Assembly: GCF_000739595.1 (NCBI RefSeq)
Contig: NZ_BBJP01000027.1
Coordinates: forward strand, 1 to 64,000
Direction: 5' to 3'
Source: Halorubrum halophilum
GTDB taxonomy: Archaea; Halobacteriota; Halobacteria; Halobacteriales; Haloferacaceae
Length of the DNA: 64,000 bases
Shown here: positions 1 to 64,000 of the stretch, piece after piece
Layout of the letters: every line of letters begins with the position of its first letter
Position numbering within the stretch: position 1 is the first letter of the stretch
The notes under the pieces: generated by a model
Told to the model about the DNA's origin: nothing
The model's database searches: none
What the model saw: the letters and a program-made list of their open reading frames with translations, nothing else
Made by a program: the position numbers and the translations under genes

Positions 1-646
1 CGCCGTCGGGCCCGATCCCCCCGCCGATGTGGCGGGCGTGCTCGCTGACGGTCAGCAGTCGATCGACGTTCTCCTCGACGACCGCGGCGCTCTCCTCGCC
101 GCCGTCGGCGCGCTCGCTGAGGATCTCGACCCGCCCGCTGACGACCGTCATCGCGTTCCGGATGTTGTGCCGGAGCACGCGGTTCAACACCGTGAGCTGG
201 TCGTTCGCCTGTTCGAGCCGGTCGTTCGCCCGTTCCAACTGGTCCTGCGTGCGCTGCTGTTGCGCGTCAGTTACGCCGAACGCGAGCCCGAACACCGACC
301 CGACGGACGCCGCGCCGGCGATGACGACGAACGGCCCCGTGGGCGGCGGTCCCTGGCTCATCTCGTAGACGACGAACAGCAGTGCGACGGCGCCGAGTGT
401 CAGCGCCCCGAGCGCGCTCCAGCCGGTGACACGGAGGGTGTACGCCGGGAAGAGCGACGATCGAGCCACCGGAACCGCCGCGGCGACGACCAGCGCGCTA
501 CACGCGATCGGGACCACCGCGCCAGTCACGATCGCGGCCGGGTCGCTCATCGCCGACAGCGAGGTCAGGTGGTAGCCGAGGGGAACGAGGCCGACGGCCG
601 CGAGCAGCCCCAACTCCCCGACGTTCCGGAGCCGTGTCGTCCGCAT
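1..646 (-). CDS. Sensor histidine kinase, N-terminal part (runs off window)
   Basis: The reverse strand reads from ATG at 646 to the window edge without a stop. The N-terminal ~100 residues hold several hydrophobic membrane segments. A coiled region rich in QLERANDRLEQAND follows, then the archaeal phosphoacceptor box VLNRVLRHNIRNAMTVV. The same RHNxRN box occurs in the PAS kinase at 45912-47330. The ATPase domain must lie outside the window. It is probably a membrane-anchored two-component sensor; the signal is unknown. A TATA-like GTTAAATCC sits about 28 bp before the ATG (around 674-681), which fits a leaderless transcript. It is divergent from the symporter at 1022. Confidence 0.85.
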   Translation of the reverse strand, partial: MRTTRLRNVGELGLLAAVGLVPLGYHLTSLSAMSDPAAIVTGAVVPIACSALVVAAAVPVARSSLFPAYTLRVTGWSALGALTLGAVALLFVVYEMSQGPPPTGPFVVIAGAASVGSVFGLAFGVTDAQQQRTQDQLERANDRLEQANDQLTVLNRVLRHNIRNAMTVVSGRVEILSERADGGEESAAVVEENVDRLLTVSEHARHIGGGIGPDG

Positions 647-1021
647 TGAGATGGATTCGTCATCACTGGGATTTAACCATTCTCGACTCGGTATCAACTC
701 GAAGAATCGGGGACGGCGATCTGACACCGGGAGTCGGTGATCGCGGTCCGTCGCGGTTACGTCTCGCCGAAGCCGGGGGAACCGGCGTTCAATTGCCGGT
801 ATCGATGACGGACCGTCGCACGGCCGAACCGCCCTCAACGCGGGACGAACGAATCGTTCGATCTCCGCCGCCGCCGCTCGCGTGTCTGCCGAACTTCCGC
901 CGTCCGGTAGCCGATTCATCGCGACAGACGGACGGTAAGATTCCCCGAATCCGGCGTCACAGATCGCTTCAACTGCGGTCCATAACGGAGGGATTTCCCC
1001 CGCGGGTCGCCAGCCGTCGAC
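647..1021. other. Divergent intergenic region
   Basis: This 375-bp spacer separates the leftward kinase from the rightward symporter. The kinase end has a TATA-like element near 674-681. On the symporter side only a weak candidate (CCATAACG near 980) is seen. Open frames crossing it have no haloarchaeal protein character and look like chance frames. I see no RNA gene or repeat. Confidence 0.5.
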
Positions 1022-2287
1022 ATGGCCAGTCTCATCGGATCGCTGTGGCATCGGTATCGATCGGTACCGCTCATTTACCGCATCGCGGTCGCGTTCCTCC
1101 TCGGATCGCTCGCCGGCGCGGTCTTCGGTGAGCGAATGACCGTCGTCGAGCCGTTCGGCGACCTCTTCTTGCGCCTGCTCAACATGCTCGTCGTCCCGAT
1201 CATCGTCTTCACGCTGCTCACCGGGATCAGACAGCTATCCCCGGCGAAGCTCGGGAAGATCGGCGGCGCGACGGTCGGGCTCTACGCCGTGACGACGACG
1301 CTCGCCGGGCTGATCGGGCTCGCGGTCGCGAACCTGCTGCAACCGGGCCGCGGCGTGGAGTTCACGGGCGGCGAGGCGCAATCGCAGGCGCCGCCGTCGC
1401 TGACCGAGGTCGTCCTCGGGATCGTCCCGAACAACCCGGTGGCCGCGATGGCCGAGGGGAACCTGCTCGCGACGGTCTTCTTCGTGATCGTGTTCGGCAT
1501 CGCGCTCACCTACGTCCGGGCGCAGAAGCCGGAACTCTCGGACAGCGTTGACGGCGTGTTCGGGGCGTTCAAGATCGGCGCCGAGGCGATGTTCGTGGTC
1601 GTCCGCGGCGTGTTGGAGTACGGGGTCGTCGGCGTGTTCGCCCTCATGGCGGTCGGCATCGGCACGGAGGGCGTCGGCGTGTTCTCCTCGCTCGGCGCGC
1701 TCGTGCTGGCGGTCGCCGTCGCGGTCGTCGTCCACATCTCGTTTACGTACCTGTTCGTGCTCATGCGCGTCGTCGCCGGCGTCTCCCCGGTCGCGTTCCT
1801 CAGGGGCGCGAAGGACGCGATGGTCACCGCCTTCGCGACGCGCTCCTCTAGCGGGACGCTCCCGGTGACGATGACGAACGCCGAGGAGGACCTCCGGATC
1901 GAGGAGCGGGTGTACTCGTTCGCGCTGCCCGTCGGCGCCACCGCCAACATGGACGGCGCCGCGATCCGGCAGGCGATCACCGTAATGTTCGCGGCCAACG
2001 CCGTGGGACAGCCGCTCGCGCTCACCGAACAGCTCCTCGTGTTGGTCGTCGCCGTGCTGATCAGCATCGGGACCGCGGGCGTCCCGGGCGCCGGGCTCGT
2101 CATGCTGACCGTCGTGTTGAGTCAGGTCGGCCTCCCGCTGGCGGTCGTCGGCTTCGTCGCCGGCGTCGACCCGATCTTAGGCCGCATCGCGACGATGAAC
2201 AACGTCACCGGCGACCTGGCCGTCGCGACCGTGGTGGGCAAGTGGAACGACGCCATCGACTTCGGCGACGGCGTGTGGGCTCGGTAG
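1022..2287 (+). CDS. Dicarboxylate/amino acid:cation symporter (GltP/DAACS family)
   Basis: A 421-residue polytopic membrane protein, the usual length for the Glt/EAAT symporter family, which takes up glutamate, aspartate or C4-dicarboxylates with Na+ or H+. The diagnostic parts are visible: the serine-rich reentrant loop ATRSSSGTLPVTM (around residues 275-290), the NMDG motif in GATANMDGAAI, and a glycine-rich hairpin SIGTAGVPGAG. The last helix ends in NDAIDFGDG, close to the family's substrate-binding Asp/Asn region. The exact substrate cannot be told from sequence. It stands alone, divergent from a kinase and 190 bp before the pilus genes. Confidence 0.93.
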   Translation: MASLIGSLWHRYRSVPLIYRIAVAFLLGSLAGAVFGERMTVVEPFGDLFLRLLNMLVVPIIVFTLLTGIRQLSPAKLGKIGGATVGLYAVTTTLAGLIGLAVANLLQPGRGVEFTGGEAQSQAPPSLTEVVLGIVPNNPVAAMAEGNLLATVFFVIVFGIALTYVRAQKPELSDSVDGVFGAFKIGAEAMFVVVRGVLEYGVVGVFALMAVGIGTEGVGVFSSLGALVLAVAVAVVVHISFTYLFVLMRVVAGVSPVAFLRGAKDAMVTAFATRSSSGTLPVTMTNAEEDLRIEERVYSFALPVGATANMDGAAIRQAITVMFAANAVGQPLALTEQLLVLVVAVLISIGTAGVPGAGLVMLTVVLSQVGLPLAVVGFVAGVDPILGRIATMNNVTGDLAVATVVGKWNDAIDFGDGVWAR

Positions 2288-2422
2288 GGCGATCGGTGGC
2301 GGAGGCGTGTCGGGCGGCCCCGAACCCAACTGTTTACGCGAATGTTTTCGAACGCTGAAATTATCTATCACTGACAGAAAACAACCCTTAAACCGACCCG
2401 CCGACCACCCGCCGATCGCACG

Positions 2423-2485
2423 ATGACGCGGAGACGAGACGCCGACGCCGCGACGGACCGAGCGACGCGGGGAGCCGAGCCGTGA
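2423..2485 (+). CDS. Possible 20-residue leader peptide coupled to pilB
   Basis: An ATG at 2423 opens a 20-codon arginine-rich frame whose TGA (2483-2485) overlaps the GTG start of pilB (2482). A TATA-like CCCTTAAACC near 2386-2395 lies the right distance upstream for a leaderless transcript beginning at this ATG. The arrangement would couple pilB translation to the small frame. It could equally be a 5' UTR containing a chance frame; codon content is not informative at this length. Confidence 0.3.
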   Translation: MTRRRDADAATDRATRGAEP

Positions 2486-3969
2486 GCGACGGGCCGACCC
2501 TCCGGATCGTCGACGACGCGGACGACGATCCGGGCGGCGCGGTCCCCGCGCCGGTGCCGCCGGACGACCCGGAGGCGTGGTACGCGCCTGCAGTTCGCGC
2601 GCAGTACGAATCGGAGCCGGGGGTCGTCGCGACCGTCCGCGAGCGCGACGGCGGCCGGTTCGGGTACGACGTACGCGAGCCGCCGCTGTCGGCGGTCGAC
2701 GAGCGCGCGCTCGACCGCGTCCGCGACCACTTCTCCGGGGTGCGTCACCGCCGCCCGCTCACGCGGGTCGGGGTGAACGAGCGCGCCGAGGCGGGGTTCG
2801 AGCCGAAGTACGAGCGCGCGCTCGACCGACTGCTCGACGCGAGCCCGGCGGCGCGCCGCCGGATCGGCTATCACGCCCTGCGCGACCTCCGGCTCCTGGG
2901 CGACGTGACGCCGCTCGCCTTAGACGACCGGATCGAGGTGGCCGACGTGGGCGACGAGCGCGATCTGGTCGTCCACACCGAGACGTTCGCGCCCGTAGAG
3001 ACCGGTCTCGACGCCGACGCGGAGTACGTCGAGCGCGTCGCCGCCGAGCGGCTCGCCCGGTACGCGGTCGGCTTCGCCGGGCTCTCGGTCGAGGTGGTGG
3101 TCGCCCGCGAGCGCCTGCTCGGCTCCGACGCGTTCGAGACGAAGTACGCCGTCCGCGAGCCCGACCTCCTCCCGGGCGACGAGGCGCTGATCGAGGAGTG
3201 CAAGGAGCGCATCTGGGAGACGACCGTCAACGGTGTCGTCGACGACCGCGAGGCGTTCGTCGCCGAGCACGCCCGGCGGTTCCTCTCGCGGCGGCTCACC
3301 GCGCGCAACACCCGCGCGTGGCTCGGCGCGGCCGCCCACCGCGCCCGCTCCGCGCTGGCCGACCGCGGGCTCGCGGTCCCGCCGGTCGACTCGCGGTACG
3401 CCCGCGACCGGCTCGACGACTTGGCGTACTACGTGCTCCGCGACTTCGTCGGCGAGGGGATACTCACGATTCCGATCCGCGACCCGAACCTGGAGGACGT
3501 GGAGGCGAACCGCGTCGGCGAGCGCGTGAAGGTGGTTCCGCGGGCTTCGGTCTTGGAGGGGACCGGAGACGGCGGCTCCGAGGACGGGAACTCCGAGCGG
3601 ACCGGCCGGCGCGTCCCGACCAACCTCGCGTTCGACGACGAGACCGCGTTCGTCAACGTCGTCACCGGGCTGGCCGCCCGCGACGGCACCGAGCTCAACG
3701 CCTCGACGCCGTCGGCGAAGGTGAATCTCGACGTCTACGGGATCGACGAGACGATCCGGTGTGCGGTGGCGCTGCCCGTCATCTCGGAGGGCGGCCCGCA
3801 CGTCTCGATCCGCAAGCAGAGCGCTGACGCCCTGACGCCCGTCAACCTGGTCGATCAGGGAACGCTCTCGCCCGATCTGGTCACCCTGCTGTGGCTGCTG
3901 TACGAACACCGAGGGACCGTCCTCTTCGCCGGGCCGACCGGGGTGGGGAAGACGACGCTGCTCAACGCT
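2482..3969 (+). pseudogene. pilB: Archaeal type IV pilus/secretion ATPase, 5' part of split gene
   Basis: First 496 codons of a PilB/GspE-family hexameric ATPase that powers pilin assembly at the cytoplasmic membrane. The frame opens at GTG 2482. Residues ~1-200 form the acidic N-terminal domain; the ATPase core follows (NLEDVEANR..., SIRKQSADALTPVNL). It runs to the Walker A motif GPTGVGKTT (residues 484-492) and LLNA. The native sequence ends at GCT (3967-3969). The open frame then enters the integrated element, adds 19 foreign residues and stops at 4029. Walker B and the rest of the core are at 11543-12373, so neither piece can be an active ATPase as the locus stands. Joining at the TCAACGCT core restores a ~772-residue protein in frame. 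Confidence 0.92.
3962..3969. repeat. Left attachment core TCAACGCT (attL)
   Basis: The 8-bp sequence TCAACGCT at the end of the 5' pilB fragment is repeated at 11535-11542 at the start of the 3' fragment. Both copies encode the same in-frame ...N-A of pilB. Recombination between them would give LLNA-HTPFIPFDD, the expected sequence after a P-loop in this family. This makes it the likely strand-exchange core of the integrase. Confidence 0.8.
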
Positions 3970-3980
3970 AGAAGTCAGCA

Positions 3981-3992
3981 TCTACTAGTAGA
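3981..3992. repeat. Palindrome TCTACTAGTAGA inside the left end
   Basis: A perfect 12-bp palindrome 11 bp inside attL. The overlapping 11-mer ATCTACTAGTA (3980-3990) recurs in the same orientation 12 bp inside attR (11512-11522), where TACTAGTA (11515-11522) is the palindromic core. The placement suits integrase arm or core-flanking binding sites. Confidence 0.55.
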
Positions 3993-4012
3993 CAGTACCA
4001 CCGCAAATACCG

Positions 4013-4678
4013 TTACAGGCTCCGTCTGAGCCACTTCGACTTGTGAACCTGAGAAACCCCTACATCGCTTTCTTCTAATTGCTCAACTACACCGTCCATA
4101 TGTCTCCTGCCAGCGACCAAGCATCCCCTATCGAGGTCGTCATTAGTAGATAGGATTTCATCGATATTCTCGGCCATTACCTCGTCCCGTTCTGAGAGAG
4201 TCCAGTAGGCAAACGGAACGACTGGCATAAATCCGACTGCAATCGCAAAGATTAGAACTCCGATTGAGGATGCCATCACTCCCAGTACGAAGATGACTGC
4301 GGTTATCGCAAACCAGAGCCAACTGAACACCGTAACTGCGAGTCCCACCTCACTTGCTCTACGTGGGATATTCAAATCGACTGGCTCAATATCGATTTCC
4401 TTTCTCTGAGCCACCGTCTCCGTGGCGACTCCATCAACAGGCTTGAATTGGCGAGTGAGAAGGAAACCAATTATCCCCCAGAACCAGTCCAAAATAATCC
4501 CGGTGAGATAGAGCGCGGGGTTCCGAAGAAGCATACCGCGTTCATCGGAATCATCGGGTTCCTCACGCGGCCCTTCTACAAAGAGAACATCAGCATCATC
4601 TGCAAATTCATCGAGTTCGTCCGTCACCTTACTGAGACGGTCTACGTGTAGTGTTCCAAAAGCGTCAACTTCTGACAT
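4013..4678 (-). CDS. TraB-like membrane protein (element cargo)
   Basis: A 221-residue frame starting at ATG 4678; a GTG at 4699 is an alternative. It opens with FGTLHVDRLSKVTDEL followed by VLFVEGPREE, which resembles the GTxH...S and vELd..R motifs of the TraB/PrgY (TIKI-type) superfamily. The C-terminal part has VAGRRHMDGVVEQL, like the second TraB motif GxxHxxG. In between are about three membrane segments (LYLTGIILDWFWGIIGFLL and two between VGLAVTVFSW and VPFAYWTL). TraB proteins are membrane-associated and thought to degrade or shut off peptide signals; that role here is inference. The gene is AT-richer than the chromosome, faces leftward at the attL end, and lies just downstream of the integrase. 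Confidence 0.6.
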   Translation of the reverse strand: MSEVDAFGTLHVDRLSKVTDELDEFADDADVLFVEGPREEPDDSDERGMLLRNPALYLTGIILDWFWGIIGFLLTRQFKPVDGVATETVAQRKEIDIEPVDLNIPRRASEVGLAVTVFSWLWFAITAVIFVLGVMASSIGVLIFAIAVGFMPVVPFAYWTLSERDEVMAENIDEILSTNDDLDRGCLVAGRRHMDGVVEQLEESDVGVSQVHKSKWLRRSL

Positions 4679-4744
4679 TAAGTCAGCAATCTCACCCACC
4701 TCATATGATAGTTGTCGGTGAGAAAACGAGGTTGTGGTAATCTC

Positions 4745-5866
4745 TTAGATTCCCAGCCGGTAGATGTTCTCTCGATAGAGGTCTTCGATGTCCTCGTAGT
4801 AGGTGTGGAGATAGGAGTCAATCGGCTCCTCCATCGACCCTTTCTCCACAGAGTCGCCACGCATATACTTCACCAGTTCGCGGTTCACGTCCTGCTCGAC
4901 ACGCCACCACGTCGAAAAGCGGTGTCGCCCGAAGTGGCTCGTTACCGGCTTGTATTCCTCCGTCTCTGCGTACTCCGGGTGGAGTTCCTTCTTCCAGACC
5001 GTGTTGATGGCCTTGTGGTCCATCTTCGAGTGGCTCGTTTCCGACAGGAACAACCACGGCGAACCGTTGTCCGGGCGAACCAACAAGTACCGCACGAGCA
5101 ACCGACGCATCTCACCATCAAGCGGGAGCATCCGCGCACGGCCTGACTTGTTCCTCGGTCGCTCGTCTCCCGGCGGAACGTAGATGACGTTCTCTCGGTC
5201 TGCAAGCCGGTCCTCCGAACTCAGTTCCGGGTAATGCGACTGAATCTCGCTATTTCCCATCGCAATATCGCTCAGTTTGATGTTCGATACCTCACTCGCA
5301 CGGAGACCGAGTTTGAATTGGAGGCAGATTATCGCCCGGCTACGAAGGTGCGTCACGCCTCGCACCATCTCCTGAAGTTCCTCAACGGGGATTCGGCGGT
5401 GCTTCTTCCCGTCGGGCACTTCCAGATTCACCTTGTCGCGGGCGAGCGTGAACGGGTTGTAATCCTGCGGGTGCGGGAAGCCAGCCGAATCCTGCCAGAA
5501 ACGATAGGCACGATTCAGTTTCCGCAGTTTCCCTTTCACCGTTCGCGGGTGGTTGTCCTTCGAGTCGGGCGACAGTTGCCACTCGATGAACCGAACAACG
5601 TGCTGGTCACTCGGACACGCCGGGTGTCGGTCCTCACGCTCCATATGCTCGCGCCACTCGGCGTAGACACTCCGGTAGTTCCGGCGCGTGGTGCTATTGA
5701 GGTCCTTCGAGAGTAACACGTTCTCGATGAACGGCACGAACGGGTCAACGTCTATCTCCTCAAACTTCGACTCGAACTCTGCCAGCGGGTCTGTCGTCTT
5801 CCCGAACGCCTCGGCTATCTTCTCCGTCGAACTGCTCTCACGCTCCGCTATCGGCGCGTCACTCAT
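4745..5866 (-). CDS. int: Tyrosine recombinase (integrase)
   Basis: 373 residues from ATG 5866, chosen over a TTG at 5947 because it lies just inside the stop of the previous gene. An N-terminal SAM-like core-binding domain spans ~40-150 and the catalytic domain ~160-373. Catalytic residues seen: Arg189 in LGLRASEV, the HxxR pair in HFGRHRF (311-314) and the likely nucleophile Tyr352 in SYLHTYY. The usual LGH histidine is replaced by Asp in MRGD. It should catalyse integration and excision at TCAACGCT in pilB. It is the last gene of a leftward operon in which consecutive genes overlap by 4-11 bp. Confidence 0.93.
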   Translation of the reverse strand: MSDAPIAERESSSTEKIAEAFGKTTDPLAEFESKFEEIDVDPFVPFIENVLLSKDLNSTTRRNYRSVYAEWREHMEREDRHPACPSDQHVVRFIEWQLSPDSKDNHPRTVKGKLRKLNRAYRFWQDSAGFPHPQDYNPFTLARDKVNLEVPDGKKHRRIPVEELQEMVRGVTHLRSRAIICLQFKLGLRASEVSNIKLSDIAMGNSEIQSHYPELSSEDRLADRENVIYVPPGDERPRNKSGRARMLPLDGEMRRLLVRYLLVRPDNGSPWLFLSETSHSKMDHKAINTVWKKELHPEYAETEEYKPVTSHFGRHRFSTWWRVEQDVNRELVKYMRGDSVEKGSMEEPIDSYLHTYYEDIEDLYRENIYRLGI

Positions 5867-6359
5867 CGTTCTCCCTCCGGTACTCTCTACGACTATTCCG
5901 AGTCTGCTTCGTCCTCCAATCCCACAGCTCTCCGGCTGCGTCACCAACGGCAGCGGCCATCAATACCGGGTGATAGAGATGTGGATATTCAGTATGCCAC
6001 TGCAACCAGTCGTAGAACTCCCGCACACGAAGCCAGTAATCGTGCGCTCCTCGCATGGATTTCGCCCCCAGAAGTTCCGCAGACCACGCTTCCACATCGT
6101 CGGGCAGGGCAAACGCGTGATGACGTTCACGGTCGGTCATATGGTCCTTCCAGTGGTTACCCACGCGGTCCACATCATCCTCGTACCCTTCGTAACTGCC
6201 TTGCTCATACTGGTGTTCGTCGCAGAACTCCTGCCAAATATCCCTGCCCTCGTAGGCATCAGTGAGATGATGCAGCCGACGACGACTCCGCACTTTGTCC
6301 ATCCGGTTCAATTTCCCCATCCGGTCGTCAGGGTCAGGCGACTTCTTCGGGTAACTCAT
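5859..6359 (-). CDS. Integrase-associated small protein with core-binding-like fold
   Basis: 166 residues, overlapping the integrase start by 8 bp and the upstream gene by 4 bp. The basic N-terminus (KLNRMDKVRSRRRLHHL) precedes an acidic middle and a helical part with YWLRVREFYDWLQWHTEYPHLYHP. That part looks like the SAM-like DNA-binding domain of tyrosine recombinases without the catalytic half. SNJ2-type integrases are known, from recall, to be co-transcribed with two small accessory proteins that affect recombination; this gene's position fits that role. Its function is inferred from position and this partial resemblance. Confidence 0.65.
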   Translation of the reverse strand: MSYPKKSPDPDDRMGKLNRMDKVRSRRRLHHLTDAYEGRDIWQEFCDEHQYEQGSYEGYEDDVDRVGNHWKDHMTDRERHHAFALPDDVEAWSAELLGAKSMRGAHDYWLRVREFYDWLQWHTEYPHLYHPVLMAAAVGDAAGELWDWRTKQTRNSRREYRRENDE

Positions 6360-6820
6360 CGCTGCCCCTCCTGCTGAACGGATTCAATCGGATAGTAGGC
6401 GTCGTTGTGGACTTCTACTGACTCGCCTTCCATCACTTCCAGATGCTCGTTCGCTCGCTCCGGCACGGACTCGCGCAGATGCGTCTTGATGTCCTCGAAG
6501 GAACAGCCCGGATTCCGCTCGACAAACCGGCGAATCTCCGCCGAGTCCGAGCGGTACAGCCGGTCCTCCAACTTGCTGATTCGCTCGCGGGACGAGTCGA
6601 GTTCGCTCTTGAGGTCGTCGCGCTGCTCGCGGAGTTCTTCGTTCGTCTTGTCCGGCTCTACGTCCGGGTCAATCTTCTTCATCCCCGCCTCGACCATACT
6701 GGCGATGAACCCGGACACGCTCATATCGAACTCGTCGGCGTGGTCCTTCCACCGCTCGTACTGCTCTCGCGTCGGATACGCGGCGGCCATCTGCGTGTTC
6801 TCCGCCGTTTCAGTAGGCAT
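6356..6820 (-). CDS. Coiled-coil/winged-helix accessory protein
   Basis: 154 residues. The N-terminal part (YPTREQYERWKDHADEFD, then MSVSGFIASMVEAGMKK) looks like a ribbon-helix-helix segment common in haloarchaeal small proteins. A heptad-rich coiled coil follows (residues ~60-95), then a C-terminal helix-turn-helix-like domain (SAEIRRFVERNPGCSFEDIKTHL). It is sandwiched in the integrase operon with short overlaps on both sides. It could be a directionality factor or an operon regulator; the sequence does not decide which. Confidence 0.6.
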   Translation of the reverse strand: MPTETAENTQMAAAYPTREQYERWKDHADEFDMSVSGFIASMVEAGMKKIDPDVEPDKTNEELREQRDDLKSELDSSRERISKLEDRLYRSDSAEIRRFVERNPGCSFEDIKTHLRESVPERANEHLEVMEGESVEVHNDAYYPIESVQQEGQR

Positions 6821-7313
6821 CGGCCCACAACACCTCCCTGACCACCATACTGATGAGTGACCGTGACACGTCGAACTCGTCTGCGAGGTCGGCCTGCGTC
6901 ACGTCCTCCGACTCGTATCGCTCACAAATCTCTCGCGCTTGCTCGGACGTGAGTTCCGCGTTCGGATTCTCCTCACCCGGCGACGAGAACACGTCGGGGC
7001 CGTGTTCGCCAAAGGCGTGAACCATATTCATCCGCTGATTGCCCAGCATCAGGTGGGCCGGATTCACGCACGACTCGTTGTAGCACTCGTGGAGAACAAG
7101 CGCATCACCGGGGTCCGAACCGTTGGCTAACGCCCACGCTATCCGGTGGGCTTGGTGATAATTCCCGTCGAGCGTGAACCGTCCGTATCCGTCGCCAAAC
7201 GTACCCGCCTCCCACGGCCAGCAGGAAGCCGGGATACGTTCATCGTACTTCGCCTCGAACCGCTCTCGCGCCTCCTCAACGCTCTCAACGTCGATGGGAT
7301 TCCGGTCTATCAT
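6810..7313 (-). CDS. HNH endonuclease-like protein with C-terminal HTH
   Basis: 167 residues. The N-terminal half has the HNH_3-type core: CWPWEAG, YHQAHRIAWAL, VLHECYNESCVNPAHLMLG and NQRMNM, with the metal-binding His/Asn/His pattern and two Cys. The C-terminus (AELTSEQAREICERYESEDVTQADLADEFDVSRSLISMVVR) is a helix-turn-helix of the kind attached to homing endonucleases. It may nick or cut DNA to aid element movement, or serve as a regulator. It overlaps its neighbours by 11 and 4 bp inside the integrase operon. Confidence 0.8.
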   Translation of the reverse strand: MIDRNPIDVESVEEARERFEAKYDERIPASCWPWEAGTFGDGYGRFTLDGNYHQAHRIAWALANGSDPGDALVLHECYNESCVNPAHLMLGNQRMNMVHAFGEHGPDVFSSPGEENPNAELTSEQAREICERYESEDVTQADLADEFDVSRSLISMVVREVLWADAY

Positions 7314-8095
7314 CGCGACTCACCCCCGTCCGTACCGACACGGTGAACCGGACTGCTACCCGCCTCGAACCGCGACTCCGGCAGGTTGGGGTGGCGCTCT
7401 TTCAACAGGCCGATGACTTCCTCCGGCCCACTCACGCCGCTAACTTCGACAGCCTTCTCAACCTTCCCGTGACCGGGGAACACGTTCTCGCCGCGAGAGA
7501 GTATCGAGTCGAGGTCTGCAAGACACTCCTCCAATCGCTCGTTCTCACGGGTCGGACTGTCCTCCGTCGCCTGCTGCTGTCGGGCGTGAATCTGTCGCTC
7601 CACGTTGTCGTCGATGGATTCGCGGAGCATTTCGAGTTCATCGACAACTTGCTGCCGCGAGAACGCTTCGCCATCCTCGAATCGTGCTATCGTCTCCTCA
7701 ATCTCCGACAGCGTTTGCTCGCGCTGCTCCCGCGCTACGTCGTTCTTTTCCTCGGCTTCCACTACCTGCTCGCCGTACGCTTCTGCTCTCAGACCCCGCT
7801 GCATCGAACCTGAGTAATCCTTCTCCGGGTCGTTCTTGACTATCTCTGCTGCCTCTACGGGAACGTAGAGGCTGGTTTTACGCATCTCGCTCGTATCGTC
7901 GTTCGATTTCGTCATGTCGTTCGTGTTGTCGTGATTCGATTCACGAACGACGGTAGGGACCAGAAATCCTTTTGCCAGCGCATCGCGTACGCTAACACGG
8001 ACACGGGTCCCACCGTCGTCCGGCTCGATTCCCACGTCGCGCCACCGTGGAACGGAGACCCCGTCCAAAGTCCTCCGTTCCTGCTGTCGATTCAC
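7310..8095 (-). CDS. Coiled-coil protein of unknown function
   Basis: 261 residues if started at 8095, which leaves 3 bp after the upstream gene and fits the tight operon. An internal ATG at 7915 (201 residues) is the alternative. From there the protein reads MRKTSLYVPVEAAEIVKND, an RHH-like opening, then a long glutamate-rich coiled coil (residues ~120-205 of the long form) and a short folded tail (VEVSGVSGPEEVIGLLKERHPNLP). I do not recognise a family. It may be a DNA-binding scaffold within the recombination operon. Confidence 0.6.
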   Translation of the reverse strand: MNRQQERRTLDGVSVPRWRDVGIEPDDGGTRVRVSVRDALAKGFLVPTVVRESNHDNTNDMTKSNDDTSEMRKTSLYVPVEAAEIVKNDPEKDYSGSMQRGLRAEAYGEQVVEAEEKNDVAREQREQTLSEIEETIARFEDGEAFSRQQVVDELEMLRESIDDNVERQIHARQQQATEDSPTRENERLEECLADLDSILSRGENVFPGHGKVEKAVEVSGVSGPEEVIGLLKERHPNLPESRFEAGSSPVHRVGTDGGESR

Positions 8096-8098
8096 TCG

Positions 8099-8395
8099 TT
8101 AGTCGTGCGTATCACCCTCGAACAGAGCGGTATGCAGCGGAATCCAAAACACACGGCCTTTCGCACCCGTCTTCTTCGACCGAATCTCGCCGTCCTCAAC
8201 CAGCGACATACACTTCTTGTACGTCGCACTCCGCGACCGGTCGAGTACGTCACCGATTTCACGAGCAGTCAACGGCTCGGCCACATCCTTGCGGCTTTTC
8301 AGTACGTCGAGGACATCGGTCTCGTCGTACCGGTCAACGGAGCCGCCACGACCGTCGCTTGGTTCTGATTCATCCGCTGCTTCTCCACCGCTCAT
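8099..8395 (-). CDS. Winged helix-turn-helix regulator, first gene of int operon
   Basis: 98 residues. After an acidic N-terminus comes a clear winged helix: VLDVLKSRKDVAEPLTAREI, GDVLDRSRSATYKKCMSLVEDG and a wing EIRSKKTGAKGRVFWIPL. This pattern is common in haloarchaeal virus and plasmid regulators. It heads the six-gene leftward operon ending in the integrase, so it probably controls that operon. Upstream, GTTAAAG (around 8426-8432) is at a leaderless distance; a second AT element CTTATATAC is only ~10 bp from the ATG. Confidence 0.78.
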   Translation of the reverse strand: MSGGEAADESEPSDGRGGSVDRYDETDVLDVLKSRKDVAEPLTAREIGDVLDRSRSATYKKCMSLVEDGEIRSKKTGAKGRVFWIPLHTALFEGDTHD

Positions 8396-8823
8396 TTACG
8401 TTTGTATATAAGACCCGCAGAAACTTTAACGTTTCGGAGTACTGACACGAGTTAGAGAAACAGACATACTGTAACGCCACGTTTAGGTTTAATCTCTGAT
8501 ACGAGTTCGAGCGCGCCGCTTCCTCACCACAGAAACGTGTCCCCGACAGGAGCAGCGACCGCCGGCAGCAATCACCCACCCCTATGAAGGGATGTATATA
8601 TACATACGAAGGTGTGTGAGTGAGTGTATATACACATACGTCGTGAGGTGACGACGTGATTCGAGCGAATCGATACGTCGAATCAGGACAGAACGCGGCG
8701 ATGACTTCGCGTCCGGTACAGTAAGACGCTCTGATACTACCTGATACAACCCACGTCTGCGGCGACAACGTTCCCCCGTCTGGCGGTTTGATGGCTGGCA
8801 ACTCGTGTTTGTAGGCTACTCCG
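8396..8823. other. Palindrome-rich intergenic region of the element
   Basis: A 428-bp gene-free stretch between two leftward operons. It has two TATA-containing palindromes, ATGTATATATACAT (8592-8605) and GTGTATATACAC (8624-8635). It also has an inverted repeat ACGTCGT/ACGACGT (8638-8644, 8651-8657) and GATTCG/CGAATC (8658-8663, 8666-8671). A near-repeat CTGACACGAGTTAGAG / CTGATACGAGTTCGAG lies at 8442-8457 and 8496-8511, and CTGATAC occurs twice more near 8732-8748. This could be a promoter-operator block or a replication origin. An overlapping frame (8370-8849) has no protein character. Confidence 0.6.
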
Positions 8824-9033
8824 CTACCACCACCAGACGTGTGTCTCACCGACTGGCTTCGACGACGGGCCGGGCGCGTTATCGAGCAGGTCGAACGCGG
8901 TCTCCGGCGAAAGCCCCAGTTCCTCCGCGACTTCCTCGGTGGAGACGACTGGGTTGTACCGCATATTCGTCTCCCGATTGACGATGGTGGCGGCGTCGTC
9001 GGGTGTGACGTTCCGCGATGCTTGCTCAGTCAT
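8824..9033 (-). CDS. Small helix-turn-helix protein
   Basis: 69 residues from ATG 9033, which overlaps the stop of the DUF2213 gene (9026-9028). Residues ~30-58 (PVVSTEEVAEELGLSPETAFDLLDN) form a helix-turn-helix-like segment; the tail ends in THVWWW. It is the last gene of the RHH-DUF2213-HTH operon and is probably DNA-binding. The longer in-frame extension upstream lies inside the DUF2213 gene and is disregarded. Confidence 0.6.
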   Translation of the reverse strand: MTEQASRNVTPDDAATIVNRETNMRYNPVVSTEEVAEELGLSPETAFDLLDNAPGPSSKPVGETHVWWW

Positions 9034-10075
9034 CGCTCCGTTCCTCCCACGCCGACCGTCCGGCAGCCGGTACGTCTCGGTCGGAGTGGCGATTATCGCC
9101 ACTCGTCTCTGCGTTCTGTCGCTGCTCCCACGCGGAACGTCCAGCGGCGGGAGAGTTGCCGTCCTCGTCACTCGCGTTCAGTCGGCGCTTTTGGGTCTTG
9201 CTTCCGCCGGGCGCACCTGCTGGCCCGTAGTTGGGCGTGTCGGACTTCCGCTGTTCGTACGCTGTCCGACCGGGGGCCGGAGCGTTGTTGCTCCTGCTGG
9301 TCTGGTTCGTTCGACTCCGCCCGTCGTCGTCCATCGAAGCGTGGAGTTCCTGTACGTCCTTGGTTAGTGCGGCGAGTTGGTCTCGAAGCCGCTCGATTTC
9401 TGGACTGCTCATATTCGTGGTTTCGGTCGCTGGTGATTGCTCGTCGGTACAATCCGCACACACGCAGTTGACTCGCGGAGCCGCACAGCCGTCTGCTGGC
9501 GAACACCGCGCCATCACCTCCATATTGTCAGGAAAGACGGCGATGTGGTCGGGGAATAGCGGGCCTTGAATCAGGTCGTAGTGGTCGCCCTGAAACGTTC
9601 CGGTAGTGTGTTCGTCGTCCACCGTCGCGTACCCCGCGCTCACGTTCAACTGCTCGCCTGCTCGCAACTCCTCAACTACCTGCTCGGCGGTATCCCCGAT
9701 GCTCTCGGCCTTCTCCACGTCAACTAACGCGGTTCCGCGCAGTTTCTCGCCACCGACAAACTCCGGGTCGAAGAACTCCCCGATGACGATACCCGTGTAC
9801 GCAGTCGGATGTCGGGCTGTCTTGTCCCGGTTCTCCGGGTGGGAGAACGTGATGGGAACGCCATCCCACGCCTCGACGGTCTCCGCGATGCTCTCAGAGG
9901 GGAGGTACTCTTGCGTCCCGTTCTCGGGATAGTCGAGTACCATCTCGCGGAGGGGAACCAGCGGGAACCGCAGGTACTCGCGTCCGTTCCGCTGGACGCT
10001 TCGCACGTTCGCGCTACCGACCGAGTTCTGGAACCAGCCGTTTGTTCGCTCGGTCGCTTCCATCTTCTCAGTCAC
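9026..10075 (-). CDS. DUF2213 (viral prohead protease-like) protein
   Basis: 349 residues from a GTG at 10075 that overlaps the TGA of the RHH gene. Residues ~10-190 match the DUF2213 pattern of phage head-maturation proteases: FPLVPLREMVLDYP, AWDGVPITFSHPENRD, HPTAYTGIVIGEFFDPEF, RGTALVDVEKAE and EQLNVSAGYATVDD. A Cys-rich strip CVCADCTD follows, then a coiled coil and a disordered tail with three copies of [AP]-GR[ST]A[WY]E[QE]R. In tailed viruses this protein processes the head shell. No portal, terminase or capsid gene is present here, so it is an orphan and its role is open. Confidence 0.72.
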   Translation of the reverse strand: MTEKMEATERTNGWFQNSVGSANVRSVQRNGREYLRFPLVPLREMVLDYPENGTQEYLPSESIAETVEAWDGVPITFSHPENRDKTARHPTAYTGIVIGEFFDPEFVGGEKLRGTALVDVEKAESIGDTAEQVVEELRAGEQLNVSAGYATVDDEHTTGTFQGDHYDLIQGPLFPDHIAVFPDNMEVMARCSPADGCAAPRVNCVCADCTDEQSPATETTNMSSPEIERLRDQLAALTKDVQELHASMDDDGRSRTNQTSRSNNAPAPGRTAYEQRKSDTPNYGPAGAPGGSKTQKRRLNASDEDGNSPAAGRSAWEQRQNAETSGDNRHSDRDVPAAGRSAWEERSDD

Positions 10076-10218
10076 GCCTCGGCCACCTCTTGCGCCTCAA
10101 GTTCGGCAACCCGTTCGCGGGTCGCGTCACGAATCAACTCGCTCGCCGTCGCATACCCGCCGTCTTCGCAGACGGCTTCAACTCGGCGGGCGAGCGAGTC
10201 CGGTATCTTTGGTCGCAT
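10072..10218 (-). CDS. Ribbon-helix-helix (CopG-like) repressor, 48 residues
   Basis: A short gene reading MRPKIPDSLARRVEAV, then EDGGYATASELIRDATRERV, the sheet-helix-helix pattern of RHH dimers. Its TGA overlaps the GTG of the DUF2213 gene (GTGA). A perfect inverted repeat GTACAC-TTT-GTGTAC (10221-10235) sits 2 bp before its ATG, and a TATA box lies at 10262-10269. It is therefore very probably the autorepressor of this operon. Confidence 0.8.
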   Translation of the reverse strand: MRPKIPDSLARRVEAVCEDGGYATASELIRDATRERVAELEAQEVAEA

Positions 10219-10220
10219 CC

Positions 10221-10235
10221 GTACACTTTGTGTAC
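10221..10235. promoter_or_regulatory. Operator-like inverted repeat GTACACTTTGTGTAC
   Basis: A perfect 6-bp inverted repeat with a 3-bp spacer, directly before the RHH start codon. With TATA at 10262-10269 on the reverse strand, transcription would start near 10240, so a bound RHH dimer here would block elongation or initiation. Confidence 0.6.
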
Positions 10236-10261
10236 GGGCCGCCAGCCCCAAAACGCTATTG

Positions 10262-10269
10262 TGGTATAA
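10262..10269 (-). promoter_or_regulatory. TATA box of the RHH-DUF2213 operon
   Basis: Reading leftward, TTTATACC is preceded by a purine-rich GGAGG that could serve as BRE. It is ~44 bp from the RHH start, leaving a short leader that contains the operator. Confidence 0.45.
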
Positions 10270-10344
10270 ACCTCCGCTTCGTGGCTTCTAACGCCTGATT
10301 CGAGTTGAATCGAGCGGTGGTTTTGTGACCCTCCAGCGCATACC

Positions 10345-10382
10345 CTCTGGTGGGGCCAAGGCCCCTGCTCGTCGTACCAGAG
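10345..10382. other. Nested hairpin between divergent promoters
   Basis: An outer stem CTCTGGT/ACCAGAG (10345-10351, 10376-10382) encloses an inner stem GGGGCC-AA-GGCCCC (10352-10365). It lies in the ~310-bp spacer between the RHH operon and the HEPN-like gene. It is not a tRNA (38 nt, no T-arm). It might be an RNA fold or a protein site. Confidence 0.4.
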
Positions 10383-10528
10383 TGGCTGGCTCACTTCGGA
10401 GGCTATGGCGAGCGAGTCAGTCGGACATGTTGGTGAACGTGTGCCTCCACGTTCTCCTTCTCCATACTGGCGAATGCCTGAACCGAGGGTAACAATAAGG
10501 CGACGGGTCTGTTTTGCTTACTCAATTG

Positions 10529-11473
10529 ATGGCAGAACACTCTCTCAACCCGGACGAAATAGAGGTGGAGGCAGAGTTCTATTTTATACAGGACGACGGT
10601 AATCCTTCTCTCAGTTCTGCCCAATTACAACTCACGGACGTAATGACCAGACGTGGATACGACATACTACATCAAGGTCAACGAGTCTGGGAATATATGC
10701 TCCAACAGCGTCAGCCCGCTCCGGGATATTGGTGGCGACTAAAGCGGAAACTTGGGCTGGCAAATGAGGCTGATAGAAAGGCTGAACAGAGCATAGAGAA
10801 TCTGAGGGGAACGCGAGATAATTATCCATATCGCATCAAATTCAGATTCATCCCAACCTCGTGGGAAAACGGCGACGAGGGTTACGTCGTGGAGGTCGAA
10901 TGTATTCCCGCAATTCGGGACAAAATCGACCAACTGAGTGGTGATTTTGAGGATGCAGACCCCAAGAGTGCGGTAAGGACAAGCAAGAGTGAACTACGAG
11001 ATATTGCTACAGAAGTCGGATTTAGTATCCTACGGGAACCGTTCACTCGTGCTGAAAACCACGAACCGACGTTGGAACAGCATCTTCGTAAGCAACTTCA
11101 GGAATACAAATATGGCTCGTACGTAACTCAGTTCGCCGATGATGCAGATGAAGCCCTCCGGTATTCCCTCATTCGACCAGCGATTTGCGCGTACGTCCAC
11201 GGCATCGAGTGGGCTATCATCTGCTATCTCGCGGAGATGGAAAACCGCGATTTGATGGAAGAAGAAGGCTATGGGCGAGGAGAAGGCTTCAAAGGTTTAA
11301 TCAGTAAAATCGAGGAGACCGGCCAAGTCAAGCAAACCACTTCTGAAGCGTTGCGACAAATGAATACTGAGCGTGTTTGGATGGCTCATCACAAGGAGGG
11401 GGAAGTGTCTGAGATTGAGGTGCGACGTGTTAAGCAACGCTTCTCTATTCTGCTGGAAGAACTATTCCTCTAA
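10529..11473 (+). CDS. Unknown protein with HEPN-like C-terminus (element cargo)
   Basis: 314 residues from ATG 10529; a TTG five codons upstream is less likely. I do not recognise the N-terminal ~180 residues, which read as a mixed strand/helix domain with a WWRLKRKLG basic patch. The C-terminal ~110 residues are all-helical and end in RVWMAHHKEGEVSEIEV. This gives an R-X4-H pair (Arg282, His287) and the following helix seen in HEPN-fold RNases and DUF4145-like domains. HEPN proteins are commonly RNA-cutting toxins or defence effectors; that function is inferred here. The gene is AT-rich, unlike its neighbours, and is the only rightward gene in the element, ending 61 bp before attR. Confidence 0.55.
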   Translation: MAEHSLNPDEIEVEAEFYFIQDDGNPSLSSAQLQLTDVMTRRGYDILHQGQRVWEYMLQQRQPAPGYWWRLKRKLGLANEADRKAEQSIENLRGTRDNYPYRIKFRFIPTSWENGDEGYVVEVECIPAIRDKIDQLSGDFEDADPKSAVRTSKSELRDIATEVGFSILREPFTRAENHEPTLEQHLRKQLQEYKYGSYVTQFADDADEALRYSLIRPAICAYVHGIEWAIICYLAEMENRDLMEEEGYGRGEGFKGLISKIEETGQVKQTTSEALRQMNTERVWMAHHKEGEVSEIEVRRVKQRFSILLEELFL

Positions 11474-11511
11474 GTCTGACTGGCCTATCTCTGAACATTC
11501 GGTGGCGTTCA

Positions 11512-11522
11512 ATCTACTAGTA
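11512..11522. repeat. Right-end copy of ATCTACTAGTA
   Basis: Same orientation as the copy at 3980-3990 and placed 12 bp inside the attR core, mirroring the 10-bp spacing at the left end. It is a likely integrase-binding site. Confidence 0.55.
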
Positions 11523-11534
11523 TATCCTGACGAT

Positions 11535-11542
11535 TCAACGCT
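11535..11542. repeat. Right attachment core TCAACGCT (attR)
   Basis: Identical to 3962-3969. Read in the pilB frame it gives F-N-A and continues as HTPFIPFDDRP, so the chromosomal gene resumes at 11543 with no lost or gained base. Confidence 0.8.
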
Positions 11543-12373
11543 CACACGCCCTTCATCCCGTTCGACGACCGGCCGGTGTCGATCGACGAGGGGTCCCGCG
11601 AGGTCCGGCTCCCGCACGAGACCGGGGTGTCGCTCACGACGCGCGACCACGAGGACGCGTACAAGGCCGTGAGCATGTCGGAGCTGATGGCGGAAGCGAA
11701 CTACCTCAACCCGGACGTGGAGGTGATCGCCGAGATCAACACGCCCGCGAGCTTCGAGACGTTCGCGGAGACCCTGAACACGGGACACGGCGTGATCGGC
11801 ACCACCCACGCCGAGGACGTGGAGGCGCTCGTCAACCGCGTGATCGAGCGCGGGCTCCCCGCGTACCTCCTCCGCGAGGTCGATCTGGTCGTCTTCCCGC
11901 GGCAGGTCGACGGAGAGCGCTACGTCTCGCGGGCGGTCGAACTCCTCTCCGAGGCGGAGTACGAGGCGCTCGATCCGGAGGCGACGCGCAGCCAGACGGG
12001 GAACCCCAAACACGGCGGCGCCGGCGTCGTCGACAAGGGGGCCGAAGAGGTGTACTACAACACGGTCGCGTGGCGCGACGCCGACGGAGAGTTCCGGTTC
12101 CCGGGTGTTCCCGATTCCGAGGGCGACGCGCCGACCGCGTCCCGTGAGGGGCGCCGTCTCCACGCGCTCGCTCGCGTCGCCGACAACACCGACCGCGATG
12201 TCGACGCCGTCGAGTCCGAGTTCGCGTCCAAGCGTCGGTACGTCGAGTACCTCGTCCGCGAGGGGGTCGACGACTTCGACGCACTGTTCGAGTTCCTCGC
12301 GGACCTCCGGACCGACGAGGCGGCGACCGTCGAGCGCGCCGCTCGCACGATGGGCGGAGAGGGGCGGCCGTGA
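11543..12373 (+). pseudogene. pilB: Archaeal type IV pilus/secretion ATPase, 3' part of split gene
   Basis: About 276 codons that complete the ATPase begun at 2482: HTPFIPFDDRPVSIDEG, SREVRLPHETGVSL (Asp-box region), NPDVEVIAEINTP (Walker B region), TGHGVIGTTHAED (His box) and ARTMGGEG at the end. A GTG at 11576 could start a shorter product of 265 residues, but it would lack the P-loop. The coding sequence is otherwise clean, with no frameshift, which suggests recent insertion or selection through excision. The TGA overlaps the GTG of pilC. Confidence 0.9.
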
Positions 12374-14355
12374 GCGGGAAAACCCGGACAGAAACCGACG
12401 CCGCGGGAGGTCGTCACGCCCTCGACGCGGCCGAGGCCGACGGGTTCGCGCGGGCCGGCGGCTCCTCGGTGGCCGACCGCGTGCTGTACGCCCTGTTCGC
12501 GCGTCACGCGAGCGACCGCCGACACGACGCCGACCGGAAGCGGTACCGCGGGACCACGCTCGACACGGGCTTCGAGACGTACCTGTCGCGGGTGTACGGG
12601 CTCTCGTGGATCCTCTGCGTCGCAGTCATCATCCCGGCGCTACTCGTCGCCGCGTCGACCGTGCCGGGCCTGCTCGCGGCGGTCGACGCCCGGCTCGGCG
12701 CGCGCTCGCCCGTCCCGATCGCGTCGCTGTCGCCCGAGCGCGTCGCCGTCGTCGTCGCCGGGCTTGCCGGATTCCTCGCGAAGCGCGCGACGGTGCGGCT
12801 CGGCGGGCTCCACCTCCGGTGGCTCACGGCGACGCGCCGGACCGACATCGAGCGGACGCTCCCGCCCGCGGTCCGCTACCTCGAACTGCTCGCGGCCGGG
12901 AGCGACGGCCCCCGAGAGATGGTCGAGAAGGCCGCCGCGAACGACGCGTACGGCGGGACCGCGGCGTCGCTGCGGAAGGCGCTCAACGCCGCGCGGCTCG
13001 CCGGGAGCCTCGACGAGGGGTTACGCCGGGTCGCCCGCGACACGCCCTCGCGGGAGCTGCTCGCGCCGTTCCTCCTGAAGTTCCGCAAGTACGCGGCGAC
13101 CGGCGACGCGGCGCTCGCGGAGTACCTCCGGACGGAGCGCCGGATGCTCGCGCACCGGCAGGACCGGGCCCGGAAGCGCGCCCGAAGATTCTTAGAGCTG
13201 CTCACGGAGCTGTTCGTCGTCGTGTTGGTGTTGCCGGCGCTGCTCGTCATCGCGGCGACCGCGCTCACGGTCGTCGTCCCGGAGCTGCTCCCGCCGGTCG
13301 ACACCCCGGTCGGCGTGGTGCCGACGCGGGCGGTCGTCCTCTACGGCGCCGTCGCCTTCCTCGTCGCCATCGGCCTCGTCGGCGCGGTCGCGGTCGGCAC
13401 GCTCCGCCCGCCCAACCAGCGCGCGAGCTACGACCTGCCGGCGACGCCCCGGGAAATCCTCGCCTCGGTCGGGCGCAATCCCGCCAGCGCCGCGGTCGTC
13501 TGCGCGCCGCCCGCGGCCCTACTCGCGGTCGGGCTCGCGTTCGAGGGATACACCCTCGTCAACGTCGGGCTGCTCTCGTACGCCGCCTTCGCGCTCCCCG
13601 TCGGCGCCGTCGCGGGGAGGCGCACCCGGATCGACGACGCGAAGGACCGCGAACTGGCGGACTTCGTTCACGCCGTCTCCGGCCACGTCGCGCAGGGGCG
13701 GCCCTTCCCCGCGGCGGTCGAGGCGGTCGCGCGCGACGCGGACCTCGGCGTGCTTGACGACGACGTGGCCGACCTCGCGTTCGCGCTCCGGTCGACGACC
13801 GCGACGGGGGGAACCGGAGGCGTCGGGGGCGCGGGAGGCGCCGAAGCGCCGGGGGCCTCGACCGACGTCCGCGCGGCCGCGATCGACCGGTTCGTCGACC
13901 GCGTCGGGACCCCGCTGGCCGAGGGAACGCTCGGGCTCGTCACCGACGCCCTCAACGCCGGGAGCGACGCGGACGCCGTCTTCGAGACGCTCCGGATCGA
14001 GGTCGGGCGGCTCTACAGCGAGCAGCGCGCGCTCCGCTCCTCGATGCACCCGTACGTCGCGGTCGGGTGGGCGGCGGCCGCGCTGGTCGCGGCGGTCGTC
14101 GCCGTCGTCAACACGCAGGTGATCGACGCCGCGCGGCTCGCCGACCTCGCGGGCGCCACCGACCTCGTGACCGAGCCGGAGACGGTGCTCCCCGATCTGG
14201 AGCGCTTCCGGCTGTACGTCGTCACGCAGGCGACGATGCTCGCGTCGGGCTGGTTCGCCGGCACCGCCTCCCGCGGTCGCTACGCGGCGCTGTTCCACTC
14301 CGGCCTGCTCGTGGCGATCTGCTACGCGGTGTTCACCACGGGCGGGCTGGTGTGA
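12370..14355 (+). CDS. pilC: Type IV pilus membrane platform protein (PilC/TadC-like)
   Basis: 661 residues with two T2SSF-type halves. Each has an amphipathic cytoplasmic helical bundle (RTLPPAVRYLELLAAGSDGP; KDRELADFVHAVSGHVAQG) followed by membrane helices (VVVLVLPALLVIAATALTVV; the C-terminal pair near HPYVAVGWAAAALVAAVVAVV). This is the archaeal PilC/FlaJ-like partner that holds the assembly ATPase at the membrane. The GTG start overlaps the pilB stop, so it is translationally coupled to a gene now broken. It is intact, but useless without a working partner ATPase unless another pilB paralogue substitutes. No pilin genes are visible nearby. Confidence 0.9.
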   Translation: MSGKTRTETDAAGGRHALDAAEADGFARAGGSSVADRVLYALFARHASDRRHDADRKRYRGTTLDTGFETYLSRVYGLSWILCVAVIIPALLVAASTVPGLLAAVDARLGARSPVPIASLSPERVAVVVAGLAGFLAKRATVRLGGLHLRWLTATRRTDIERTLPPAVRYLELLAAGSDGPREMVEKAAANDAYGGTAASLRKALNAARLAGSLDEGLRRVARDTPSRELLAPFLLKFRKYAATGDAALAEYLRTERRMLAHRQDRARKRARRFLELLTELFVVVLVLPALLVIAATALTVVVPELLPPVDTPVGVVPTRAVVLYGAVAFLVAIGLVGAVAVGTLRPPNQRASYDLPATPREILASVGRNPASAAVVCAPPAALLAVGLAFEGYTLVNVGLLSYAAFALPVGAVAGRRTRIDDAKDRELADFVHAVSGHVAQGRPFPAAVEAVARDADLGVLDDDVADLAFALRSTTATGGTGGVGGAGGAEAPGASTDVRAAAIDRFVDRVGTPLAEGTLGLVTDALNAGSDADAVFETLRIEVGRLYSEQRALRSSMHPYVAVGWAAAALVAAVVAVVNTQVIDAARLADLAGATDLVTEPETVLPDLERFRLYVVTQATMLASGWFAGTASRGRYAALFHSGLLVAICYAVFTTGGLV

Positions 14356-14437
14356 GCGGGGGTCCGCGCCCGCTCCGACACCGACGCGGAGCCCTCGAAC
14401 GGAAATCCTTATCAGATTCTCCGAAAAACCGTCGCGT

Positions 14438-14668
14438 ATGGCTGGTCGGTACGGCGATCTAGACTACCCCAAAATCACCAAGCGCGGCGTCCTGTTCGGG
14501 CTCGGACTGTTCCTGATCGGCGCCGTCGGCGAGGCGTACATCCACGCAACGGGCGCGCAGGTGCCCGGCTGGGAGGAGCGGCTCCTCCTCGATCTGGAGT
14601 TCCTCGGAACCGCAATCGCGCTCGTCACCCCGTTCGTCTTCGGGATCTTCCTCCCGCTCACGGAGTAA
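14438..14668 (+). CDS. Small membrane protein, haloarchaeal conserved type
   Basis: 76 residues: a basic-acidic start (YGDLDYPKITKRG) and two membrane segments (VLFGLGLFLIGAVGEAYIHA and LEFLGTAIALVTPFVFGIFL). Such small two-helix proteins are common in haloarchaea; the function is unknown. A TATA-like TTATCAG ~30 bp before the ATG supports a leaderless start. Confidence 0.75.
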   Translation: MAGRYGDLDYPKITKRGVLFGLGLFLIGAVGEAYIHATGAQVPGWEERLLLDLEFLGTAIALVTPFVFGIFLPLTE

Positions 14669-14685
14669 GAGAGTCGGCACCAAAT

Positions 14686-14865
14686 TCACCGCGTGCGAGG
14701 AAATATCAGGAAGAACGCGGTTCCTAATCCGATACCCATTCCGATTGAGCGATGAATCTCAATTGGGCCACCGAACAGTACTTGTTGAACGAAGAGTGAG
14801 CTTCCGACTCCAACAACAAATCCGAAGAGCCCCATTTGCCGAGAAGACCAACGAGAGCTAGTCAT
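14686..14865 (-). CDS. Small two-helix membrane protein
   Basis: 59 residues from ATG 14865, with hydrophobic segments LFGFVVGVGSSLFVQQVLFG and SIGMGIGLGTAFFLIF. The gene and its surroundings are markedly AT-richer than neighbours, suggesting acquired DNA. No homolog is recognised. It converges with the preceding small membrane gene. Confidence 0.45.
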   Translation of the reverse strand: MTSSRWSSRQMGLFGFVVGVGSSLFVQQVLFGGPIEIHRSIGMGIGLGTAFFLIFPRTR

Positions 14866-15214
14866 ATTGACTGACAATTAATACTCGGTGATACATCTTT
14901 GCTGTTTGAAACACACCACTTTATTTATACTTTTAGCGAGCAGCTGCTTCACATCGTATTCCGTCTGAGATGCGGTCTCAACAGGTCTCACGACCGTTCT
15001 TTTAGACATTGCCGCTCTGAGTCGTCCGCGAACTGACCCGCCCTCCGACCGACCGCTCCTCACCACGGAGCCCGAGTCCCGATCGATTAAAGTTCGCTTG
15101 TGCTAATCAGCCGCTAGTGGTTGTCATCGACCGGGCGGGAGACGGCCGCGATCGACCGCCCCAGAAACCCGACCGAGCCCCTCACCGATCGGGGCGCCGA
15201 ATTGGTGGTACGGC
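14866..15214. other. AT-rich intergenic region before the cobalamin operon
   Basis: A 349-bp stretch with a T/A-rich block (CTTTATTTATACTTTTAG near 14920) then normal G+C. A TATA-like GATTAAAG lies near 15085. No RNA gene, repeat or convincing frame is seen, and nothing resembling a B12 box (cobalamin riboswitch core). Confidence 0.4.
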
Positions 15215-16294
15215 GTGACCGATGTCACTCTCGCGGTCGTCGCAGGAACGACCGCGACCGCCGCGATCGACGGGATCAGCGCCGCAGGCGCGGACCCGGA
15301 ACTGCGGGAACACACCCCGAGCGCCGACCTCGAGATCGTCGCCGACGGGCGACCCGCACCCGATTCGGCGGTCCCGGTCAGCCCCTCCGGCTGTCCGACC
15401 CCGGCCGTCGTCACCCGCGCCGTGCGCGAGCTCGTCGGGTTCGAGTTCGTCGGCATCGACGCCGGGCTCGCGGTCCCGACGGCGCCGACGGAAGCACCGG
15501 TCTTCGAGGCGGGCGCCGCGCCCGGCGGGGACGTGCGTGACCCGGAACCCGTCCCGGACGCGGCGGTGATTTTCGAACGGGGGCGCGGGTTGGTGCCTGA
15601 AGTGGTAGAGAGCCAAACGGACGCGTCCGACGGCTCCGAGGCCGACCCCGAACTCCTCGTCGCCGAGACGATCCCCGGCGGCACGACGACCGCGCTCGGC
15701 GTCCTCACCGCTCTCGGCGAGCGCCCGGCCGTCTCATCGTCGCTGCCGGCGAACCCCCTCGCGACCAAGCGCGCGGTCGTCGAGGAGGGGTTGGCCGAAA
15801 GCGGGATCGCCGCCGGCGACGCGGCCGGCGACCCGCTCGACGCGCTCCGGCTGACGGGCGACCCCGTGCTCGCCGCGGCCGCCGGCCTCGTCGTCGGCGC
15901 GGTCGAACGCGACATTCCGGTCACGCTCGCGGGCGGGACCCAGCTGGCGGCGGTCGCCGCGCTCGCGCGACACGCTGGCGTCGAGCGCCGGCTCCCGCTC
16001 GCGACGACCTCGTTCGTCGCCGACGACCCCTCCGCCGACGTGGGCGCGCTCGCGGACGACCTCGACCTGCAACTGGCCGCGACCGACCCGGCGTTCGGCG
16101 AGAGCGACCACCCGGCGATGGCGGCGTACGCCCGCGGCGAGGCGAAGGAGGGTGTCGGGATGGGCGGGGCGCTGGCCCTCTCCGAGCGCGCCGGCGTCCC
16201 CGCGAGCGACGTGCGCGACCGCGTGGCCGCGTTCACCGACCGCGTACTGGCCGAGCGGGAGGCGGGGAGCGCGACGGGAGGCGATCCCCGATGA
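15215..16294 (+). CDS. cobT: Archaeal CobT-type nucleotide-dependent phosphoribosyltransferase family protein
   Basis: 359 residues from GTG 15215. It matches the archaeal CobT family, which activates the lower-ligand base of cobalamin as its riboside phosphate. Recognisable segments are [72 protein letters not shown] and [19 protein letters not shown]. It opens the cobalamin cluster; its stop overlaps the cbiA start. Supplied late in the pathway with CobS, it would help make the nucleotide loop. Confidence 0.88.
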
Positions 16295-17616
16295 GGGGGC
16301 TCGTCCTCGGCGGCACTGCCTCCGGCGTCGGCAAGACGGTCGCGACGCTCGCCGCGATCCGCGCGCTGGAGGGCGCGGGGCACGCGGTCCAGCCGGCGAA
16401 GGCCGGCCCCGACTTCATCGACCCCAGCCACCACGAGCGCGTGGCCGGACGCCCCTCGCGCACGCTCGACCTGTGGCTGCAGGGGGAGGACGGCCTCCGC
16501 CGGAACTACGCCCGCGGCGAGGGCGACGTCTGCGTCATCGAGGGCGTGATGGGGTTATACGACGGCGACGGGTCGAGCACGGCCGCGGTCGCCGAGGCGC
16601 TCGACCTCCCGGTCGTCCTCGTGGTCGACGCGAGCGCGGGCATGGAGAGCGTCGCGGCGACCGCGCTCGGCTTCCGGACCTACGCTGACCGGATCGGCCG
16701 CGACGTCGACGTGGTCGGCGTGATCGCCCAGCGCGCGCACGGCGGGCGCCACGCCGACGGGATCCGCGAGGCGCTCCCGGACGACCTCGCGTACCTCGGC
16801 CGGATTCCGCCGAACGACGACCTCGAAGTGCCGGACCGCCACCTCGGGCTCCACATGGGCGACGAGTCGCCCCTGCCCGACGACGCGCTCGACGCGGCCG
16901 CGGAGGAGTTGCGGGTCGATCGACTCGTCGACATCGCCCGGGAGCCGGCGGGCGAGGCGAACGGGGCGGAGGCGGATCCCGCGGACGAGGTCGCTCGCGC
17001 CGAGGCCGACCGCCCCCGCGTCGCGGTCGCCCGCGACGACGCCTTCCGGTTCGCGTATCCGGCGACGATCGAGCGATTACGCGAGCGGGCGACGGTCGAG
17101 ACGTTCTCGCCGGTCGCGGGCGACCCCCTCCCCCCCTGCGACGGCGTCTACCTCCCCGGGGGCTACCCGGAGCTCCACGCCGCGGCGCTCGCGGAGAGCC
17201 CGGCGCTCGGCGAGGTCGCGAGCGCGGCCGCCGAGGGGACCCCCGTGCTCGGCGAGTGCGGCGGGCTGATGGCGCTCGCCGAGTCGCTGACGACCGTCGA
17301 GGGCGAGACGCACGCGATGGCGGGCGTCCTCCCGGCCGACGTGCGCATGCGCGACCGGTATCAGGCGCTCGACCACGTCGAGCTGCGGGCGACGCGGGAC
17401 GCGCCGACGGCCTCGGCCGGAGAGACTCTGCGGGGCCACGAGTTCCACTACTCCGAGGCCGACGCCGCGGGCGACGCCCGGTTCGCCTTCGACGTGGAGC
17501 GGGGGACCGGGATCGACGGGGAGCACGACGGCCTAATCGAACACCGAACGCTCGGAACGTACGCCCACGTCCACCCGGAAAGCGGGGCGTTCGACGCGTT
17601 CCTCGACGGGCTGTGA
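16291..17616 (+). CDS. cbiA: Cobyrinic acid a,c-diamide synthase
   Basis: 441 residues. It amidates the a and c side chains of cobyrinate using ATP and glutamine. The N-terminal synthetase half begins with [20 protein letters not shown] (P-loop) and has [12 protein letters not shown] and [12 protein letters not shown]. The C-terminal class I glutaminase half has the nucleophile in [14 protein letters not shown] (Cys ~ residue 330) and HEFHYSE near the end. The ATG overlaps cobT by 4 bp; cbiB follows directly. Confidence 0.95.
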
Positions 17617-18671
17617 CCGCGATGGTAATCGTTTCACTCCTCACCGCCGCGCTCGCCCCCCTCGGCGCGCTGGCGATCGCGGTCGCGCTCGACCTCGCGC
17701 TCGCGGAGCCGCCGGCCCGGGTCCACCCCGTCGCGCTGTTCGGCTCGGTCGCGGGCCGGTTCGACCGGTCGTGGTCGCGCCCCCGACTTGTGGGCGTCGC
17801 GGTCGCGGTCGCGCTCCCGATCGGCGCCGCGGCGGTCGCGGTCGGGGTCGTCGCGGTCGCGGCTTTGGTCGACCCCTTCCTCGCTGTCCCCGTCGCCGGC
17901 GCGATCCTCTTCGCGACCGTCAGCCTCCGGATGCTGCTGGCGACGACCGCCGAGGTCGTCTCGCTGACCGAGACCGACCCGGACGCGGCTCGGGAATCGA
18001 TCCGAGCGCTCGCGGGTCGGGACGCGACTGACCTTTCCCCGGCCGACCTCCGGAGCGCGGCCGTCGAGAGCGCGGCTGAGAACCTCGCGGACGGGTTCGT
18101 CGCGCCGCTGGGGGGATTCGCCCTCGGGGCGGCGCTCGGGGTCACGGTCGGCCCGACGGTCGGGGTCGTGGCCGGCCCGACGCTCGGGCTCCCGAACGGG
18201 GGGTCCAGAGCCACCCTCCCGCTCGCCGCGGGAGTCGCCGGCGCGGTCTGGGTGAAGGCGGTCAACACGCTCGACTCGATGCTCGGCTACCGCTCGAAGC
18301 CGGTCGGCTGGGCGAGCGCGCGACTCGACGACGCCGTCATGTTCCTCCCGGCCCGCGCGGCCGCGGGCTGTCTGGCGCTCGCGGCCGGATCGGTCGGGTC
18401 GCTCCGAAAAGGGGCCTCGTGGGCCGAGGAGCCGGCGTCGCCGAACTCCGGGTGGCCGATGGCGACCGCCGCGGCCGCGCTCGACGTGCGACTGGAGAAA
18501 CACGGTCACTACGTCCTCAACCCGAACGCGAGCCCGCCGAGCGTCGCCGACGCGGAGCGAGCGGTCCGGCTCGTCGGCGTCGCCGGCGGGGTCGCAGTCG
18601 CGGTCGCGGCGGGATGGCTGGCGACGGTCGGGTGGCTCCTCTCCCCGGCGGGGGTGGTCGGATGGTCCTGA
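17613..18671 (+). CDS. cbiB: Adenosylcobinamide-phosphate synthase (CbiB)
   Basis: About 352 residues from GTG 17613 (GTGA overlap with cbiA); ATG 17622 is equally possible. It is an integral membrane protein that joins the aminopropanol arm to adenosylcobyric acid. The early motif LDLALAEPPARVHPVALFG, the ESAAENLADGFVAPLGG block and VKAVNTLDSMLGYRS are characteristic of the family, as is the late NPNASPPSVADAERA. The surrounding alanine/valine-rich helices match membrane placement. Its stop overlaps the cobS start. Confidence 0.92.
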   Translation: MTAMVIVSLLTAALAPLGALAIAVALDLALAEPPARVHPVALFGSVAGRFDRSWSRPRLVGVAVAVALPIGAAAVAVGVVAVAALVDPFLAVPVAGAILFATVSLRMLLATTAEVVSLTETDPDAARESIRALAGRDATDLSPADLRSAAVESAAENLADGFVAPLGGFALGAALGVTVGPTVGVVAGPTLGLPNGGSRATLPLAAGVAGAVWVKAVNTLDSMLGYRSKPVGWASARLDDAVMFLPARAAAGCLALAAGSVGSLRKGASWAEEPASPNSGWPMATAAAALDVRLEKHGHYVLNPNASPPSVADAERAVRLVGVAGGVAVAVAAGWLATVGWLLSPAGVVGWS

Positions 18672-19434
18672 CCGCGCTCCGGGGGGCGGTCGGCTTCCTC
18701 ACCCGGATCCCGGTCGGCCGCGACGAGGCGGCGTGGGCGGCGTTCGCGCGCTCGCCGTGGACCTTTCCGGTGGTCGGATACTTCGTCGGCGCGCTCGTCG
18801 CCGCTCCGCTTCTGCTCGTCTCCCCGCCGGCGTCGGTCCCCGCCCCCACGGTCGCGTTCGCGTTCGTCCTCGCCGTCTACGCCGTCACCGGGATCGGCCA
18901 TCTCGACGGCGTGGCCGACCTCGGCGACGCGGCGGTCGTCCACGGCGACCGCGAGGAGCGCCGACGAGTGTTGAAGGACTCGGAGCTCGGCGTCGGCGGA
19001 ACGGTCGCGCTCGCGCTGGTCCTGTTCGGGCTGGCGACGGCCGCGCTCGCGCTGGTCGAGATCGGGACGACTGCCGGAACGGGGGGAACTCCCCTCGCCG
19101 CGCTCGGAATCGTCGTCGCCGCCGAGGTCGGAGCGAAGGCCGCGACCGCGACGCTCGTCTGCGTCGGCGACGCGCCCCACGAGGGGCTCGGGTCCGCGGT
19201 GACGGGCGAATCGTCGCCTCGGGCGATCCTTCCGGTCCTCGCGCTGGCGGCGCCCGCCGCGCTGCTCGCGTGGCCACGGCTCCTGCCGGGTCTCGCGGCC
19301 CTCCTTGCCACGCTGGCGACGGCGGCGCTCGTCGCGCGGTGGTCCCGCCGGCGACTCGGTGGCGTCTCGGGCGACGCGCTCGGCGCGACCACCGAGATCG
19401 CGCGGGTCGCCGCGCTGCACGCGGGGGTGATCGC

Positions 19435-19450
<16 letters not shown>
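18662..19450 (+). CDS. cobS: Adenosylcobinamide-GDP ribazoletransferase (CobS)
   Basis: 262 residues from ATG 18662. This membrane enzyme condenses adenosylcobinamide-GDP with the activated base riboside to form cobalamin (phosphate). Family marks are GAVGFLTRIPVGRDE, the acidic metal-binding loop GHLDGVADLGDAA, and VLKDSELGVGGTVAL. Multiple alanine/leucine helices fill the rest. It overlaps cbiB by 10 bp and cobY by 16 bp. Confidence 0.92.
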
Positions 19451-20132
<682 letters not shown>

Positions 20133-20136
<4 letters not shown>

Positions 20137-21218
20137 ACCTCGACACCGCGCTCGGCCTCGACCGCGAACCGCACGGCAGCAGCGACGATCCCGACCTGCT
20201 GGACTTCTCCGCGAACACCAATCCCGAGGTCCCGCCGGGCGTCGAGGCGGTCTACCGCGAGGCGTTCAACGACGCGCGGTCCTACCCGACAGAGCCGCCC
20301 GCGGCGTTCCGCGAGGCCGCCGCCGAGTACGTCGACTGCGACCTGGAGGCAGTCGTGCCGACGCCGGGCGGGCTCGCCGCCATCAGGGCCGCGGTCGCGC
20401 TCGCGGTCGACCGGGGAGACACCGCGCTGCTCCCGGCGCCGAGCTTCGGCGAGTACGCCCGCGAGGTGCGACTGCAGGGCGGCGAGCCCGCTTTCGTCGC
20501 GCCCGACGCGGTCCTCGACGCCGACCCGGCAGGCCACGCGCTCGCGGTCGTCTGCGCCCCGAACAACCCCACGGGGACCGACTACGAGCGCGCGGATCTG
20601 GAGCGGTTCGCGGCGCGGTGCCGCGCGGCCGACACGCCCCTGCTCGTCGACGAGGCGTTCCGCGGGTTCACCGACCGCCCCTCGCTCGCTGGAGCCGAAG
20701 GGGTCGTCGTCGCTCGATCGCTGACGAAGCTGTTCGGGCTTCCCGGGATCCGAGCGGGGTTCGCGGTCGCGACGGGGGAGTTCGGCGCGGCGCTAGAGAA
20801 CGCCCGCCGACCGTGGAACGTGAGCGTCCCGGCGCTTTCGACCGGCGTGCACTGCATGCGGCAGGAGGGGTTTATAAATGACACCCGCGATCGCGTCCGC
20901 GCGGAGCGCTCGCGGATGGCCGCGGCGCTCGCGGAGCGCTACGACGTGACTCCCTCGGAGGCTCCGTTCCTGCTGCTCGACGTGGGGAAGGAGGAGGGCG
21001 GGCGCTCGGTCGACCGGGTCGTGGCTGACGCCCGCGACCGCGGCGTCGCGGTTCGGGACGCGACCACGTTCCGCGGGCTCGACTCGCACGTCCGGGTGGC
21101 GGTGCGTCGGCCCGCCGAGAACGACCGCCTGCTCGCGGCGCTGGGCGTCGGCGACGGAGCGACGACTGCAGGGACGAACGACGCGGGAGCGACCGACCCG
21201 GGAGGCGAAGATGTTTGA
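20133..21218 (+). CDS. cobD: Threonine-phosphate decarboxylase-like PLP enzyme (CobD)
   Basis: 361 residues, fold type I PLP enzyme close to histidinol-phosphate aminotransferase. In this operon it most likely makes aminopropanol phosphate for the arm attached by CbiB. Seen are DFSANTNPEVPPGV at the start, NNPTGTDYERADL, LLVDEAFRGFTD and the PLP lysine loop SLTKLFGLPGIRAGF. The C-terminal RGLDSHVRVAVRRPAEND is typical of the family. A HisC-type aminotransferase is the alternative but the context favours CobD. Confidence 0.88.
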
Positions 21219-21966
21219 CGCCACGGTGCGCGAGGGCGTCCTCCGCCTGCACAGACCCGAGACGCGCTGGCTCTCCACCGGCTGGAACGGTGGCCGATCG
21301 CTGGCCGACGCCGGCTTCAACGTCTCGGTTCCGGAGGGGTTCGACCGGACCGACCTCGGCGCGTACCGCGACGAGCGTCTGGCGCAGGCGGGGTTTAAAA
21401 GCGAGAGCGACGCGGGACGCGACGGCGACCCGCCGACCCTGTTCACCGGCGTCTCGATGGAACACGCCCGCGGTGCGTGTCTCGGACCGGTCGTCGCGTA
21501 CGCGACCGTCGGGCTGTCGAACCCGGCGATGTTGCCGATGGATCCGGGAGGTGCGGCGGACGATGCGAGCGATCTCAAGTACAACGCCGAGGCGGCGACC
21601 GAGGAGCCGCCCCGCCGACCCGGCACGGTCAACCTGATCCTTGGGACGACTCGACGACTCGCGGACGGCGCGGCGGCGAACCTCGTCGCGGTCGCGGCCG
21701 AGGCGAAGGCGACGACGCTGCTCGCGACGGCGGGCGTGCCGGGGACGACGAGCGACGCGGTCGTCGTCGGCGACGACCCGACTGGGGAGCCGGCGGCGTT
21801 CTCGGGCAGCGCCACCCCGGTCGGCGCGGCGGCCCGCGTCTGCGTCCGGGACGCGGTCCGCGCGAGCCTGCGATCGCGGTACCCGGACGGCGACGTTCCC
21901 GGTCCGGCGGCCGACGCCGAGCACGGCGTCGTCGCCGACGACCGGGCGGAGGTATTTAAACCATGA
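21211..21966 (+). CDS. cbiZ: Adenosylcobinamide amidohydrolase (CbiZ)
   Basis: 251 residues. CbiZ removes the aminopropanol arm from salvaged cobinamide to give cobyric acid, which the operon can rebuild. The gene shows the family segments LSTGWNGGRSLADAGFN, VSMEHARGACLGP, YATVGLSNPAML, TVNLILGTTRRLADGAAANL and ATAGVPGTTSDAVVVG. It overlaps cobD by 8 bp and the adenosyltransferase gene by 4 bp. Its presence means the cluster also recycles external corrinoids. Confidence 0.93.
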   Translation: MFDATVREGVLRLHRPETRWLSTGWNGGRSLADAGFNVSVPEGFDRTDLGAYRDERLAQAGFKSESDAGRDGDPPTLFTGVSMEHARGACLGPVVAYATVGLSNPAMLPMDPGGAADDASDLKYNAEAATEEPPRRPGTVNLILGTTRRLADGAAANLVAVAAEAKATTLLATAGVPGTTSDAVVVGDDPTGEPAAFSGSATPVGAAARVCVRDAVRASLRSRYPDGDVPGPAADAEHGVVADDRAEVFKP

Positions 21967-22673
21967 CACACGACGAAATCGACGAAACCGACGAAGCGAC
22001 AGACGGCGACAGCTCGCCCCGCACTCCCGGCGGCGGCGCCGCCCCCGAACCGGAGCCGATCGAACCGGCCGCACCCGAGGAGTTCGGCCTCGTGCAGGCG
22101 TGGTGGGGCGACGGCAAGGGGAAGACCACGGCGGCGATGGGGATGGGCTTCCGGGCCGCGGGGCACGGCTACCGCGTCCACATGCTCCAGTTCATGAAGG
22201 GCGGCGCCGACAGCGTCGAGGGCGTCAGAGGGGAGTACAACGCGATCGCCGCCATGCCGGGGTTCTCTTACGAGAACGCCGGCCACTACGGCTGGCACGG
22301 CCTCCTCGACGGCTCCGCGGACGACGAGCACGAGGCGAAGGCGAGCGCGGCGTTCGAGCGCGCGGAGGAGCTCGTCGCGGGCGCCGCGGACGCCGACCTG
22401 ACCGAGCCCCTCCCGCTCGACGGCGACCCCGTCGACGGCGTCCACATGCTAATCTTAGACGAGGTGCTGTACGCCGTCGACCGCGGACTCGTCGATCCCG
22501 AGGACGTCGTCGCGCTCGCGGAGTCGAAACCCGAGAATCTCGAACTCGTCCTCACCGGGAGCCACGCCGAGCCCGACTACCTCGACGGCGTGGCCGACCT
22601 GATCACGAACGTCCGCAAGGTGGCGCACCCGTTCGACGCGGGCCACCGCGCCCGGCGGGGGACGGAGTACTGA
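21963..22673 (+). CDS. cobO: Cob(I)alamin/cobyrinate adenosyltransferase (CobO/BtuR type)
   Basis: 236 residues. After an acidic ~45-residue extension comes the P-loop [21 protein letters not shown]; further marks are [23 protein letters not shown] and [10 protein letters not shown]. The enzyme transfers the adenosyl group from ATP to Co(I) corrinoids. It is tightly linked to cbiZ and cbiP. Confidence 0.94.
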
Positions 22674-22677
22674 GCCC

Positions 22678-24276
22678 GTGAGCGAGACGGGGGGCCTCGG
22701 AGAGACGGGAGACACCGGCGAGACGGCGGACACCGTCCTGATCGCCGGGACCGCGAGCCACGCCGGCAAGAGCACGCTCGCGGCCGGGCTCTGTCGACTC
22801 CTCGCGCGCCGGGGCGTCTCGGTCGCGCCGTTTAAGGCCCAGAACATGAGCAACAACGCCCGCGTCGCGCTCACACCCGAGGGCGAGTGGGGCGAGATCG
22901 GCGTCTCCCAGCACGTGCAGGCGCGGGCCGCCCGCGTCCCGGCGACGACCGACATGAACCCCGTCCTGCTCAAGCCCCGGGGCGACGGCGAGAGCCAACT
23001 GGTGATCGACGGTGAGGCCGTCGGTCACTTCGCGGCCGGCGAGTACTACGAGTCGCACTGGGAGCGGGCGCGGGACGCTGCGGTCGCGGCCCACCGCCGG
23101 CTGGCGGCCGATCACGACGTGATCGTCGCGGAGGGAGCCGGGAGCATCGCCGAGATCAACCTCCACGACCGCGACCTCGCGAACGTCGAGTGCGCCCGCT
23201 TCGCCGACGCCGAGATCCTGATCGCGGTCGACATCGAGCGCGGCGGCGCCTTCGCGAGCCTCTACGGGACCCTCGAACTCCTCCCCGACGACGTGCGCGA
23301 GCACGTCGCCGGCGCGGTGATCACGAAGTTCCGCGGCGACCCCGCCCTCCTGGAGCCCGGTATCGAGGAGATCGAGGAGCGGACGGGCGTCCCGATCGTC
23401 GGCGTCGTGCCCCACGACGACCCCGGCCTCCCGGCGGAAGACAGCCTCTCGCTGCCGGACGCGGGAGACGCCGGTGGCGGGGGCAGAGAGGGCGGCGGAG
23501 CCGCCCTCGGCTCGGACGACGGCGTCCCCGACGCGGAGGCGGTCCGGATCGCGGTCCCCCGCCTCCCACGCATCTCGAACTTCACCGATCTGGAACCGCT
23601 CGCGCGCGAACCGGGCGTTCGAGTGGCGTACGTCCCGCTCGATTCGTCTCTCGACGACTTCCTCTCCGACGCCGACGCGGTCGTGCTTCCCGGCTCGAAG
23701 AACACGGTCGACGACCTGCTCGCGCTACGGGAAGGCGGACTCGACGAGGCGATCCGGCGCTTCGAGGGACCGATCGTCGGGATCTGCGGCGGCTATCAGC
23801 TCCTCGGCGAGCGGATCACGGGCGCCGACGTCGAGGGGACCGGCTCGGAGTCGACGGTCGAGGGCGTCGGGGTGCTCCCGGTCGAGACCCACTTCTCGCG
23901 GGACAAGCGCGTCGAGCGCGTGACTCGGACCGTCGACGGCGCCGGCCCGCTGGCGGGGGCGGTCGGGACCGCGACCGGCTACGAGATCCACATGGGACGG
24001 TCGTCGCCGACCGGGGAGACCGCCCGGCCGCTGGGGCCGGAGAGCGCGGCGACCGACCGGGCGCTGGGGACCTACCTCCACGGGCTCTTCGAGAACGAGG
24101 GGGTCCGCGACGCTTTCGTGGCCACCGTCTTCGAGGCGGCCGGTACGTCGCGGCCTCCGGGACTGTCGCGGTCGGCTGGGGGCGTAGACAACGGTCGGTC
24201 CCCCTACGACCGCGCCGCCGACCTCGTCGCCGAGAACGTCGACCTCGGGGGCGCGGGGCTCGGCGACGTGGGCTGA
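22678..24276 (+). CDS. cbiP: Cobyric acid synthase (CbiP/CobQ)
   Basis: 532 residues from GTG 22678. It adds amides to side chains b, d, e and g. The ATP half starts with [20 protein letters not shown] and [15 protein letters not shown]; the glutaminase half has [14 protein letters not shown], the nucleophile in [10 protein letters not shown] (Cys ~ residue 368) and [11 protein letters not shown] glycine/glutamate-rich linker near residues 262-285 looks like a haloarchaeal insertion. It is the last gene of the nine-gene cluster. Confidence 0.95.
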
Positions 24277-24449
24277 CCGCGAGGGCTCGCCGCGGTTTCA
24301 CGCGAGCCCGGACGAACCGAGCGAGGCCGGTGGGGCCGAAGGGCCGCCGCCCCGCGATTGCCGACCGACTGCAACCCGGCGCCCGGGGCCAGTATCACTC
24401 GTGAGATGCGGGAGTTTCCTTTTATATGATGCAAACGGGGAGCCCCGAT

Positions 24450-26198
24450 ATGACTACATCGGGAGAGTACGGGCGGGACGACTTCGGGCAGGGCGGCTTG
24501 AACGACGGACTCGACGTTGCCGAACTGGTCGACGAGATCGGGCTCGACGCCGAAGAGATCGAGTGGCGAAAGGAGTTCGTCGGATTCGACGAGGAGGACG
24601 AGCGACGGCTGAGTCGGTACGAGGAGGCGTTCGCGGAGAACGCCGACCAGATCGCCGAGGACTTCTACGAGAACCTCACCGGCCACGAGCAGACCGTCGA
24701 GGTGATCGGGCGGTCGGACAAGGGGCTCGAACAGCTGAAGCGGACGCAGTCGGCGTACCTCGTGACGCTCGCGGAGGGCGAGTACGGCGAGGAGTACTTC
24801 GAGGACCGGGCGCGGATCGGCAAGATCCACGACATGCTGGAGATGCCGATGAAACACTATCTCGGGCAGTACGGGGTGTACTACGACCTCATCCTCCCGC
24901 TCATCGGCGACCGCCTCGCCGACTCGCTCACCGAGCGGCTGGCCCCCGACGCCGCCGGCGAGGACGTCGACGACGCGACCGCGAGGGCGGTCGAGGAGGA
25001 GGTCGACGACGCGATCGAAGACCTGCTCTCCGTCCTGCGGATCGTCAACCTCGACATGCAGGTCGTCACGGACACGTACATCCACTCGTACAGCGAGAAG
25101 CTCACGCAGGCCGTCGAGGAGAACGAGCGGCTGATGGCGGAGGTGGAAGACGAGGTGAAAGGTCCGATCGGCGACCTGCGCGAGTCGGCTGACGACGTCG
25201 CCGACAGCGCCACAGAGGTCGGCGACGCGGCCGAAGACCAGTCACAGCGGGTCGCCGAGATCTCCTCGGAGGTGGCGAACCTCTCGGCGACGGTCGAGGA
25301 GGTGGCGTCGACCGCCGACGAGGTCGATCGGACGAGCAGCCGAGCGGAGACGCTCGCGGAGGACGGGCGGGACGCGGCCGACGACGCCGCGGCGGCCATG
25401 GACGACATCGGTGCCGCCGTCGACGAGGTGGCGGACGACGTCGAGGCGCTCCAGGAGCGCGTCGAGGAGATCGACGAGTTCGTCGACGCGATCAACGGGA
25501 TCGCCGACCAGACGAACCTGCTCGCGTTGAACGCCTCGATCGAGGCGGCGCGCGCGGGCGAGGCCGGCGCCGGATTCGGCGTCGTCGCCGACGAGATCAA
25601 ATCGCTCGCGGAGGAGTCTCAGCGACACGCGAGCGACATCGAGTCGATGGTCGACGGGATCCGGACCGACACCGAGGACACCGTCGAGAGCCTCGCGGAG
25701 ACGACCCAACGGGTCGAGGAGGGGAGCGAGCGCGTCGGGGACGCGACGGAGAGTCTCACTGCCATCGCTGAGGCCGTGACGGAGACGGCGGACGGCATCG
25801 ACGAGGTCGCGGACGTGACCGACGAACAGGCCGCCGCCGCCGAGGAGATCGCCGCCACGATCGACGAGGTGGTCCGGCAGTCGAACCGCATCACCGACGA
25901 GATGCAGGACTTGGCGGCCGAGAGCGAACACCAGTCCGAGGCGGTCGAAACGGTGGAGCAGACCGTGCGCCGGTTGGCCGCGAACGACGCGGACGGCGGC
26001 GGCTCGGCCGGAGCGTCTCGCACGGACGGCGGACGGGTTACGAGCGGGACCGACGGCGGAAGGGTGGGGACGGACGGCGATCGGTCGGTCCCGGCGGGGC
26101 TCCCCGAGGGAACGCCGGCGTTCGTGATCGATCGGCTCTCCGACGAGGAGTTGCGCGCGATCGCGGACGGAGAACTGGAGATGGACGACCTGCTGTGA
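24450..26198 (+). CDS. Globin-coupled transducer (HemAT-type methyl-accepting protein)
   Basis: 582 residues. A TATA box TTTTATATG at 24419-24427 predicts transcription starting at the ATG at 24450, so that start is chosen over 24426. Residues ~20-190 are a sensor globin (YEEAFAENADQIAEDFYENL, RARIGKIHDMLEMPMKHYLGQYG with candidate proximal His). Residues ~200-520 are the cytoplasmic signalling coiled coil with the conserved hairpin DQTNLLALNASIEAARAGE. There is no membrane segment. By family it senses O2 through heme and drives aerotaxis via CheA/CheW, which are not in this window. Confidence 0.9.
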   Translation: MTTSGEYGRDDFGQGGLNDGLDVAELVDEIGLDAEEIEWRKEFVGFDEEDERRLSRYEEAFAENADQIAEDFYENLTGHEQTVEVIGRSDKGLEQLKRTQSAYLVTLAEGEYGEEYFEDRARIGKIHDMLEMPMKHYLGQYGVYYDLILPLIGDRLADSLTERLAPDAAGEDVDDATARAVEEEVDDAIEDLLSVLRIVNLDMQVVTDTYIHSYSEKLTQAVEENERLMAEVEDEVKGPIGDLRESADDVADSATEVGDAAEDQSQRVAEISSEVANLSATVEEVASTADEVDRTSSRAETLAEDGRDAADDAAAAMDDIGAAVDEVADDVEALQERVEEIDEFVDAINGIADQTNLLALNASIEAARAGEAGAGFGVVADEIKSLAEESQRHASDIESMVDGIRTDTEDTVESLAETTQRVEEGSERVGDATESLTAIAEAVTETADGIDEVADVTDEQAAAAEEIAATIDEVVRQSNRITDEMQDLAAESEHQSEAVETVEQTVRRLAANDADGGGSAGASRTDGGRVTSGTDGGRVGTDGDRSVPAGLPEGTPAFVIDRLSDEELRAIADGELEMDDLL

Positions 26199-26362
26199 GT
26201 CGTCCGGTCGCCGGCGACGTGCTCGGAGACGAACCCGGCGACGCGGTCCCGCTCGTCCGTGGTGCTGGCCTCCGCGGGATCGGAAGTGACCCCCCCGATC
26301 CGAACGGTGGCGAGGACCGCCGGTCGCGCAACCCCTAAGACGCGAGCGCCGCGACTGATCGT

Positions 26363-27031
26363 ATGAAAATCGCGATACTCGGCGGCACGGGCGACATCGG
26401 ACAGGGGCTCGCGCTCCGGCTCGCGGCCGATACCCCTCACACGATCACCATCGGCTCGCGCGACGCGGAGAAGGCGGAGACCAAGGCCGAGGAGTACACC
26501 ACTGAACTCGACAGCCGCGGCCTCGACGCCGAGGTGGCGGGCGCCGAGAACGAGGTCGCCGCCGCCGGGGCGAAGGTCGTCGTCCTCGCGGTCCCGCCGT
26601 ATCACATCGGCGACACCGTCGAGGCGATCGCCGACGCGCTCGACGAGGGCGACGTGCTCGTCTCCCCCGCGACCGGCATGAAACGCGACGACGAGGGGTT
26701 CCACTACCACAAGCCCGGCGCCGGCTCGGTGACGCGGATCGCCGCCGACGCCGCGCCCGACGGGGTCGATGTCGTGGGCGCGTTCCACAACCTCGCGGCC
26801 GCCCGGCTCGCGAACCTCGACGCCGACCTCGGGATCGACACGCTCGTGATCGGCGACGACGACGACGCGAAATCCACCGTGACGGACCTCGCCGAGGGGA
26901 TCGAGGGGCTGCGCGCGCTCGACGCTGGCGGCGTCGCCAACGCGCCCGAGATCGAGGCGCTCACGCCGCTCCTGATCAACGTCGCGGAGCACAACGACGG
27001 GCTCAACGATCTCGGCATCCAGTTTACATAA
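26363..27031 (+). CDS. npdG: NADPH-dependent F420 reductase
   Basis: 222 residues. Rossmann start MKIAILGGTGDIGQGLALRLA, then ITIGSRDAEKAE (NADP phosphate-binding), VVVLAVPPYHIGDTVE, SPATGMKRD, VVGAFHNLAAARLANL. It transfers hydride between NADP(H) and the deazaflavin F420. It stands 58 bp before the polyprenyl synthase gene and may be co-transcribed with it. Confidence 0.9.
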   Translation: MKIAILGGTGDIGQGLALRLAADTPHTITIGSRDAEKAETKAEEYTTELDSRGLDAEVAGAENEVAAAGAKVVVLAVPPYHIGDTVEAIADALDEGDVLVSPATGMKRDDEGFHYHKPGAGSVTRIAADAAPDGVDVVGAFHNLAAARLANLDADLGIDTLVIGDDDDAKSTVTDLAEGIEGLRALDAGGVANAPEIEALTPLLINVAEHNDGLNDLGIQFT

Positions 27032-27089
27032 CCCGAGGGCGGCGGCCGTTCCGTTAGGCCTTTGCGCGACCGGTCCCTCCGGACGATAG

Positions 27090-27932
27090 ATGGAGTACCT
27101 GGAGCGCCGGGTCGCGCTGGTCGAGGACCGGCTGGAGGCCGTCATCGACGAGGTCGAACCCGACGAGCTGTCCGAAGAGGTCGGCCACGTCGTCCTCGCC
27201 GGCGGCAAGCGGGTCCGCCCCGCCGTGACGATCCTCGCCTGCGAGGCGTTCGACGGCGACCCCGACGCGGCCGTCGACTTCGCGGCCGGGATCGAGTTCG
27301 TCCACAACGCGTCGCTCGTGATCGACGATATCATCGACCGCTCCGAGGTGCGCCGCGGCACGCCGTCGGCGTGGGCCGAGTACGGCTACGGCCCGGCGAT
27401 CATCGCCAGCGACGGGCTCCTCGGCGAGGCGTTCGCGCTCTTCTCCGCCGAGCCCCGCGCGATGCGGACCGTCGCCGAGGCGCTGGTCGAACTCGGCGAG
27501 GGCGAGGCCACCGAGTTGGCCGCCCGTCCCACCACCGAGACCGAGTACATGGAGCTCGCCCGCCGGAAGACGGGCGCGCTGTTCCGGGCGGCCGCCGAGC
27601 TGGGCGCGATCGCCGGCGGCGCCGACCCCGACGCTGTCGACTCGTTCGGCGAGTACGCCGAGCGCGTCGGCGTCGCCTTCCAGATGCGCGACGACGTGCT
27701 CGACGCGACCGCGGACGCCGACGACCTCGGCAAGCCGACCGGGCAGGACGCGGAGATGGACCGCCCCTCGGTCCTGCAGGTCACGTCGCTGTCGCCCGAG
27801 GAGATCGACGAACGCGCCCGCGAGCAGTCGGAGCTCGCCCTGGCCGCGCTCGACGACGCCGACCCGCCGGAGACGGAGGCGATCGAGTACCTCCGCGACC
27901 TCGCGGAGTTCGTCGTGGTGCGGGAGCGGTAG
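27090..27932 (+). CDS. Short-chain polyprenyl (geranyl/geranylgeranyl) diphosphate synthase
   Basis: 280 residues. A trans-prenyltransferase with LAGGKRVRPAVTILACEA, the first Asp-rich motif in VIDDIIDRSEVRRG and the second in FQMRDDVLDATADADDLGKPTGQD. It is shorter than typical GGPP synthases (~320-350). It would supply isoprenoid chains for archaeal lipids, quinone or carotenoids; the chain length is not clear from sequence. Confidence 0.88.
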   Translation: MEYLERRVALVEDRLEAVIDEVEPDELSEEVGHVVLAGGKRVRPAVTILACEAFDGDPDAAVDFAAGIEFVHNASLVIDDIIDRSEVRRGTPSAWAEYGYGPAIIASDGLLGEAFALFSAEPRAMRTVAEALVELGEGEATELAARPTTETEYMELARRKTGALFRAAAELGAIAGGADPDAVDSFGEYAERVGVAFQMRDDVLDATADADDLGKPTGQDAEMDRPSVLQVTSLSPEEIDERAREQSELALAALDDADPPETEAIEYLRDLAEFVVVRER

Positions 27933-27948
27933 GAACGCGAGCGCTCCC

Positions 27949-28449
27949 CTACGCGTCCCCGGTGTCCTGCGGCGGGAACAGCGGGGTCGGGTCTTCGTGG
28001 TCGAACTCGATGCGTTCGTCCCCGGAGAGCGCGTGGACGTAGGTCGTCATCGCGTCGCCGGCCCGGACGCGACCGAGCATCCGGTCCGCCTCGGCGACCC
28101 GGTAGTAGAGCGGGAGACAGAGCGCGGTCTCGGTCGCCGTCGATCGGAACACCAGCGTCAGGTAGACGATCCCGTTCTCGTGGGCGCGGAACGCCTCGAA
28201 CTCGTCGAACCCGTCCGCCTCGACCAGCTCCGTGAGGCGGTCGAACTCCTCGCCCGACAGCAGCACGTCGAGGCCGACCTTCTCGTCGGCGGAGTCGCCG
28301 GGAGCGGGGACCGGTACCACGTCGCCGGGGACCGGGGCGAACGCCGTCCACCCGCGATTCCGGTACTCCTCGGCGGTCGCACGGGACTCCTCGATAACGG
28401 TGGTCCACGCGTCGTCGTCGTCCGCGAGCGGATGCTCTTCCACGTCCAT
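27949..28449 (-). CDS. Conserved haloarchaeal protein of unknown function
   Basis: 166 residues from ATG 28449 (an in-frame ATG at 28488 is less likely). No known domain is recognised. It begins with an acidic stretch, then [23 protein letters not shown] and [15 protein letters not shown]. It clearly shares a plan with 42174-42629 (TAEEYRxRGW, PGDV, LL.G.EFD, and a final FxxxDPxPLF-like end). These two paralogues flank the paired peptide transporter operons. It is convergent with the prenyl synthase gene. Confidence 0.75.
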
Positions 28450-28576
28450 GCACGGCGTCACCGGTCGGCGGCGGGTAAAGGTTCCCACCTGTCTGCGCTC
28501 GTCGGCCGAAACCGCCGCGGCGTGCGCCGGGCGAGTGAAGGAAAAGTATATCCATAGACGGTTGGAAAACGGCTAT

Positions 28577-31288
28577 ATGCCTCCTCTACTTTCGCTCTCC
28601 GATCTCCGCACGCAGTTCTCGACGGAACGGGGCCAGGTAAAGGCAGTCGACGGGATCGACCTCGAGATCCACGAAGGCGAGACCGTCGGACTCGTGGGCG
28701 AGTCGGGATCCGGTAAAAGCGTCACGGCGCTGTCGACGATGGGGCTCGTCGACGACCCCGGCGAGATCGTCGACGGAACCGTCGAGCTGACCGACGCCCG
28801 GCTCGCGGACGAGCTCCGCGACCGATACGACGCCGCGAGGTTCGTCGACGGCGACACGATCGATCTCACCGCCGCGCCCGAGGAAGCGCTCCGGTTCGTC
28901 CGCGGCCGGGAGGTGAGCATGATATTCCAGGACCCGATGACGTCGCTGAACCCGTCGGTGACGGTCGGCGAGCAAGTCGCCGAGAGCCTCAGACTCCACC
29001 AGTACGGCGGGCGTCGCAAGGACTCGTGGTTCAACGCGGTGCGCGAGATCCTCCCGAAGATCAGCCGCGACGTGGACGAGGAGGTCCGCGATGAGACCAT
29101 CGAGGTGCTCGAAGACGTCGGCATCCCGGAACCGGGCGCGCGGATCGACGAGTACCCGCACGAGTTCTCCGGCGGGATGCGCCAGCGGGTGCTCATCGCG
29201 ATCGCGCTGGCCTGCCAGCCGGGCCTCCTTGTCGCCGACGAGCCGACGACCGCGCTCGACGTGACCATTCAGGCGCAGATCCTCGATCTGATAGACGACC
29301 TGCAGGCGGATCTGGGGATGTCGGTACTGATGATCACCCACGACCTCGGCGTCGTGGCCGAGACGTGCGACCGCGTCGCGGTGATGTACGCCGGTGAGAT
29401 CGTCGAGGAGGGGCCAGTGGAAGAGATATTCGGGAATCCGTCACACCCGTACACGTACACCCTCTTGGAGTCGCTCCCGAGCGAGGAGAAGGAACGTCTC
29501 ACGCCGATCGAGGGGAACGTTCCCGACCTCATCGACATGCCGTCGGGATGCCACTTCGCGCCGCGGTGCCCGTGGGCGACCGAGGAGTGTACGAGCGGCG
29601 AGATCCCGTACCTCCAGCACGGTGGCGAGGATATCGACCACCGCTCGAAGTGCATCATGGAGTCGTTCGACAAGACCGAGTACGGCGACGACGCGGTCGG
29701 CACCGGGCGCGAACGGTCGATCGGCGAGCCCCTCGTCGAGATCGACGGGCTCCGGAAGTACTACGAACAGGCGGACGGCGTGCTCGATCGGGTTCTCGGC
29801 GCCGACGACCGCAGCGTGAAGGCGGTCGACGGGATCGACTTCACGATCAACCGCGGCGAGACGCTGGGTCTCGTCGGCGAGTCCGGCTGCGGGAAGTCGA
29901 CGGCCGGCCGGGCGCTGTTGCACCTCACCGAGCCGACCGACGGCCGGGTGGTGTTCTCCGGGACCGACCTCACCGAACTCGACGGGTCGGCGCTGCGGGA
30001 GCAGCGGAAGGACCTCCAGATGATCTTCCAGGACCCGCTCTCCTCGCTCGACCCGCGGCAGACGGTCGGCCAGACGATCCGAGAGCCGCTGTCGATCCAC
30101 GACCTCCCCGAGAGCGATCCGGACGTGACGGTCGAGGCCGAGGTGACCGTCTCCGGGATCGCCCGCGATCGGGTCGACGTGACTGTCGACGACGAGATCG
30201 ACGCCGTCGTCGGCTCCGGGAACGGCGTGGCGACCGCCCACGTCGACGTGACGGTCGCGGACGGCGAGGTCGACGTCGATGTCCGCGAACACCTCGGCGT
30301 CGAGGGGACGGTCGAGCGCACCGACGCCGGCGACGTGGTACGCGTCTCGGTGACGGTCTCCGCCGGTGACACCGACCGACTCCGCCGGCGGCGTCGCGTC
30401 CGCCAGTTGCTGGAGGCCGTCGGGCTCGAGGTGGGCCAGTACGATCGGTACCCGCACGAGATGTCCGGCGGGCAGCGCCAGCGGGTCGGCATCGCTCGGG
30501 CGCTCGCGGTCGATCCGGAGTTCATCGTCGCCGACGAGCCGGTCTCCGCGCTCGACGTGAGCGTCCAGGCGCAGATCCTCAACCTGATGGAGGACCTCCA
30601 GGACCGGTTCGACCTGACGTACCTGTTCATCGCGCACGACCTGTCGGTGGTGCGGCACATCTCCGACCGCGTCGCCGTCATGTACCTCGGCGAGATCGTC
30701 GAGGTGGCGGCCACCGACGAGCTGTTCGCGGACCCGCAGCATCCGTACACCAAAGCGCTGCTCTCCGCAATTCCCGAACCGGACCCCACGGCGGACACCG
30801 ACGATCGCGTCATCCTCGAGGGCGACGTGCCGTCGCCGATCGACCCGCCGTCGGGGTGCCACTTCCGGACCCGGTGTCCGTCGGTGATCCCCCCGGACGA
30901 CCTGGATATCGAACAGGAGACGTATCGAGAGGTGATGGACTACCGCCAGCGCGTCGAGCGACAGGCGATCGACGTCGAGACGATCCTCGAGGGGGCCGGC
31001 GAATCGCCCGGTCAGATGGCGGCCGACGGCGGCACCGCGTCCGCGCCCCCGTCCGGAGCGGACTCGGTTTCCCCCGCCGCGGTCGAGGCAGTTCGTGACG
31101 CCCAGTTCGACCGGTTGCCTGCGGGGCGCGCCGCCGAGGTCGTCGATCGCTCTCTCGAGCTGGTGATCGTCGACGAGTGGGAAGAGGCGGCCGCCGTCCT
31201 CGAGGAGACGTTCGCGAGCGTCTGCGAGCGTGAGGACCCCACACTCTCCGACGGCGACCACCCCGCGGCGTGCCACCTGATCGACTGA
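28577..31288 (+). CDS. Fused dipeptide/oligopeptide ABC transporter ATPase (DppD-DppF)
   Basis: 903 residues from ATG 28577, preceded by TATATCC ~28 bp upstream. It carries two complete nucleotide-binding domains that are usually separate DppD and DppF proteins. Domain 1 has Walker A GESGSGKS (~ residue 40) and signature FSGGMRQRV. Domain 2 has GESGCGKS (~ residue 435) and [15 protein letters not shown]. Each is followed by the oligopeptide C-terminal Cys-containing tail ([20 protein letters not shown]), likely Fe-S ligands. Domain 2 has an ~85-residue valine/aspartate-rich, strand-like insertion between Q-loop and signature (~30120-30370). It energises the permeases at 33340-35285. Confidence 0.92.
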
Positions 31289-31587
31289 CTCTCCCCTCTC
31301 GTCACGTCAGTCGCCCGATCTTCACGCCGTTCGCCCGATCGATCTGTCACGTCACCCGAACGAACCGATCTGTCGCGTCACCCGACCGATCCGTTCCCGC
31401 ACGGCTCGGAGACGCGATCACGGGCCGACGGACCGACGTAGCGAACACGGCAACGGTGGCGATCCCGTGAGTCGGACGGCGCGTAGCTGATGCGAACCGG
31501 AACCGCGTCGTCCGAAATGATTCGGATCAGAACATTTCCCCCAATTCGTTCGGTAGGTTTATACTGGCAAGCGTTCAGACTCGATCT
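31289..31587. other. Spacer with 26-bp tandem repeat and SBP promoter
   Basis: Contains a 26-bp direct repeat, CGATCTGTC[AG]CGTCACCCGA plus a variable end, at 31340-31365 and 31366-31391. A TATA box TTTATACTGG (31557-31566) lies ~25 bp before the next ATG, so the binding-protein gene has its own leaderless promoter. Confidence 0.55.
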
Positions 31588-33315
31588 ATGTCATCCCGCG
31601 ACGAGAACGTTTCACGGCGAAAGTTCCTCGGTGCCGCCGGTGGCGCTGCAGTAACGGTCGGTCTCGCCGGTTGTTCCGGCAACGGCGACGACGGTTCGGA
31701 CGGTTCGGACGGCTCCGATGGCTCGGACGGTTCGGACGGCTCCGATGGCTCGGACGGCTCCGACGGCGACGACGACACCAGCCTCCTCCGATACGGTCGG
31801 GGGAGCCACTCGCCGACGCTGGACTTCCAGAACAGCACTAGCGGCGAGGTCGCGAAGGTCACGGAGCAGATCTACGACACGCTCATCAACTTCGAGCCGG
31901 GCGAGTCGACGCTCACCGACGGGCTCGCCTCCGACTACTCGATCGACGGCGAGACGGCGTCGCTCACGCTGAAGGAGGGCGTCACCTTCCACAACGGCGA
32001 GGAGTTCACCGCACAGGACTTCGTAGCGACGTACCGCCGCTTCGTCGACTCGGAGTACGAGCACTACGCCGGCGACGACTACGTCTCCGCGTACGGTCCC
32101 TTCACGCTCGGCAACTGGATCGACGATATCCAGGTCGACGGCGACTACGAGATGACGATCCAGCTCACGCAGACGTACGCGCCGTTCCTGCGCAACCTGG
32201 CGATGTTCGCGGCCGCCGTCCACTCCGAGGCCGCGATCGAGGAGTACGGCACCGACCTCTCGGAGAACGCGGTCGGGACCGGGCCGTTCGAGCTCGACAC
32301 CCTCGACGACTCCAACGAGCAGGTCCGTCTCGCCGCGTACGACGACTACTGGGGCGACGGCCCGGAAGTCGACGAGGCCGTGTTCGTCACGGTCGGCGAG
32401 AACTCCACCCGAGCGCAGTCGCTCGCGAGCGGAGAGCTCGACATCATCGACGGCATCGGCGCGCAGTCTTCCCAGCAGGTCGAGGGCGCCGACGGCGTCG
32501 AACTGGTCCGCACCGAAGGGATCAACGTCGGCTACATGGCGTTCAACATGGCGGCGGTCGAGGAGTTCCAGGACCGCCGCGTCCGGCAGGCCGTGAGCCA
32601 CGCGATCGACACCGAGGCGATCGTCAACCAGCTCTACGCCGGCTTCGCCACGCAGGCCAGCCAGCCGCTTCCGTCGAACGTGATGGGGCACAACGACGAC
32701 CTCGACCCGTACCCGTATGACCCCGAGGAGGCGCAGAGCCTCCTCGAGGAGGCCGGCTACGGCGACGGGTTCTCCTTCGAGCTGGCGACGTTCCAGAACC
32801 CCCGCGGGTACAACCCCTCGCCGATCCAGACGGCCGAGACGGTCGCCTCTAACCTCGGCGAGGTCGGGATCGAGGTCGAGATCAACCAGCAGTCGTTCTC
32901 GCCGTTCCTCGAGTACACGGCCCAGGGCCGCCACGACGCGTGTTTCCTCGGCTGGTACACCGACAACGCCGACCCGGACAACTTCGCGTACGTACTGCTT
33001 CACCCGCAGGTCGACGAGGGCGAGCTCACCGAGGACCAGGACTGGGTGAGATTCGACGCCGAGGGGTACAACACCAGTAACCGCTCGGCGTGGGCGAACC
33101 AGGAGTACATGGACCTCGTCGAGGAGGCCCAGCAGACGACGGCCGAGAGCGAGCGCGTCGACCTGTACAACGAGGCGATGCAGATCGCTCACGACGAGGC
33201 GCCGTGGGTGTACCTGGACTACGCGGAAGAGCTTCGGGGCGTCGCCGACCGGGTCAACGGGTTCCAGATCGCCGCTATCAGCGGTCCGTACCTGAACCTG
33301 GTCTCGCTGGAGTAG
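31588..33315 (+). CDS. Peptide ABC transporter substrate-binding lipoprotein
   Basis: 575 residues. The N-terminus has a Tat motif SRRKFLGAAGG and the lipobox LAGC, so it is folded before export and lipid-anchored. A low-complexity linker of Ser-Asp-Gly triplets (residues ~35-60) follows, encoded by near-perfect 27-bp tandem repeats. The rest is an SBP_bac_5 peptide-binding fold (STLTDGLASDYSIDGETASL, VTFHNGEEFTAQDFVATYRR, GTGPFELDTLDDSNEQVRL). It has its own promoter and is followed by dppB at 24 bp. Confidence 0.92.
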   Translation: MSSRDENVSRRKFLGAAGGAAVTVGLAGCSGNGDDGSDGSDGSDGSDGSDGSDGSDGSDGDDDTSLLRYGRGSHSPTLDFQNSTSGEVAKVTEQIYDTLINFEPGESTLTDGLASDYSIDGETASLTLKEGVTFHNGEEFTAQDFVATYRRFVDSEYEHYAGDDYVSAYGPFTLGNWIDDIQVDGDYEMTIQLTQTYAPFLRNLAMFAAAVHSEAAIEEYGTDLSENAVGTGPFELDTLDDSNEQVRLAAYDDYWGDGPEVDEAVFVTVGENSTRAQSLASGELDIIDGIGAQSSQQVEGADGVELVRTEGINVGYMAFNMAAVEEFQDRRVRQAVSHAIDTEAIVNQLYAGFATQASQPLPSNVMGHNDDLDPYPYDPEEAQSLLEEAGYGDGFSFELATFQNPRGYNPSPIQTAETVASNLGEVGIEVEINQQSFSPFLEYTAQGRHDACFLGWYTDNADPDNFAYVLLHPQVDEGELTEDQDWVRFDAEGYNTSNRSAWANQEYMDLVEEAQQTTAESERVDLYNEAMQIAHDEAPWVYLDYAEELRGVADRVNGFQIAAISGPYLNLVSLE

Positions 33316-33339
33316 TCGGTCACTTCAGTCTCACCTTCG

Positions 33340-34359
33340 ATGTTCCCAAAGCGATTCGTACTCAAGCGGCTGCTGTTGCTCGTCCCGGTGTTGATCGGAG
33401 TGGCGACGCTGGTCTTCTCCATCCTCCACCTCTCTCCGGGCGACCCGGCGCTCACGATCGCCGGGGAGCGCGCGAGCCAGGAGTTCGTCGAGCGCATCCG
33501 CGCCGACCTCGGGCTCAACGACCCGATTTGGGTCCAGTACATCGACTTCCTCGGTAATGTCGTCCGGTTCGACTTCGGGGAGTCGTACGTCATCAATCGT
33601 AACACCACCGTCCGGGAGATCATGGCGAACACGCTCCCCGTCACGCTCGAACTGGCGCTGTACGGGCAGCTGTTCGGCATCCTGTTCGGCATCCCGCTCG
33701 GCGTGTTGAGCGCGGTGAAACAGGACACGCTCACCGACCACGGCACCCGGGTCGGCGCGCTCGCCGGGATCAGCGTCCCGATCTTCTGGAGCGGGCCGCT
33801 GCTGATCCTGCTGTTCGCACAGGTGCTCGGCGTGCTGCCGACCAGCGGGCGGATCTCGTCGACGTTCAGCGTCTCCCCGATCCGCGTCACCGGGATGGTG
33901 ACGATCGACACGCTGCTCGCCGGCGAGTGGGACATGTTCAAGTCGGCGGTCAGGCACATGCTCCTGCCGTCGCTCGTCATCGGCGTGTACTCGATGGCGC
34001 TCATCTCGCGGATGATGCGCTCGTCGATGCTGGAGGTCGTCAGACAGGACTACATGCGCACCGCCCGCGCGAAGGGACAGGGCGCGAAGATCACCGTGTT
34101 GAAACACGGGTTCCGTAACGCGCTGATCCCCGTCGTCACGATCATCGGAATCCAGTTCGGCGGGCTGCTCGGCGGCGCGGTGCTGACGGAGACCGTGTTC
34201 GCGATCGGCGGGATCGGGACGCTGCTCGTCGAGGCGATCGAGGTCGGCGACTACCCGATCGTTCAGGGGACCGTCCTGACGTTCGCGTTCCTGTTCACCC
34301 TCGTGAACCTCGTCGTCGACATCACCTACTCCTACCTCGATCCGAGGATCCAACAATGA
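33340..34359 (+). CDS. Peptide ABC transporter permease, DppB type
   Basis: 339 residues, six predicted membrane segments. It opens with FPKRFVLKRLLLLVPVLIGV and HLSPGDPA and carries the EAA loop RTARAKGQGAKITVLKHGFRNALIPVVT that docks with the ATPase. It overlaps dppC by 4 bp. Confidence 0.93.
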   Translation: MFPKRFVLKRLLLLVPVLIGVATLVFSILHLSPGDPALTIAGERASQEFVERIRADLGLNDPIWVQYIDFLGNVVRFDFGESYVINRNTTVREIMANTLPVTLELALYGQLFGILFGIPLGVLSAVKQDTLTDHGTRVGALAGISVPIFWSGPLLILLFAQVLGVLPTSGRISSTFSVSPIRVTGMVTIDTLLAGEWDMFKSAVRHMLLPSLVIGVYSMALISRMMRSSMLEVVRQDYMRTARAKGQGAKITVLKHGFRNALIPVVTIIGIQFGGLLGGAVLTETVFAIGGIGTLLVEAIEVGDYPIVQGTVLTFAFLFTLVNLVVDITYSYLDPRIQQ

Positions 34360-35285
34360 GCACCGAAACACTCAGAGACGGGGAGGCGGAGACGGCGAGT
34401 CGCGGGCTCGTCGACCGGATCCGCGCCTCGCCGTTCCTCTCACAACTGCTGTCGAATCGGCTCGCACTGGCCGGGCTCGCGATCATCATCGCAATGCTCG
34501 TGATCGCCGTGTACGCTCGGCTGACGCTCGATCTCGAGGTCATCTCTCGGTCGCAGCTCGGCACGAACCCGAACCGCGCCGCGCCGAGCCTGGAGTACCC
34601 GTTCGGAACCGACGGGCAGGCGCGAGCCCTGCTTCCGCGGGTCGCCTACGGCGCGTGGTACGCGATGCTGTTCGGGACGGTGACCGTCGGCGCGTCGACG
34701 GTGCTCGGGGTCGGCCTCGGCATCGTCGCCGCCTACTACGGCGACATCACCGACAACGTGATCATGCGGACGATGGACGTGCTGTTGGCGTTCCCCTCGC
34801 TCCTCTTAGCGCTCGCGCTCGTCTCCATCTTCCCGGACGAACTGGGGCTCTGGCGGGCGGTCGCGGCCCTGACGCTCGTGTACACGCCGCGGTTCGCTCG
34901 GGTCGTCCGCGGGGCCGCGCTCACCGTGTTGGAGAACGAGTACATCGACGCCACCGTCGCGCTCGGCGCCACGGACCCGCGAGTGCTCGTCAAACACGTC
35001 CTGCCGAACTGTCTCGCGCCGATCACGGTCCAGTCGACGCTGAACTTCGGGCTGGCGATCATCGATCTGGCCGCGCTGTCGTTCCTCGGATTCGGCGCCT
35101 CGGCCGGCACGCCCTCGTGGGGACTCATGCTCTCGAACGGCGTGAGCCAGGGACTACTCACCGGCGTCTGGTGGTGGTCGTTCTTCCCCGGACTGTTCCT
35201 CGCGCTGACCGTCCTCGGGTTCAACCTGCTCGGCGACGGGATGCGAGACGCGCTCGACCCCCGGATGCGAGAGGCGGTCGACTGA
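34356..35285 (+). CDS. Peptide ABC transporter permease, DppC type
   Basis: 309 residues. The N-terminal segment reads LSNRLALAGLAIIIAMLVIAVYARL, followed by PFGTDGQARALLPRVAYGAW and the coupling loop IDATVALGATDPRVLVKHVLPNCLAPI. It ends with the family tail LGDGMRDALDPRMREA. It forms a heteromeric channel with the preceding DppB. Confidence 0.93.
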   Translation: MSTETLRDGEAETASRGLVDRIRASPFLSQLLSNRLALAGLAIIIAMLVIAVYARLTLDLEVISRSQLGTNPNRAAPSLEYPFGTDGQARALLPRVAYGAWYAMLFGTVTVGASTVLGVGLGIVAAYYGDITDNVIMRTMDVLLAFPSLLLALALVSIFPDELGLWRAVAALTLVYTPRFARVVRGAALTVLENEYIDATVALGATDPRVLVKHVLPNCLAPITVQSTLNFGLAIIDLAALSFLGFGASAGTPSWGLMLSNGVSQGLLTGVWWWSFFPGLFLALTVLGFNLLGDGMRDALDPRMREAVD

Positions 35286-35288
35286 CCG

Positions 35289-35639
35289 ATGCCGCTGCCG
35301 CCGGTCGTCCGGGAACGCGGGCGGCTCGTCGCCGGCGGTGCCGCCGTCGGCTCGGTCGCGGCCCCGATTCTCGTGGTCGGTCTGGTTGTCGTCGTCGGTG
35401 TCGGTCCGCTGGCCGCCGCGGAGACCGCGTTCGCGTTCGGCGGTCTCTGGTTCGGGCTCGCCCTCCTCGGGTGGGCCGGCTCCGTCGCGTCCGGTCGGGC
35501 GATCGAGGCCGCACAGGAGCGCCTCGACGTCGGTTCCGGCTGGACCGAGCGCCGGTCGCGCCGCGCGATGGCGCGGATCGGCGGATTCGGCGCCGGCATG
35601 ATGCTCGTCGCGCCGGTAATCGGAACCGCGGTCGGCTGA
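35289..35639 (+). CDS. Small haloarchaeal membrane protein
   Basis: 116 residues, 3 bp after the dppC stop, so likely co-transcribed. It has about three membrane segments (VGSVAAPILVVGLVVVVGVGPLA; FGGLWFGLALLGWAGSVASG; FGAGMMLVAPVIGTAV) with a basic loop WTERRSRRAMARIGG. I do not recognise the family. It is convergent with the second peptide transporter operon. Confidence 0.6.
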   Translation: MPLPPVVRERGRLVAGGAAVGSVAAPILVVGLVVVVGVGPLAAAETAFAFGGLWFGLALLGWAGSVASGRAIEAAQERLDVGSGWTERRSRRAMARIGGFGAGMMLVAPVIGTAVG

Positions 35640-35648
35640 TCGAGCCCG

Positions 35649-36972
35649 CTACTCCGACGCCGCCCCGGCCTTCGGAGCGTCGTGGTCCGCCTCCCACTCC
35701 TCGCGAGCCGTCTCCACGTCCTCGGGCTGTTCGTTCAGGAGGCACGCCGAGGGGTGATCCCCCGCCGGCAGCGCGGGGTCGATCGCCTCGCAGGGCGACC
35801 GGTACCGCTCCCGCAGCGTCGCCGCGGCGGTCTCGCGGTCCCCGTCGGCGAGCGCCCGGATCGCCTCGCGGACCGTCTCTTCCTCCTCGGCCGGAAGTCC
35901 CGTGTCGAACGCCTCCTCGTAGAGCGAGTCGACGAACGCCGCCCGGTCCTCCCGGTCAGGGTCGCCGACCCCCTCCCACCGCAGGTCCACGTCGATGTCG
36001 CCGTTCTCGATCCGAGTCCTGAACTCGCCGATCTCGCGGAACGCCGCCTGCGGCAGGTCCAGCCACGGCGGCTGGATCAGCTCCGGGCACCGCGTCCGGA
36101 ACGAGCAGCCCGAGGGTGGGTTCCGCGGCGACGGCACGTCGCCGCGGATCGTCTCGACGGTGCGGTCCCGCTCGTCGGTGTCCGCCCGCGGGACGGACTC
36201 CAACAGCGCTTTCGTGTACGGGTGTTGGGGGTTCTCGAAGATCTCCTCGGTGGGGCCTATCTCGACGATTTCGCCGAGGTACATCACGGCGACCCGGTCG
36301 CTGATGTGGCGCACCACCGACAGGTCGTGCGCGATGAACAGGTACGTCAGGTCGCGCTCCGCCTGCATGTCGGCGAGCAGGTTCAACACCTGCGCCTGCA
36401 CGCTCACGTCGAGCGCGGAGACGGGCTCGTCGAGGACGATGAACTCCGGATCGATGGCGAGCGCGCGGGCGAACCCGATGCGCTGGCGCTGTCCCCCGGA
36501 GAACTCGTGGGGGTACCGGTCGATCTGCTCGGCCGAGAGCCCGACCTCCTCCAAGAGGGTCTCGGCGCGTTCGCGCCGCTCGGCGCCGGTCCCCACGCCG
36601 TGGATGGCGAGCGGCTCCGTGATAATCTCGCCGGCGGTCATCCGCGGGTCCAGACTGGAGAACGGGTCCTGGAACATCACCTGCGCCCGCCGCCTGAACG
36701 CGTCCATGTCGTCGCCGGCGAGCTCGAAGACGGGGTCGCCGTCGAACGTCACGGAGCCGCCGGTGGGCTCGCGGAGCCGCATCAGCGTCTCCGCGAGCGT
36801 CGACTTCCCGCAGCCGGACTCGCCGACGACGCCGAGCGTCTCGCCCTCGCGGACGTCGAAGGAGACGCCGTCGACCGCGCGCACCGCCTCCGGCTCCGCG
36901 CCGGTCAGCCGGTCGAGCAGCGTGTCGTTCTCGTAGTAGTACTTCTCGAGGCCGTCGACCGTGACGAGGGGG

Positions 36973-36980
<8 letters not shown>
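35649..36980 (-). CDS. Peptide ABC transporter ATPase, DppF type
   Basis: 443 residues. Walker [10 protein letters not shown]-loop [14 protein letters not shown], signature [15 protein letters not shown], Walker [15 protein letters not shown] and the Cys-rich oligopeptide tail [14 protein letters not shown]. An extra C-terminal domain ends in [10 protein letters not shown]. It overlaps the DppD stop by 8 bp. It lacks the long insertion found in the fused ATPase of the opposite operon. Confidence 0.93.
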
Positions 36981-38213
<1,233 letters not shown>

Positions 38214-38217
<4 letters not shown>

Positions 38218-39233
38218 GGCGCACCTCCCTGTCCCTCGATGCCCGGGTCGAGCGCGTCGCGCAGCCAGTCGCCGATCAGGTTGATCCCGACGACGGCGGC
38301 GACGATGGCCAGCCCGGGGACGGTGGCGATCCACCAGGACGACGAGAGGTACTGCCGCCCCTGCGCGATGTCGAAGCCCCACGAGAGCTGTGCCCCCGAG
38401 AAGCCGAGGAACGACAGCGAGGACTCCAGCAGGATGATCGCGGCGATCTGGATCGTCGCGAGCACGAGGATCGGCGTCAGGCTGTTCGGGAGCACGTGCC
38501 TGAGGATCACGTGGAGGTCGCTTCCGCCCATCGATCGCGCCGCCTTCACGTACTCCTGATCGCGGACGGAGAGCGCCTCGCCGCGCGCGACGCGGGCGAA
38601 CCACACCCAGTTTACGAGCGCGACGACGACGATCACGGTCCCCGGCAACACGATCGTCTCGGGCATCTCCGAGGACGCGATCCCGAACGCGACCAGCGGG
38701 TCGGGGATGCGCAGCGACGCCTGTCCCCACAGCCCGATGAGCGCGATCGCGAGCACGAGCGAGGGGAACGCTAACATTACGTCGGCGAAGCGCATCAGCG
38801 CGTCGTCGATCCGGCCGCCGTAGTACCCGGCCGTGATCCCGACGGTGACGCCGAGCACGACGGCGATGGAGGTCCCGAACAGACCGACCAGAAGCGACGT
38901 GCGCGCGCCGAACATCGTCCGCGAGAGCACGTCGCGGCCGAGCGAGTCGGTCCCGAGCGGGTGCGCGGTCGTGGTGTTGACGACGACCTCCTCCTCGACG
39001 ATCTGCACCTCGCCGTCGACCATCTCCGAACTCGTCTGGTTCTCCGTCGCCGTGAATCCGAGCGGCGGGATGTTCGCGTTGTCGAGGTTCTGGTTCGTCG
39101 GGTCGTGGGGCGCCAAGAGCGGGGCGAAAAGCGCGGTAAAGAGGATAACCGCGAGGATCGCGATCCCGAGCTTCGCGAGAAGGCTCCGCGAGAGCTCGCT
39201 CCGGAGGTTTCGAAGGGTCCGCGGGGAGATCAC
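38214..39233 (-). CDS. Peptide ABC transporter permease, DppC type
   Basis: 339 residues from GTG 39233. The first membrane segment LGIAILAVILFTALFAPLLAP is followed by an extended extracellular stretch (residues ~45-90), then HPLGTDSLGRDVLSRTM and the coupling loop VKAARSMGGSDLHVILRHVLPNSLTPIL. Its start overlaps the stop of the 40-codon frame that fills the gap to dppB. Confidence 0.92.
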
Positions 39234-39352
39234 CGGAGGCCCACCTCCGGACCCGTCTCGGGCGACGCCCCGCGCGCCGGCTCGGCCGTTCGAGGTTCAC
39301 CCGTGCGACACGCCACACCGCCTGAGAGAACGGAGAGATATCGGTTCGTCAT
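39230..39352 (-). CDS. Possible 40-residue ORF coupling dppB to dppC
   Basis: This frame starts at ATG 39352, sharing a base with the dppB stop (TGATG). Its own TGA (39230-39232) overlaps the dppC GTG. It thus fills the otherwise unusual 118-bp gap between the two permease genes with junctions typical of coupled genes. The product (MTNRYLSVLSGG..., Arg/Pro/Glu-rich) matches nothing I know. It may work only by translation, or it may be chance. Confidence 0.35.
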   Translation of the reverse strand: MTNRYLSVLSGGVACRTGEPRTAEPARGASPETGPEVGLR

Positions 39353-40371
39353 CAGTGGACCACCCGCGGATTGAGGTACGCGTACAGCGCGTCGACGAAG
39401 ATGTTGATCAGCACGAACCCAGTCCCGATCACGATCAGCGACCCCTGGATCAGCGGCCAGTCGCGGACGTTGATCGAGTTGATCACGAGCGTGCCGAGCC
39501 CGGGCCACGAGAACACGGCCTCGGTGATCACCGCGCCGCCGATCAGGGTCCCCAGTTGGAGTCCCAACACGGTGACGATCGGGATGAGGGTGTTCTGGAG
39601 CGCATGTTTGTACTGGATCAGCGACTCCGGGAGCCCCTTCGCGCGCGCCGCGCGGACGTACGGCTGCCCAAGCTCCTCGATCATCCCGCTGCGGGTGAGT
39701 CGGGTGATGAGCGCGGTGAAGTAGGTGCCGAGCGTCACCGCCGGCAGCGCAATGTGCCACAGCCACGTCCGCATCCCGTCGAGGAACGCACCCACGTCCA
39801 TCGGCGCGGCGAGCCCGTTCTCGACCGTGACGAGGAACGCGACCGTTTCGAAGAGGCCGATCGGCCGCCGGCTCGTCGGGAACAGCCCGAAATTCACTGA
39901 TAACACCAAGATGAGCATGATCCCGAGCCAGAAGTTCGGCGTCGAGATGCCGACGAGCGAGAACAGGGTCGCCCCGTAGTCGGCGGGCTCGCGCCGACGC
40001 GTCGCGCTGATGACGCCGAGCGGGATCGCGATGACGACCGCGACGACGGTCGCCGCGACCGCCAGCTCGACGGTGGCCGGTACGCGGGCGAGCACGATGG
40101 TGCTCGCCTCCGTTCCGCGGAGGTACGAGTACCCCATGTCCCCCCGTAGCAGTCCGACGATGTAGTCGGCGTACTGGACGTACAGCGGCTGATCGAGGCC
40201 TAGCTCCGCGGCTATCTGCGCGCGAAGCTCCGCGCTCGCGTCCAGCGGCGCGACGAACGTCACCGGGTCGCCCGGGGTGATGAACCGCAGCAGGAACACC
40301 GCGGTCACGACGCCCCACACGACCAGCACGCCTTGGATCCCGCGTTTCAGGAGGAACCGTCCCAGCGCCAT
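39352..40371 (-). CDS. Peptide ABC transporter permease, DppB type
   Basis: 339 residues, opening LGRFLLKRGIQGVLVVWGVV and FITPGDPVTFVA. The coupling loop is VRAARAKGLPESLIQYKHALQNTLIPIV and the end FVDALYAYLNPRVVH. It starts 6 bp after the substrate-binding protein gene. Confidence 0.93.
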   Translation of the reverse strand: MALGRFLLKRGIQGVLVVWGVVTAVFLLRFITPGDPVTFVAPLDASAELRAQIAAELGLDQPLYVQYADYIVGLLRGDMGYSYLRGTEASTIVLARVPATVELAVAATVVAVVIAIPLGVISATRRREPADYGATLFSLVGISTPNFWLGIMLILVLSVNFGLFPTSRRPIGLFETVAFLVTVENGLAAPMDVGAFLDGMRTWLWHIALPAVTLGTYFTALITRLTRSGMIEELGQPYVRAARAKGLPESLIQYKHALQNTLIPIVTVLGLQLGTLIGGAVITEAVFSWPGLGTLVINSINVRDWPLIQGSLIVIGTGFVLINIFVDALYAYLNPRVVH

Positions 40372-40377
40372 CGAACC

Positions 40378-42018
40378 TTAGTTTTCGCCCGGCAGGTTCT
40401 GGGAGTCGGCCATGAGCTCGTCGATCTCCTCGTCTTCCCGGTAGCTGGAGAGTGCCCCGTCGGAGGTGAGAAGCGGGATGATCGTCTGGCTGGCGTCGAA
40501 CGTGGTGTTCCCCCAGCCGAGCAGGTAGAAGTGCGGCATGTCCTCGATGTTGCCGCTCGTCACCTCGCCCGCGAGCGAGGCGAAGTCGCGCTGCTCGACC
40601 TCACAGGAGACGTTCGAGAGCTCGTCGATCTGGCTGGCGACCGCCTGTGCGATCTCCACGTCGCGGAGATAGCGTCCCACGGGCGTTTCGAGCGTGATCT
40701 CGGCGTCGGCGTGGCCGGAGTCCTCGACGAGCTGTTCCGCCTGCTCGATGTCTTGCGGGTACGGATCGACCTCCCCGTTGTAGCCGACGAATCCTTCGAG
40801 GGTCGGCTGGCCGGTCGCGTCGGCGAACCCCTGGAGGATGTTCTCGATGATGCTGTCCAAGTCGATGGCATAGTTCAGCGCCTGCCGGAACTCGACGCTG
40901 GAGAACGGCTCCACGTCGTACCGCATGGCGTTGAACACGACGCGGGTGCTCGGCACCGCCGTGACCTCCGTGCTATCCTCGTCGCGCACGCGGCTCACCT
41001 CCTGCGGCGGGACGTTGACGATGAGGTCCGTCTCGCCCGCGAGAAGCTGCGAGACGCGCGTGCTCGACTCGCTGGCGGCGCGGATCGTCAGCTCGTCGAT
41101 CTCCGGCGCGTCGCCCCAGTAGTCCTCGTAGGTCTCGTAGACGATCTCCACGTCCTGCTCGTACTCGACGACTTGGAACGGGCCGGTCCCGTTCATGTCG
41201 GAGTTGATCGCCGAGGACTCTCGCGACTCGATCCAGTCCTGCTGGACGACCTTACAGTACGAGGCGAACAGCGAGAACACGATCGGGTTGATCCCGTCGG
41301 AGGTCACCTCGACGCCGCCGTCGACGACCTCGGCGCCCGTGACGCCGGCGAGCTGGTCGTTCTGCGGGCTCGTGATCCCGACCTCCTCGTCGACGACCCG
41401 GTTGACGCTGTAGGCGATGTCCGAGGGCTGGAGCTCGTCGCCGTTGTGGAAGGTGACGCCGTCGCGGATCTCGAACCGGACGCGACCCTCTTCGAGCCGC
41501 TCGTAGTCGGTCGCGAGCGCATCGATGATGTCGCCGTCGGCGTTGCGGCCGAGCACCCCGTCGTGGGCCTGCACGACGATGTTGTCGGTCGGCGTCTCGC
41601 GGTGGTCGTGGGGATCGAGCCCCGAGTCCATCGACGACTGGGTGATCGTGACCGACGGCTCGCCCTCGGTCACCGAGATGGCCTGCGCCTCGATCCGCTC
41701 GTCGCGGCGGGCGTCCCAGTCGAGCCGGCTCGCGATACCGTATACGCTGTACTGGCGATTGAGGAAGATCCACGGCGCGCGCTGGTTGATCCGGAGGTTC
41801 GCGCGCTGGAGGTGCTCCTCGCGGGTCTCCGGCTCCGGGAGCTCCTCTCCGTCTTCGCCGTCCTCACCGTCGCTTCCGTCCTCACCGTCGCCGCCGTCGC
41901 TCCCGTCTTCACCGTCGCCGCCGCCCTCCGAACAGCCGGCGAGCCCGACGGTGGCCGCAGTGCCTCCGACGTACTTGAGGTACGTCCGGCGGTTCACGTC
42001 TGAGTCCTCGCGTGACAT
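40378..42018 (-). CDS. Peptide ABC transporter substrate-binding lipoprotein
   Basis: 546 residues from ATG 42018; a TATA-like CTTATATTC ~30 bp upstream favours this over ATG 42060. Tat motif NRRTYLKYVGG and lipobox LAGC, a glycine/aspartate linker, then an SBP_bac_5 fold (VTFHNGDELQPSDIAYSVNR, GTGPFQVVEYEQDVEIVYE). It heads the five-gene leftward operon SBP-B-C-D-F. Confidence 0.92.
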   Translation of the reverse strand: MSREDSDVNRRTYLKYVGGTAATVGLAGCSEGGGDGEDGSDGGDGEDGSDGEDGEDGEELPEPETREEHLQRANLRINQRAPWIFLNRQYSVYGIASRLDWDARRDERIEAQAISVTEGEPSVTITQSSMDSGLDPHDHRETPTDNIVVQAHDGVLGRNADGDIIDALATDYERLEEGRVRFEIRDGVTFHNGDELQPSDIAYSVNRVVDEEVGITSPQNDQLAGVTGAEVVDGGVEVTSDGINPIVFSLFASYCKVVQQDWIESRESSAINSDMNGTGPFQVVEYEQDVEIVYETYEDYWGDAPEIDELTIRAASESSTRVSQLLAGETDLIVNVPPQEVSRVRDEDSTEVTAVPSTRVVFNAMRYDVEPFSSVEFRQALNYAIDLDSIIENILQGFADATGQPTLEGFVGYNGEVDPYPQDIEQAEQLVEDSGHADAEITLETPVGRYLRDVEIAQAVASQIDELSNVSCEVEQRDFASLAGEVTSGNIEDMPHFYLLGWGNTTFDASQTIIPLLTSDGALSSYREDEEIDELMADSQNLPGEN

Positions 42019-42173
42019 AGGGGGTTCAATACTATCGGGGAATATAAGATCTGTGATCACGTAACACGGCGATTGCCGGGAGTAACGCCGTCTCTTCCGA
42101 CGGTTTCACGTCTCGAACTCACACCGAGAACGCGCGAGGAAGGTTTAATTCCCCGCGGCGTCGCCCCCACCCT

Positions 42174-42629
42174 ATGAGCAGAGCCGATCTCGGAGAGCGA
42201 TGGCAGCGCGTGTTCGACGACACCGAGGCGACCGCGGCGGAGTACCGCGACCGCGGGTGGGAGGCGCTCGCGCTCCACCCCGGCGACGTGAACCCGATCG
42301 CCGACGAGGCGCGGCTCCACGTCCTGTTGCCCGGCTCGGAGTTCGACGAGGTTAACGATCTGCTCTCCGGGGCGTCGATCGAATCGGTTCGCGTGTACGC
42401 GGCGGCGGGCGAGACCGCCAGCTATCGGCTGGTCGTCGCGGAGGATCCGGTGGCGGAGATCGCCGTCTGCGTCCCGACGTTCGTCCTCGACTCGGACAGC
42501 GAGGCGCTTGAAGCGGCCGCGGCCGACGCGGGCCAGTTGACGCTCCGGCTCCGCCCGCTTGACGACCGCGACCGCGTGGAATTCGCCGTCGACGATCCGG
42601 AGCTCTTCTTCCGAGATCCGACGGAATAG
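42174..42629 (+). CDS. Conserved haloarchaeal protein of unknown function (paralogue)
   Basis: 151 residues. It shares its layout with the gene at 27949-28449: TAAEYRDRGWEAL, PGDVNPI, LHVLLPGSEFDEV and a final VEFAVDDPELFF. No domain is recognised. It lies divergent from the second peptide transporter operon, as its paralogue does from the first, so the pair brackets the transporters. Confidence 0.75.
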   Translation: MSRADLGERWQRVFDDTEATAAEYRDRGWEALALHPGDVNPIADEARLHVLLPGSEFDEVNDLLSGASIESVRVYAAAGETASYRLVVAEDPVAEIAVCVPTFVLDSDSEALEAAAADAGQLTLRLRPLDDRDRVEFAVDDPELFFRDPTE

Positions 42630-42673
42630 CGCCGGTGGCGTCCGGTCTCGCCGTCTGTAGCGGCACCGAAATC

Positions 42674-42683
42674 CACGTTCGTG
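42674..42683. promoter_or_regulatory. CACGTTCGTG motif before gfcR
   Basis: A 10-bp CAC-N4-GTG motif 60 bp before the gfcR ATG and ~30 bp upstream of its TATA-like TATTCATAC. The near-identical CACATTCGTG lies at the same relative place before the permease gene (43522-43531). Confidence 0.5.
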
Positions 42684-42742
42684 GCGATCGCCTCGCCCAA
42701 AGACTTCGACGTATTCATACTTGTGCGATCGCGATCATCTAT

Positions 42743-43456
42743 ATGAACCGAGCAGAGAAGGCCGCCCTCCAGCTGCAGGCGGTCGCCGTGTTGCGGATGC
42801 TGAAGGAGACGCGAACCTACGAGGAGCTGTCCGAGGTGACGGGGCTGCCCGCGGGCGACCTGAACCGGTACGTCAACGGCCACGTCCTTCCCGGCACCGA
42901 CCGCGCGAGCGAGGTCGTGGAGGCGGTCGGCCGCGACGCGCTCGCCGACGAACTGCTCGCCCGCGTCGAGTTCGACGACGAGGGGTACGTCGACAACTCC
43001 GGGGTCGTCTTCGACCAGTCGTTCCTCGACTTGGTCGCGCCCGTCGCCGCGGAGACGTTCGAGTTCGAGTCGCCGGACGTGGTGCTCACCGCGGCCACCG
43101 ACGGGATCACCCTCGGCGCGGCGATGGCCTCCTTCTTCGACGCGCGGCTCGCGTACGCCAAGAAGTCGAAGGAGACCGCCGTCGAGGAGTTCATCGAGTC
43201 GCGCCAGCGGCTCGCCTCCGGGATCGAACTCACCTACTACCTCCCCGCGAGCGCGATCGACGCCGGCGACACGGTCCTCGTCGTCGACGACCTGATCCGG
43301 TCGGGCGAGACGCAGGAGCTCCTCTTGGACATCGCCCTGCAAGCCGACGCCGACGTGACCGGCGTGTTCACCCTCATCGCCGTCGGCGACAAAGGGATGG
43401 AGCGCGCGCGGGAGATCACCGACGCCCCGGTCGGCGCGCTGACGACGTTCGAGTAG
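42743..43456 (+). CDS. gfcR: PRTase-like transcriptional regulator (GfcR type)
   Basis: 237 residues from ATG 42743. N-terminal helix-turn-helix (TYEELSEVTGLPAGDLNRYVNGHVLP) and a C-terminal type I phosphoribosyltransferase fold with the PRPP loop VLVVDDLIRSGETQELL. These proteins are often annotated as orotate or purine PRTases. In Haloferax the homolog GfcR is an activator of sugar-catabolism genes. The next gene is a purine-type permease, and both promoters carry the same 10-bp motif, so purine or PRPP sensing is possible. The pairing argues for local regulation, which is inference. Confidence 0.8.
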   Translation: MNRAEKAALQLQAVAVLRMLKETRTYEELSEVTGLPAGDLNRYVNGHVLPGTDRASEVVEAVGRDALADELLARVEFDDEGYVDNSGVVFDQSFLDLVAPVAAETFEFESPDVVLTAATDGITLGAAMASFFDARLAYAKKSKETAVEEFIESRQRLASGIELTYYLPASAIDAGDTVLVVDDLIRSGETQELLLDIALQADADVTGVFTLIAVGDKGMERAREITDAPVGALTTFE

Positions 43457-43469
43457 GTCGGTCCCAATA

Positions 43470-43531
43470 CACGTTCGTCGACATTTTCTACGTATACTAC
43501 GCTTCTGCCGTAGCATTACTGCACATTCGTG
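43470..43531. promoter_or_regulatory. Two CACRTTCGT motifs before the NCS2 permease
   Basis: CACGTTCGTC (43470-43479) and CACATTCGTG (43522-43531) precede the TATA box TTTTATATAG (43559-43568) of the permease gene. The downstream copy is ~30 bp from TATA, the same geometry as at gfcR, which is where archaeal activators commonly bind. Confidence 0.5.
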
Positions 43532-43594
43532 TATAGCGGTCGCGATCGAACCGACGCATTTTATATAGACTCTCCGATAGTCCGACTCGTTCAT

Positions 43595-44995
43595 ATGGGC
43601 CTTACCGACACGCTCGCGGCGCGCTTCGACGTGGCGGAGCGCGGATCCGACGTTGGAACCGAATTCCTCGCCGGACTGACGACGTTCCTCACGATGTCGT
43701 ACATCATCGTCGTCAATCCGGTCATCCTCTCGAACGCCATCGACGCCGGCGAGAACACGTTCCAGCTGTTGGCGGTGGTGACGATTCTCGCGTCGGTCGC
43801 CGGGATGCTGGTGATGGGACTGTACGCCGACCTCCCCTTCGGGCTCGCGCCCGGGATGGGGCTCAACGCCTTCTTCGTCGTCGTCGTCACGCAACTCGAG
43901 GTACCGTGGGAGACGGCGCTCGCTGCCGTGTTCTTAGAGGGCGTGCTGTTCATCGCGCTGACCGCGGTGGGCGCGCGCGAGTACGTTATCAAGCTGTTCC
44001 CGGAGCCCGTCAAGCTGTCCGTCGCCGCCGGAATCGGTCTCTTTCTCGCGCTGCTCGGGCTCGAACAGATGCGGATCATCACCGGTTCGGTGAGCCTGAA
44101 CCCCGTCATCGCGCTCGATCCGATCGCGATCCTCGCCGCGGTCGGGATCCTGCTCACGTTCGCGCTGTGGGCTCGCGGCGTCCGCGGCGCCATCGTCGGG
44201 GGGATCGTGATCACGAGCGGCCTCGCGTATCTCGCCTCCGCGCTTGGTGTCACTCCCCGTCCGGGCGGCGCCGACCAAGGGCTCGTCGAGACGGCGACGC
44301 TCGCCCCGGGGATCACCGGGATCACTTACGACCTCGCCGCCTACGACATCTCCCCGCTCGCCTTCGCGTTCGTCAGGGGGTTTCAGAACGTCGAGGCGCT
44401 CACGTTCGCGCTCGTCGTGTTCACGTTTTTCTTCGTCGACTTCTTCGACACTGCCGGGACGCTCACCGGACTCGGACAGGCGGCCGGCATGACGGACGAG
44501 TCGGGCGACCTGCCCGACATCGACAAGCCGCTGATGGCCGACGCGGTCGGGACCACCGTCGGCGGGATGCTGGGGACGTCGACGGTGACCACGTACATCG
44601 AGTCGTCCGCGGGAATCGGTGAGGGCGGCCGGACGGGGTTGACCGCGCTCGTCGTCGCCGCGCTCTTTCTCCTCACGCTCCCGTTCGTGCCGCTCCTGTC
44701 CGCGATTCCGTCGTTCGCGCCGTACGTCGCGCTCGTCGTCGTCGCGGTCATGATGCTCCGGAACGTCACCGAGATCGACTGGGACGACCTCGTCCACGCC
44801 ATCCCCGCCGGCCTGACGATCATCATCATGCCGCTGACGTCGAGTATCGCCTACGGCATCGCCGCCGGCCTGCTGAGCTACCCGGTCGTCGCCGTCGCCG
44901 CCGGCCGCAGCGACGAGACCCGCCTTGGCCACTGGCTGATGGCGCTCGCGTGCATCGGCTACTTCGCGGTCCGGTTCGGCGCGCTGGTGAACTGA
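43595..44995 (+). CDS. NCS2-family permease (hypoxanthine/guanine AzgA type)
   Basis: 466 residues from ATG 43595, ~27 bp after a TATA box, so leaderless. Polytopic, with AzgA-like motifs TEFLAGLTTFLTMSYIIVVNP, LPFGLAPGMGLNAFFVV, FFFVDFFDTAGTLTGLGQAAGM and GTSTVTTYIESSAGIGEGGRTGLTALV. It probably imports nucleobases. It shares promoter motifs with the adjacent regulator. Confidence 0.92.
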   Translation: MGLTDTLAARFDVAERGSDVGTEFLAGLTTFLTMSYIIVVNPVILSNAIDAGENTFQLLAVVTILASVAGMLVMGLYADLPFGLAPGMGLNAFFVVVVTQLEVPWETALAAVFLEGVLFIALTAVGAREYVIKLFPEPVKLSVAAGIGLFLALLGLEQMRIITGSVSLNPVIALDPIAILAAVGILLTFALWARGVRGAIVGGIVITSGLAYLASALGVTPRPGGADQGLVETATLAPGITGITYDLAAYDISPLAFAFVRGFQNVEALTFALVVFTFFFVDFFDTAGTLTGLGQAAGMTDESGDLPDIDKPLMADAVGTTVGGMLGTSTVTTYIESSAGIGEGGRTGLTALVVAALFLLTLPFVPLLSAIPSFAPYVALVVVAVMMLRNVTEIDWDDLVHAIPAGLTIIIMPLTSSIAYGIAAGLLSYPVVAVAAGRSDETRLGHWLMALACIGYFAVRFGALVN

Positions 44996-45118
44996 CCGCG
45001 CCACCGCCGTCTCCGGTGCCGACGACGCGACTCCCTTTTTAAATACGGACGCCGCCCGTGCGCGCGGCGCGCACCGCCCACCGTACTTCTTTACGCTTCT
45101 GTCCCCTACCTGACGGTG

Positions 45119-45373
45119 ATGACGAACCTAACGCTCTACGAACTAGAAGGGTGCCCGTACTGCGCGAAAGTGAAGACCAAGCTCGCCGACCTCGACTTGG
45201 AGTACGAGTCAGTGATGGTGCCGCGCTCGCACGACGAGCGCACCGAAGTGGAGGAGATCTCCGGGCAGACCGGCGTCCCGGTCCTCGTCGACGAGGAACA
45301 CGGTATCGACGCGATGCCCGAGAGCGACGACATCGTCGAGTACCTCGAAGAGACGTACGGAAACGCGAGCTAA
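45119..45373 (+). CDS. Glutaredoxin
   Basis: 84 residues from ATG 45119 (a GTG one codon earlier is in frame). A thioredoxin-fold protein with CPYC redox site (residues 12-15) after LYELEG, cis-Pro in TGVPVLVD and a final SDDIVEYLEETYG helix. In haloarchaea it likely acts with gamma-glutamylcysteine rather than glutathione (general knowledge of the group). Confidence 0.92.
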   Translation: MTNLTLYELEGCPYCAKVKTKLADLDLEYESVMVPRSHDERTEVEEISGQTGVPVLVDEEHGIDAMPESDDIVEYLEETYGNAS

Positions 45374-45476
45374 GCGGTTCGTCCGGAACCGCCTCAGACG
45401 CGGCGCCGACGTCCGCCGACGGCATCGCCACCGGCGATCGCGGGGCTATTTATCCGGCGCTCGCCACGTGCCGGGC

Positions 45477-45875
45477 GTGCGACTCGTTCACCGACGCGCG
45501 TCGGCCGACTCCGACTCGTCCGATCGCGACGGCGACTCGCCCGCCGGCGACGATTCCTCGACGCTCCTCGCCAGCGACGTCGACGTGGCGCGCTCGACGC
45601 TCGAACAGGGTCGCGGGCTGATGTTCCGGCGGTCGATCCCCGACGACTACGCCCTCGTGTTCCCTTTCGACTCCCCGGACACGCAGTGGCTCCACATGCT
45701 GTTCGTGCCCTTCGCGATCGACGCGCTGTGGCTCGTCGACGGCGAGGTGCAGAAGACGAAGCGGCTCGCCCCGTTCGTCGGGCTGGGCCGCGGCCGCGCG
45801 GACACCGTGATCGAGCTCCCGGCCGGCGCGGCCGACGAGGTCGCGGTCGGCGACGAGGTCCGGCTCGTCGACTGA
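45477..45875 (+). CDS. DUF192 family protein
   Basis: 132 residues if started at GTG 45477, which lies at the leaderless distance from TATTTATCC (45447-45455); GTG 45468 is the alternative. An acidic N-terminal stretch precedes the DUF192 core: EQGRGLMFRRSIPDDYALVF, MLFVPFAIDALWLVDGEVQKTKRLAPFVG and VIELPAG. The function of the family is unknown; many members are exported, but no signal peptide is evident here. Confidence 0.85.
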   Translation: MRLVHRRASADSDSSDRDGDSPAGDDSSTLLASDVDVARSTLEQGRGLMFRRSIPDDYALVFPFDSPDTQWLHMLFVPFAIDALWLVDGEVQKTKRLAPFVGLGRGRADTVIELPAGAADEVAVGDEVRLVD

Positions 45876-45911
45876 TCCGATCGTCCTCGGCTCCGCTCGC
45901 GCCGCCTCCCG

Positions 45912-47330
45912 TCACTCCCCGGCCGGCGTCCGGAGTTCCATCTCGATCCGCGTCCCGCCGGTCGACGCGGAGCTGATGTCGAAGCTCCCGCCGCCGGCGC
46001 TGACGATCCAGTTGACGTACCAGAGACCGAGCCCGCTGGCGTGCTCCAGCGGCGTCTCCTCGCCGGTGAGCACCGCGCGCTCGGCGGGCGGGATCCCCGG
46101 CCCGTCGTCGGCGACGACGAGCGACGCCCACGACTCGCTCGGGAGCTCGGCGGCCGTGATCTCGACCCGCGGGCGCTCGGCGTGGCTGTGGCGGATCGCG
46201 TTGTCGACGAGCTCCGCGATCGCCTCCGCGAGGTAGCCGATCGCCGACACCGCGATCCCCTCGGGCACGTCGACCTCGATGTCGGCGCCCTCGCGGAGCT
46301 CCGGTGGCAGCGAGCCCAGCGCCTCGTCGACCGCGTCGGCGAGGTCGAGCCGGGTGGGCGCGGGCCGGTCAGCGAGCAATCTCTCGACGCGTCGGGAGGT
46401 CTCGCCCACGCGGAGCAGGCGCTCGGCGGTGTCGACGACGCGTTCGAGCTCCGTTGCCAGTTCCGGGTCCTCGACCGTCTCGATCGCTCGCTCCGTGAAC
46501 CCGGTCACCACGTTGAGGTCGTTCCGGAAGTTGTGCCGGAGCACCCGGGTCAGGACGGCGAGCCGCTCCTCGCGGATCGACGCCTCCGTGCGGTCCTCGC
46601 CGACGCCGACCGCGCCGACGACCTTGTCGCCCTCGACGATCGGCCCCAGCGCCAGCCGGTAGGGGACGCGCTCCCCGGACCGCGTCAGCAGCGTCGCCTC
46701 GCAGTCGGCCGGCTCGCGCTCGCGGTACACGCGGCGGAGCGCCTCGGCGACGGCGTCGCGGGTCTCGTCGTCGAACAGCGCCGTCAGGTCGGTCCCCGAC
46801 AGCTCCTCGCCGCCGCGTTCGGCGGCCGCGGCGAGCCGGTCGTTCCAGCGCGCGAGCGTCCCGTCCGCGGAACACTGAAACAGCGCGGCCGGCACCGTCG
46901 AGGCGACGGCCTCGACGACGCGGAGCTGTGAGCGGAGATCCTCCTCGGCGGTGACGCGGTCGGTCACGTCGGTCAGCCCGACGATCAGCCACCGCTCGTC
47001 GGCGATCGTCGTCGCGTGGAGCGACACCGAGAGGCGGCGGCGTCCCCGCTCTCCGCCGGTCTCCCACTCGAACTCGGTCACCCCCTCTCGATCGATCGCC
47101 TCGTCGACGGCTGCGGCCACCGGCTCGCCGTCGACCGTCTCGTCGGTCTCGCCGAGGTCCGTGAGCCCCATCAGCGTCAGGGTCCCGCGGTCCTGTCCGA
47201 GCAGCGCGGCCGCCGGCGCGTTCGCCGCCCGGATCGCGTGAGACCCGAGATCGCAGGCTAACGCCGGGGTCGGAACCGCCTCGACGAACGCCCGCACGAC
47301 GCGGGGTGTCGACTCGTCGTCACGATCCAT
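45912..47330 (-). CDS. PAS-domain sensor histidine kinase
   Basis: 472 residues, soluble. Two PAS domains (~10-125 and ~135-255), then the phosphoacceptor box VLTRVLRHNFRNDLNVV (His ~266) and a HATPase_c domain with ELVDNAIRHSHAE (N box), VVADDGPGIPPAE (G1) and HASGLGLWYVNWIV (G2). The partner response regulator is not nearby. The two PAS domains suggest a cytoplasmic small-molecule or redox signal. Confidence 0.92.
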   Translation of the reverse strand: MDRDDESTPRVVRAFVEAVPTPALACDLGSHAIRAANAPAAALLGQDRGTLTLMGLTDLGETDETVDGEPVAAAVDEAIDREGVTEFEWETGGERGRRRLSVSLHATTIADERWLIVGLTDVTDRVTAEEDLRSQLRVVEAVASTVPAALFQCSADGTLARWNDRLAAAAERGGEELSGTDLTALFDDETRDAVAEALRRVYREREPADCEATLLTRSGERVPYRLALGPIVEGDKVVGAVGVGEDRTEASIREERLAVLTRVLRHNFRNDLNVVTGFTERAIETVEDPELATELERVVDTAERLLRVGETSRRVERLLADRPAPTRLDLADAVDEALGSLPPELREGADIEVDVPEGIAVSAIGYLAEAIAELVDNAIRHSHAERPRVEITAAELPSESWASLVVADDGPGIPPAERAVLTGEETPLEHASGLGLWYVNWIVSAGGGSFDISSASTGGTRIEMELRTPAGE

Positions 47331-47399
47331 CCATACTCCGGCTGACGGGCTCAGAACTTATAAACAGCGAGGAAGGTTTCTCGACCGCGGGGCGAGCGT

Positions 47400-49994
47400 T
47401 CAGTCCGCCTTCGCCTGCCAGTCGCGGACCGTGTCCGCGCCCACGCCGTCGACGTCGGCCGCCAGATCGTCCGGATCGACCGACTTGAGGTCGTCGACGC
47501 CGTCGACGCCGGCGTCCTGCAGCTTCTCCGCGGTCTTCTCGCCGATCCCCTCGACGGTCTGGAGCTCCGAGCCCTCCTGCCGGGCGGTGAACTCCCGGTA
47601 GTTGCAGATGGGGCAGCCGAGCTCCCACGGCTCGTCGCCGGAGTGGACCCGGAGGTGCGGGAGGCCGTGCTCCTCGCAGGTCTCGTCGGTGATTTCGATC
47701 TCGCCCCGTCGGGGGAGCGGGAGCGAGTAGTCGCAGTCGGGGTAGCGCGTGCAGCCGACGAGCCGGGAGCCGGAGCGGAGCCGTTTGATGGCCAGCTCTC
47801 CCCCGTGCTCTTCGCCACACTCCGGACAAACACCGATAACCTCGTCCTCCTGCTCGTCCGCTTCGTCAGCCTTGCACTGCGGGCAGCCGTGGACGAACGT
47901 CTTCCGACCCGCGAGCATCTTCACCTGTCGGAGGTCGTGCTCCTCGCAGGTCTCGTCGAGGATGAGCGGCTTCCCGGTCGAGGGGAGCGGCAGGGTGTAC
48001 TCGCAGTCGGGGTAGCCGTCGCAGCCGACGAAGTACGACCCCTGTCGGGACTTCCGGACGAGGAGGTCCTCGCCGCACTCGGGGCAGGGGCCGAGCGTCT
48101 TGTCTGCCTTCAGCGACTTCTGGAGGTGGTCGCCGACCGCCTCGCGCGACTCGGTGAGGTCCTCGAACACGCGGTCGAGCAGCTCACGGGACTCCTCGGT
48201 CACCTCCTCGTACTCCTTCTCGCCGGCGGCGATCGCCTGCATGTCCCGCTCCAGTTGGGCGGTCATCTCCTCGCTCACGATGTGCTCGGCGAACTCCTCG
48301 GCGGCCTCGACGACCGCCTCCGCGAGCCGGGTGGGCCGCGGCGGGTCGCTCTCGATGTAGTTGCGGTCGTACAGCTTTTCGAGGGTGCGGTGGCGGGTCG
48401 CCTTCGTGCCGACGCCGCGCTTCTCCATCTCCTCGATGAGCCGGGACTGGCCGTACCGGCGGGGCGGCTGGGTCTCCTTCGCGTCCGTCCGCCGGTCGGT
48501 GAGCGCGAGCGTCTCGCCGACCTCGACGTCGGGGACGATCCGCTCGTCGCTGGAGCGGTAGGGGTAGACGTCGTGGTAGCCGGCCTCCAGCAGGCGCTTC
48601 CCGTTCGCCTTCAGCCGGAGCCCGCCGTCGGCGGCGAGGTCGCCGGGACCGCTCGCCTCCTCTGGGTCGCGCAGGGCCGCCAGCCCGTCGGCGCCCTCGG
48701 CGATCGCGGTCGCCTCGCCGTTCGCGAGCGCGACGACGCGGAGCCGCTCCCACGTTGCGGGCTCGGCGCAGGTCGCGAGGAAGCGCCGGACGATCAGCTC
48801 GTACACCTCCCACTCGTCCTCCGAGAGGTCCGAGGCGGCGGGAAGCTCTCCGGTCGGGTGGATCGGCGGGTGGTCGGTCGTCTCCTCGTCGCCCTCGGTC
48901 GGCTCTATCTCCTCCTGTTCGAGGAGGCTCTTCGCGTCTTTCCCGAACGTCGAGGCCGCCGAGAGCTCCTCGATCAGCTCTTCGGGGTCGAGATCCTCGG
49001 GGTACACCGTATTGTCCGTCCGCGGGTACGTGACGTAGCCGGCGGTGTACAGGTCCTCCGCGAGCGACATCGCGCGTTGCGCGGAGTGGCCGAGCGAGCC
49101 CGCGGCGCGGATGAACGCCGTGGTGTTGAAGGGTGTCGGCGGGTCGTCGGTGCGGGTGCGGCGGCGCACGTCGTCGACGACCGCCTCGCCGGCCGCGTCG
49201 AGGGCGTCCGTCAAGATTTCGGCCACGTCGCCGTCCCAGACGCGCTCGGCCTCGTTGCCCTCGTCGTTCAGGTAGAAGTAGCGCGCCTCGAAGGGGTCGC
49301 CGCCGGACTTGGTCAGGTTCCCGTACAGCTCCCAGTAGGCCTCAGGGTCGAACGCCTGTATCTCGCGCTCGCGGTCGACGATCAGCTTGAGGGTCGGCCC
49401 CTGCACCCGACCGACCGAGATGAAGTCGTCGCCGAGCTGGCGGGCGGAAAGCGAGAGGAACCGGGTGAGCGCCGCGCCCCACGTCAGGTCGATCACCTGT
49501 CGGGCCTCGCCGGCGGCCGCCAGATCGAAGTCGAGCTCGTCGGGGTTCGCGAACGCCTCGGTCACCTCGTTGTCGGTGATCGAGGAGAAGCGGACGCGGT
49601 CGATGGGGGCGTCATCGTTCACCTCGCGCACCAGTTCGTACGCCTCCTTGCCGATCAGCTCGCCCTCGCGGTCGTAGTCGGTCGCGATCACGACCCGGGA
49701 GGCGTTGCGCGCGAGCTTGCGGAGGGCCGCGACGATCCCTTCCTGCGTGGGCTCTTTGGTGACCGGCGCGTCGATCAGCTCGACGGGTTCCACGTCGCGC
49801 CAGTCGTTGTACTCGGCGGGGAAGTCGACCCCAACGACGTGGCCCGAGAGGCCGATACAGCGCTTGCCGCCCCACTTGTAGACGTTCACGTCGTTCTGCC
49901 GCTCCGTCGTCGCGGACTCGCCGCTCAGGATCTCGGCGATGCGGCGCGCCGCGTTGTCCTTCTCCGTAATTATCAGCTCGGGGCCGCGACTCAT
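47400..49994 (-). CDS. topA: DNA topoisomerase I (type IA)
   Basis: 864 residues from ATG 49994 (an upstream in-frame start at 50048 is less likely). TOPRIM domain LIITEKDNAARRIAEIL and VIATDYDREGELIGKEA; catalytic Tyr in GYVTYPRTDNTVYP; SVGRVQGPTLKLIVDRE; KRGVGTKATRHRTLEKL. The C-terminus carries three Cys-type zinc ribbons (CPECGEDLLVRK..CDGYPDC; HGCPQC; CPECGEEHGG..CTRYPDC) and ends in a helix-hairpin-helix (VEGIGEKTAEKLQDAGV). It relaxes negative supercoils. Confidence 0.96.
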   Translation of the reverse strand: MSRGPELIITEKDNAARRIAEILSGESATTERQNDVNVYKWGGKRCIGLSGHVVGVDFPAEYNDWRDVEPVELIDAPVTKEPTQEGIVAALRKLARNASRVVIATDYDREGELIGKEAYELVREVNDDAPIDRVRFSSITDNEVTEAFANPDELDFDLAAAGEARQVIDLTWGAALTRFLSLSARQLGDDFISVGRVQGPTLKLIVDREREIQAFDPEAYWELYGNLTKSGGDPFEARYFYLNDEGNEAERVWDGDVAEILTDALDAAGEAVVDDVRRRTRTDDPPTPFNTTAFIRAAGSLGHSAQRAMSLAEDLYTAGYVTYPRTDNTVYPEDLDPEELIEELSAASTFGKDAKSLLEQEEIEPTEGDEETTDHPPIHPTGELPAASDLSEDEWEVYELIVRRFLATCAEPATWERLRVVALANGEATAIAEGADGLAALRDPEEASGPGDLAADGGLRLKANGKRLLEAGYHDVYPYRSSDERIVPDVEVGETLALTDRRTDAKETQPPRRYGQSRLIEEMEKRGVGTKATRHRTLEKLYDRNYIESDPPRPTRLAEAVVEAAEEFAEHIVSEEMTAQLERDMQAIAAGEKEYEEVTEESRELLDRVFEDLTESREAVGDHLQKSLKADKTLGPCPECGEDLLVRKSRQGSYFVGCDGYPDCEYTLPLPSTGKPLILDETCEEHDLRQVKMLAGRKTFVHGCPQCKADEADEQEDEVIGVCPECGEEHGGELAIKRLRSGSRLVGCTRYPDCDYSLPLPRRGEIEITDETCEEHGLPHLRVHSGDEPWELGCPICNYREFTARQEGSELQTVEGIGEKTAEKLQDAGVDGVDDLKSVDPDDLAADVDGVGADTVRDWQAKAD

Positions 49995-50177
49995 TACCCC
50001 GAGGTAGGCCGCTCTCCCGTCTAAAGCTTTCGCGATGCCTGATCGCACGCACGCGCGAGTCCACCGGCGAGCGACGCCGTCGCCCCGCTACCGAGGATCT
50101 GTCGCCGAGCTGTGATCCGGGCGATACCACTCCTATCGGCCGCCTTATCCCTATTTCTACCGTTTGGTAACACACAG

Positions 50178-51668
50178 ATGTCAACCGACCTGTCCATCGA
50201 CGCCGACTGGAGCGCGCAGTACATCGACGGCGAGTGGGTCGCCGCCGGTGACGACGAGACCATCGCCGTCGAGGACCCCTCGACGCGCGAGGTCGTCGCC
50301 GAGGTGCCGAGCGCGACCGAGGGCGACGTCGACGACGCCTACGAGGCCGCGGCCGCCGCCCAAGAGGAGTGGGCGGAGGCCCCACCGGCGCAGCGCTCGG
50401 CGGTGATCCAGCAGTTCCTGCAGGCCCTCAGAGAGCACGACGAGGCCGTCGCCGACCTGCTGGCCCACGAGATCGGCGGCTCGGCGATCATGGGCGAGAC
50501 CTCGGTCCAGATCGCCTCCGACCACGCGGGCGAGGCCGCGACGCTTCCCCGCCGGATGAAAGGCGAGCACGCCGAGTCGAACATCCCCGGCAAAGAGAAC
50601 ATCGTTGAGCGCGGGCCGAAGGGCGTGGTGACGGTGATATCCCCGTGGAACTTCCCGCTGAACCTGAGCGCACGGGCTGTCCTGCCCGCCATCGCCGCCG
50701 GGAACAGCGTCGTCCTCAAGCCCTCGACGAACTCCCCGATCACGGGCGGGCTGCTGTTCGCGAAGCTCTTCGAGGAGACCGATCTCCCCGAGGGCGTGCT
50801 CAACGTCGTCACCGGCCGCGGCTCCGAGATCGGCGACCGCGTCGCCAGTCACCCCGAGAGCGACGTGGTCTCCTTCACCGGCTCCACGTCGGTCGGCAAG
50901 CACGTCGCCGGCCTCGCGGGCGAGAACCTCGCCGTGGCCGCGATGGAGCTCGGCGGCAACAACGCCCACGTCGTCGCGAGCGACGCCGACGTCGACCGCG
51001 CCGTCGACGCCGCGACATTCGGCTCCTTCGTCCACCAGGGACAGGTGTGTATCTCAATCAACCGTCACGTCGTCCACGAGGACATTTACGACGAGTACGT
51101 TGAGAAGCTGACCAAGCGCGCCGAGGAGCTCGCCGTCGGCAGCGCCCACGAGCCCGACACGGTCGTCGGCCCCATCATCGACGAGTCGCAGCGCGACGAG
51201 ATGTTAGGATACGTCGAGGAGACCGTCGACGCCGGTGCAACCCTCGAAACTGGCGGCGAGACCGCCGACCTCGACGGCGTCGACGACTCCCTCATTGTGC
51301 GTCCGACCGTCCTCTCGGGCGTCACCAACGACATGGCCGCGGCGTGCAACGAGCACTTCGGCCCCATCGCGCCCGTCATCCCGTTCTCGGACGTGGACGA
51401 GGCGGTCGAGATCGCCAACGACACCGAGTACGGGCTCTCCGGGGCCGTCCACGCCGGCGACCTCTCCGTCGCCAAGGAGATCGCCGGCCGCATGGAGACC
51501 GGGAACGTCCACATCAACGACCAGCCGATCAACGACGAGGCGCACGTCCCGTTCAGCGGCGTCGGCGCCTCGGGCGTGGGCGAGTACAACAGCGACGCGT
51601 TCCTGCAGGAGATCACGGAGACGAAGTGGATCTCGGTCCAGCACGAGCCGCGCGAGTACCCGTTCTGA
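50178..51668 (+). CDS. Aldehyde dehydrogenase (NAD(P)+)
   Basis: 496 residues from ATG 50178. Full-length ALDH: PWNFPLNLSARAVLPAIAAG, VVLKPSTNSPITGGLLFAKL, VSFTGSTSVGKHVAG, general base Glu in MELGGNNAHVV, nucleophile Cys in HQGQVCISINRHVV, and HFGPIAPVIPF near the end. The substrate is not evident. It is divergent from topA with its own promoter. Confidence 0.92.
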   Translation: MSTDLSIDADWSAQYIDGEWVAAGDDETIAVEDPSTREVVAEVPSATEGDVDDAYEAAAAAQEEWAEAPPAQRSAVIQQFLQALREHDEAVADLLAHEIGGSAIMGETSVQIASDHAGEAATLPRRMKGEHAESNIPGKENIVERGPKGVVTVISPWNFPLNLSARAVLPAIAAGNSVVLKPSTNSPITGGLLFAKLFEETDLPEGVLNVVTGRGSEIGDRVASHPESDVVSFTGSTSVGKHVAGLAGENLAVAAMELGGNNAHVVASDADVDRAVDAATFGSFVHQGQVCISINRHVVHEDIYDEYVEKLTKRAEELAVGSAHEPDTVVGPIIDESQRDEMLGYVEETVDAGATLETGGETADLDGVDDSLIVRPTVLSGVTNDMAAACNEHFGPIAPVIPFSDVDEAVEIANDTEYGLSGAVHAGDLSVAKEIAGRMETGNVHINDQPINDEAHVPFSGVGASGVGEYNSDAFLQEITETKWISVQHEPREYPF

Positions 51669-51690
51669 GGGCGTGAAAGCGGCCTCTCCG

Positions 51691-52911
51691 CTACTCCTCG
51701 TCTTCCTCGTCCGACTCGGTCGGCACGCCGCCGAGATTTCCGTCCTCGTCGAACAGCTTGGCGCGCAGGAATCGGGTCCGGTAGCGGTTCGCTCCCTCCT
51801 TCGTGTCCGCCTCGCGGATCTCGTCGATTTGACCGTCGGCGACCGCGTCGATGATCGCTTCCACCTGCTCCTTCTCGCTCGGCGTCAGGTCGAACTCGTA
51901 GGTCCGGGGCTGCTCGCTCTCCAGTCGGGTCCACTTGCGCGCCGCGCTCACGACGACCGAGCAGGGCTCGCGGCAGGGGAAGACCCCGTCGCCGCCGTCG
52001 ACGTCGAGGTCCGTCTCGTCGTCGTACTGCCACTCCCGACGCTTCAGACACTGGGAGTCGTCGCAGCACGCCTCAGCGACCCAGTTGACGTGTTCGTGGC
52101 CCTCGCCGCGGTCCCACGTCTTCACGACGCCGTAGATGCCGGACTGACGCTCCATCGTCTCGCGCCAGTGGGTCACGTCGAGCTCGCCCTCGCGCTCACG
52201 GTGCCAGTTGGCGACCGTCGCGGGGTAGATTGTCTCGACCAGCTCGTAGGCGTCCCGTGCGCCGAGGTCGGGGAAGACCCATCCGCCCGCGAGCGACGGC
52301 GCGGTCTTGAGGGGGCGGTACCGCCCCTTCTCGTCGAGCTTGACGAGCTCCCGGGCGTCGAGGGGGTCGTCGTACGCGTCGAGGTCGTCGACCGGGACGC
52401 CGGCGTCGTCGGCGTGGCGCACGTCGTACCGGCGCTCGCCGCGGTCGGTGATCGTGGCCGTAATCCGCAGTTCGCCCCACGCGCGTTCGATCCCCTCGGC
52501 AAGCGCGGCGTACCGGGTCGCTACCGTCGCGCCGTCGGCGTCCTCCAGCCAGCGCAGGAACGCGCGGCGCGGGCCGAACTCGCCGACGACGCGCTCGAAG
52601 GCGTACCAGTCGGTGACGGTGGGAGCACGGTCGTCGAGCGCCTCGTGGAGATCGCGCTCGCTCAGGCCGGTCCGGCGGTCGCCGTCGGCGGGATCGAGGC
52701 GGTACTCGCCCGCCGCGTCGCCGTCGTCGCTATCCTCGCCGGCGTCGTCACGCCCGACGCTGAACCCCTCGAACCGGAGCGGCTCGCCGGGATCGCGGCC
52801 GGCGAGCGCGTCGAGCACCGCGTCGAAGGCGTCGCTCGGGAGGTCGATGTCGGGGACTTCGGGGTCGCCGTCCCGCGCCGAGTCGGCCGGGTCGGAGGCT
52901 GGTTCCGCCAC
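51691..52911 (-). CDS. DR2241-family Fe-S protein, CbiX neighbour
   Basis: 406 residues. Cys ligands group as EACCDDSQCLKRREW and FPCREPCSVV, matching the 4Fe-4S segment of the DR2241 family; the middle part (GPRRAFLRWLEDAD..., KGRYRPLKTAPSLAGGWVF) is the family core. The N- and C-terminal ends are acidic and disordered. It lies 2 bp after the cbiX gene, as is common for this family, so it probably assists cobalt chelation or sirohydrochlorin handling (inference). Confidence 0.8.
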   Translation of the reverse strand: MAEPASDPADSARDGDPEVPDIDLPSDAFDAVLDALAGRDPGEPLRFEGFSVGRDDAGEDSDDGDAAGEYRLDPADGDRRTGLSERDLHEALDDRAPTVTDWYAFERVVGEFGPRRAFLRWLEDADGATVATRYAALAEGIERAWGELRITATITDRGERRYDVRHADDAGVPVDDLDAYDDPLDARELVKLDEKGRYRPLKTAPSLAGGWVFPDLGARDAYELVETIYPATVANWHREREGELDVTHWRETMERQSGIYGVVKTWDRGEGHEHVNWVAEACCDDSQCLKRREWQYDDETDLDVDGGDGVFPCREPCSVVVSAARKWTRLESEQPRTYEFDLTPSEKEQVEAIIDAVADGQIDEIREADTKEGANRYRTRFLRAKLFDEDGNLGGVPTESDEEDEE

Positions 52912-52913
52912 GG

Positions 52914-53783
52914 TCAGTCCCCCGTGGCGACGCGGGTCGTCTCGCGTACGTCGTCGAGCGCGGTCCCGAGGTCGGCGCCGGCGTCGGCGGCGCGCTCCAA
53001 GAGCACGTCGGCCATCAGGGGCTCGGTGCCCACGGCGCCAGCGTACCAGATCCGGGTGCCGTCCACCTCGGTGGGCACGTCGTACCCCTCGGTGTGATCC
53101 TCGCAGAGGCCCACGTCCTCCGGGATGTCCTCCTGCGTGTGGTAGCCGTCAGCGATGAACAGGGGGACGAGAACGACGTCGTCGCTCTCGAAGTATTCGG
53201 GGAGGTCGTCGACCTCGGGGTCCTCGTCCATGTAGAGCGCCCGCACCTCGTCGAAGCGGTCGCGCTCGGCGATCCGGTCGGCGTGGTACTCGATCGCCTT
53301 CGCGCTGTTCTCGTTGCGCTCGGTGCCGTGACCGACGACAGCGAGCCCGAACTCTTCCCCCACGTCGGGGTCGCCGGTGACCGACTCCGCGCGCCGGACG
53401 ATCACGTCGGTCATCGCGCGGTGGGTCCCCACCGGGCCGCAGTAGTGGATCTCGCGGTCGATGTCCTCGGCGACGAGACTCGCCTGATCGGCCGAGAGGC
53501 CGTCGGAGTCCCACTCGGACACGTCCCAGCCGTCGAGCCGGAGTTCGCGGGGGATCACCTGCTCGGTGAAGTAGCCCTCGGAGATGAACAGCGGGACGAC
53601 GTATATCTCGTCGCCCTCGACGGTTCGGAGCACCTCGCGGAAGTGCGGTTCCTCCTTCCAAAAGCCGGTCTTCACCTCGTCGAAGGCGCCGGTGGCGCGG
53701 ATGGTGTCCGCGTGGTCGTACGTCGGCGCGCTCGACCCCGGATTGAGGTGTGAGCCGTGTGCGACGATGACGAGCGACTGCAT
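52914..53783 (-). CDS. cbiX: Sirohydrochlorin cobaltochelatase, long form (CbiX)
   Basis: 289 residues from ATG 53783. Two CbiX repeats: the first begins LVIVAHGSHLNPGSSAP with VPLFISEGYFTEQVIP, the second VVGHGTERNENSAKAIEYHAD with VPLFIADGYHTQEDIP. It inserts Co2+ into sirohydrochlorin, the first committed step of the anaerobic corrin route. The rest of the ring-building genes are not in this window; late steps are at 15215-24276. Confidence 0.93.
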   Translation of the reverse strand: MQSLVIVAHGSHLNPGSSAPTYDHADTIRATGAFDEVKTGFWKEEPHFREVLRTVEGDEIYVVPLFISEGYFTEQVIPRELRLDGWDVSEWDSDGLSADQASLVAEDIDREIHYCGPVGTHRAMTDVIVRRAESVTGDPDVGEEFGLAVVGHGTERNENSAKAIEYHADRIAERDRFDEVRALYMDEDPEVDDLPEYFESDDVVLVPLFIADGYHTQEDIPEDVGLCEDHTEGYDVPTEVDGTRIWYAGAVGTEPLMADVLLERAADAGADLGTALDDVRETTRVATGD

Positions 53784-53911
53784 ACACACGCTGGGGGCGC
53801 GCCGCTCTTAGGGACTTCGGCACGTGCGAGGCCGTGGGAAACCGACGCTCGTCTCTCGCTTCCGAGCCCCCGACCGAAACCGCCATGCCGCCCCGCGCCG
53901 CAGGTCCGCCC

Positions 53912-54454
53912 ATGTCGCTCGCAGCCGAGACCCGCGAGGCCGCCCGGGCGCGCCCCTTCGTCCTCGACGCGCTCCGCGCCGGCGTCCTCAACCACAGCGC
54001 CGCCGCCGCGTGGCTGGCCGACGAGGCCGGCCTCGGAGACGGCGAGGGAGACGCCGACACAGACGCGATCGCGACCGCGCTCCGCCGGTTCCGTGAGGAG
54101 CTGCCAGACTACGCGACCGCCGACCGCGCGGCCAGCGTGTCGATGCGGAGCGGGGTGGGAGTGGTGGAGGTCCCGGAGGGCGGTTCCGCCGCCGACACCG
54201 CCACCGACCCCCTCCTCCGCGTCGGCGGCGCGGCGGTCGTCCCGGAGGGACGCGACACAGCGATCCTCGCGACCGGCGCTGTCGGTGCCGCGGCGCTGGC
54301 GGCGGTCCTCCGCCGACTTGCGGCCGCCGACGTCGCGGTCGCGGCCGCGGGCGTCGCCGGGGAGACGCTCGTCGTCGTCGTGGAGCGGCGCGACGGCGCG
54401 ACCGCGGTCCGGGTCGCGGAGGCGGCGCTGGCGGCGGTCCCGGACGAGGAGTGA
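53912..54454 (+). CDS. Conserved haloarchaeal protein of unknown function
   Basis: 180 residues from ATG 53912; upstream in-frame starts give an arginine/proline-rich extension without protein character. It opens SLAAETREAARARPFVLDAL and LNHSAAAAWLADEAGL (helical, DNA-binding-like), then alanine-rich segments ILATGAVGAAALAAVLRRLA and GETLVVVVERRDGATAVRVAE suggestive of an ACT-like beta/alpha fold. It is divergent from cbiX. A regulator is possible but unproven. Confidence 0.65.
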   Translation: MSLAAETREAARARPFVLDALRAGVLNHSAAAAWLADEAGLGDGEGDADTDAIATALRRFREELPDYATADRAASVSMRSGVGVVEVPEGGSAADTATDPLLRVGGAAVVPEGRDTAILATGAVGAAALAAVLRRLAAADVAVAAAGVAGETLVVVVERRDGATAVRVAEAALAAVPDEE

Positions 54455-54644
54455 CACGCATACGTGACAGCAGAATAATGTTTGATAGAGTCCCGACTAG
54501 ACGGACAACAGCCCGATCCGAATCGCCGTGATAGCCTATCTCGGCGGTACTACGGGCAATTCGAGACCCGCGGGCTGAGTCGAAGCCGCTGACAAACACC
54601 GGAAACAGTCAACGTAATAACACCGGCTCGCGAAGCGGTGACAG

Positions 54645-55460
54645 ATGAATACGCGGCGAAAGCGATTGGAAGACGCCGCAGCCGTCCTCTATCAGCAGGG
54701 GGTCCGGCTTCCGATCGCGAACGCGGAGGACGAACGCACGCTTCACGAGAACATGCGCCGGATCGCAGACGCCGGCGTCCGCAAGAGCGAACTGCTCGCC
54801 GATCCGGACGTTCCGCTTACCGAGGCGTACAGAGACGAACTCGACGAAATAGGTCGGAGCTTCAAACACCGCCTCCAGCAGCTCGCCGGTGACGACTACG
54901 ATGAGGTCGCGGACGCGTACGTTCGCGGCGAACGGGACGACTGGGTCGGTGCGCTCGCGGTGTACTACTTGGAGTGTTACTACCGTCTGCAGGAGCGGTA
55001 TACGGTCGACGAAGAGATATTCTTTCTGGCGATACTGCGATATCCGAACTGTTTCACGGTGAACCTGAGCTTTGCCGTCGGCGAGATCACGTCGGACGCG
55101 GTCCGGTACGAGTCGCCACACCACGACGACACGGACCTCAGCGACCGCCATCGAGAGCGATACCACGCGGAGTGTCAGTACTCACAGCGGGAGGCCGCCG
55201 CGTACATTCGCGAGAACGTCGGCTGCATCCGCGACGCGTTTCCCGACCCGGACACGACGCCGATCGAAGACCGACGGTACGGCGGGTTCGTCCACATCAC
55301 CGGCAGGCGCGGCCCGGTGTTTTCGGAGTACCTCGGGCCGCTCACGCCGGACCCCGACCGCTTCGACGACACCGTCACCACGCCCTGCTTGGTGTCGGAC
55401 GGTCCCGAGGTCCGGACGGCCAAGCGGGAGTTTCTCGTCGAACCGACGTTCGTCGCGTGA
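54645..55460 (+). CDS. Hypothetical protein, 271 residues
   Basis: I do not recognise this protein. It begins MNTRRKRLEDAAAVLYQQGVRL, is charged and helical to ~105, then has ALAVYYLECYYRLQERYTVD, YPNCFTVNLSFAVGE and several Cys/His (SPHHDD, YHAECQYS, ENVGCIRDA). The C-terminal part contains GGFVHITGRRGPVFSEYLGPL. No signal peptide or membrane segment is evident. Codon use is less G+C-biased than neighbours at the 5' end. It lies alone between two genes with 190-bp and 110-bp spacers. Confidence 0.6.
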   Translation: MNTRRKRLEDAAAVLYQQGVRLPIANAEDERTLHENMRRIADAGVRKSELLADPDVPLTEAYRDELDEIGRSFKHRLQQLAGDDYDEVADAYVRGERDDWVGALAVYYLECYYRLQERYTVDEEIFFLAILRYPNCFTVNLSFAVGEITSDAVRYESPHHDDTDLSDRHRERYHAECQYSQREAAAYIRENVGCIRDAFPDPDTTPIEDRRYGGFVHITGRRGPVFSEYLGPLTPDPDRFDDTVTTPCLVSDGPEVRTAKREFLVEPTFVA

Positions 55461-55571
55461 CCCGCTTCGCGCGCCGCCGTCGCCCCAGAGGGGTCGACGA
55501 CGGACCGGGACCCCTCGGAGCGTTTGCCCGACCCCGCACGCTTTTCTAACGCGGTCTGATACGTGCAGTCG

Positions 55572-56378
55572 ATGAACGCCGTCACGCTCGGTCCCGCCGG
55601 CACGTACTCGCACCGTGCGGCGCGGGCCGTCGCCGCCGAGGTGTCGTTCCGCGAGTCGGTCACCGCCATCGTCGACGCCGTCGCGGCCGGCGAGTTCGAG
55701 CGGGGAGTCGTCCCCATCGAGAACAGCATCGAGGGCTCCGTCACGGAGAGCCTCGACGCGCTGGCCGACTACGACGTCGCGGTCACCCGCGAGGTCGTCA
55801 CCCCGATCCGTCACGCCCTCCTCGCGCAGGGGTCGGAGTTCGACGTCGTCGCCAGCCACTCGCAGGCGCTCGCGCAGTGTCGCAACTGGCTGGAGGCCAA
55901 CTACCCCGACGCGGGCCTCGAAGCGGTCGCCTCCACCGCCCGCGGGGTCGAGCGCGCCCGCGAGGACGCTCGCATCGCCGGTATCGGGCACCCGGACAAC
56001 GCCGGCGACGACCTCGAAATCCTCGCCGAGGACATCCAGGACCGCACCTCCAACGCCACGCGCTTCCTCGTCGTGGGGCCCGAGTCCGACCGCTCCGACG
56101 CCGGCGGGAAGACGACCCTGATCGTCTACCCGAACGCGAACTACCCCGGTCTCCTCCTGGAACTGCTGGAGGCGTTCGCCGACCGCAACCTCAACCTCTC
56201 ACGGATCGAGTCGCGACCGAGCGGCGAGCGCCTCGGCGACTACCTGTTCCACTTCGACGTCGACGCCGGGCTCTACGAGGACCACATGGCGAAGGCGGTC
56301 GAGGACATCGAGGCGATCGCCGACAAGGGCTGGGTCAAAGTGCTCGGGTCGTACGATACGGAGCACGTGCTCAACTGA
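55572..56378 (+). CDS. pheA: Prephenate dehydratase
   Basis: 268 residues from ATG 55572. Catalyses prephenate to phenylpyruvate in phenylalanine synthesis. Seen are TLGPAGTYSHRAARAVA, VVPIENSIEGSVTESLDAL, RTSNATRFLVVG (conserved TR.F motif) and a C-terminal ACT domain (TTLIVYPNANYPGLLLELLE, then LNLSRIESRPSGE), which allows feedback by Phe. No chorismate mutase domain is fused. Confidence 0.95.
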   Translation: MNAVTLGPAGTYSHRAARAVAAEVSFRESVTAIVDAVAAGEFERGVVPIENSIEGSVTESLDALADYDVAVTREVVTPIRHALLAQGSEFDVVASHSQALAQCRNWLEANYPDAGLEAVASTARGVERAREDARIAGIGHPDNAGDDLEILAEDIQDRTSNATRFLVVGPESDRSDAGGKTTLIVYPNANYPGLLLELLEAFADRNLNLSRIESRPSGERLGDYLFHFDVDAGLYEDHMAKAVEDIEAIADKGWVKVLGSYDTEHVLN

Positions 56379-56895
56379 GGGTTCGACTTCGGGAGATTAC
56401 GATTCGACGCCGCCGATCCGATATTTAAATGACCGGATCCGACGAAGACGACTATTTATAAATGAACGCGGCGGTGCGGTGGCGCGCGCCTCCGAGCGGC
56501 CGCCACCGGCGGCCGCGAGGAGCGCGTGCGAGGGAGTCGGCCGACCGGAGCGAAGCGGAGGGAGGCCGACGAGGTTGGGGAGGTGTGAGGCTGCGGTGCG
56601 GTCGCGGGCGGGTGGGACTCAAAGGGGCAGCCGCGAGGCGGGCGCAGACGACGTAAGCACTGGAAGGGGCGAGCACCGCGAGCGACTGAAGCGCGCAACG
56701 AGTGTGCGCCCGCCTCGCGACTGGGGCTTTGGCGGTGTTCGTGGTGGATCCGTTGTCAGCTATTTATAAGTAAGCGGCTGGGGCTTTGGCGGTGCTCTCC
56801 GGTGATCCGTCAGTAACTGTTTATAAGCGAGCGGCCGCGATTTCCGCTACTATCACCACATCGACGACCCTGCCGGTGAAACACGCGCTTCCGTC
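56379..56895. ncRNA. Structured gene-free block; candidate non-coding RNA
   Basis: About 515 bp between pheA and cysS with no credible frame. A TATA box CTATTTATAA is at 56453-56462. Downstream are long inverted repeats: CGGCCGCC/GGCGGCCG (56497-56504, 56508-56515), GTCGGCC/GGCCGAC (56536-56542, 56564-56570), and a perfect 15-bp stem CGCGAGGCGGGCGCA/TGCGCCCGCCTCGCG (56632-56646, 56705-56719) closing a ~58-nt loop. Two further TTTATAAG boxes occur at 56763 and 56820. The elements GGGACTCAAAGGGGC and GACTGGGGCTTTGG resemble repeats I recall from other haloarchaeal genomes. Transcription is inferred, not shown. Confidence 0.4.
56721..56834. repeat. 57-bp tandem repeat with TTTATAAG boxes
   Basis: Two copies with a 57-bp period. 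Each starts CTGGGGCTTTGGCGGTG (56721-56737, 56778-56794) and ends TTTATAAG[TC][AG]AGCGG (56763-, 56820-). The middles have diverged. Confidence 0.75.
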
Positions 56896-58392
<1,497 letters not shown>

Positions 58393-58556
58393 TACCGTGG
58401 CGTTGCTACGGTGAGAGTTTTAACCCGTCGGATCGGGCAGACCGAAGCCGCCCGTTTTCGACTGTCGGGTTCACGCACTGGCCGTTCCGATCGTTCGAAC
58501 CGGTCGCTCTGCGGGAGTGATCTGCAGGAGAAACGAAGGGCCGATCGGCGATCTAT

Positions 58557-58706
58557 CTAGGCCGCGCGGCGTTCCTTCGCCTTCGGCCGGAGCTTAGTGT
58601 AGCCGCACTTGCGGCAGCGGTCCGCGTCCGGGGAGTTGCGGGCGTTACAGCGCATGCAGATGTGTCGGTCGAGGTTGCGGCGTTCCGCGGCGTCGAAACT
58701 GGCCAT
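58557..58706 (-). CDS. rpl40e: 50S ribosomal protein L40e
   Basis: A 49-residue frame from ATG 58706 to TAG 58557, too short for a length-filtered gene search. It reads [20 protein letters not shown], then [17 protein letters not shown]. The CxxC...CxxC zinc ribbon (Cys17, Cys20, Cys31, Cys34) and the basic tail are the L40e signature. Confidence 0.95.
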
Positions 58707-58817
58707 ACGAATACTGTCGGGCCGACGCTGTAAAAGGTTGCGAGACGCGGCGGGTCGGGTCGGTCCCCGCTGAGCGCCCTGCGCACCCGTTCTCTCAGAA
58801 GGACGCGACTCGGGCCG

Positions 58818-59087
58818 TTACGCGCCCGCTTCGGAGAGCGCGGCCTCGATGTCCTCGCGCTGGGTGACGCCGACGAACCGGTCGACGACGCCGTCGTCGT
58901 TCTCGACGATGAGGGTCGGGAGCGAGCGCACCTGGTACTGGTTGGCGACGTCCTGCTCCTCGTCGACGTTCACCTTCTGCAGCTCGAAGGCGTCGCCGAG
59001 GTCCTCCTGGATCTCCTCCAGAATCGGGTCCTGCGTCTTACACGGGCCGCACCAGTCAGCGTGAAAATCCAGCAGTCGAACAGTCAT
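58818..59087 (-). CDS. Thioredoxin-family protein
   Basis: 89 residues from ATG 59087; the longer in-frame extension is arginine-rich noncoding sequence. LLDFHADWCGPCKTQDPIL holds the WCGPC redox site, RSLPTLIV the cis-Pro. Slightly shorter than E. coli thioredoxin (108). Confidence 0.93.
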   Translation of the reverse strand: MTVRLLDFHADWCGPCKTQDPILEEIQEDLGDAFELQKVNVDEEQDVANQYQVRSLPTLIVENDDGVVDRFVGVTQREDIEAALSEAGA

Positions 59088-59247
59088 TATCCGGCGCAAC
59101 CTACCGCCGGGCGGCGCATAAGGGTTTCCCACTTGTGCACGCTCTGACTCGAACCGCGGCGGTCGCTCTCGGAGTCGACGCTTCGAGGGGGCTCCACGTC
59201 GAGCACCGAACGAAACGTTTAGAACGGCGCGAGACGCACGAACGGAC

Positions 59248-59412
59248 ATGAGCAGTGGTTCCAACTCCGGCGGACTGATGTCCAGCGCGGGCCTCGTCCG
59301 CTACTTCGACACGGAGGACCGGGACGCGATCACGATCGACCCGAAGACCGTCCTCGCGTTCTGCGTCCTCTTCGGCGTGTTCGTGCAGATCCTCTCGCTG
59401 ACCGTCGCGTAG
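59248..59412 (+). CDS. secG: Preprotein translocase subunit Sec61-beta
   Basis: 54 residues, missed by length filters. The start [20 protein letters not shown], the central [18 protein letters not shown] and one C-terminal membrane helix [16 protein letters not shown] are the archaeal Sec61-beta pattern. It sits at the membrane with SecY/SecE, encoded elsewhere. Confidence 0.95.
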
Positions 59413-59519
59413 ATCGATCGCCCCGGATCTTCCGCTCGCCGCCCTCCCGCTTTCGCCAGCGTCCCGCTTCCCGACTCCGTAACGCGCCCTTTTTGCCCGT
59501 CCCCCACCGACCGACTCCC

Positions 59520-60113
59520 ATGCAAGCAGGCGTCATCGCCGTCCAGGGGGACGTGGCCGAACACGCCGCCGCCGTCGAGCACGCCGCGGCCGCCCACGGC
59601 GAGCCCGCGGAAGTGGTCGAGGTCCGGGAGGCGGGGATCGTTCCCGACTGCGACGTGCTCCTCATGCCCGGCGGGGAGTCGACGACCATCTCGCGGCTGA
59701 TCGGCCGGGAGGGGATCGACCAGGAGATCCGCGAACACGTCGCGAACGGGAAGCCCGTGTTGGCCACCTGCGCCGGGCTCATCGTCTGTTCGCAGGACGC
59801 GAAGGACGATCGAGTCGACGCGCTCGGGCTCGTCGACGCCTCCGTCGACCGCAACGCGTTCGGCAGGCAGAAGGACTCCTTCGAGGCGAAGGTCCCGGTA
59901 AACGGACTCGACGACCCGTTCCACGCCGTATTCATCCGCGCGCCGCTCATCGACGAGATTGGCGAGAGCGTCGAGACGCTCGCGACCGTCGACGGTCGCC
60001 CGGTCGCGGTCCGGGACGGCCCCGTCGTCGCCACCGCGTTCCACCCGGAGCTCACCGACGACCCGCGGATCCACGACCTTGCCTTCTTCCCCGGGCGGGA
60101 GGTGATCGCGTGA
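59520..60113 (+). CDS. pdxT: Pyridoxal 5'-phosphate synthase glutaminase subunit
   Basis: 197 residues from ATG 59520. It supplies ammonia to PdxS. Motifs: GVIAVQGDVAEHAAA, LMPGGESTTISRLIG (oxyanion and substrate loop), nucleophile Cys in ATCAGLIVCSQD, and the catalytic His-Glu in ATAFHPELTDD. Its stop overlaps the hisE start (GTGA). pdxS is not in the window. Confidence 0.95.
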   Translation: MQAGVIAVQGDVAEHAAAVEHAAAAHGEPAEVVEVREAGIVPDCDVLLMPGGESTTISRLIGREGIDQEIREHVANGKPVLATCAGLIVCSQDAKDDRVDALGLVDASVDRNAFGRQKDSFEAKVPVNGLDDPFHAVFIRAPLIDEIGESVETLATVDGRPVAVRDGPVVATAFHPELTDDPRIHDLAFFPGREVIA

Positions 60114-60460
60114 GCGATCCGGACGCAGGCGGCGAAAGCGCGGGCGGCGAAAGCCACGAAAGTCCGGAGGTCCCCCCGGAGGCCGTCCTCGACGAGCTGT
60201 TCGCCACCATCGAGTCGCGCAAGGCGGAGCTGCCCGAGGGCTCGTACACCGCCTCGCTGTTCACCCACGAGAAGGGCGAGAACGCCGTCTTAGAGAAGAT
60301 CGGTGAGGAGTCCACGGAGACGATCCTCGCGGCGAAAGACGACGACCTCGACGAACTCACTTACGAGAGCGCCGACCTCGTCTACCACCTGCTGGTGTTG
60401 CTCGCGATGAAGGACCTCGACCTCGACGACCTCCGCGAAGAACTGCGAGAGCGCTTTTAG
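60110..60460 (+). CDS. hisE: Phosphoribosyl-ATP pyrophosphatase
   Basis: 116 residues from GTG 60110. The all-alpha MazG-like fold shows AVLDELFATIESRKAELPEG, SYTASLFTHEKGENAVLEKIGEESTETILAAK and the metal-binding YESADLVYHLLVLL. It hydrolyses PR-ATP in histidine synthesis. An acidic Gly/Glu/Ser-rich N-terminal tail of ~25 residues is extra. Confidence 0.95.
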   Translation: MSDPDAGGESAGGESHESPEVPPEAVLDELFATIESRKAELPEGSYTASLFTHEKGENAVLEKIGEESTETILAAKDDDLDELTYESADLVYHLLVLLAMKDLDLDDLREELRERF

Positions 60461-60463
60461 TCT

Positions 60464-60877
60464 CTACCGCTCCCGTTCCAGCTCCCGGTTGATATCGTCG
60501 AGCTTCCGATCGATGTCGTCGGGTTCCTCGGTCTCCAGCTCGCTCGCGATCCGACGCTCGAACTCGTCTTCGCTGATATGTCCCTCGACGTACTGCCGGC
60601 GGAGCCGGTCCTGCCGGCTCTCCGAGGCGCCGCCGGCCGACGCGGAGGACGACCGCGACCCGCCGAGCGAGTCGCTCGCGTCGTCGCCGCCGAACAGCCA
60701 CGCCCCGGTCTTATAAAGGACGTAAACGATGCCGACGAACACGGCGAGCGAGACGATCCCAGAGACGATCGCCCACGCGAGACTCAGGATCGCCGAGACC
60801 ACGGAGACGACGACGCTGACGCCGATCAGAATCGCGAGCCCGATCGCGCCGTAGTAGAGGGCCTTTTTGAGAGCCAT
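60464..60877 (-). CDS. SHOCT-domain membrane protein
   Basis: 137 residues: two long membrane helices (YYGAIGLAILIGVSVVVSVV; IVSGIVSLAVFVGIVYVLYK), a Ser/Gly linker, then the short SHOCT domain RLRRQYVEGHISEDEFERRIA and a charged coiled tail. SHOCT domains often cap membrane proteins and mediate oligomerisation; the specific role is unknown. Convergent with hisE, 3 bp apart. Confidence 0.8.
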   Translation of the reverse strand: MALKKALYYGAIGLAILIGVSVVVSVVSAILSLAWAIVSGIVSLAVFVGIVYVLYKTGAWLFGGDDASDSLGGSRSSSASAGGASESRQDRLRRQYVEGHISEDEFERRIASELETEEPDDIDRKLDDINRELERER

Positions 60878-61064
60878 CGACCGGATATGGCGCGTCCGGG
60901 CGCAAATACCTTCTCCCGGCGGATCACTCCGTCTGTGTTCACCCGGCAGATCGATCCGTCCGTCAGAAGACTTATTCGCCGTTGCGGTCGTGACCTAGTG
61001 AAATGCATCCGGAGCCGCGGTCTTCGACGGACGCCCCGTCCACGGACGACCGGGAGGTGCGCCC

Positions 61065-63314
61065 GTGACCGATCGCGCCGCCCCCGACGACGGTCGGTTC
61101 GACTCCGACGGTAACCGGTCCGAAACCGGCGTCGACCGCCGGACCGTCCTCGGCGCGCTCGCGGGGGCCGGGAGCGCCGCGGTCGCGGGCTGTTCCGGTT
61201 CCGGCTCCGGTTCGGCGCCGAGCGACGCAGCGACCGGCGAGCTTGACCCGGAACGGCTCGACGAGCTCGCGGCCCGGTTCGCGCCGACGCTGTACTTCGA
61301 CGTCGCGGAGCCGTGGTTCCCGACCGATCCCCGGCCGTACGCGACCGAGGAGGACGGCCAGACGGTGGTCGACGGGTTCGCGGCGTTCGACGGCTACCAC
61401 GAGCGGTACGACGAGGCGGGCGGGCCGCCGAACCCGACCGTCTTCTACAACGGGGTCCGGTACGAGGACTCTCCGCTCGCGGTCGTCCAGTTCTGGCTGT
61501 ACTCCGCGTTCGACCAGTTCACCGCCAACTTCCACTGGCACGACTGGGAGGTGCTCCACGTCTTCGTCGACCTCGACACGGGCGACCCGCAGCTGTACGT
61601 CGCCAGCTCGCACTCCCGCAGCGTGCCGAACAACGAGTTCCTCGATCCCGACCCCGACGCCGTCCCGCGGATCCTCTCCGAGCTCGGCTCGCATTCCAGC
61701 ACCCTCTCGGTCAACGAGAACCACGACCGGTTCCAGCGGGTCGGCGAGGAGGGGCTGCTCGCCGACATCACGAACACGACGATCGACACCGTCGAGGACC
61801 TCCTCGGGATCCCGCTCGCGTACGGGCTCCCCCGCGACGAGGACATGCGGCTCCCGTTCGTCGTCCCCGAGTACGAGGGCGCGCCGATCTACGAGCACCC
61901 GGATCTCCCCTCGGTCACCCCCGAGTCGCTTGTCGACGGCGCGCTCACGATCCGGTCGCTCGACGCGCTGCGCTCGCCGCCGACCGACCTCCCGCTCCGG
62001 GAGACGGGGATCGCCTTTAGGCACGCCGACCGCGAGGACCCGGTCGCGGACGAGACCGCCGAGGAGGTGATCGGCTACGAGCTCGTCGAGAGTGCCGAGC
62101 TGGAGGAGATCGCGGCGTTCACCGGCCCGCAGCTGAGCTTCGAGTTCGCGGTTCCGGAGGCGGTCGAGGACGCCGTCGCCGGCCACATCACGACCACGGG
62201 CGTCCCGTGGGAGCAGCCGCGCTACGAGAACCCCGCGCTCGACGTGACCGCCGGCAACCACCGGTCGGAGCTCGCGGCGCGGTACGACGCAATCGCCGAC
62301 GAGGAGTCGTTCGGCGACGCCGCGACCGGCGAGCTCGACGCGGTCGTCGCCCGCGTCACCCGCGCGACCGGGAGCGACGACGCCCCCGCCGGCGAGGGAT
62401 TGACGACGACCGACGCGGTCACCGAGTCGTTCGTCCTGATCGAGAGCGATCCCGAAGCGGTCCCCACGTTCGCCGGCGGGGTCGCGGTCGCGAACGGGGT
62501 ACCCGAGGGCGACCACCGGCTCACGGTCAACGGCGCCGGACAGGCGCCGCACAGTGAGGAGCTGACGGTCTCCGCGGACGAGCCTCTGACGACCGCCGGC
62601 GTCGACGGCGAGATCCCCCTCGTCGCCCGCGAGAACGCGACGAAGGTGGAGATCGACGACACGGAGAGCGACGTCGACGTGACCCGAAACGCGATCGAGG
62701 ACGACTTCGCCGGCCGGATCTACGATTCGGCCGTCGACGGAAGCGACGCGGTGTACGTCCACGCGGGCGGCGCGTACACGACCGAGGTGCGCGACGCCGC
62801 CGACGAGGTCGGCGCGTACCGGGTCAATCCGGACTCAGAGTCCCCTGAAACGGGCAAACCGATCCGGATCGATCGGCCCGAGACCGGCGCGGCGTCGCTC
62901 GCCGGGTTCGTGGCGGACATCGCCGAGGAGACGCGGGCGGAGGTGGCGGCGGCCGCGGCCGAAAGCGGCGGCGGGGGCGACGATGACGGCGATAGCGACG
63001 ACGATGACGGCGGAAGCTCCGGCGACGGGCCGGGTGGCTCCGGGGGCGGCCCGTCGAACGCGGTGAACGGCCTTGAACGCGCCCTCGCCGCCGCGGTCGA
63101 CCAGGCGGAGCGAGCCGAGGAGCGCGCCCGCGAGGGCGACGGCGAAGGGACGAACCGCCAACTAGAGAACGTGCTCGATCGGATCGTCCGGATCCAAGAG
63201 CGGCTCGCGGCGGCGCGAGAGGGGCTCCCGCCCGGCCTCGCGAACGCGACCGACAAGCGTGTCGAGCAGGCAGTGCGGCGCGTCGAGCAGGCGCAAAACG
63301 CCGAGAAGCTGTAA
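61065..63314 (+). CDS. Tat lipoprotein with Vps62/NPP1-like domain
   Basis: 749 residues from GTG 61065. An N-terminal Tat motif DRRTVLGALAGAGS and lipobox VAGC indicate export and lipid anchoring. Residues ~60-330 read ARFAPTLYFDVAEPWFPTD, VVQFWLYSAFDQFTANFHWHDWEVLHVFVDL, ASSHSRSVPNNEF. The H-W-H-D-W-E stretch (157-162) resembles the GHRHDWE heptapeptide of NPP1/necrosis-inducing-like proteins and the HEGDWE site of Vps62 proteins. Later parts contain a probable beta domain (~400-530), an acidic/glycine linker (~635-665), then a C-terminal helical domain (NGLERALAAAVDQAERAEER). Its substrate is unknown. Confidence 0.7.
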   Translation: MTDRAAPDDGRFDSDGNRSETGVDRRTVLGALAGAGSAAVAGCSGSGSGSAPSDAATGELDPERLDELAARFAPTLYFDVAEPWFPTDPRPYATEEDGQTVVDGFAAFDGYHERYDEAGGPPNPTVFYNGVRYEDSPLAVVQFWLYSAFDQFTANFHWHDWEVLHVFVDLDTGDPQLYVASSHSRSVPNNEFLDPDPDAVPRILSELGSHSSTLSVNENHDRFQRVGEEGLLADITNTTIDTVEDLLGIPLAYGLPRDEDMRLPFVVPEYEGAPIYEHPDLPSVTPESLVDGALTIRSLDALRSPPTDLPLRETGIAFRHADREDPVADETAEEVIGYELVESAELEEIAAFTGPQLSFEFAVPEAVEDAVAGHITTTGVPWEQPRYENPALDVTAGNHRSELAARYDAIADEESFGDAATGELDAVVARVTRATGSDDAPAGEGLTTTDAVTESFVLIESDPEAVPTFAGGVAVANGVPEGDHRLTVNGAGQAPHSEELTVSADEPLTTAGVDGEIPLVARENATKVEIDDTESDVDVTRNAIEDDFAGRIYDSAVDGSDAVYVHAGGAYTTEVRDAADEVGAYRVNPDSESPETGKPIRIDRPETGAASLAGFVADIAEETRAEVAAAAAESGGGGDDDGDSDDDDGGSSGDGPGGSGGGPSNAVNGLERALAAAVDQAERAEERAREGDGEGTNRQLENVLDRIVRIQERLAAAREGLPPGLANATDKRVEQAVRRVEQAQNAEKL

Positions 63315-63425
63315 GGCGACGATCCCCTTTCGGCGTCGCGTCCGACGCCCACGAGGTGGTGTGCCACGCCGCACCACTGGATGGAAAGCTATACGACGCC
63401 GACCCCTCCACGAGTATATAAGCAG

Positions 63426-64000
63426 ATGTCTCAGGAGGCTTACGACCACACCGCGGTCGAGAAACGGTGGCAGGAGGCGTGGGACGACGCCTCCGTGTAT
63501 CGCACGCCGGATGAGGTGGACGACCCCACCTACGTGCTGGGGATGTATCCGTACCCGTCCGGGAAGCTCCACATGGGTCACGTCCGCAACTACACGATCA
63601 CGGACGCGTACGCCCGGTACCGCCGGATGCGCGGCGACGACGTGCTCCACCCGATGGGGTGGGACGCGTTCGGGCTCCCCGCCGAGAACGCCGCCAAGGA
63701 GCGGGACACCAACCCCCGCGACTGGACGTTCGACTGCATCGACACGATGCGAGGCCAGATGAAGTCGATGGGGTTCGGCTACGACTGGGACCGCGAGGTC
63801 ACCACCTGCACTCCCGAGTACTACCAGTGGAACCAGTGGCTGTTCCGGCGGTTCCACGAGGCGGGGCTCGTCGAGCGCCGCGACGCCGAGGTGAACTGGT
63901 GTCCCTCCTGCGAGACCGTCCTCGCCGACGAGCAGGTGGAGGGCGACGACGAGCTGTGCTGGCGCTGCGACACCCCCGTCGAGACCCGCGACCTGGACCA
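63426..64000 (+). CDS. leuS: Leucyl-tRNA synthetase, N-terminal part (runs off window)
   Basis: 191 codons from ATG 63426 to the edge. Starts [20 protein letters not shown], then the HIGH-type motif [28 protein letters not shown], and the first Cys of the Zn-binding region ([15 protein letters not shown]...CWRCDTPV). The editing and KMSKS parts lie beyond the window. A GTATATAAG sits only ~10 bp before the ATG, too near for a leaderless start there. Confidence 0.96.

Follow-up and report, generated by a model that had tools for sequence, protein, structure and literature searches.

A haloarchaeal tyrosine integrase paired with a putative free-standing core-binding domain, encoded on an element within a pilus-type ATPase gene

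The window analyzed here is a stretch of 64,000 nucleotides from Halorubrum halophilum (contig NZ_BBJP01000027.1), in which six leftward genes (8395-4745, minus strand) are predicted to form a single operon with a 3-nt gap at the first junction and overlaps of 4, 11, 4 and 8 nt at the other four, in operon order. Both the overlapping six-gene layout and the presence of an integrase with two small partner genes, as proposed in an earlier sequence-only reading, were thereby borne out. A TATA-like stretch (TTATATA) is situated just 5' of the first gene, whose winged-helix product is probably the regulator of the operon. The operon lies inside an element of 7.57 kb that interrupts a pilus-type secretion ATPase gene at its Walker-A codons, and the features of the region are as follows.

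2482-3969, plus strand: host ATPase gene, N-terminal part up to Walker A, interrupted
3962-3969: left core (attL) TCAACGCT, within the ATPase gene at the codons for Walker-A Leu-Asn-Ala
3974-3992: left inner end repeat GTCAGCATCTACTAGTAGA, which includes the 12-bp palindrome TCTACTAGTAGA
4013-4699, minus strand: 228-aa probable membrane protein, cargo; the sister element has a different gene here
4745-5866, minus strand: tyrosine integrase, 373 aa, likely ATG at 5866
5859-6359, minus strand: Orf2, 166 aa, putative free-standing core-binding (SAM-like) domain without a catalytic domain
6356-6820, minus strand: Orf3, 154 aa, predicted ribbon-helix-helix, coiled coil and winged helix
6810-7313, minus strand: HNH endonuclease (HNH_3), 167 aa, C-terminal HTH, probable passenger
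7310-8095, minus strand: 261-aa coiled-coil-like protein, GTG start, without a family match
8099-8395, minus strand: winged-helix regulator (probable), 98 aa, first gene of the operon
9026-10075, minus strand: DUF2213/head-maturation-protease-like protein, common to the window and the sister element
10072-10251, minus strand: 59-aa ribbon-helix-helix protein, element gene
10514-11473, plus strand: 319-aa cargo protein, family unassigned, not found in the sister element
11513-11531: right inner end repeat TCTACTAGTATATCCTGAC, in opposite orientation to the left repeat
11535-11542: right core (attR) TCAACGCT, second copy of the core
11543-12373, plus strand: host ATPase gene, C-terminal part, interrupted; followed by the gene at 12370-14355, which we take to be PilC/TadC-like from its sequence and position

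The ATPase gene is uninterrupted across the insertion site in two close relatives (L177 and L178), confirming the protein-coding target that had been suggested for the element, and this pilus-type ATPase gene, or the gene that partners it, is occupied by several lineages of the window integrase family. The inner end repeats are the same in the sister element (L031), and the submotif GTCANNATCTACTA occurs in genome G041 at the two element ends only. The palindrome next to att was considered as a family-wide feature and rejected, exact copies of TCTACTAGTAGA being present among 60 related loci in the sister only; arms similar to it were observed at a remnant end in L050, a locus without a detected Orf3. 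Apart from a 20-bp repeat in L090, no convincing long att repeats were found among the 60 loci, and in-silico removal of the stretch between the two L090 copies restored no long reading frame. No tRNA gene is present in the window, and only four of the 60 loci contain any tRNA, none of them within 3.3 kb of the integrase stop. The ten element proteins include no capsid, portal or terminase, the only match to tailed-virus genes being that of the DUF2213/protease-like protein. A viral origin was likewise rejected, as the integrase has no match at E <= 1e-3 in phage records, SNJ2 and HHPV4 included, and pattern-based scans of viral contigs confirmed no relative for either the integrase profile or the DUF2213 protein. 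Two plasmid matches to the integrase were found (24% and 38% identity), and Orf3 gave only weak Helicobacter-phage matches in the phage records.

Relatives were examined in 391 haloarchaeal genomes. Among the matches listed, 62 integrase places other than the window's own were found at E <= 4.2e-65, and 60 of these were taken as loci, leaving out one piece of the G009 integrase, which is in two pieces, and the partial G092 copy with a stop. A wider count of 67 integrase places comprises the 60 loci, the window's own, the other G009 piece and those in G092, G312, G072, G228 and G306, with the short C-terminal fragments in G328, G297 and G193 and the second G009 piece outside it. After near-duplicates and incomplete sequences were dropped, the alignments held 48 of 53 Orf2, 50 of 60 integrase and 33 of 35 Orf3 sequences, window included.

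The integrase matches Phage_integrase (PF00589, E 1.3e-13), and the catalytic residues R189, K240, H311, R314 and Y352, whose individual roles are assigned by motif, are invariant in all 50 aligned members. The listed frame extends to 400 aa from a TTG upstream of the likely ATG. The best NCBIfam match is XerA at 55.6 bits, far below the cutoff of 220 bits, and the protein appears from its sequence to be Xer/XerA-related, with a core-binding and a catalytic domain and without an evident arm-binding one. Any integrase-family match was detected in 387 of the 391 genomes, and we infer that the weaker matches in most of them are XerA/Arch1 proteins. The last three operon genes (Orf3, Orf2 and integrase) constitute a module of their own, seen only in Halobacteria. 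A clear winged helix upstream of Orf3 was observed in few loci, unrelated small genes occupying that place elsewhere, and the 98-aa gene was rejected as a fixed fourth gene of the module.

Orf2 and the integrase are homologous: the two profiles align with an hhalign probability of 98.7% (E 2.3e-16), among 60 loci, 57 have an integrase frame matched by the Orf2 HMM (E 2e-5 to 9e-17), and of the 56 that possess an Orf2 frame, 54 show the reverse match to the integrase HMM (E 1e-3 to 7e-14). Two Pfam SAM-like models match 8 and 5 of the 48 Orf2 members, weakly (best E 3e-4). The AlphaFold model of Orf2 (pLDDT 91.3, pTM 0.85) gave no match at E <= 0.001 with Foldseek alone; in the VIA comparison the best 35 entries (Z 9.4 to 6.6, values that helical bundles can reach by chance) include 34 titled as tyrosine recombinase, integrase or N-domain, and the next entry is unrelated (Z 4.4). 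The exception among the 35 is Phi3T SroF (PDB 9rd5, Z 7.9), whose title does not name its kind, a DNA-bound phage protein of 317 residues as against 166 in Orf2. Judged by profiles and predicted structure, Orf2 is a core-binding domain in free-standing form and a paralogue of the integrase N-domain.

The pairing of the two genes is nearly constant. At least 59 Orf2 copies were counted in 52 of the 391 genomes, a lower bound because at most nine candidates were scored per genome, and all 59 lie on the same strand as, and just 5' of, a window-family integrase. Eight of the 67 integrase places lack Orf2, and six of these are clear fragments; the nearly full-length integrases in G006 (residues 24-372) and G166 (residues 14-366, with a C-terminal Orf2 remnant only) indicate that Orf2 may be dispensable, or that these two copies are dead. 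Orf2 and integrase distances are correlated (rho 0.65, 47 loci), with none of 500 permutations as high. Between the window and the sister, Orf2 is 61% identical, the integrase 94% and Orf3 98%, and the att ends are unchanged, which argues against a tight co-adaptation of Orf2 to the site.

Orf3 is present in 37 of the 60 other loci and undetected in 23, and is thus not always needed. Its distances also follow those of the integrase (rho 0.68, 32 loci; 0 of 500 permutations as high). No Pfam family was matched above cutoff, and its AlphaFold model (pLDDT 81.5, pTM 0.48) retrieved CopG/Arc and MotA/MarR types with Foldseek, none at E <= 0.001. We regard Orf3 as a probable dimeric DNA-binding protein, in which a coiled coil would connect two DNA-binding folds.

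We lean slightly towards the interpretation that the last three genes form a self-contained integration module in which Orf2 and Orf3 would act in trans as accessory DNA binders and control synapsis. Control by accessory binding to DNA around a short core is known from lambda-type integrases, which have an arm-binding domain and Xis; there the arm binding is part of Int itself, whereas here it would come in trans. Orf2 would have been derived from the integrase core-binding domain and would now exist as a protein of its own, its gene immediately preceding that of the integrase. Most likely it would bind att DNA around the core together with Orf3, the inverted end repeats on either side of the 7-8 bp overlap being among the sites bound, and it would touch the integrase through core-binding-domain surfaces, so that the two proteins would do the job of the arm-binding domain, stabilizing the synapse and setting direction. 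The homology, fold, near-constant pairing, gene order, element ends and target come directly from the analysis; DNA binding, protein contacts and reaction control by Orf2 and Orf3 are what we infer. In its more specific form, with the core-binding domain duplicated and split off, Orf2 a standing subunit of a heteromeric intasome, and Orf2 with Orf3 replacing the arm-binding domain in trans, the proposal is a tentative one that falls short of even.

The whole set of six genes might alternatively be the functional unit, with the HNH and 261-aa proteins taking part in recombination, as the overlaps of both genes with their neighbors (4-11 nt) and the 96% conservation of HNH in the sister, whose genome belongs to another family, could suggest. 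The HNH protein matches HNH_3 (E 8.7e-9), PHROG HNH endonucleases and, more weakly, HTH-type families, and HNH-HTH proteins are typically free-standing homing endonucleases. However, a match to each of the two genes was found in only one of the 60 other loci, in both cases the sister, which refutes the HNH and coiled-coil part of the sequence-only reading by its own condition, that the two genes be random neighbors. HNH relatives (E <= 1e-10) occur in seven of the 391 genomes, window included, and in this operon in the window and the sister only; in the other five they are on other contigs, or the genome has no family integrase. The 261-aa protein is just 32% identical in the sister, and proteins in L032 and L039 were not convincing as its homologues. 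Participation of these genes in recombination is accordingly improbable, and from their distribution they appear to be passengers of the lineage. Far less probable still is an SNJ2-type int-orf2-orf3 module to which two genes were added, as the sequence-only reading had suggested. The layout is alike, SNJ2 (Arch2 subgroup) also having a haloarchaeal tyrosine integrase and two small upstream genes in one operon, and there is no doubt that the two integrases belong to the same superfamily. The SNJ2 gp2 and gp3, however, are a 111-aa coiled coil and a 141-aa winged helix with no matching protein in the window, and hhalign to the window families gave 1.0% for IntSNJ2, 0.15% for gp2, 0.07% for gp3 and 0.95% for a cross test of Orf3 with gp2, values obtained with single SNJ2 sequences, so that a remote link could be missed. 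In 32 SNJ2-type loci the best matches were E 1e-3 for the window integrase family HMM and E 0.045 for Orf3, while the Orf2 HMM matched none at E <= 1; conversely, phmmer with SNJ2 gp2 found nothing in the 60 loci and gp3 gave two matches, far from the integrase. BLASTP of the window integrase with the HHPV4 Int, itself 71.6% identical to SNJ2 Int, gave no meaningful match. SNJ2 integrates in tRNA-Met according to the available part of PMC5867852, against the ATPase gene in the window element and the absence of nearby tRNA genes in the family. SNJ2 membership was therefore rejected at family level, against the SNJ2 record and the 32 SNJ2-type loci: an integrase-linked family was indeed matched by both small proteins, as anticipated, but it differs from the SNJ2 one.

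With regard to Orf2 itself, it could act as a competitive brake that blocks core sites or poisons integrase tetramers, the element remaining integrated until Orf2 is removed or outnumbered. This is unlikely, yet deserves some weight, as Orf2 keeps a DNA-binding fold without a catalytic domain, and its placement directly ahead of the integrase within one operon would suit dose control; frequent loss of a brake would be expected, whereas Orf2 is kept at 59 of the 67 integrase places. That Orf2 is a decaying duplicate without function is hardly credible: although this partial integrase N-domain copy is short in L052 and a remnant in L080, a separate frame is kept in 56 of the 60 loci at identities down to 23%, and two columns of the alignment are invariant and eleven nearly so. 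An RIT element, with three full tyrosine recombinases in a row, was also rejected, only one operon protein having a catalytic-domain match. RitA of these recombinase trios has two sequential core-binding domains (PMC8138268, in part). It is the nearest precedent found for a duplicated one, with the difference that in RIT a single polypeptide holds both domains and the reaction involves three recombinases, whereas the second domain of the window module stands as a protein of its own. The XerA or halobacterial 'Arch1' proteins similarly possess core-binding and catalytic domains only, but the window integrase scores far below XerA, is on a mobile element and is accompanied by Orf2 and Orf3. The missing arm-binding domain alone does not require helpers, since simple recombinases without it serve several mobile-element groups (PMC8138268, in part) and accessory proteins are dispensable for other archaeal integrases (PMC8371274, in part).

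Literature searches, in which the SNJ2 work is represented through a review and a second paper, turned up no paper about this module or about a separate core-binding-domain partner, and the pairing of an integrase with a partner derived from its own DNA-binding domain was not found described. Mobile tyrosine recombinases are described in the available text of PMC8138268 as having evolved by gain of an arm-binding domain; the window family appears instead to keep a detached core-binding copy. A detached core-binding domain as near-constant companion would, if true, represent a different route to recombinase control and would offer a simple two- or three-protein system for testing. The archaeal recombinase review, as far as its available portion goes, remarks that recombination at sites within protein-coding genes is not yet tested (PMC8371274), and the several lineages in the pilus-type ATPase or its partner gene bear on this remark. 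If the integrase does act as a two-part enzyme, a Xer-like recombinase would run a mobile element aimed at protein-coding genes, such as the P-loop of a pilus ATPase.

The integrase operon lies in an element of lower G+C content (51–63% in the 1-kb bins of 4001–12000, versus 62–77% in the other bins of the window), with a 19-nt inverted repeat, 89% complementary, directly inside both ends. Its features are as follows:

3962–3969 and 11535–11542: two copies of an 8-bp core, spaced 7,573 bp apart
4013–4699 and 10514–11473: two cargo genes with no known family, one at either end of the element
8395 to 4745, minus strand: six-gene operon
8400–9025: about 600 bp with no clear gene, separating the operon from the DUF2213 gene
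9026–10075: DUF2213/head-maturation-protease-like gene with C-terminal AGRSAWEQR-type repeats

The gene coordinates bear out the sequence-only reading of six overlapping or nearly touching genes, the junctions being a 3-nt gap followed by overlaps of 4, 11, 4 and 8 nt when the ATG at 5866 is taken as the integrase start. No capsid gene besides the DUF2213 gene was matched within the 7.6-kb element, and the two cargo genes were not found in the sister element (L031 in genome G041) and have no match in the defence library. The stretch at 8400–9025 holds alternating TATATA/GTATATA tracts, and its counterpart in the sister is longer by about 1.2 kb.

Conservation was assessed at 60 integrase loci taken from the matches listed in a search of 391 haloarchaeal genomes. 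At tblastn E < 1e-5, the integrase was found in 60/60, Orf2 in 57/60 and Orf3 in 37/60 loci, while HMM searches recovered a separate Orf2 frame in 56 and Orf3 in 37. No Orf2 frame was found at L071, L073 and L081, where the start of the integrase is missing from the match, nor at L080, where a C-terminal piece of Orf2 persists; at L052 the frame is short. The reverse search gave at least 59 Orf2 copies, spread over 52 of the 391 genomes; each of the 59 is encoded 5' of an integrase of the window's family and on its strand, with match ends −1 to 384 nt apart (median 30). Since Orf2 is missing at just 8 of 67 integrase places checked (six clear fragments, two nearly full length), the pairing is close to constant in both directions. 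Orf3 occurs in 38 of the 59 rows of the integrase tree (window included) and requires 9 changes, a number below that of every one of 500 shuffles (mean 17.4); inheritance is thus the rule, with repeated loss, gain or replacement. At locus L090, a 20-bp direct repeat with copies 2,309 bp apart bounds the Orf3-Orf2-Int cassette alone, as if the three genes could form a unit; removal of the cassette between these repeats gives no long reading frame.

By hhalign (98.7%, E 2.3e-16), the Orf2 profile aligns to residues 24–140 of the integrase profile, where the core-binding domain lies. The Orf2 HMM matches the integrase frame in 57 of the 60 loci, the integrase HMM matches the Orf2 frame in 54 of the 56 loci that have one, and Orf2 has no catalytic domain; by Pfam alone its core-binding match is weak. 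For the AlphaFold model of Orf2 (pLDDT 91.3), Foldseek ranked Cre at the top, with integrase N-domains and lambda Int lower and none at E ≤ 0.001. A second structural alignment returned recombinase or integrase titles in 34 of the 35 best rows (Z 9.4–6.6), including a Haloarcula marismortui integrase N-domain; the remaining one is Phi3T SroF, and the following row is unrelated (Z 4.4). With helical bundles, Z values of this size may arise by chance, as the tool warns, and the sequence evidence is therefore the chief support for the identity of Orf2.

The HNH and coiled-coil (261-aa) genes did not prove to be regular integrase partners: at tblastn E < 1e-5 each was found in 1/60 other loci, that of the sister, as was DUF2213. 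The HNH protein, apparently a homing-type endonuclease with an HTH, has relatives in 7/391 genomes (window included) and lies within the module's operon in the window and sister only. The 261-aa protein has no family match and a sole, diverged relative in the sister. The first gene of the operon encodes a winged helix; at a few further loci a similar gene is located upstream of Orf3, but the slot is variable. Orf3 is predicted to comprise a ribbon-helix-helix, a long helix and a winged helix, with a low-confidence linker.

Protein identities between the window and the sister, whose host belongs to another family, are 94% for the integrase, 98% for Orf3, 96% for HNH, 97% for the DUF2213 protein and 61% for Orf2. 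The Int proteins of both elements are mutually closest by a wide margin, as are their Orf3 proteins; their Orf2 proteins are also mutually closest, yet just 61% identical, with the next relatives at 50–56%. DNA identity is 66–73% across orf2 versus 82–99% in adjoining stretches. This gene has thus either been exchanged or diverged on its own. The low-identity stretch runs over 5911–6310 of the window and 7164–7563 of L031, as if orf2 alone had been swapped. The remaining cargo is unlike at both element ends.

The element splits a gene that we take to encode a pilus-type secretion ATPase, within its Walker A codons (GVGKTTLLNA); to the right lie the remaining part of this gene and a presumed PilC/TadC-like gene. 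The ATPase N part was matched at E ≤ 1e-60 in 17/25 searched genomes (own included), and the open frame is 755–1077 aa in 13 of the 16 other matching genomes versus 545 aa in the window. In two close relatives, L177 and L178, the frame runs uninterrupted across the site and reads AACGCC, versus AACGCT in both window copies, so the final T of the core copies may have been contributed by the element. L031 sits in the same Walker A codons and has the same element ends. The hosts differ in one base of the core (C or G), and within each host both core copies agree at this position, which puts the overlap at about 7–8 bp.

A tRNA of any kind occurs in 4/60 loci, in none of them closer than 3.3 kb to the integrase stop. 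At six loci the integrase adjoins remnants of that ATPase gene or of the neighbouring PilC gene, by eye at the Walker A site (L031, L052, one L050 end), at a second motif, NTGHG (L033, L043, the other L050 end), and at a PilC site (L058). These loci occupy at least three separate places in the integrase tree, and the pilus ATPase/PilC genes look like a recurrent target hit at different sites. At other loci, 8 of 10 chosen flanking ORFs had Pfam matches, of which one fell short of the cutoff; they comprise three histidine kinases, HIT, a BcsQ/MinD-like ATPase, GARS-like, MutS and an AAA protein.

The proposal that the last three genes are the int-orf2-orf3 set of pleolipovirus SNJ2 was not sustained, as none of the three SNJ2 proteins, used as single sequences in hhalign, matched the window families. 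The integrase of HHPV4, which is of SNJ2 type, does not align with the window's. Across 32 SNJ2-type loci there was no match to the Orf2 HMM, and the best E for the Orf3 HMM was 0.045; in the 60 window-family loci, SNJ2 gp2 matched none and gp3 matched two places, both distant from the integrase. With the SNJ2 integrase as query, second integrases of SNJ2 type were matched at L067 and L085, and SNJ2 gp3-like genes occur at L073 and L085, all away from the window-family integrase: the two integrase types can occupy one neighbourhood. No relative of the window integrase was found in phage records at E ≤ 1e-3, and none was confirmed in the viral contigs scanned. A whole-collection scan with one peptide pattern confirmed 33 loci, all with haloarchaeal titles, and an Orf2 search across the phylum matched 15/392 genomes, every one in the window's order. 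A recombinase survey places SNJ2 in 'Arch2' and describes an Xer-like 'Arch1' in Halobacteria (PMC8138268). The best curated match of the window integrase is XerA, well under cutoff, and we infer descent from the XerA/Arch1 side.

The integrase consists of core-binding and catalytic domains, and its core-binding match begins at about residue 26, leaving no space for an arm-binding domain of the usual kind. According to that survey, mobile recombinases gained such a domain, although it also lists simple recombinases on mobile elements (PMC8138268). Text searches of the openly readable literature turned up no account of a core-binding domain that serves as a separate partner protein. On a less likely reading, Orf2 would be a brake on the integrase. 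We propose that Orf2 and Orf3, the latter often absent, would replace the arm-binding domain in trans, binding close to the core and contacting the integrase.
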